Positions 1 through 24,627 of a DNA stretch of 24,627 bases are shown piece after piece. A model generated the notes under the pieces. It was not told the origin of the DNA and ran no database searches. It saw nothing but the letters and a program-made list of their open reading frames with translations. This DNA comes from Bacteroidales bacterium (GTDB lineage Bacteria; Bacteroidota; Bacteroidia; Bacteroidales; F082), in contig JAFRRE010000024.1 in the NCBI GenBank assembly GCA_017428285.1, positions 1 to 24,627 on the forward strand, given 5' to 3'. Each line of letters starts with the position of its first letter. Position 1 is the first letter of the stretch. Both the position numbers and the translations under genes were made by a program.

Positions 1-1317
1 AATAAAAAACATGACAAAATAAACGGGAAGGTAAGTCACTTTCCCGTTTTGTGTGACTTCTCGTTCGTTTGATAACACAAAGCCCTGCTTGATGTGATAG
101 TCCGGTGTAGAGACAAAAGCATCCAACGAGGCATGTATGTTGTAATCCTTCCCCGACTTCACTTCGACAGGAACCACCGAAAGCAGGTCATAGTCGTTTA
201 CAAGGAACTCAACCTCGCCTTTTTTCTTATTGTCATAATAGAACAGCGGGAAGCCGTGTGCAACAAGTTCGCTGCACACCACCGATTCATATACCGAACC
301 CAAGTTAACGCTTTTTTCATCATTCATGATGGCGGAAATACTATACTGATAAAGAAGCCGCGTCAACAGCCCCACATCGTTCAGATACAGTTTCAGCAGG
401 TTCTTGCTCTCCGATTCCACAAGCGGGAACCTTGGGTTGGAGACGGCCTTCACCTCGTTGCAGATACCGCTTTTCACAAGATACTCAAACTCAGCTTGAT
501 ACTGCCATGCTCTTGCCTGTTTCTTGTTCTCTATCTGGTTGAAACGAACCCGTTTCTTTTTGTTCTCAAGATAGGAGGGCACCAACTCATATATGCGCTC
601 AATGACCAATTTCCGTTCTTTGTCGTACTGGCTCGCATCGCCCTTGTAAAGTTCATAGACATCCTTTTGTGCCGATCTCACTTCGACAATATTATGTGTC
701 TCTATGAACTTGTTCACGGCATCAGGTAGCCCCCCGACCAATAGATATTTTTTGAACAAGTCCATCATTCGATTATGCAACGGTTCATCCAACGAGACTC
801 TTTGCATATAACACTGGCGTGCATGATTGATAAACTCCTCTCCTACATTGTTAGCCCACAGAAACTCCTCAAAATCAAGCTGAAACATTTTCACCACCTT
901 GATTCTCCCACCAGGCTTTGAAAGCGTCTCGTTTAACGCAATCCCCAGCTGCGAACCGCTGACGATATAAGTAAACCTATCATCTTGACGCAGGAATTTC
1001 AAAAGGGTGAGCATGTCGGGATAGGCTTGTATCTCATCCAAAAACACCAATGTGTTTGATTTCTCACCCAATCGGTTGCCGGCAATGGTGCTGAGCCGGA
1101 GGTAAAAGTCTTCTTTGTTACGGGTACCTTCAAAAAGCCGGTCGCCTTTCTTATCCTCATACAAATCAATCTCGATGTAATTCTTGAAACGCTTTTTCCC
1201 TTCATGTCTAATGATATAGGACTTTCCTATCTGTCGTGCTCCATCGAGAATCAGTATCTTTTCAGACCCATTATCAAGATATTCAGCGATTTCTGTTTGA
1301 ACTTTTCTTCTTAACAT
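1..1317 (-). CDS. AAA-family ATPase with C-terminal DUF4143 domain (3' end cut by window edge)
   Basis: The minus-strand frame is open from ATG at 1317 to base 1 (439 codons), so the stop lies just outside the window. The Walker A motif is GARQIGKS at about residues 26-33 and Walker B is LVFLDEIQ near 91-98, followed by a sensor-like SGSQLG. This matches the AAA_14 ATPases that carry DUF4143. The C-terminal part has GEVEF and PVEVKSGK, the PD-(D/E)xK-like pattern of DUF4143. Family members are about 400-450 residues, so only a few codons should be missing. They are common and multicopy in Bacteroidota and their cellular role is poorly known; DNA or nucleotide-dependent activity is inference. 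The gene is divergent from the ECF sigma gene, and its start codon overlaps the last unit of a 33-bp-phased repeat array. Confidence 0.9.
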   Translation of the reverse strand, partial: MLRRKVQTEIAEYLDNGSEKILILDGARQIGKSYIIRHEGKKRFKNYIEIDLYEDKKGDRLFEGTRNKEDFYLRLSTIAGNRLGEKSNTLVFLDEIQAYPDMLTLLKFLRQDDRFTYIVSGSQLGIALNETLSKPGGRIKVVKMFQLDFEEFLWANNVGEEFINHARQCYMQRVSLDEPLHNRMMDLFKKYLLVGGLPDAVNKFIETHNIVEVRSAQKDVYELYKGDASQYDKERKLVIERIYELVPSYLENKKKRVRFNQIENKKQARAWQYQAEFEYLVKSGICNEVKAVSNPRFPLVESESKNLLKLYLNDVGLLTRLLYQYSISAIMNDEKSVNLGSVYESVVCSELVAHGFPLFYYDNKKKGEVEFLVNDYDLLSVVPVEVKSGKDYNIHASLDAFVSTPDYHIKQGFVLSNEREVTQNGKVTYLPVYFVMFFI

Positions 1318-1427
1318 ACACTTTTCCTATAATTTTTCACCTGCAAAAATACACTTTTCCGCATAAATAGCAACAAAAGAAATACACTTTTCCGAAGAAA
1401 ACATAGGTCGAAATATACACTTTTCCG
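1318..1427 (-). repeat. Four-unit array of GGAAAAGTGTAT motif with 33-bp period
   Basis: On the minus strand the core GGAAAAGTGT occurs four times, at 1426-1417, 1393-1384, 1360-1351 and 1327-1318, each exactly 33 bp from the next. Three of the four cores are preceded by CGG or a close variant, and the sequence between cores is diverged. The unit nearest the gene runs into the ATG of the ATPase, and the second-nearest contains its -7 promoter box. A 33-bp period is about three helical turns, so all cores face the same side of the DNA. An operator array is an inference. Confidence 0.75.
1344..1377 (-). promoter_or_regulatory. Bacteroidota-type promoter for the ATPase gene
   Basis: Reading the minus strand, TATTTTTG at 1351-1344 fits the -7 box TAnnTTTG, with TTTGTTG at 1377-1371 in the right place for a -33 box (gap 19). 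The box lies 27 bases upstream of the ATG at 1317, which supports that start. It is embedded in the 33-bp repeat array, so a repressor bound there would cover the promoter. Confidence 0.6.
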
Positions 1428-1454
1428 AAGTTTGCGGTGTTTTTTCCTAAAAAA

Positions 1455-1481
1455 TGTAAGATTCCGCCCATTTCCACGATA
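1455..1481 (+). promoter_or_regulatory. Possible ECF-type autoregulated promoter upstream of the sigma gene
   Basis: No TAnnTTTG box precedes the sigma gene. Instead TGTAAG at 1455-1460 and CGATA at 1477-1481, about 16 bases apart, resemble the -35 (GTAA-type) and -10 (CG-type) elements of ECF sigma promoters. This would make the cluster autoregulated. The match is short and the call is tentative. Confidence 0.3.
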
Positions 1482-1503
1482 TAATAGCAAACGACCGAAG
1501 GTA

Positions 1504-1995
1504 ATGACGACCGAAGAGTTCAAACGAGACATCCTGCGACTGCAGCCCCGATTGCAGCGGACCGCCGAAAGCATCATCGGCGATGCCGACAGCGCAGCGG
1601 ATGCCGTCCAAGAAGCCGTCATCACACTTTGGGAACAACGCTCGACGATAAAAAGCCAGGACATGGAAAGGCTCAGCCTGACCATCGTGAAACGCCGCAG
1701 CATCGACCTGCTTAGGAAACAGAAACCCACAATACCTATCGATACGGAAAGCCTGATGCTTGCCGAGCCACCGCAGGACGATAACGAGGAACGCTACCGA
1801 CTGGCCCGAAAACTCGTCGAGCAACTGCCCAAACGCCAACGCGATGCCATCCTGATGAAATACGAGGATGGCCTCAGCGTGGAGGAAATCGAAAAAGCGA
1901 CGGGCATGAGTAGCACCCATGTGTATGCAACGCTGTCGCGCGCCTACAAGTCGTTGCGTGAAGCCATAAAACAATATAAAGATGAACAAATGTAA
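1504..1995 (+). CDS. ECF-type RNA polymerase sigma-70 factor
   Basis: This 163-residue protein has the usual ECF size and layout. Region 2 spans about residues 15-75, with IIGDADSAADAVQEA and the DNA-binding run VKRRSIDLLRKQ. After a short acidic linker, region 4 (about 105-155) has QLPKRQRDAILMKYEDGLSVEE and a helix-turn-helix. The open frame extends upstream to 1432, but those 24 residues are basic and atypical and would overlap the likely promoter, so ATG 1504 is preferred. It directs RNA polymerase to a dedicated promoter set, normally under control of a membrane anti-sigma factor. The following gene encodes a single-pass membrane protein and is the natural candidate partner. The trigger cannot be read from the sequence. 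Confidence 0.9.
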   Translation: MTTEEFKRDILRLQPRLQRTAESIIGDADSAADAVQEAVITLWEQRSTIKSQDMERLSLTIVKRRSIDLLRKQKPTIPIDTESLMLAEPPQDDNEERYRLARKLVEQLPKRQRDAILMKYEDGLSVEEIEKATGMSSTHVYATLSRAYKSLREAIKQYKDEQM

Positions 1996-2006
1996 ATTAG
2001 ATATTA

Positions 2007-2075
2007 GACACGAGACGCGAGACTGCGAGACACGAGACGTTTGGTTTGTCCCGTGTCACGAAGTCCCGTGTCACG
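2007..2075. repeat. Imperfect palindromic repeat built from GACACGAGACG / TCCCGTGTCACG units
   Basis: The sigma to anti-sigma spacer holds two direct copies of GACACGAGACG (2007-2017, 2029-2039) followed by two direct copies of TCCCGTGTCACG (2049-2060, 2064-2075). The second pair is roughly the reverse complement of the first, so the whole can fold into a hairpin. It looks like a dispersed intergenic repeat rather than a regulatory site. It could attenuate transcription between the two genes. Confidence 0.6.
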
Positions 2076-2129
2076 CGTCAAATGATATAGTTATTATTGA
2101 ATATTGAACAGTTATAAACAGAAACAAGG

Positions 2130-2948
2130 ATGAATACTGAAAACGAAATGAACGAGGAAGTCCGCCAGCTGCTAAATAGTCTGGAAGAACACGGGAAGAA
2201 CGCCCGCCGACAAAAGAAACTTGGCGACTTGATTGACCAATTGTCGGAGAAAGAATTAGGGACGGGTACGTCATTGCGAGGAACGAAGCAATCCAGAAAA
2301 CAAGTTGACTCCCTGGATTGCTTCGTCGTGCCTCCTCGCAATGACGCAAAGCGACGCAAGCTTTATCCGCTTTGGTGGGCCATGGGTGCGGCAGCCGCAT
2401 GCCTTCTGCTTTGGCTACTCGTCAAACCGAACGCAAAACAGCAACCCGAGATGGAAAGGGCAATCCTTGTTGAAGAAAAAAAAGCCGTTGATTCAACCAA
2501 GACCGAGGTGCCAGAAGTGATTCTGGAAGCGCCTGTTGCTGAAGAGGAACTTTTGGCAGCGGAAACTACAAATGAAACGGAAAAGTCCGAATCTGGATTG
2601 CTTCGGTCGTCCCTCCCTCGCAATGACGTACAAGAAAAACACAATAATGAAACCATTCAAAAGCAACTGTTGGCAGAAAACACCACAACAGAGCCTTTGG
2701 AATCCCCCAAGCCCACTGATACCGCAAACATTGGATCCAACCATACACCCATCGAAAGTGAAACACCTTCAGCCGTTCAAAAGCCCCAGCGGAGAGTCAT
2801 CCGGAGCCTCAACCTGGTGTGCTACGAATGTCAGAAGGGCCCCGAATTCTTCACCAAACCTGTCATGGAAGACAGAACCTTATTCGGTCAGCCGCAAGAC
2901 CCGAACATGAAAAACGGATCGCTGGCCTTGGAAATCAAACTCAATTAA
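2130..2948 (+). CDS. Single-pass membrane protein, candidate anti-sigma factor, carrying two in-frame palindromic repeat insertions
   Basis: This 272-residue protein has a polar N-terminal cytoplasmic-type segment (1-76), one strongly hydrophobic membrane helix at about 79-98 (LWWAMGAAAACLLLWLLV), and a long acidic Ser/Thr/Pro-rich region ending in a conserved-looking tail, SLALEIKLN. That topology and its place after an ECF sigma gene suggest an anti-sigma factor, but no ZAS zinc motif or FecR domain is visible, so the function is inferred from context. Residues 47-73 and 155-167 are encoded by palindromic repeat DNA (SLRGTKQS, LDCFV, RNDA; then GLLRSSLPRNDV) and probably do not belong to the ancestral protein. 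It ends 12 bp before the outer-membrane protein gene, implying cotranscription. Confidence 0.7.
   Translation: MNTENEMNEEVRQLLNSLEEHGKNARRQKKLGDLIDQLSEKELGTGTSLRGTKQSRKQVDSLDCFVVPPRNDAKRRKLYPLWWAMGAAAACLLLWLLVKPNAKQQPEMERAILVEEKKAVDSTKTEVPEVILEAPVAEEELLAAETTNETEKSESGLLRSSLPRNDVQEKHNNETIQKQLLAENTTTEPLESPKPTDTANIGSNHTPIESETPSAVQKPQRRVIRSLNLVCYECQKGPEFFTKPVMEDRTLFGQPQDPNMKNGSLALEIKLN
2269..2346. repeat. Palindromic dispersed-type repeat inserted in frame (CGTCATTGCGAGG family)
   Basis: The left arm 2269-2296 begins CGTCATTGCGAGGAACGAAG. The right arm 2313-2346 begins CTGGATTGCTTCGTCGTG and ends CTCGCAATGACG. They are inverted copies, the right arm carrying six extra bases, separated by a 16-base loop. 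The element is 78 bp, exactly 26 codons, and the host gene reads through it. I recognise the CATTGCGAGG...GAAGCAATCC core as a repeat widespread in bacterial genomes; this is from memory. Confidence 0.9.
2593..2629. repeat. Half copy of the CATTGCGAGG-family repeat, second insertion in the same gene
   Basis: Bases 2593-2629 (CTGGATTGCTTCGGTCG ... CTCGCAATGACGT) match the right arm of the element at 2313-2346 with small changes. No matching left arm lies nearby. It is read in frame as GLLRSSLPRNDV in the periplasmic part of the membrane protein. Confidence 0.85.
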
Positions 2949-2960
2949 AACTTGGAAACC

Positions 2961-4259
2961 ATGAGACGCATCATTTTATCATTAGCCATTCTTTTGGCTG
3001 CACAAATAGGCTTCGCCCAGAAAGAAGTCGCCATCGAGCAAAACATCAACCAGCGCATCAACGAGCTGGAAATCTATTCAGGATGGAATGTCCATCTCAT
3101 TCACCACGAGGCCGACAGCGGCTACCGCGTGGCCATCATCACCGAAGATGATTTGGCGGCACGGGCCTACAATGTGCAACTCTGTAATGTCAAAGACTCA
3201 ACCTTGACCATCCTTGAAAACACACAGTTGCCCCGAGGCACTGTGGTGGAGATTGAAGGTCCCATGACCTTCGGGCAAATCAACCTTTTGAACAATGCTA
3301 CGGCTGAGGCGGATTATGTCGTTGCCTCCGCAGCATCTGTACCGGAGGACTGGACCAACCTCAACCTTTGCATGTATTCAAGTTTTCATGTCCGGCATTA
3401 TCACATTCCCAATCCGGAAAACTCGCCAGGTATGAAGATTTGGGACCAAGCCCAATTGACTATTGATACCATTTCGGGTGAAGGTGATGCTGTGGTGAAT
3501 ACTTATGCAGGAAATTTTCAATACGGAAGCGATATCCTGCGAGGCAAAATTACATTGTATGATTATGAGGCAACTAATAATTGGCCTTATCAGCAAACAG
3601 ATGTGAGGGTAATCAAGACCAAAGAAGTCGACGGCGAAATAACATACACCGAACACCGTAAGATTTGGAACAATTCGATTTCTTTCAGAGCCACAATAGG
3701 CGATCGCTCTGACCCTAATCCCATTGATTTTGAGAGTCCTTTCAGACATAACGACACAAGAACCTTTTCAGGGAATTTGCAAACAGGATTTAGGTTCAGC
3801 AAGCACTTTGGGTTGAACACTGGACTGAAAGCAATGTTGAATTACCAATATTTGGATCATCAAGTGAAATTGACCGATGATGGCGGCTTAGAGTGTATCG
3901 ACGGACAAACGCCGATTCAAAAAAACATGCTTATGAGTATGTATTTCGGCGTTCCCGTGGAGTTTCACTACTATCTCGGAAAAACACATTCCAACAGCTT
4001 TTCTATGGATGCTTTCCTCGGACGCCGGATGATGGGATTACTCAACACCCGCGATAAATCAAGCAACTGGGAAGGCTGGGTCGGTACCGAAGCCCCGCAA
4101 CTCTTCAACCCCTGGAAACTGGAAATGGGTGTCAGTTTCAACACCAACTTGATAGGCATCTTTCACGGCATTCGGGTCTTCACTAACCTTCTGCCCGAGT
4201 ACAAGCCAGGGATTACGACGGACAAGTTCAGGAGTGTTGGACTAGAGATTAAACTTTAA
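2961..4259 (+). CDS. Outer-membrane beta-barrel protein with N-terminal GIN-like (DUF2807) head
   Basis: The 432-residue product starts with a signal peptide ending in GFAQ (residues 1-20 from ATG 2961; the TTG at 2952 would add three residues before it and is less likely). Residues about 25-200 resemble the GIN/DUF2807 beta-solenoid head: short alternating strands, a GWNVHLI opening, and repeated hydrophobic-polar patterns around LNNATAEADYVV. The C-terminal 180-200 residues have the aromatic alternation of a barrel (GFRFSKHFGLNTGLKAML, FHYYLGK) and end in VGLEIKL. The preceding gene also ends in LEIKLN, a similar terminal strand. As the last gene of the sigma cluster it could be a surface sensor or a target of the sigma factor. 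The exact role is unknown. Confidence 0.7.
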   Translation: MRRIILSLAILLAAQIGFAQKEVAIEQNINQRINELEIYSGWNVHLIHHEADSGYRVAIITEDDLAARAYNVQLCNVKDSTLTILENTQLPRGTVVEIEGPMTFGQINLLNNATAEADYVVASAASVPEDWTNLNLCMYSSFHVRHYHIPNPENSPGMKIWDQAQLTIDTISGEGDAVVNTYAGNFQYGSDILRGKITLYDYEATNNWPYQQTDVRVIKTKEVDGEITYTEHRKIWNNSISFRATIGDRSDPNPIDFESPFRHNDTRTFSGNLQTGFRFSKHFGLNTGLKAMLNYQYLDHQVKLTDDGGLECIDGQTPIQKNMLMSMYFGVPVEFHYYLGKTHSNSFSMDAFLGRRMMGLLNTRDKSSNWEGWVGTEAPQLFNPWKLEMGVSFNTNLIGIFHGIRVFTNLLPEYKPGITTDKFRSVGLEIKL

Positions 4260-4274
4260 TTTACAGCATTACCC

Positions 4275-4308
4275 AAAGCCATCGAAAGCGATTTCGGTGG
4301 CTTTTTTT
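4275..4308 (+). terminator. Strong intrinsic terminator after the sigma cluster
   Basis: AAAGCCATCGAAA (4275-4287) pairs with TTTCGGTGGCTTT (4292-4304) with one wobble and a 4-base GCGA loop, followed by a T run to 4308. It starts 15 bp after the outer-membrane protein stop codon and separates that operon from GH97. Confidence 0.9.
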
Positions 4309-4337
4309 GTGAAGTGCTACAAAAATCTCTATTTTTG
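4306..4337 (+). promoter_or_regulatory. Promoter of the GH97 gene, -33 box inside terminator T tract
   Basis: TATTTTTG at 4330-4337 is a perfect -7 box, 21 bases before the GH97 ATG. TTTG at 4306-4309, in the tail of the upstream terminator, lies 20 bases before it and is suitable as the -33 box. Confidence 0.75.
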
Positions 4338-4358
4338 CCAGCATAAAACTTCACCATC

Positions 4359-6347
4359 ATGAAAAAACTCCTTCTTTCTGCGCTCCTTATGCTTTGCGTG
4401 AGCGCCTTTGCCCAAAAGCAATACACATTGCAATCGCCCGACAAGGACATCACCGTCACCATTGAGGCGGGCGAACAGCTCACTTATTCCGTCACGCATG
4501 GAAACACCTGCGTATTGACGCCCTCGCCCATAGGGATGAAACTCACAGATGGCACCACGCTTGGCACAAAACCTGTCGTGAAAAGCGCCAAGACGCGCTC
4601 GGTCAACCAAACCATGCCGTCTCCTTTATATAAAAAAGCCGAAATCCCTGAAGTCTACGAGGAACTGACACTAACCTTCAAAGGCAACTACAAGGTCATC
4701 TTCCGCGCCTACGATGCTGGTGTGGCATACCGTTTTGAGACCGACTTCCGTAAGCCTATCATTATAGAAAACGAGACCGCAGATTTTAACTTTGACAAGG
4801 ATTATCAAGGCTTTATCCCGTATGTTTTAAGGCGTGCCGGACAAGAAGGTCCACTCATCAACCAGCAGTTCTACAACTCGTTTGAGAACACCTACTCCCA
4901 TATCAACCTCAGCCAGATGGACCCCGAAAAGCTCGCCTTCCTGCCTTTGCTGGTCGAACTCAGCGACGGCAAGAAAGCCGTCATCACCGAGGCCGACTTG
5001 GAGGACTTCCCCGGTTTATATCTGCGTAACGCCAACGGCAAAAACGGACTCTCCGCCGTCCACGCGCCCTATCCCAAGACCCGCGAGCAAGGCGGCCACA
5101 ACAACCTGCAATGGATTGTGAAGGAACGCGAGAACTACATTGCCAAGACCGCCGGCAAACGCGCTTTCCCTTGGCGTATCATCGCCATCTCGGAAAATGA
5201 CAAAGAGTTGGCCGACAACGACTTAGTCTATCTCTTGGCCTCACCCAACCGCATTGGCGATGTCTCGTGGATCCAGCCCGGAAAGGTGGCTTGGGACTGG
5301 TGGAACGCATGGAACATTTATGGCGTCGACTTCAAGGCGGGCATCAACAACGACACCTATAAGTACTACATCGACTTCGCCTCGCAATACGGCATCGAAT
5401 ATGTCATCCTCGACGAAGGCTGGGCGGTCAACAAGCAAGCCGACCTTTTCCAAGTGGTGCCCGAAATCGACATCAAGGAACTAGTTGATTATGGCGCCGA
5501 GCGCAATGTGGGCATCGTGCTTTGGGTGGGCTATGCCGCCATCGACAAGGACATGGAACATGTCTGCCAACACTATGCCGACATGGGTGTGAAAGGCTTC
5601 AAGGTCGACTTCATGGACGGCGACGACCAGATGATCGTCGACTTCTACTACCGCATGGCCGAGACCGCCGCCCGTCACCACCTCTTCATCGACTTCCACG
5701 GGGCCTACAAGCCCACAGGCCTCAACCGCACCTATCCCAATGTGCTCAACCACGAAGGCGTGTATGGCCTCGAACAAGCCAAATGGGACAACGAGAGCGA
5801 CCTCGTCACCAACGAAGTCACCATCCCCTTCATCCGTATGTTGGCCGGTCCGCTTGACTACACCCAAGGCGCGATGAAAAACGCCAACAAGAACAACTTC
5901 GCCGCCATCTATACCGAGCCGATGAGTCAGGGCACACGCTGCCGTCAGCTGGCTGAATATGTGATCTTTGAATCACCGTTCAACATGCTCTGCGACAGCC
6001 CGAGCAACTACATGAAAGAAGATGAATGCACCCAATTCATCGCTTCTGTTCCCACCACTTGGGATGAGACCGTGGTGCTCGACGGCAAGGTGGGCGAATA
6101 CCTCGTCATCGCCCGTCGCAAGGACTTCCATTGGTATGTGGGTGTCATCACCAACTGGGAGGAACGCGATATTGAAATCGACCTCGGCGTGCTGCCCAAC
6201 TTCGGTGCCAAGTCGGGACATATTTTCCGTGACGGTCCCAACGCCAACCGCGTGGCAAAAGACTATGTCTCCGAGCAAGCCCAAGTGTGGGGCAACAAGG
6301 TGAAAGTGCATCTCGCCAAAGGCGGCGGTGCCGTGATGGTATTCTAA
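4359..6347 (+). CDS. Glycoside hydrolase family 97, probable retaining alpha-galactosidase type
   Basis: The 662-residue protein has signal peptide MKKLLLSALLMLCVSAFA, an N-terminal beta-sandwich (about 20-280), a (beta/alpha)8 barrel (about 290-560) and a C-terminal beta domain. Diagnostic GH97 stretches are AWDWWNAWNIYGVDF, YVILDEGW, GVKGFKVDFMDGDDQ and LAGPLDYTQGAM. From recalled literature, inverting members such as SusB use glutamates, while retaining members such as B. thetaiotaomicron BT1871 use an Asp near 415 as nucleophile. D417 in KVDFMD fits the retaining group, and the length is that of BT1871 rather than the longer SusB. E466 or E472 is a candidate acid/base. It should act in the periplasm, releasing alpha-galactosyl ends. 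It has its own promoter and terminator. Confidence 0.88.
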   Translation: MKKLLLSALLMLCVSAFAQKQYTLQSPDKDITVTIEAGEQLTYSVTHGNTCVLTPSPIGMKLTDGTTLGTKPVVKSAKTRSVNQTMPSPLYKKAEIPEVYEELTLTFKGNYKVIFRAYDAGVAYRFETDFRKPIIIENETADFNFDKDYQGFIPYVLRRAGQEGPLINQQFYNSFENTYSHINLSQMDPEKLAFLPLLVELSDGKKAVITEADLEDFPGLYLRNANGKNGLSAVHAPYPKTREQGGHNNLQWIVKERENYIAKTAGKRAFPWRIIAISENDKELADNDLVYLLASPNRIGDVSWIQPGKVAWDWWNAWNIYGVDFKAGINNDTYKYYIDFASQYGIEYVILDEGWAVNKQADLFQVVPEIDIKELVDYGAERNVGIVLWVGYAAIDKDMEHVCQHYADMGVKGFKVDFMDGDDQMIVDFYYRMAETAARHHLFIDFHGAYKPTGLNRTYPNVLNHEGVYGLEQAKWDNESDLVTNEVTIPFIRMLAGPLDYTQGAMKNANKNNFAAIYTEPMSQGTRCRQLAEYVIFESPFNMLCDSPSNYMKEDECTQFIASVPTTWDETVVLDGKVGEYLVIARRKDFHWYVGVITNWEERDIEIDLGVLPNFGAKSGHIFRDGPNANRVAKDYVSEQAQVWGNKVKVHLAKGGGAVMVF

Positions 6348-6365
6348 TAAGACCTTTAAAGAATT

Positions 6366-6421
6366 TGAGTTTTTTCCAAAGTTGTGGTTTTTATCGATTT
6401 TGGAAAAAACTCAGTTTTTTT
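6366..6421. terminator. Intrinsic terminator with perfect 15-bp stem after GH97
   Basis: TGAGTTTTTTCCAAA (6366-6380) and TTTGGAAAAAACTCA (6399-6413) are perfect inverted copies, with an 18-base loop and a T tract at 6415-6421. It follows the GH97 stop by 19 bases. The stem's own A and T runs may make it work on both strands. Confidence 0.8.
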
Positions 6422-6428
6422 CCTATGT

Positions 6429-6451
6429 TGTAAGAAATATTCTTACATTTG
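6429..6451 (+). promoter_or_regulatory. ParD/ParE promoter with overlapping operator-like inverted repeat
   Basis: TGTAAGAA (6429-6436), a 3-base spacer and TTCTTACA (6440-6447) form a perfect 8+3+8 inverted repeat. It overlaps the -7 box TACATTTG at 6444-6451, which lies 19 bases before the antitoxin ATG. ParD-type antitoxins repress their own promoter through such sites, so this is the likely autoregulatory operator. The position also supports ATG 6471 as the start. Confidence 0.7.
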
Positions 6452-6470
6452 CGGCATAAAACAAATCACT

Positions 6471-6719
6471 ATGAGCAGAACAGTAACAGCATCCTTGGGG
6501 CCTCATTATGAGGAGTTTATTCAGAACAGCATTCTCTGCGGAAGATATAACAATGCCAGTGAGGTAGTCCGGGCAGGCCTTCGGCTTTTGGAGGAAAGAG
6601 AAAAGAAAATGGAGTATTTGAGAGCTGCCATCCAAGAAGGTATTGATAGTGGAATATGCGAGGACTTTGATCCCGAAGAACATTTGAAACAACTGAAATC
6701 CGCCCGTCGTAATGGCTAA
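6471..6719 (+). CDS. ParD-type antitoxin, ribbon-helix-helix (CopG family)
   Basis: The 82-residue protein begins MSRTVTASLGPHYEEFI. The N-terminal strand and two helices (YNNASEVVRAGLRLLEERE) are the ribbon-helix-helix DNA-binding fold of ParD/CC2985-like antitoxins. The acidic C-terminal tail (IDSGICEDFDPEEHLKQL) is the part that wraps the toxin in this family. The open frame reaches back to 6384, but that stretch crosses the terminator and promoter, so ATG 6471 is chosen. It overlaps the toxin gene by 8 bases, the usual coupling that keeps antitoxin made first. Confidence 0.9.
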   Translation: MSRTVTASLGPHYEEFIQNSILCGRYNNASEVVRAGLRLLEEREKKMEYLRAAIQEGIDSGICEDFDPEEHLKQLKSARRNG

Positions 6720-7005
6720 ATTTCACCTGTCTAACAAAGCGGTAGAAGACCTGGATTCCATCTGGTTGTACACGCTTGAGACTTGGTCAGAGGACCAAGC
6801 TGACTTTTACTATCACGAGCTGGTAAAAGCCTGTCAAGATATCGCAAACCGTCCTACCTATTTGGACAAGGAATACCAGGAAATCATGCCAGGTCTATAT
6901 GGTCATCACATATACAAACACCTGATTTTCTACATTCTCGTAGAAGATGGCGTGGAAATCGTTCGAATCCTTCACGAACGGATGGATTTCGAGCGGCATT
7001 TGTAA
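6712..7005 (+). CDS. ParE/RelE-superfamily toxin
   Basis: This 97-residue protein has the ParE pattern: N-terminal strand KFHLSNKAVEDLDSIWLYT, two helices with WSEDQADFYYHEL, and C-terminal strands LYGHHIYKHLIFYILVEDGVEIVRILHERMDFERHL (shown here only as family-typical ending, with the RILHERMD core). ParE toxins generally poison DNA gyrase, while RelE relatives cut mRNA. The ending RILHxRMD favours ParE, but the target cannot be proved by sequence. The start overlaps the antitoxin stop (ATGGCTAA). The pair sits between two carbohydrate-enzyme genes and appears to be an independent, mobile-type cassette. Confidence 0.88.
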   Translation: MAKFHLSNKAVEDLDSIWLYTLETWSEDQADFYYHELVKACQDIANRPTYLDKEYQEIMPGLYGHHIYKHLIFYILVEDGVEIVRILHERMDFERHL

Positions 7006-7085
7006 TTGCGGATCTCGTCATAGAATTATAAAACAGGAAAGTCTTGGATATTGCAAGAGAAAAACATGAAATTCAATTATTTTCC

Positions 7086-7093
7086 TAAATTTG
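7086..7093 (+). promoter_or_regulatory. -7 box of the GH106 gene
   Basis: TAAATTTG at 7086-7093 fits TAnnTTTG and is 22 bases before the GH106 ATG. No convincing -33 box is seen at the expected distance. The rest of the 110-base gap after the toxin gene shows no terminator. Confidence 0.55.
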
Positions 7094-7115
7094 CTGCTTC
7101 AATGCACCTAACACA

Positions 7116-10037
7116 ATGAAGCTGCTGAAACTCCTTATCTTACTACTGGGCTTTGCCCTTGTCCTCTACCAATGCCAGCCGAAAACCGACGGACTGACAA
7201 CCGAGCAACTATACGAGGCGTTTCAGCAACCCACCTCGGAATACCATCCTTTTGTGCGCTGGTGGTGGAACGGCGACAAAGTGGAAGCCGACGAACTCGT
7301 GCGTGAGATGCGCCTCTTGAAAGAGGCTGGCATCGGTGGCGTGGAGATCAACCCCATCGCCTTCCCTACCTACTGCGACAGCCTCGGAAAACCTTCTTTG
7401 CAATGGCTCAGCCCCGAGTGGATTGACATGCTCAAGGTATGCTTCGATGAAGCAAAACGACTCGACATGACCTGCGACCTACTTGTTGGCTCGGGCTGGC
7501 CTTTTGGAGCCGAGTTCCTCAATGAAGATGAACGGGCGCAAATCGTGGTCAACTATGCTGAAACGGTGACAGGACCCACAACGCTGACCATCATTCGTGA
7601 CAGCCTCTGCGAGAAAGCCATGCCCAAGGTAAGTTCGCCATACAAGGGAAACATCAAAGAGCTGATGTCGCTGAAACTTTATCCAAATCCAGCTTCAAGT
7701 GTTGATGAGGGGATTACCATTTGGACAACGCAAAGCAAGATCCTTGAGCCTGTCGAAAGGCCGGTTGACAGTATAATCACCATCGAAGTACCAGAAGGAA
7801 ACTACACTTTGGCCGCCTTGGTGAAGATCAACGGTTTCTTGGAAGTCATCAACGGCGCACCAGGGGCAGCTGGTCCCGTGCTCGACCATTTCAATACTGA
7901 GGCAGTCAACCGTTACCTTTACAACATGTCGGACAAAATTGAGACACAAATCGGACCGCTGAAAGGCAACATCCGAGCCCTTTTTACCGACAGTATGGAG
8001 CTCGAAGGCGCCAACTGGACCTCCGACATGGCCCAGGAGTTCGAAAAGCGTTACGGCTATGACATCACTGAATGGCTACCATTTATCCTCTTCAAGATTG
8101 GCTCTATGGGCAGCGCAATCAACTATGACCCTGTAATACCCGTCACAGAAGCCTTCCAACAAGAAATCCAACGCGCGCGATACGATTTCGAAGACTTTAA
8201 GGCCCAGCTGATGCAGGAACGCTTCACCAGCACCTATTTGGATTGGTGCCACCAACTAGGAGTGAAAGCCCGTGCCCAAGCTTACGGTCGCGGCTTCTAT
8301 CCCTTGGAGAATGCCTTGGGCTACGACATCCCTGAGGGCGAATCGTGGACCACCAACTGGCTAAAACACAAACCTGGTGAGGAAATGTCGGAAACCGACT
8401 ACCGCCGTGGGCGTGCCTATACTATGGTCAACAAGTTCGTGTCATCAGCCGCCCATCTCGCCGGCAATCGTACTATCAGCTGCGAGGAGATGACCAACAC
8501 CTACACCGTCTTCAATATGAGCCTTGAGCAACTGAAAATCGGCGGTGACCAATCGGCTATGTCGGGCATGACTCACAGCGTGTTCCATGGCTTCAACTAT
8601 TCACCTAATCTTGAAGCCAAGTTCCCCGGCTGGGTACGCTATGGTGCCTACTACAGCGAGAACAACAACTGGTGGCCGTATTTCAAGTACTACAACGATT
8701 ACAAGGCACGCCTCTCATACGCCCTTCAACATGGCACATATTACGCCGATATCGCCATCCTTAATCCCGAAAACGACATGTGGAGTACCATCGGGATGCA
8801 GAACGAGCCCTTCCCCAACACCACTCGTGCGCCCTACAAGACCTTGATTTGGGAAGCCATCAACAAATGCGGTGGAGGCGTGGACTATGTGAGCGAAAAT
8901 ATTATCAACCAGTCGAACATAAAAAAAGACAACCTCTGTTTCAACAAGTGCAAATACAACACTTTAATGCTTATTGATGTGGAGAGCCTGCACCCTGAAA
9001 CTGCCGAGCAATTGCTGCGTTTCGTGGAGACAGGAGGCAAGATTGTCTGTATCGACACCATACCTTACCAATCGTTAGGAAGGCCAGGCAACCATCAAAA
9101 AAATGATTCCCTTGTGAAGGCCACTATGGACAAGGTGATGCAGCACAAGGAACAATTTGTCTTCGTAGAGCCACCCAAAGAAGGCCTCATTCCTTGGTAC
9201 GACAGCCTTCTGCACGTCCAAAAATTGCCGCATTACCTTGAAATCAAGAATCCCGACCCATTTGTCATGCAAAATCGCTACACCACTGATGACGGCAGCG
9301 AATTGATTCTGTTGAGCAATAGCCATCGTTATAATGCTCACCAAACCAAAATCACCTTCGATGAAGCGCTGACACATAAAAAACAAGCCCAAATCTGGGA
9401 CTTGCAGACAGGCAAACGCTATGCCTTGCCTCTTGACAAGGATGGCAGCTATACCTTTGACTTGGGTCCTGTGGAGATGGTACTTGTCGTGTTCGAAAAA
9501 TCTACGCCTATCGACCTCCCAATCTGGCAACCACTCCACACCATTACCGATACTTTACCCGCCACCGACATCTCAGACCACTGGGATGTGGCCCTGTGTC
9601 ATAGCCTCTTAAAGGATACAATCAGTGCACATTTCGACACCTTGTTCGACCTGAAGGATAACGAGGCGTACCAGCATTTCTGCGGAACCATCGTTTATCA
9701 CAAAACCATCAACTGCGGTAGAGACGGTGTGCACACCGTCTCTACAATCCTAAATCTAGGCCTAGTGGAAGGCGTTTCCGAAGTATTCGTTAACGGACAA
9801 TCTGCTGGCGTACAGTATTTTGGTCGTAGAATCTACAATATCACCGATTACCTCCAAGAAGGCGAAAACGACCTTGAAGTCCGCGTGACCACCACCATGG
9901 GCAACTACCTCAAGACCTTCAGCCGAGAGGAGAACCCGACCACTTGGATATATGTGAACCATCCCAAAAGAGACCAACCTTTGCAACCCATGGGCTTGCG
10001 AGGGCCAGTCAGATTATATCATAACCCAGCCCCGTAG
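7116..10037 (+). CDS. Glycoside hydrolase family 106, alpha-L-rhamnosidase-like lipoprotein or exported enzyme
   Basis: The 973-residue protein has a hydrophobic leader ending LVLYQC, a possible lipobox with Cys20. The early run HPFVRWWWNGDKV...LKEAGIGGVEI is characteristic of GH106 alpha-L-rhamnosidases, as are GSGWPFG, the RARAQAYG-like KARAQAYG, and ISCEEMTNTY. From memory, the Bacteroides GH106 BT0986 uses glutamates near 461 and 593; E457/E458 here matches the first. The C-terminal part contains a galactose-binding-like jelly roll (VFVNGQSAGVQYFG). Residues about 868-877 are encoded by a perfect palindrome inserted in frame, and the TAG stop lies in another repeat hairpin. The likely substrate is rhamnose-containing pectin (rhamnogalacturonan), together with the GH28 downstream, 67 bases away. 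Confidence 0.85.
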   Translation: MKLLKLLILLLGFALVLYQCQPKTDGLTTEQLYEAFQQPTSEYHPFVRWWWNGDKVEADELVREMRLLKEAGIGGVEINPIAFPTYCDSLGKPSLQWLSPEWIDMLKVCFDEAKRLDMTCDLLVGSGWPFGAEFLNEDERAQIVVNYAETVTGPTTLTIIRDSLCEKAMPKVSSPYKGNIKELMSLKLYPNPASSVDEGITIWTTQSKILEPVERPVDSIITIEVPEGNYTLAALVKINGFLEVINGAPGAAGPVLDHFNTEAVNRYLYNMSDKIETQIGPLKGNIRALFTDSMELEGANWTSDMAQEFEKRYGYDITEWLPFILFKIGSMGSAINYDPVIPVTEAFQQEIQRARYDFEDFKAQLMQERFTSTYLDWCHQLGVKARAQAYGRGFYPLENALGYDIPEGESWTTNWLKHKPGEEMSETDYRRGRAYTMVNKFVSSAAHLAGNRTISCEEMTNTYTVFNMSLEQLKIGGDQSAMSGMTHSVFHGFNYSPNLEAKFPGWVRYGAYYSENNNWWPYFKYYNDYKARLSYALQHGTYYADIAILNPENDMWSTIGMQNEPFPNTTRAPYKTLIWEAINKCGGGVDYVSENIINQSNIKKDNLCFNKCKYNTLMLIDVESLHPETAEQLLRFVETGGKIVCIDTIPYQSLGRPGNHQKNDSLVKATMDKVMQHKEQFVFVEPPKEGLIPWYDSLLHVQKLPHYLEIKNPDPFVMQNRYTTDDGSELILLSNSHRYNAHQTKITFDEALTHKKQAQIWDLQTGKRYALPLDKDGSYTFDLGPVEMVLVVFEKSTPIDLPIWQPLHTITDTLPATDISDHWDVALCHSLLKDTISAHFDTLFDLKDNEAYQHFCGTIVYHKTINCGRDGVHTVSTILNLGLVEGVSEVFVNGQSAGVQYFGRRIYNITDYLQEGENDLEVRVTTTMGNYLKTFSREENPTTWIYVNHPKRDQPLQPMGLRGPVRLYHNPAP
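9718..9745. repeat. Perfect 28-bp palindrome inserted in the GH106 reading frame
   Basis: Bases 9718-9731 read GTAGAGACGGTGTG and 9732-9745 are their exact reverse complement. It encodes RDGVHTVST in the C-terminal domain. The GTAGAGACG...CGTCTCTAC ends are those of a palindromic repeat I recall from cyanobacterial and Bacteroidota genomes, so this is more likely an inserted repeat than a regulatory site. Confidence 0.85.
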
Positions 10038-10075
10038 GGGCGCCAGACATTAAGCAGGCGGTGTTAACCCCTGCC
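10029..10075. repeat. Double-hairpin repeat spanning the GH106 stop codon
   Basis: GCCCC/GGGGC (10029-10033, 10037-10041) form one hairpin around GTA. GCAGG (10054-10058) pairs with CCTGC (10070-10074) around GGTGTTAACC to form a second. The TAG stop of GH106 (10035-10037) lies in the first hairpin, so the last residues NPAP come from the repeat. GCCCCGTAGGGGC followed by a GTTAACCCCTGC arm is a motif I recall as dispersed in gut Bacteroidota. Confidence 0.65.
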
Positions 10076-10104
10076 ATTAGCAAAACAACATAGTAAGACA
10101 TAAT

Positions 10105-11580
10105 ATGAAAAAACACCTCCTAACCCTCTGCCTCTCCCTACTGATGGCCCTCCAAGCCACAGCGCAAGACCCCAAACCTACCTATAACGCCTCGAAGTTC
10201 GGCATCCGCAGCGACGGCGTCACCATGAACACTCGCAGCATCCAATTCGCCATCGACTGGATTGCTGAACAAGGCGGTGGCACCCTGCGTTTCTGGGTAG
10301 GCCGCTACCTGACAGGCAGCATCCATCTCAAATCCAATGTCACCATTGAACTGATGGAAGGCGCCGTGTTGGTGGGCAGCACCAACCCCTTCGACTACGA
10401 CCGCCTCAACGCCACCAACGACCATGGCCTCATCCTCGCCGAAGGCGTCGAGAACATCCGACTCATCGGCGTCTATAACAGTGGTGGCGTCATCGAAGGA
10501 CAAGGGCGAGAATTGGGCAACAATTGCACCGACCTCGTACACAAAGGCCTCATGAAAGACAAGCTGAGCAACGACCGTGTTGGCGAGGGATTCCGTCCCC
10601 GACTGCTGATTTTCAGAGAGTGTAAGAATGTGGAAGTCGACAATGTAACCTTCCGCAATGCCGCCAATTGGGTCACCATGTACGACCAATGCGAGAATGT
10701 CAAAGTCAACAACATACGCATCCAAAGCACTGCCTTCTGGAATAACGACGGCATCGACATCGTGGATTGTGACGGCTTCGTGCTGACCAACAGCTATATC
10801 GACGCGAGCGATGATGCCATTTGCCTCAAGTCACATAGTGCCAAGAAGTTGTGCCAAAATGTGGAAGTGCGTCACTGCACCGCCCGTAGCAGCGCGAGTG
10901 GCATCAAGTTCGGCACTATGGGTGCAGGCGGTTTCAAGAATGTGAGAATCATCGACAACACCGTTTATGACACCTACCGTAGTGCCATCACCATACAAAG
11001 CGTCGACGGCGGCATTTGCGAAAATATCCTCGTGGACTCACTCTATGCCACCAATGTGGGCAATGCCATCTACCTCAATGTCGGGGCACGACGCGACAAA
11101 CAGAGCTTCATGGAAGGCATCACTATCCGAAACCTCTACTGCGAGGTGGCAGCCACCAAACCCGATGCGGGCTACGAATACGAAGGTCCCATCGAAGACC
11201 TGCCGCGCAACATCTCACCTTGTGGCATCATTGGACTGAAAGACAGCAAGATCAAAAATGTCAAATTAGAAAACATTGAAATTGTCTTCCCTGGTGGTGG
11301 CGACCCACATTATGCGCATGTCGGTCTTGATGAGTTGGACAAAGTGCCCGAGATGCCCAAAGCCTATCCCGAGTTCTCGCAACACATGGAGCTTCCTGCC
11401 TGGGGCTTCTTCATCCGCCATGTCGACGGCTTGACCATGCATAACATCAAACTGACCGCACTGAAAAAAGACTACCGCACTGCCATCGTGATGGATGATG
11501 TTAGCAACCATAATATCAGCAATCTAAGCGTGACAGAACCTGATAGCGAAACAAAAGAAGCCGTTTTTGAGCGAAAATAA
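10105..11580 (+). CDS. Glycoside hydrolase family 28 (polygalacturonase-like) parallel beta-helix enzyme
   Basis: The 491-residue protein has a signal peptide (MKKHLLTLCLSLLMALQATA, cleavage before QD), a pectate-lyase-like start (YNASKFGIRSDGVTMNT) and many beta-helix rungs. GH28 landmarks present are NNDGIDIVDC (D215), ASDDAICLKS (D236, D237) and YRSAITIQ (R292). The usual catalytic-site GHG is replaced by SASGIKFG (residues 263-270), and the lysine of the RIK motif is not seen. This places it in a non-classical GH28 branch, and its exact substrate is uncertain. It follows GH106 by 67 bases without a clear promoter or terminator, so the two are probably cotranscribed and act together on galacturonan or rhamnogalacturonan in the periplasm. 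Confidence 0.82.
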   Translation: MKKHLLTLCLSLLMALQATAQDPKPTYNASKFGIRSDGVTMNTRSIQFAIDWIAEQGGGTLRFWVGRYLTGSIHLKSNVTIELMEGAVLVGSTNPFDYDRLNATNDHGLILAEGVENIRLIGVYNSGGVIEGQGRELGNNCTDLVHKGLMKDKLSNDRVGEGFRPRLLIFRECKNVEVDNVTFRNAANWVTMYDQCENVKVNNIRIQSTAFWNNDGIDIVDCDGFVLTNSYIDASDDAICLKSHSAKKLCQNVEVRHCTARSSASGIKFGTMGAGGFKNVRIIDNTVYDTYRSAITIQSVDGGICENILVDSLYATNVGNAIYLNVGARRDKQSFMEGITIRNLYCEVAATKPDAGYEYEGPIEDLPRNISPCGIIGLKDSKIKNVKLENIEIVFPGGGDPHYAHVGLDELDKVPEMPKAYPEFSQHMELPAWGFFIRHVDGLTMHNIKLTALKKDYRTAIVMDDVSNHNISNLSVTEPDSETKEAVFERK

Positions 11581-11589
11581 CCTAGTGAC

Positions 11590-13083
11590 CTATATCCGCT
11601 TCTTAATCCATCCTAAAACGCCCTTCACCAAATCCTTCTCCTTCCAGCAGATGAACGCGAAGAACACCAATAGCAGCCCTGTGTTCACCACCAAGGTCCA
11701 TACGGTGTTTTCGATGTGGATGTACTTTTGCGCGAAATACAAGGCCAAGGCAATAGCAAAATAAAGGAAAGCCGACTTCAAGTCGTATGGTATAGGAGCC
11801 TTTTTCTGCCCAACGAAATAGGACAACACCATGCAGGTGGCATAACCCGCAAAACCACCCCAGGCACAAGCCATATAGCCGTATTGAGGCACAAAGATGA
11901 AGTTAATGGCTAACAATACCGCGCAACCAATAGCACTGAAGATGGCTCCCCACCAAGTCTGGTCGGTGAGCTTGTACCAAAACGAAAGGTTGAAATAGAT
12001 GCCCATAAAGATTTCGGCCATCATCACGATGGGAACCACCCGCAAACCTTCATGATAATCCGACCCAACGAGATACTTCAATAAAGGCATATACATCACC
12101 ACGGCAAGGAAAGCCAGCAGCGTGAAGATAATGAAGTATTTCATCACCTTGGCTTGGGTCTCTTTGTCGGCAGTATCGCGTTTACCACCAAAAACAAAAG
12201 GCTCATAGGCATAGCGGAAAGCTTGTGTGATCATCGCCATAATCATCGCTATCTTGACACAAGCACCGTAAATACCGAGTTGCTCCTCCCCTTCGAGACC
12301 GGGAACAATTTTCTTGAAGACAATCTTGTCGGCCACCTGGTTGAGAATGCCAGCCAAACCCAAAAGCAGAATGGGCCAAGTATATTTCAGCATTTCTTTC
12401 AACAAGTTACGGTCGATGCCAGTGCGCAGTTTCTTGATTTCGGGAATAAATCCTAAAGTGACCAACACGGTGCAAATCAAGTTGGCGATGAAAATATAAC
12501 CCACCTGATAGCTAGCATGATACCATTCCATCATGGAGGGATAGTGTTCTTTCAAGTAGGGCGCCAGATAGAAAATGAACAAGTTCAGCAACAAACTCAT
12601 GATGATGAATGAGAGTTTCAGTGTCATGAACTTGAGGGGGCGATTCTCATAACGAAGCCGAGCAAAAAGGATGGACTGGAAAGCATCGAAGGCCACGATG
12701 ATGGCCATAATTTCCACAAATTCGGGATGCAAGGCATAATCCAAGGCTCCGGCAATGGGTTTCAGGAACAACGATACCAGAATGAGGAAAACCAGGGAAA
12801 CTAAGCCGACAGAAAGTCCAGCAGTAGAAAAAGCCTTATTGGGGTTGACATTCTCCTTGTTGGAGAAACGGAAGAAGGTGGTTTCCATACCAAAAGTAAG
12901 CAGGACAAGGAGCAAGGCTGTATAGGCATACAAGTTGGTGACAATGCCGTATCCTCCGGATTCGGCTGCCATTCTATGTGTGTGTATGGGCACCAGCAGG
13001 TAATTCAAGAATCTGCCGATGATGCTACTCAAGCCGTAAATGGCGGTTTGCTTCGCCAAGGAGCCTAATTTGTTTTCTGCCAT
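11590..13083 (-). CDS. Polysaccharide flippase (Wzx/RfbX-like, MOP superfamily)
   Basis: The 497-residue integral membrane protein has about 12-14 hydrophobic segments. The N-terminus MAENKLGSLAKQTAIYGLSSIIGRFLNYLLVPIHTH is a typical start for Bacteroidota lipopolysaccharide or capsule flippases (quoted in parts; key is KQTAIYGLSSIIGRFLNYLL). Such proteins move lipid-linked oligosaccharides across the inner membrane for O-antigen, capsule or related glycans. It is convergent with GH28, with only 9 bases between the stops and no obvious terminator. No glycosyltransferases adjoin it, so the glycan cannot be named. It has a promoter immediately upstream, independent of the kinase gene. Confidence 0.85.
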   Translation of the reverse strand: MAENKLGSLAKQTAIYGLSSIIGRFLNYLLVPIHTHRMAAESGGYGIVTNLYAYTALLLVLLTFGMETTFFRFSNKENVNPNKAFSTAGLSVGLVSLVFLILVSLFLKPIAGALDYALHPEFVEIMAIIVAFDAFQSILFARLRYENRPLKFMTLKLSFIIMSLLLNLFIFYLAPYLKEHYPSMMEWYHASYQVGYIFIANLICTVLVTLGFIPEIKKLRTGIDRNLLKEMLKYTWPILLLGLAGILNQVADKIVFKKIVPGLEGEEQLGIYGACVKIAMIMAMITQAFRYAYEPFVFGGKRDTADKETQAKVMKYFIIFTLLAFLAVVMYMPLLKYLVGSDYHEGLRVVPIVMMAEIFMGIYFNLSFWYKLTDQTWWGAIFSAIGCAVLLAINFIFVPQYGYMACAWGGFAGYATCMVLSYFVGQKKAPIPYDLKSAFLYFAIALALYFAQKYIHIENTVWTLVVNTGLLLVFFAFICWKEKDLVKGVLGWIKKRI

Positions 13084-13111
13084 GTGGATTGCTTTTGGTC
13101 TTTCAAGAACG

Positions 13112-13143
13112 CAAAATTACGCTTTATATTGACTCTATTTCAA
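13112..13143 (-). promoter_or_regulatory. Promoter of the flippase gene
   Basis: On the minus strand TAATTTTG (13119-13112) fits TAnnTTTG and lies 28 bases before the ATG at 13083. TTG at 13143-13141, overlapping the end of the kinase gene, is 21 bases upstream as a -33 candidate. Confidence 0.55.
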
Positions 13144-16130
13144 TTTTTCGGTAATTCAATAACAAACTCCGCCCCCTCCCCTTCCTGGCTTTCGAAGGAA
13201 ATCATCCCACCAGCGGCCTGAACGATATTGTAGCTCAACGAGAGACCCACACCCGAGCCGCCTGACTTAGTGGTGAAGTTGGGCAGGAATATCTGGCTCT
13301 TATCCTCTTCCTTGATGCCTTTGCCATTGTCTTTCACGCTAATGATGAAAGCTGTCTTGGTGTTCTTAAGGCTGACATCAATTCGTCCATCGGGCTTTGA
13401 GCCTATGGCCTGTGTGGCATTCTTGATGAGGTTGCCGACAACACTGTTTAGGTTGGTCTTGTCGCCGTTATAAGTATGGTCTTTTGTTGGGTCGAAATCG
13501 TAATGGAATTCAATGTTTTCGGCATTGTCATAAAGACTTACGACGTTTTGGACCAGTTCGACCAAATCCAAAGGTGCTGGATGGTTCTCGGGCAACTTGG
13601 CATAGCGAGAGAATGATGATGCTATGTCTGAAAGGGCATCGATCTGTTCGATAAGCGTGTTGGTCGTACGTTGGATCTGCTCTGGCGTAGCTTTGCCATT
13701 ATCGATGTTGCGTTGCAATAGTTGCACGCTGAGACGCATTGGTGTGAGCGAGTTCTTGATTTCGTGTGCCACCTGTCGTGCCACGCCTCTCCAAGCTGAT
13801 TCGGCAGCAGTACGTTTCAGTTCGGCAGCGCTCTTCTCCAACTCCACGATGAGTTGGTTGTACTGCCCCACCAAAGCTCCAATTTCATCATCGCCTTTCC
13901 ATTCAATGGGCTCGTTCTTTTGGCCGATTTTAATGTCCCCTAATTTATTCTGAATCAAGGCTAAAGGCCGTGTCAAACTCCGTGTGATGAGAAGAATGAA
14001 TACCAAGGCGCCACCAAGCAGCACGACAATGATATTGAGATAGGTGAGGATGAAGTTACGGATTTCATTGTGCAAGTCGGTGGAACTCGAGAAATAAGGC
14101 GTGTTGAGATAAGCCAAAGTGCTGCCATTGGCATCGGTCAGCGGGATGTAAGCCGATTCGTATGTGCCTTTACCAAGATATTCAGTGTGTGTGAAAAAGA
14201 GGTCTTTATTGCGGCTCAAACTATTGTATGCTTCCGCATTCATTATAGGAGCCTGCAGGTTGAGTTCGTTGATTTCAGGACGGGTCGTGGCCAATAACTG
14301 ACCATCGAGTTGGTAGAGGTTCAAGTCGGTAAAGAAGGTGTTAGCATAGTGATGCAAGATGTCGGTCCAAGTATCTTTCGACGCAGTTCGCATCAGGGTG
14401 GCAAAGTCAAGATTGTTGCACATCTCAAGAGAGAGCGTTCGGGTGGTTTCAAACTGGGCATCGGTGGTGTTTTGGTTGTAGAGTGTGCGCATATAAAGCA
14501 CCGACACGGGACCGATAGCAACAAATGAAATGCCCAAAGTCAGCAAGACCACGGCCTGTAAACGCCAACGTAAACTACTATTGCGCCATCTTTGATACTC
14601 TTTGGGTCTGGCCAACCAAACTATAAGCAAATAAAGCAAAGAAAGACCGAGGAAGAATATGGCAAAGGGTGCTGTCTTTTGCGAAAAACTACGTGTAGGT
14701 GTGCTGATGACAACCGAATTGTTTTCACTGTCAATGAGAGCATAATGTTTGAATTTGCTGCTGAAAGTGAACTCGTGGTCTTTGACTTTCAGGCTGTTCA
14801 GGAAGTTGGGATAGACATAGCGACCGTATTTATAAACCAAGAGATTCCCTCTATAACTGGCCACCGAATAGTCGTATGGCTTTGAGCTGTTGGATTCTTT
14901 TAGCAGTTGAGGAAATCCGAAACCTTCAGGTGCGATAGGCTTATAAAACTCAAAATAAAGCGCTTTCCTTAAGGTATCTTTTGTAATGTCAATTCGAGCC
15001 AAGTAATTGGGATCCAAGGTATAATAATCCATGAAATAGAGATTGTTCCCTACCCTTTCGTTTTTGTTGTTGGCCAACTTATCCCTGAAGTAGCTGTCGC
15101 ACACAGTGACAAAGCCCTCTGGCTGGATGGTGATCTCCTCTCCTGGCGCACAAAGGGTTAACGTGGTCGAGTAAGCTTTCATGGTCTCATCGAAAAGCAA
15201 GTCCTTGGAATAACCAAGGATGACATCAGCCAGCACGTTGCTTTCAGCAAACAGCATGTCTCTCAAAGTAGTGTCGAACTTCATCTGTAGGGCAAAATGT
15301 TCATAACAGCTCTCGAAGGCCGTATCGCGTTTCTCCATCAGGTTTTGGGCCTGTTGCCGCATTTGCTCGTTTTCATTCCTGACCCCAATTCGATAATAGA
15401 CATATGTACTGATCAAGGAAACCAAAAGGATTACGATGATTCCGATTTCCACACTATGCGACTTCTTCCAGTCCTTTGACTGCGACTCTCTTTGCTTTCC
15501 ATAGGCCAAAATCAGTCCTACAATCACCAGCAAAAGGGAAGGCAAAGGCCATAAATACCTAAATGGTTCTTTCAATTTCAGGGTTCCATCAATTTGGTAT
15601 ATGCCCAAAACTTTGCCCTCGCCATTTACCAAAGGTATTCCTTTGTCATTGTCCAAAAACCTAATATCAGTATTGATGAACCAAGGAAAGCTTGGGGTTG
15701 TGTTTTCAAAATAGGGATTGTCAATCTGATAAGTGGTGTTGACCAATTTGTAAATGTAATAGGTCATGTTGTCACTTTCATACGACTTCACATAATAGTT
15801 GCCCGAAAGTAAGGAACAGATGGTGTCGTGCCCAACCTCAACTTTACGCTTCAACAATTTTGGATTGACATCATTACGGTTCCAATAGACCAAAGTGTCG
15901 TTCATAAAGATAGTCAAACCCGTCTGACGCTTTTCCAGTTCATTAAAATTAAGACCTCCTTGGATTTGCAACTGCATTTCCTTGTCCATACCCAAAACCG
16001 ACTTTCTGATGCTCCGGTTCAAAAAACCCGGTTTCAAGGAAAGGTAAAAGAACAACCCAAGCGTCACCATCAAGACAACGCCAATCACACATAATAGCAA
16101 ACCGGTTTTCTTTATTCTTTTACTTTTCAT
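13140..16130 (-). CDS. NtrY-like membrane sensor histidine kinase
   Basis: The 996-residue protein has six likely membrane helices: about 12-32, 190-210, 228-248, 490-510, 530-552 and 692-716. Two large extracytoplasmic regions lie between the third and fourth and between the fifth and sixth. The last helix is followed by a HAMP domain (RSLTRPLALIQNKLGDI) and a HisKA domain with ARQVAHEIKNSLTPMRLS; the phosphoacceptor is H789. The ATPase part has the N box (NLIKNATQ), G1 (DNGKGI), F (FLPNFTTK) and G2 (GSGVGLSLS). This is the NtrY-like class. No receiver domain is fused and no response regulator gene is in the window. The stimulus is unknown. Confidence 0.9.
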   Translation of the reverse strand: MKSKRIKKTGLLLCVIGVVLMVTLGLFFYLSLKPGFLNRSIRKSVLGMDKEMQLQIQGGLNFNELEKRQTGLTIFMNDTLVYWNRNDVNPKLLKRKVEVGHDTICSLLSGNYYVKSYESDNMTYYIYKLVNTTYQIDNPYFENTTPSFPWFINTDIRFLDNDKGIPLVNGEGKVLGIYQIDGTLKLKEPFRYLWPLPSLLLVIVGLILAYGKQRESQSKDWKKSHSVEIGIIVILLVSLISTYVYYRIGVRNENEQMRQQAQNLMEKRDTAFESCYEHFALQMKFDTTLRDMLFAESNVLADVILGYSKDLLFDETMKAYSTTLTLCAPGEEITIQPEGFVTVCDSYFRDKLANNKNERVGNNLYFMDYYTLDPNYLARIDITKDTLRKALYFEFYKPIAPEGFGFPQLLKESNSSKPYDYSVASYRGNLLVYKYGRYVYPNFLNSLKVKDHEFTFSSKFKHYALIDSENNSVVISTPTRSFSQKTAPFAIFFLGLSLLYLLIVWLARPKEYQRWRNSSLRWRLQAVVLLTLGISFVAIGPVSVLYMRTLYNQNTTDAQFETTRTLSLEMCNNLDFATLMRTASKDTWTDILHHYANTFFTDLNLYQLDGQLLATTRPEINELNLQAPIMNAEAYNSLSRNKDLFFTHTEYLGKGTYESAYIPLTDANGSTLAYLNTPYFSSSTDLHNEIRNFILTYLNIIVVLLGGALVFILLITRSLTRPLALIQNKLGDIKIGQKNEPIEWKGDDEIGALVGQYNQLIVELEKSAAELKRTAAESAWRGVARQVAHEIKNSLTPMRLSVQLLQRNIDNGKATPEQIQRTTNTLIEQIDALSDIASSFSRYAKLPENHPAPLDLVELVQNVVSLYDNAENIEFHYDFDPTKDHTYNGDKTNLNSVVGNLIKNATQAIGSKPDGRIDVSLKNTKTAFIISVKDNGKGIKEEDKSQIFLPNFTTKSGGSGVGLSLSYNIVQAAGGMISFESQEGEGAEFVIELPKN

Positions 16131-16275
16131 CTAGCCTTTATGTTAAAACTAAAGAATTTTCTTGATATTGTGCAAGTTATAAAAAGTTCCGTGTAAGGAG
16201 TTTTCAAGCCACCAACTATATCATCATATAAAAACCAAGCAAAATGGCTTAAACAGGCTAAAAATAGGCAAATTT

Positions 16276-17160
16276 TCAATTTCTCATTTTCTTCTCAAAA
16301 ACGTAGACCAAACTCGACCACTCTTCTGAACGCCTCGCTTTGCAATTTGAAATCCATCCCCGATACACTCCTCTAATCAAAGGCAAGGAATGCAGTTTGT
16401 ATTGTTCACTCATATACGAGATGTAATAGGCATCCCATCTCAGTTTATCCATCTTAATTAGTTCCAAACCACTGGTTTTGAATATTTTAGTCAGCGTGGT
16501 CTTGTTAAAATGATTCAAATGTCGCGGCACGTCGTAGGCAGCCCATAGTTCTTTGTAATATTGACCATCGTACGATTTGTAATTTGGCAAAGCAATAACA
16601 ACACGACCATTAGGCTTAATGAGACGACGCAACTGCTCAACCTGCCATTTCAAATCATCTACATGTTCGAGCACATGCCACATCGTAATCAAATCAAAAC
16701 ACCCATCAGACATATTCTCCAACTCTTCGCTCGAAAAGATCTCGCCCCGCATTCTTTTTTTCGCTATGGCCTTCGCATCCTCCGATGGCTCCACACCAGT
16801 ACATTCCCAACCATGCATTTCGGCAGTGTGCAAAAAGTCACCGACCCCGCAGCCAATATCCAACAGTTTTCCGACATTCAAGCCATTTGTGGCAAGTTTG
16901 TACTTATGCTTTAGATTTACCTTTTTCACCCTTTCATAAACCTTTGGAATAAAGCCTTTCGTATTCTCCTGATGGCTGTAATACTCTTCGGATTTATAAT
17001 AGGCTCCTATTTGGTCTTTACTTGGGCGAGGCATGGTATAGAGCAAGCCGCAATTTAGACATTCACAAATATAAAAGTCTTCTTTGGTGAGAAATTCATC
17101 TCTCAACCAAAGATTGATCTGTGCTTTATCAGAGCCGCACCACGGACATTTATTGTTCAT
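16276..17160 (-). CDS. Class I SAM-dependent methyltransferase with N-terminal zinc ribbon
   Basis: The 294-residue protein starts with a zinc-ribbon pair, CPWC (C5, C8) and CLNC (C34, C37), then the Methyltransf_23-type core with LLDIGCGVGDF at 99-109 (SAM motif I), EPSEDA (motif II) and MWHVLEHV. Related proteins often modify sugars or small molecules in surface glycan pathways; the substrate here cannot be read. The C-terminal part (DVPRHLNHFNKTTL) is typical of this subgroup. The ATG at 17160 is 8 bases after a parS-like site, and the gene starts 30 bases downstream of the mnmG stop, so it is probably the last gene of the mnmG operon. The 145 bases beyond it, before the kinase, show no strong terminator. 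Confidence 0.85.
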   Translation of the reverse strand: MNNKCPWCGSDKAQINLWLRDEFLTKEDFYICECLNCGLLYTMPRPSKDQIGAYYKSEEYYSHQENTKGFIPKVYERVKKVNLKHKYKLATNGLNVGKLLDIGCGVGDFLHTAEMHGWECTGVEPSEDAKAIAKKRMRGEIFSSEELENMSDGCFDLITMWHVLEHVDDLKWQVEQLRRLIKPNGRVVIALPNYKSYDGQYYKELWAAYDVPRHLNHFNKTTLTKIFKTSGLELIKMDKLRWDAYYISYMSEQYKLHSLPLIRGVYRGWISNCKARRSEEWSSLVYVFEKKMRN

Positions 17161-17168
17161 TTCTTCAA

Positions 17169-17184
17169 TGTTTCATGTGAAACA
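17169..17184. promoter_or_regulatory. parS-like ParB binding site downstream of mnmG
   Basis: TGTTTCATGTGAAACA matches the bacterial parS consensus TGTTTCACGTGAAACA at 15 of 16 positions (C to T at position 8). It lies between the mnmG stop and the methyltransferase start, 6 bases from the former and 8 from the latter. Confidence 0.7.
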
Positions 17185-17190
17185 ATCTCG

Positions 17191-19062
17191 TTATCTCCCT
17201 AGAAATATAGCCAACACATTGATGTCGGCTGGCGAAATCCCGCTGATTCTTGAAGCTTGCCCCAGGGTTTCCGGTTTGTAGCGATTCAGTTTTTCACGGC
17301 ATTCGTATGATAGTGATTGAATGGTATGGTAATCGAAATCTTTTGGAAGTTTGATGTACTCCAAACGATTAAGTTTTTCGGCCAATTCGTTCTCCTTTTG
17401 GATATAACTGTCATACTTGATTTGTATTTCAGCCTCTTCTAAACACTCCTTAGTAAATCTGTCACTTTCTCTAAACCGCTCAAGCGAGGATAAAACACCA
17501 ATCATATCAGAAAGACCAATTTGAGGACGCAACAGCAAATACGACAACTTGGTTTTTTGTTCGATCCTTGAACTCCCATTCTGCTCCAACAGACCGTTGG
17601 TTTCATCCGAATAGGCGTAGGTTTCATTCAAAAACGACTTAATCTCTTCCACCTTTTGTCGTTTCATCAGGTATTTTTGATATCGATCTTCCTTGGCCAA
17701 TCCGAGTTGATACGACAATTCAGTCAAACGAGCATCGGCGTTATCTTGACGCAATAAAATACGATATTCTGCTCGGCTCGTGAACATCCGATAAGGTTCA
17801 TCGACACCCTTGGTGATAAGGTCATCGATGAGCACGCCGATATAAGCCTCAGTTCTTGACAACACCAAAGGTTGTGTGTCCTGTAACGCCAAACTCGCAT
17901 TGATCCCAGCCATCATACCTTGGCAAGCGGCTTCTTCATAACCTGTGGTTCCGTTGATTTGTCCTGCAAAATAGAGTCCGTGGACAAGCCTGGTTTCTAA
18001 AGAATGATGCAACTGTTCAGGTGGAAAATAATCGTATTCGATGGCATAACCTGGCCGATAGATTTTGGCATTTTCGAAACCTTCAATTTGTCGCAAGGCC
18101 TCGTATTGGATATAATCCGGCAAGGAGGAACTGAAGCCATTGAGATAGTATTCTTCGGTGGTCCAACCTTCGGGTTCCACAAAGAGTTGGTGACTATCTT
18201 TACCGGCAAAACGTTCGATTTTGTCCTCAATACTGGGGCAATATCTTGGCCCCACGCCTTTGATTCTGCCATTGAACATAGGCGAATATTTGAACCCTTT
18301 CCGCAGCGTTTCGTGAACTTTTAAAGAGGTATGTGCAATCCAGCAACTTCTTTGTTTACCAATCCTGAAAGGTTCAGTATAGGAGAAACCCACCACTTCA
18401 TCATCTCCTTTTTGTTCGATAAGTTTGCTGAAATCTATCGTTCGGCCATCGATTCTGACAGGCGTTCCTGTCTTCAAGCGTTTGACCTCGAAACCGAGTT
18501 CTTTGAGCTGCTCACTGATGCCATGACTGGCCACCTCACCCATTCTGCCCCCCGAGAAATGTTGTTCACCAATATGAATCAAACCATTCAAAAATGTTCC
18601 ATTAGTGAGAACAACCGCCTTACTTTCAATCTCACCACCCATCATTGTCTTAACACCCTTCACTTGGTCGCCGTCAAAAAGAAGCCCTATCACCGTGTCT
18701 TGCCAAAAGTCGACATTGGGCGTCTTTTCCAACATACTGCGCCATTCAGCCGAAAACATCATCTTGTCGCTCTGGCACCTTGGACTCCACATAGCGGGAC
18801 CTTTCGACTTGTTGAGCATCCTAAATTGGATCATAGTACGGTCGCTGACAATGCCAGAATAACCACCCATGGCATCGATTTCGCGCACAATTTGTCCCTT
18901 GGCAATGCCACCCATGGCGGGATTGCACGACATGGAGGCAAACAGGCGCAAATCCATAGTGACAAGCAAAACTTTGCTGCCCATGTTGGCCGCTGACGCA
19001 GCTGCTTCACAGCCCGCGTGACCCGCGCCTACAACAATGATATCATACGGTTCAAAATACAT
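17191..19062 (-). CDS. mnmG: tRNA uridine-5-carboxymethylaminomethyl modification enzyme MnmG (GidA)
   Basis: The 623-residue protein has the FAD Rossmann motif VVGAGHAGCEAA near the N-terminus and the family signature GPRYCPSIEDKIERF. It also has YAIEYDYF and the C-terminal helical domain that ends PADINVLAIFLGR. The length is normal for the family (about 620-630). Together with MnmE (not in the window) it installs the cmnm5 group on wobble U34 of several tRNAs in the cytoplasm. A parS-like 16-mer lies 10 bases upstream of the ATG and another just after the stop. In many bacteria mnmG sits near the replication origin and the par genes. It follows ybeY by 121 bases containing a dispersed repeat, so cotranscription from the DUF4175-type promoter is possible but not certain. 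Confidence 0.97.
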   Translation of the reverse strand: MYFEPYDIIVVGAGHAGCEAAASAANMGSKVLLVTMDLRLFASMSCNPAMGGIAKGQIVREIDAMGGYSGIVSDRTMIQFRMLNKSKGPAMWSPRCQSDKMMFSAEWRSMLEKTPNVDFWQDTVIGLLFDGDQVKGVKTMMGGEIESKAVVLTNGTFLNGLIHIGEQHFSGGRMGEVASHGISEQLKELGFEVKRLKTGTPVRIDGRTIDFSKLIEQKGDDEVVGFSYTEPFRIGKQRSCWIAHTSLKVHETLRKGFKYSPMFNGRIKGVGPRYCPSIEDKIERFAGKDSHQLFVEPEGWTTEEYYLNGFSSSLPDYIQYEALRQIEGFENAKIYRPGYAIEYDYFPPEQLHHSLETRLVHGLYFAGQINGTTGYEEAACQGMMAGINASLALQDTQPLVLSRTEAYIGVLIDDLITKGVDEPYRMFTSRAEYRILLRQDNADARLTELSYQLGLAKEDRYQKYLMKRQKVEEIKSFLNETYAYSDETNGLLEQNGSSRIEQKTKLSYLLLRPQIGLSDMIGVLSSLERFRESDRFTKECLEEAEIQIKYDSYIQKENELAEKLNRLEYIKLPKDFDYHTIQSLSYECREKLNRYKPETLGQASRISGISPADINVLAIFLGR

Positions 19063-19072
19063 CTTGCGTCAG

Positions 19073-19088
19073 TGTTTCACGGGAAACA
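19073..19088. promoter_or_regulatory. parS-like ParB binding site upstream of mnmG
   Basis: TGTTTCACGGGAAACA matches parS consensus TGTTTCACGTGAAACA at 15 of 16 positions (T to G at position 10). It lies 10 bases upstream of the mnmG start, in its leader. Confidence 0.7.
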
Positions 19089-19142
19089 ATTGTTTTATCT
19101 TTTTGATTATCAATATTATAAATAACTTATTCATTTATTACG

Positions 19143-19206
19143 GGCCCTTCGACAGGCTCAGGAACCCTTAACTCTCGAAAGAGCTAAGGCCGTTGAGCTT
19201 GTCGAA
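19143..19206. repeat. Palindromic repeat of the TTCGACAGGCTCAGG family overlapping the 3' end of ybeY
   Basis: The left arm TTCGACAGGCTCAGG (19148-19162) and right arm CCGTTGAGCTTGTCGAA (19190-19206) are imperfect inverted copies. A small CTCTCGAAAGAG hairpin lies between them. The same core occurs three times in tandem at 22566-22637. I recall this sequence as a dispersed repeat in Bacteroidota. The right arm encodes the last residues of YbeY and its stop codon. Confidence 0.8.
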
Positions 19207-19627
19207 ACGCCGACTCTAACAGTTTTAACGCTTCTTCCTCTTTTTCTCTCATCTCTTTCTCCTCTTCATCCGTCAAGTCATCAAATCCGATAAGATGCAA
19301 TACACCATGGATAATGACGCGATGTAATTCGCTCTCATAGCTGCGACCAAATGTCTCGGCATTCTCCTTGATCCGGTCGATACTGATGCAAAACTCACTC
19401 GAAAGTACCGTCTCGCATTCCGTCAACGGGAAGGTCACAATGTCGGTGTAGAAATCATGGCCAAGACGCTCTTTATTGATTTCAAGCAGTTTCTCATCGC
19501 TGCAAAAATAGTAGTACAACTCCCCTACGGTCTTACCATGCTTTTCGACAACCTCACCAATCCAAGCTTTGACGCGCTGTGGCTCAATGGGCGGCATTTC
19601 CACATCCAAAGTACTGAATCTTATCAT
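19184..19627 (-). CDS. ybeY: Endoribonuclease / rRNA maturation factor YbeY
   Basis: The 147-residue protein has the UPF0054 core: an SDEKLLEINKERLGHDFYTDIVTFP-type region (shown in part; key DFYTDIVTFP) and the metal site HGVLHLIGFDD (H107, H111). The third ligand, normally His, is D117. I believe Asp or a non-His residue at this place is usual in Bacteroidota. YbeY is a cytoplasmic metal-dependent factor for 16S rRNA 3'-end maturation and ribosome quality control. The start is separated by one base from the stop of the upstream DUF4175-type gene, implying translational coupling. The C-terminal FRQAQRP is supplied by the palindromic repeat at 19143-19206, so the ancestral C-terminus was probably different. 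Confidence 0.95.
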   Translation of the reverse strand: MIRFSTLDVEMPPIEPQRVKAWIGEVVEKHGKTVGELYYYFCSDEKLLEINKERLGHDFYTDIVTFPLTECETVLSSEFCISIDRIKENAETFGRSYESELHRVIIHGVLHLIGFDDLTDEEEKEMREKEEEALKLLESAFRQAQRP

Positions 19628-19628
19628 C

Positions 19629-22600
19629 TTAATGCGTGTTTTTCTTCAAGTAATACTCGTTGATCTTATCTTTGTAGTAAGGAGCATATTCGATCGGATT
19701 GCTGCGTAGGAACTCCTGGTTTTTCTTGAGCGACTGTTCATAAAGATAATCGTCAATCCTGCGGTCGAAATGCGAACCTTTGTACTCGTTCGACTTGCGT
19801 TTCTCTTCTTGCTCGCGTTTCTCCTGCGCTTTTTGCGACTCCAACATTCTGGACTCAATGCGTTGGCTGCGCTCAATCATCTGATGGTTGATCTTTTTGT
19901 TCACCAACTCCTCCTCCAACTTCTCCATATCCTTGATAATCTCATTCAAGCCATCATCGCCAATTTGCCCGTTTTCTTTCATATCATTAAGCATCTGCTG
20001 CATACCTTGACGCAACATTTCCTGCTCGGCAGCCATACGGGCAAATTCCTCACTCATTGAGTTAGGTGTCTGCTGCCCTGATTCCATTTGTTGCTGCATT
20101 TTCTGTAATTGATCGCTCAACTGTTGCTGCAACTGCTGCATCTTCTGCATGCTCTGTCCTTGACCCGGCTTGGGCATGGGACACGACATCGGCATACCCA
20201 TGGCATTCATACTGTTCTCCATATTCTCCAATGACTCAGCCAGCATCAACGCCAAATTGTTCATCGACATCATGGCAGTCTGCTGATGGCGCACGGCTTG
20301 CGAAAGTTTTAAGTCATTGAGGTATTTCATCGCGTTTTCAGTCTGATTCTCAATGGTATGCAGCTCATCAAAGACAAAATTTTGAATCGATGGCTGGCGC
20401 AAAGCCATACTACGCAGCGAGTCACGGACCATAATGAAATTGTCGGCCACTTCCTTTTGATGGATAATCTTTTCAACCAAAGACGGGTCATCGGAACGCA
20501 TTTTACCAATTTCGGTCATCAAGTCTTCCTGCTCGTGCGAGGCATGGACCACATTTTCGAGCAAAATGCGCAGCAAATGGGCATCCTCTGCCATTTGTTG
20601 CATACCTTGCATCTGCATTTGCATCATCATCTGGTTGGCCATCTGCTGCATCTTTTGACCGGCATTCTGCTTCTTCTGCTGTGATTGTTGTTGTTGACTG
20701 TTCTGCTCGTTTTGCATGGCATCTTGCAGGTCTTGGTCGATGCTTTCTTGCATCTCCTCGTCTTTCTGCATGTCGAAAGGCTGTTGCAGATCTTGGTTTT
20801 TCTCCAACAGTTTATCAAGCTCTTCCATCATCTTGTCGAATTCCTCTTTGGCTTCCTCGGCCGATTTTTGGTCGCTCTCCTCCCCTGCTTTATTCTGATT
20901 TTCAGCCTCTTGGTTTTTCAACTCCTCTCCCAGTTTGTCCAATTTATTGGCCAAATCGTTGAGGTCTTTCTCCATTTTCAGCTGTTCAAGAAGCGCCAAA
21001 TTACGGTCAAGCAGTTCCTGCATCGACTGATTGTTTTTCTTGATGTTCTGCATCATTTGTTGCATCTGCTCGCGCGGCATTTCCTCAAGCAACTTGTCAA
21101 TCTGCTCCATCATCTTTTTCAACTCTTCGGGAATCACTTCATCGAAAAGTTTGTTGATTTGTTCCTGCTTCTTGATGAGGTCTTCGTTGCCCAAGTCGTG
21201 CTCTTTCATGAAGTCCTCAAGTTTATTTTGTTCTTCTTGCAACTTGTTCCATTCGTCCTGAATCTGTTGCTGCTTCTCCAACAGGTCTTTCATCTTTTCC
21301 TTGTCCGACCAATCCAAATCTTTTTTCTGGATGAGGTCTTGCAGCATCTTTTCGATTTCGTCTTGCAACTTGTCAGCCTCTTGTGACTTCTCCTGCAGGC
21401 GTTCCATGATGTCTTCCGACTGCAGGTCAGCAATGCTGTCTAAGGCACTTTCGGAAGGTTTATAATAGGTGAAAGTTTCCGAGCGTTTCGACTTGGGCCC
21501 GTGGAAACCGTCGTTGTCCCACACCTCGAAATAGACTTCCATATTTTGTCCCGCCATAATGCCCAGGCTATCCATGTTGAAGCTGTAGAAGAACGAGGTG
21601 CGGGTCTGCTTGAGATCCAACGCGACCGTCTTGACGATTTTCTTTTCGATAGGTTCCTTGACAATGCAGTTGAAGGTGAGTTTGCTGAAACCATAGTCAT
21701 CGGTGACAAGACCCGAGTAATACACATCGGTGGAGAGTTGCTCATCGAACGACTCCACACGGATGTCGGGATAGGCATCAGGCAACACATCGATAGAGAA
21801 GGGGAGGGGCTCTATACTATTGTTCCAAGCGTTTTGCACCTGCACTTCAAACTTGGTGGACTGTGCCGCTACGAATTGGTATTCAAAATTGTCATCGGTT
21901 GCGGTCAAGTCGGTGGTCAGTGAATCGCGGGTGACGGAAATATGCTCAGTGTCTCGGGTGGTAAAGCTAAAGGTGAGTTTTGTGCCTTGCGGGACGATGA
22001 GTCGCGTCTTGGCATCCAAGGTCTCGTTGGTGCGGTGTATATAAGAGGGATAGTTTAACTCGCAGCGATAGGAGAGTAGGGTTGGGTTGGGATGCACCGT
22101 GATATGCAATGGACGGCTAGTGTATTCGCCTCCGATGACATTAAAGGTCAAATCGTTGAAGAGGTTCTTGAAAGTGTAACTGAAATCGTTGGCCGAGCCT
22201 TTGGTCATCAGTTGTTGACCCAGTTCGCTTTTCACATAGAAGGCATCGGGGATACGGTCGCCGGTAACGCGGATGTTGAACTTCACTTCCTTGCCTTGGG
22301 TGGTCTCAATCTCGTCCTGTTCGATTTCCACCTGATAGGGGAGGGGCTTCTCGAAATGCTGCTCGTAGTTGACGATGCGCTGCGTGGGGTGCACAGCAAA
22401 CGAAGGCAGAAACACCATCAAGGCAATTAATATAAGGAGCGAACCGAAAAAGATGCCGAGATACTTCAAGTTACTTCGCAAGTCGACGGCATCAGAAAAG
22501 CGGATAGGGGAGAGGCGGGCACTACGCTGCTCGATGGTAGCTGCCAACAGGGCATTGTCTTCAGAGGTCCCTGAGCCCGTTGAAGTTAAGGTCCCTGAGC

Positions 22601-23012
22601 CCGTCGAAGTTAAGGTCCCTGAGCCCGTCGAAGGGCCGACCTTATTTTTTGAGGCCTCCATCTGGTTGCTCAACTGTATTGTGTTCAACAGCTTATCCTT
22701 GATTTCAGGGAAAAACTTACCAATCAGCACCGAGGCTTGTTCCACCGACATCTTCTTTCGGAATCGGATGAGGTTAACAAGCGGAATAAGAAAATGATAC
22801 ACCAAAACAAAACCGCTACCAGCCAGCAAAAACAGGAAGAGCACGAAGCGACCTTTGGGCGGGAACCAAGAGAAATACTCCAACCCATTGATGAGCAGAT
22901 AGAAGACAATCCAAAGCACGGCGCCCACCAATACGCCTTGTATCAGACGGTTAAGGTAGTACTTCCGCGTGAAGCCTTCGATTTTCTCTATCAATTTGTT
23001 TGGTGCAGACAT
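19629..23012 (-). CDS. DUF4175-type large membrane-anchored coiled-coil protein
   Basis: From ATG 23012 the protein has 1127 residues. An upstream in-frame ATG at 23045 is rejected because it lies before the -7 box. There are membrane helices at about 23-43, 56-78 and 170-192, then an Ig-like beta region (about 200-520). A long charged coiled-coil, rich in Gln, Met, Glu and Lys, fills the second half (LQEKSQEADKLQDEIEKMLQ; MQQMANQMMMQMQMQGMQQM). This architecture and its place before ybeY and mnmG match the DUF4175 family of Bacteroidota; function is not established. Residues 126-149 are PSTGSGTLTSTGSGT-type sequence made by three tandem copies of a dispersed repeat, lying in the cytoplasmic loop between the second and third helices. 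Confidence 0.8.
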   Translation of the reverse strand: MSAPNKLIEKIEGFTRKYYLNRLIQGVLVGAVLWIVFYLLINGLEYFSWFPPKGRFVLFLFLLAGSGFVLVYHFLIPLVNLIRFRKKMSVEQASVLIGKFFPEIKDKLLNTIQLSNQMEASKNKVGPSTGSGTLTSTGSGTLTSTGSGTSEDNALLAATIEQRSARLSPIRFSDAVDLRSNLKYLGIFFGSLLILIALMVFLPSFAVHPTQRIVNYEQHFEKPLPYQVEIEQDEIETTQGKEVKFNIRVTGDRIPDAFYVKSELGQQLMTKGSANDFSYTFKNLFNDLTFNVIGGEYTSRPLHITVHPNPTLLSYRCELNYPSYIHRTNETLDAKTRLIVPQGTKLTFSFTTRDTEHISVTRDSLTTDLTATDDNFEYQFVAAQSTKFEVQVQNAWNNSIEPLPFSIDVLPDAYPDIRVESFDEQLSTDVYYSGLVTDDYGFSKLTFNCIVKEPIEKKIVKTVALDLKQTRTSFFYSFNMDSLGIMAGQNMEVYFEVWDNDGFHGPKSKRSETFTYYKPSESALDSIADLQSEDIMERLQEKSQEADKLQDEIEKMLQDLIQKKDLDWSDKEKMKDLLEKQQQIQDEWNKLQEEQNKLEDFMKEHDLGNEDLIKKQEQINKLFDEVIPEELKKMMEQIDKLLEEMPREQMQQMMQNIKKNNQSMQELLDRNLALLEQLKMEKDLNDLANKLDKLGEELKNQEAENQNKAGEESDQKSAEEAKEEFDKMMEELDKLLEKNQDLQQPFDMQKDEEMQESIDQDLQDAMQNEQNSQQQQSQQKKQNAGQKMQQMANQMMMQMQMQGMQQMAEDAHLLRILLENVVHASHEQEDLMTEIGKMRSDDPSLVEKIIHQKEVADNFIMVRDSLRSMALRQPSIQNFVFDELHTIENQTENAMKYLNDLKLSQAVRHQQTAMMSMNNLALMLAESLENMENSMNAMGMPMSCPMPKPGQGQSMQKMQQLQQQLSDQLQKMQQQMESGQQTPNSMSEEFARMAAEQEMLRQGMQQMLNDMKENGQIGDDGLNEIIKDMEKLEEELVNKKINHQMIERSQRIESRMLESQKAQEKREQEEKRKSNEYKGSHFDRRIDDYLYEQSLKKNQEFLRSNPIEYAPYYKDKINEYYLKKNTH
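22566..22637. repeat. Three tandem 24-bp copies of the GGTCCCTGAGCCCGTCGAAG repeat inside a gene
   Basis: Units at 22566-22589, 22590-22613 and 22614-22637 share GGTCCCTGAGCCCGT(C/T)GAAG. The first two end GTTAA and the last GGGCC. Each is 8 codons, read on the minus strand as STGSGTLT. The core is the same as in the element next to ybeY. Confidence 0.92.
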
Positions 23013-23032
23013 ACCCAATATAGAATGAGCCG

Positions 23033-23040
23033 CAAAGATA
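23033..23040 (-). promoter_or_regulatory. -7 box of the DUF4175-ybeY-mnmG operon
   Basis: On the minus strand TATCTTTG (23040-23033) fits TAnnTTTG and is 20 bases before ATG 23012. This fixes the start codon, since the upstream ATG at 23045 would lie outside the transcript. No clear -33 box is visible; the tRNA terminator fills that position. Confidence 0.65.
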
Positions 23041-23042
23041 CA

Positions 23043-23070
23043 CAAAAAAAGAGTTCCGTGTGCGGAACTC
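23043..23070 (-). terminator. Intrinsic terminator of the tRNA-Thr gene
   Basis: On the minus strand GAGTTCC (23070-23064), loop GCACAC and GGAACTC (23057-23051) are followed by seven T (23050-23044) and G. The structure starts 15 bases after the tRNA 3' end. It abuts the next operon's promoter. Confidence 0.88.
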
Positions 23071-23085
23071 TATTTTTGTATCCTG

Positions 23086-23158
<73 letters not shown>

Positions 23159-23167
23159 CTCTCATTT

Positions 23168-23190
23168 CCCCCTTCTAAGGGGGCAGGGGG
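23168..23190. repeat. GC-rich palindromic repeat in the tRNA-Thr leader
   Basis: CCCCCTT (23168-23174) pairs with AAGGGGG (23177-23183), followed by CAGGGGG. The AAGGGGGCAGGGGGATT form is one I recall as dispersed in Bacteroidota. It lies between the tRNA promoter and the mature 5' end, and would be removed by RNase P. Confidence 0.65.
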
Positions 23191-23203
23191 ATTAAAGCGG
23201 CTG

Positions 23204-23236
23204 CAAAAATAGGAATAATTCATGAAACAGAGCCAA
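23204..23236 (-). promoter_or_regulatory. Promoter of the tRNA-Thr gene
   Basis: On the minus strand TATTTTTG (23211-23204) fits the -7 box. TTG at 23236-23234, 22 bases upstream, is a possible -33 box. The predicted leader is about 40 bases. Between this promoter and 23340 on the plus side only A/T-rich sequence is seen, with no gene. Confidence 0.6.
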
Positions 23237-23353
23237 TTTTTTTCAAAAAAGTAGGTTTTTAGAATTGCTTCGCAAGAAATCCAAATAAAATCATTTTAAA
23301 ATCTATTGAAAATCAATGACATAAAAATTATTTACCGACAAATGCAATAAATA

Positions 23354-23402
23354 AACTAATTTTTTAGTTGTATATTCAAAACAATCTATATATTTGCAGC
23401 GT
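23354..23402 (+). promoter_or_regulatory. Promoter of the LRR lipoprotein gene, first copy of a duplicated promoter
   Basis: TTG at 23368-23370 and TATATTTG at 23389-23396 form a -33/-7 pair with an 18-base gap, 20 bases before the ATG. A 16-base imperfect palindrome AACTAA-TTTT-TTAGTT (23354-23369) overlaps the -33 box. Bases 23364-23402 recur at 24561-24599 with one mismatch. Confidence 0.8.
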
Positions 23403-23416
23403 CAAGACAAACCAAA

Positions 23417-24430
23417 ATGGCTATCAAACGACACATAGTATTATTAATGATGATGGGATTATTCACCTCATGCGCGACTCAACGAGCCAAGTATGTGACT
23501 TATGTTCCTGATTCGGCGGTCGTATTTGAAGCAATCAAGGCCGAAATACAATATCTTGACATTCCCAAAGACAATAAAATCGAGGTACTCTCGCTGACCA
23601 ACTGTGGTCTTGACCGGATTCCTTCGAGCATCAAGCATTGCAAGCATCTGCAAAGGTTGAACTTGGAAGGGAACCAAATCCGACACATCCCCAGATGGCT
23701 CAGCTCACTGGATAGCCTTGAGGAAATCAACTTGAACTTCAACAAACTGAATTTGAAAAGACGTGATATCCGTCGACTGTCGAAAGTAGAAGATGTTCTG
23801 TTGGCAGGCAATGGCATCAAGAAACTCCCCGACAATGTTGGTGTGCTACGATGCGAAAGCCTTAACCTGTCAAAGAACCAACTCAGCACCTTGCCCAAGT
23901 CGTTTGCAGAACTGAAACAAGCCAGATACTTGATTTTCTATGACAACGCGTTTGAGACTATCCCAGAGGAATTGGCCGGTTTCAAGAATTTGAAACACCT
24001 GGATTTCTATAAGAACAAGATCACGGAAATTCCTGATTTCATTGGCGACATGGATAACCTGCAACAACTTTTCTTGTCGTTCAACCAAATCGAGAAAATC
24101 CCAGACACCTTGAGCAACTTGAAACGCCTGAAGTTTTTCTATATCCACCACAACGAATTGCATTTCATTCCAGAATGGATTACGGAGATGGATTCCATCG
24201 AAAGGTTTGGCGTAGGTTTCAACCATTTGTTGGATTTGCCCGACTTGTCGAAAATGAAGTCGCTTTACGAATTCGACGCCGAACACAACCTGCTGGAGCA
24301 CTTCCCATGGGAACTCGTGGAAAAACCTGACATGGAGATACTCATTCTGCGCGACAACGACTTCAACCTGTCCAACGAGGAAAAAATGCGACTCATCAAA
24401 GCAAGCAAAAAAATGAACATCAATTATTAA
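23417..24430 (+). CDS. Leucine-rich-repeat lipoprotein
   Basis: The 337-residue protein has a lipoprotein signal (MAIKRHIVLLMMMGLFTSC, lipid on Cys19), then about ten LRR units of 22-23 residues with the pattern LxxLxLxxNxIxxIPxxL, for example LQRLNLEGNQIRHIP, LKHLDFYKNKITEIP and LQQLFLSFNQIEKIP. Such repeats form a curved binding surface, so a cell-surface or periplasmic protein-binding role is likely; the ligand is unknown. The N-terminal Cys in a small hydrophobic leader is the usual Bacteroidota lipobox type. Its promoter is nearly identical to that of the next gene. Confidence 0.88.
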   Translation: MAIKRHIVLLMMMGLFTSCATQRAKYVTYVPDSAVVFEAIKAEIQYLDIPKDNKIEVLSLTNCGLDRIPSSIKHCKHLQRLNLEGNQIRHIPRWLSSLDSLEEINLNFNKLNLKRRDIRRLSKVEDVLLAGNGIKKLPDNVGVLRCESLNLSKNQLSTLPKSFAELKQARYLIFYDNAFETIPEELAGFKNLKHLDFYKNKITEIPDFIGDMDNLQQLFLSFNQIEKIPDTLSNLKRLKFFYIHHNELHFIPEWITEMDSIERFGVGFNHLLDLPDLSKMKSLYEFDAEHNLLEHFPWELVEKPDMEILILRDNDFNLSNEEKMRLIKASKKMNINY

Positions 24431-24432
24431 TA

Positions 24433-24504
24433 AACACGAATTACCACGAACGATATGAAATAATTTATGAAACAATTCGTGAACATTTTCTGATAATTAG
24501 TGTT
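24433..24504. repeat. Imperfect inverted repeat of CACGAATTA / TAATTxGTG type after the LRR gene
   Basis: AACACGAATTACCACGAA (24434-24450 region) is matched in inverse by AATTCGTGAACATTTT and TAATTAGTGTT (24474-24504). The whole 72 bases could fold into a long A/T-rich hairpin. It starts 3 bases after the stop, may end the transcript, and resembles a dispersed repeat. The next 46 bases to the duplicated promoter hold nothing else I can name. Confidence 0.5.
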
Positions 24505-24550
24505 GAAAAACAATCATTTACAATTTATTTCATCAAAAATACAATAAAAT

Positions 24551-24599
24551 AACTAAAAAATTAGTTGTATATTCAAAATAATCTATATATTTGCAGCGT
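24551..24599 (+). promoter_or_regulatory. Second copy of the duplicated promoter
   Basis: TTG (24565-24567) and TATATTTG (24586-24593) repeat the -33/-7 pair of the LRR gene promoter with the same 18-base gap. The overlapping palindrome reads AACTAA-AAAA-TTAGTT (24551-24566), i.e. the centre is inverted relative to the first copy. Confidence 0.8.
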
Positions 24600-24614
24600 T
24601 AAACCTATAAAAAC

Positions 24615-24627
24615 GGAGGAAAAAATG
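24615..24627 (+). CDS. Start of a gene: ribosome binding site and ATG only
   Basis: GGAGG at 24615-24619 stands 5 bases before ATG 24625-24627, the last three bases of the window. Placed 31 bases after the -7 box, this is the start of a coding region whose product cannot be known here. The clear Shine-Dalgarno is unusual among the genes of this window, where most starts lack one. Confidence 0.6.

Follow-up and report, generated by a model that had tools for sequence, protein, structure and literature searches.

The gene mnmG (gidA) of a Bacteroidales bacterium is bracketed by two 16-base palindromes, and these raise the question of whether they are chromosomal parS (centromere-like) sites and, if so, why they stand at this gene. 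The chromosomal parS consensus, TGTTTCACGTGAAACA, reportedly goes back to the survey of Livny et al. 2007. The window, i.e., the whole stretch of DNA that was analysed, is 24,627 nucleotides long, and the features that matter here are the following:

16276-17160, minus strand: methyltransferase gene, the next gene after the lower site (open reading frame and Pfam scan)
17169-17184, minus strand: lower parS-like site, TGTTTCATGTGAAACA, one mismatch to TGTTTCACGTGAAACA; read along mnmG, TGTTTCACATGAAACA
17191-19062, minus strand: mnmG (gidA), the bracketed gene (PF01134, PF13932, PF21680; Pfam GIDA E 1.7e-156)
19073-19088, minus strand: upper parS-like site, TGTTTCACGGGAAACA, one mismatch to TGTTTCACGTGAAACA; read along mnmG, TGTTTCCCGTGAAACA
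19184-19627, minus strand: ybeY, the neighbour upstream of mnmG (PF02130)

On the evidence discussed below, the two palindromes are very probably chromosomal parS sites of this bacterium, predicted to be ParB-loaded and origin-proximal, and would be cis-acting sites that stayed with mnmG while dnaA and parAB left.

A first-pass annotation of the window had reported two 16-mers at 17169-17184 and 19073-19088, each one base off parS, the former 6 bases past the mnmG stop codon and the latter 10 bases before its ATG, and all of these values were reproduced. The lower site follows mnmG and has an intact mnmG-facing half; the upper site precedes mnmG, and its mnmG-facing half is also intact, while the other half carries a C for the A at parS position 6. 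The methyltransferase gene starts 8 bases beyond the lower site, and a DUF4175 gene and ybeY are located on the opposite side of mnmG. This gene order (DUF4175, ybeY, mnmG, methyltransferase) is common to the window and a Dyadobacter locus, L078. Pfam scans of 15 distinct open reading frames of the window revealed no ParA, ParB or DnaA family, as had been noted earlier for parA, parB and dnaA; further frames of the window are mostly antisense to these 15.

The two matches could be due to chance, and two matches within three mismatches were reached in 2 of 100 dinucleotide shuffles of the window. The shuffle mean is 0.07 matches, and in the whole 24.6 kb window the two 16-mers are the only matches to parS at up to three mismatches.

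Some other features of the window were observed as well. Five copies of a dispersed motif resembling CCTTCGACAGGCTCAGG, with up to three mismatches, were seen (shuffle mean 0.05), with positions at 22570-22634, 19146-19162 and 7743-7759; three of the copies stand at 24-base spacing within the DUF4175 open reading frame and give rise to repeated residues. The stretch 2277-2293, a candidate copy of a second dispersed repeat, has two mismatches to the motif of that repeat, and 7 of 100 shuffles also give one match; it is contained in an open reading frame at 2130-2948 with residues such as SLRGTKQS. A ParD-type antitoxin gene (PF03693) is present at 6384-6719, between glycoside hydrolase genes.

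The whole-genome tests were made on the genomes of relatives. The nearest of these, G001 (77% complete, about 3 Mb), has 55% of sampled 31-mers in common with the window, and its MnmG is 99% identical. The close loci are Bacteroidales bins from gut and rumen, one of which, Candidatus Limimorpha equi, has an MnmG identity of 85%. At up to one mismatch, G001 contains two sites only, both at mnmG; two mismatches add two more, one on the same contig at 15.6 kb from mnmG and one on another contig, with one match for the reversed control. In the genus as a whole, 26 sites at up to one mismatch were found in 19 of 36 genomes, every one of them 6-12 bases from an mnmG match, and the reversed parS pattern had no match in all 60 relatives. 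The sites are thus not scattered over the chromosomes of these relatives; scattered matches were the outcome that the first-pass annotation had named as evidence against its reading. Five of the 17 genus genomes without such a site (G002, G004, G007, G008 and G027) also lack an mnmG match; among the other 12, 11 have flanking sites at two or three mismatches, and G035 yielded no locus for this comparison.

Conservation was also followed in 41 named loci at genus level (MnmG identity at least 77%), a set that overlaps with the genus genomes and includes two loci from one bin. With TGTTYCACGTGRAACA as the search pattern, two mismatches allowed and a range of about 200 bases, the upper site was found in 40/40 loci having that flank, the lower site in 41/41, and both sites in 40/40 loci having both flanks. 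Loss of both sites in relatives that keep mnmG, which had likewise been put forward as an argument against parS, was accordingly not seen. Beyond 1 kb from mnmG, these loci have a single further site in 648,749 bases. The mean information content is 1.76 bits per position in the upper site, compared with 0.48-1.00 in its flanks, and also 1.76 in the lower site, compared with 0.38-1.11; for these values each genus row was anchored at its best match within 40 bases, a choice that favours the site, and two loci were omitted, one lacking the upstream flank and another whose lower site is 169 bases away. Chance has already been refuted by this conservation, since both sites are present in 40/40 loci and are better conserved than their flanks, and the predominant placement at mnmG across genomes also stands against it; its probability is practically nil.

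The two halves of the sites are not conserved to the same degree, which is a lead to follow. Among 83 scored genus sites, window included, the mnmG-facing half is perfect and the outer half imperfect in 76, the reverse is true for four, and neither half is perfect in three, counts that are inflated by relatedness; none of the 83 has two perfect halves. Sites with two perfect halves do occur outside the genus, where they make up 14 of 29 upper sites and 9 of 14 lower ones; the remaining upper sites favour the inner half (11 vs 2), and the remaining lower sites do not (1 vs 3).

A parS site is further expected to have a cognate chromosomal ParB with the residues that read it. The ParB family TIGR00180 scores above its family cut-off in 58 of 60 relatives and in 21 of 21 single-contig genomes, so absence of a parB gene, the third argument against parS that had been anticipated, does not apply to the relatives. 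In G001, there is a single ParB-family match, directly after parA, with sequence matches to solved ParB, Spo0J and Noc structures. Noc, the nucleoid occlusion protein, is paralogous to ParB, and the passages of PMC7383237 used here describe R173 and G201 as discriminating residues in ParB, Q173 and R201 as their counterparts in Noc, and positions 179 and 184 as permissive. An alternative is that the two palindromes are Noc-binding sites (NBS) of a Noc-like protein and not ParB sites. In one half of the upper site, position 6 is a cytosine of the NBS type, and the G001 protein has a lysine at the permissive position 184 (both roles from the same part of PMC7383237). However, an NBS is defined there by A at position 1 together with C at position 6, and position 1 is a parS-like G in both halves of both sites, with C at position 6 confined to one half of one site. 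The protein side also speaks against Noc. In an alignment of ParB-family proteins from 51 loci (30 from the genus and 21 single-contig genomes), R173 is present in 51/51 and R201 in none, with residue 201 being glycine in 45 and alanine in six (residue roles as given in PMC7383237, in part). G001 has both R173 and G201, and its one ParB-family match comes after parA. A Noc-like system is thus very improbable, and the reading of the palindromes as parS is preferred.

G201 has been reported to be absolutely conserved (excerpt of PMC7383237). Within the genus, residue 201 could be assigned in 35 of 36 proteins (30 loci plus five added stretches), with glycine in 26, alanine in eight and serine in one. 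Both flanks are available for 29 genus genomes. Of the 20 with G201, 19 have no more than one mismatch in the lower site (G025 being the exception), and eight of the nine with A201 or S201 have at least two there (G009 being the exception). In the upper site, all 20 genomes with G201 have one mismatch or none, and 7/9 with A201 or S201 have two. Residue 201 of ParB therefore varies together with the mnmG-flank sites in this genus, which we regard as a lead; because the A201 genomes probably form one clade, this co-variation may represent as few as two events.

The association between the sites and mnmG extends beyond the genus. The rest of the order was represented by 24 genomes, each of a different family. 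Of these, 20 contain consensus sites at up to one mismatch, with 41 sites in total; 31 sites, spread over 19 of the 24 genomes, are no more than 1 kb from mnmG, 35 are within 10 kb, and six are on other contigs (G049, G053, G058 and G044). Four genomes of the order lack a site, of which G045, G050 and G054 also lack an mnmG match and G037 has mnmG. A phylum sample of 247 genomes includes 32 single-contig genomes, and 21 of these were searched: all 13 Bacteroidia and eight of 19 from other classes. The 13 Bacteroidia have 41 consensus sites; 35 of them, from 12 of the genomes, are at most 1 kb from mnmG, and G062 has no site near mnmG. In the eight genomes of other classes, 10 of 21 sites (seven genomes) are within 1 kb of mnmG and 20 of 21 within 20 kb. 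Clusters of up to seven sites are found upstream of mnmG within 0.6 kb in other single-contig genomes, and G265 has two more sites 4-6 kb away. The reversed control of the degenerate pattern gave a single match in each of six genomes among the 21 single-contig ones, and likewise in three among 28 others. Outside the genus, 39 named Bacteroidota loci were compared: 28/37 have the upper site, 14/39 the lower and 10/37 both, and six of the 39 have no site within 400 bp. From these counts, the two-sided bracket is the rule in the genus and common, but not universal, beyond it. In three of the Bacteroidota loci outside the genus (L092, L107 and L113), a TGTTTCACGTGGAACA site was also observed inside the mnmG coding sequence, 377 bases in and at an equal offset.

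The proximity to mnmG could also mean that the palindromes are operators for an mnmG regulator or mRNA hairpins, unrelated to chromosome segregation. With the upper site 10 bases before the ATG and the lower site just before the next start codon, both positions would be good for control; a weak sigma-70-like match (9 of 12) overlaps the lower site, and seven such matches occur in the region with 4.7 expected. Bacteroidetes-type promoters have the element TANNTTTG. On the mnmG strand, the first match to this element upstream of the upper site is found only at a distance of over 400 bases, at 19503-19510. A 6-bp RNA stem is possible at the lower site, yet its folding (z -0.96) was equalled by 34 of 200 shuffles, and for the upper site shuffled sequences fold as well as the real one (z -0.02). 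In addition, the mirrored form of the upper site was found in 2 of 40 distinct genus sequences, a form that is the same site to a DNA-binding dimer. The only terminator-like match in 16900-19700 is at 17209-17230, within the end of mnmG, so an RNA hairpin or terminator at the sites was rejected as a candidate. A sequence one base from the parS consensus, the clustering of up to seven sites within 0.6 kb upstream of mnmG in other single-contig genomes, and the kept ParB contact residues (roles from the cited part of PMC7383237) all argue against operators as well. A regulatory or hairpin function is therefore improbable, and parS remains the preferred identity.

If the sites are parS, the next question is whether they mark the replication origin. 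In the passages used here, gidA is listed among origin genes (PMC2099444), and the Prevotella intermedia authors describe the Bacteroidetes origin as commonly far from dnaA (PMC4755523). Hi-C analysis of 12 gut bacteria, including Bacteroides caecimuris and Muribaculum intestinale, placed parS clusters at the skew-defined origin, which was supported by read coverage and was not systematically at dnaA (PMC10197239, in part; TGTTTCACGTGAAACA is printed there as the parS consensus). Both points, an origin far from dnaA in the phylum and parS clusters at the origin, are thus already in print, to judge from these excerpts. In Porphyromonas gingivalis, oriC has been set at dnaA (PMC5771137, in part), a placement that would be contrary to an origin at mnmG if it is more than a numbering convention.

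In 12 of the 13 single-contig Bacteroidia, mnmG is separated from dnaA by 19-45% and from parB by 15-46% of the chromosome, with 0.4% and 7.7%, respectively, in G062; in the eight single-contig genomes of other classes, the distance from mnmG to dnaA is 0.6-31% (some chromosome lengths in these comparisons are rounded). A compact par locus, with parAB beside parS, does not agree with the 7.7-46% of the chromosome that separates parB from mnmG in the 13 Bacteroidia. In all 20 relatives examined (16 at genus level and four of the order), dnaA and mnmG are on different contigs, which, as the genomes are drafts, says only that dnaA is absent from the mnmG contig. In G116, G177, G229 and G265, parB is 3.5-5% of the chromosome from dnaA, and in G031 (contig C24) it is about 52 kb from dnaA, in each case away from mnmG; in these five genomes, parB and dnaA look as if they had moved together.

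The local skew within 10 kb of mnmG (81 loci) shows no clean switch, and whole chromosomes were sampled for this reason. Twenty 20-kb stretches per genome, about 5% of the chromosome apart, were taken from five of the 13 single-contig Bacteroidia, and the origin was fitted as the negative-to-positive switch of either raw GC skew or third-codon (GC3) skew. With GC3 skew, mnmG is within the fitted origin interval in G285 and G154 and outside it by 2.5 kb (0.05%) in G229, 19 kb (0.5%) in G193 and 128 kb (3.7%) in G257; termini were allowed only 35-65% away in this fit, which narrows some intervals. With raw GC skew, the distance from the fitted origin to mnmG is 0.5% in G193, 4.1% in G154, 6.8% in G257 and 14.8% in G229, and for G285 the change of sign falls somewhere from about 4.39 Mb to the end of the record, roughly 2-5% from mnmG. 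One contig was sampled in the genus, C1 of G307 (561 kb, with mnmG at 214 kb). Its skew is mostly negative to about 270 kb, then mixed, and mostly positive from about 364 kb. By this sign pattern the switch lies to the right of mnmG, at a distance of roughly 60-180 kb, so that mnmG is close to the switch without coinciding with it. The claim of the first-pass annotation that the segment is origin-proximal is thus backed by GC3 skew in five relatives, whereas raw skew agrees more loosely and the switch in the genus contig lies some distance off. In the five single-contig relatives sampled, the mnmG-flank sites lie at or close to the origin defined by GC3 skew, and such sites appear to mark the origin neighbourhood.

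DnaA boxes were scanned in 81 loci, with one mismatch allowed and clusters defined within 300 bases. Eight loci, seven from Dyadobacter and one from Persicitalea, have 6-11 boxes about 2.6-2.8 kb past the mnmG stop codon, and these clusters are likely to be oriC. The cluster is at 14470-14915 in L078; in L086, L094, L096, L098, L105, L106 and L111 its offset relative to the start of mnmG is about 4.5-4.7 kb; no dnaA was noticed among the open reading frames of L078 listed from position 6000 on. Smaller clusters were found in L092, L104 and L107 (3-4 boxes) and in L125 and L213 (three boxes). In the window and the genus-level loci, no DnaA-box cluster was found near mnmG.

By analogy with the known ParABS system, a ParB dimer would recognise each of the two 16-mers and be loaded at both as a CTP-bound clamp, which could then slide over mnmG (1.9 kb between the sites) and its neighbours. 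ParA would move the resulting ParB-DNA complex, so that the origin-proximal segment would be segregated first. An effect of ParB on mnmG expression is possible because the upper site stands just before the start codon; gene silencing has been shown for plasmid ParB (review PMC7333895, in part). As for the history of the locus, we infer an order of events in which the cis-acting sites of Bacteroidota remained beside mnmG, where the origin had been from the outset, and dnaA and parAB, which encode the trans-acting proteins, would have moved away in most lineages.

A much wider reading is put forward only tentatively, as it is rather doubtful in its full extent. It holds that the Bacteroidota centromere has kept its place at mnmG, flanking the gene on either side in many lineages, and probably did so from an early stage of the phylum, as the remnant of an old origin cluster after dnaA and parAB left; that in the genus the sites and ParB co-evolve, with G201 changing to alanine or serine where the sites drifted; and that the mnmG-facing half-sites are kept while the outer ones decay. 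If true, the kept inner and decaying outer halves would point to polarity in ParB loading. 

As a practical matter, the sites offer a simple tag by which the origin region can be located in the sequence of many Bacteroidota, draft metagenome bins among them, for which dnaA is a misleading guide. They also suggest that mnmG plus parS is the piece of the ancestral origin cluster that remains at the origin once the protein genes leave. The genus further offers naturally occurring ParB variants in which a contact residue has changed alongside the sites, a set that is open to direct in vitro testing.

No report of parS on both sides of mnmG was found in the literature, which was searched mostly by title and the start of the abstract, with Livny et al. 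2007 outside this scope; the part of PMC13342612 used here also contains nothing on a two-sided mnmG bracket. Compared with known systems, the sites resemble Noc and its NBS in that the protein families are paralogous and that one half of the upper site has C at position 6, but differ from them in position 1 and in protein residues 173 and 201, which are not of the Noc type (PMC7383237, in part). They resemble chromosomal ParABS in the equal 16-bp palindrome, present in few, clustered copies near the skew-defined origin in relatives, and in the parA-parB operon of G001 with parS-type contact residues (again from that part of PMC7383237). Unlike chromosomal ParABS, parAB is apart from the mnmG sites, at 15-46% in 12 of 13 single-contig Bacteroidia and 7.7% in G062, and 83/83 scored genus sites have at least one imperfect half. 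The study in PMC10197239 is close to the present one in that it includes two Bacteroidetes and places the origin by parS clusters together with GC skew; neither mnmG nor a two-sided bracket is named in the passages of that paper used here, and the present data add the placement at mnmG in the genus, the order and the class.
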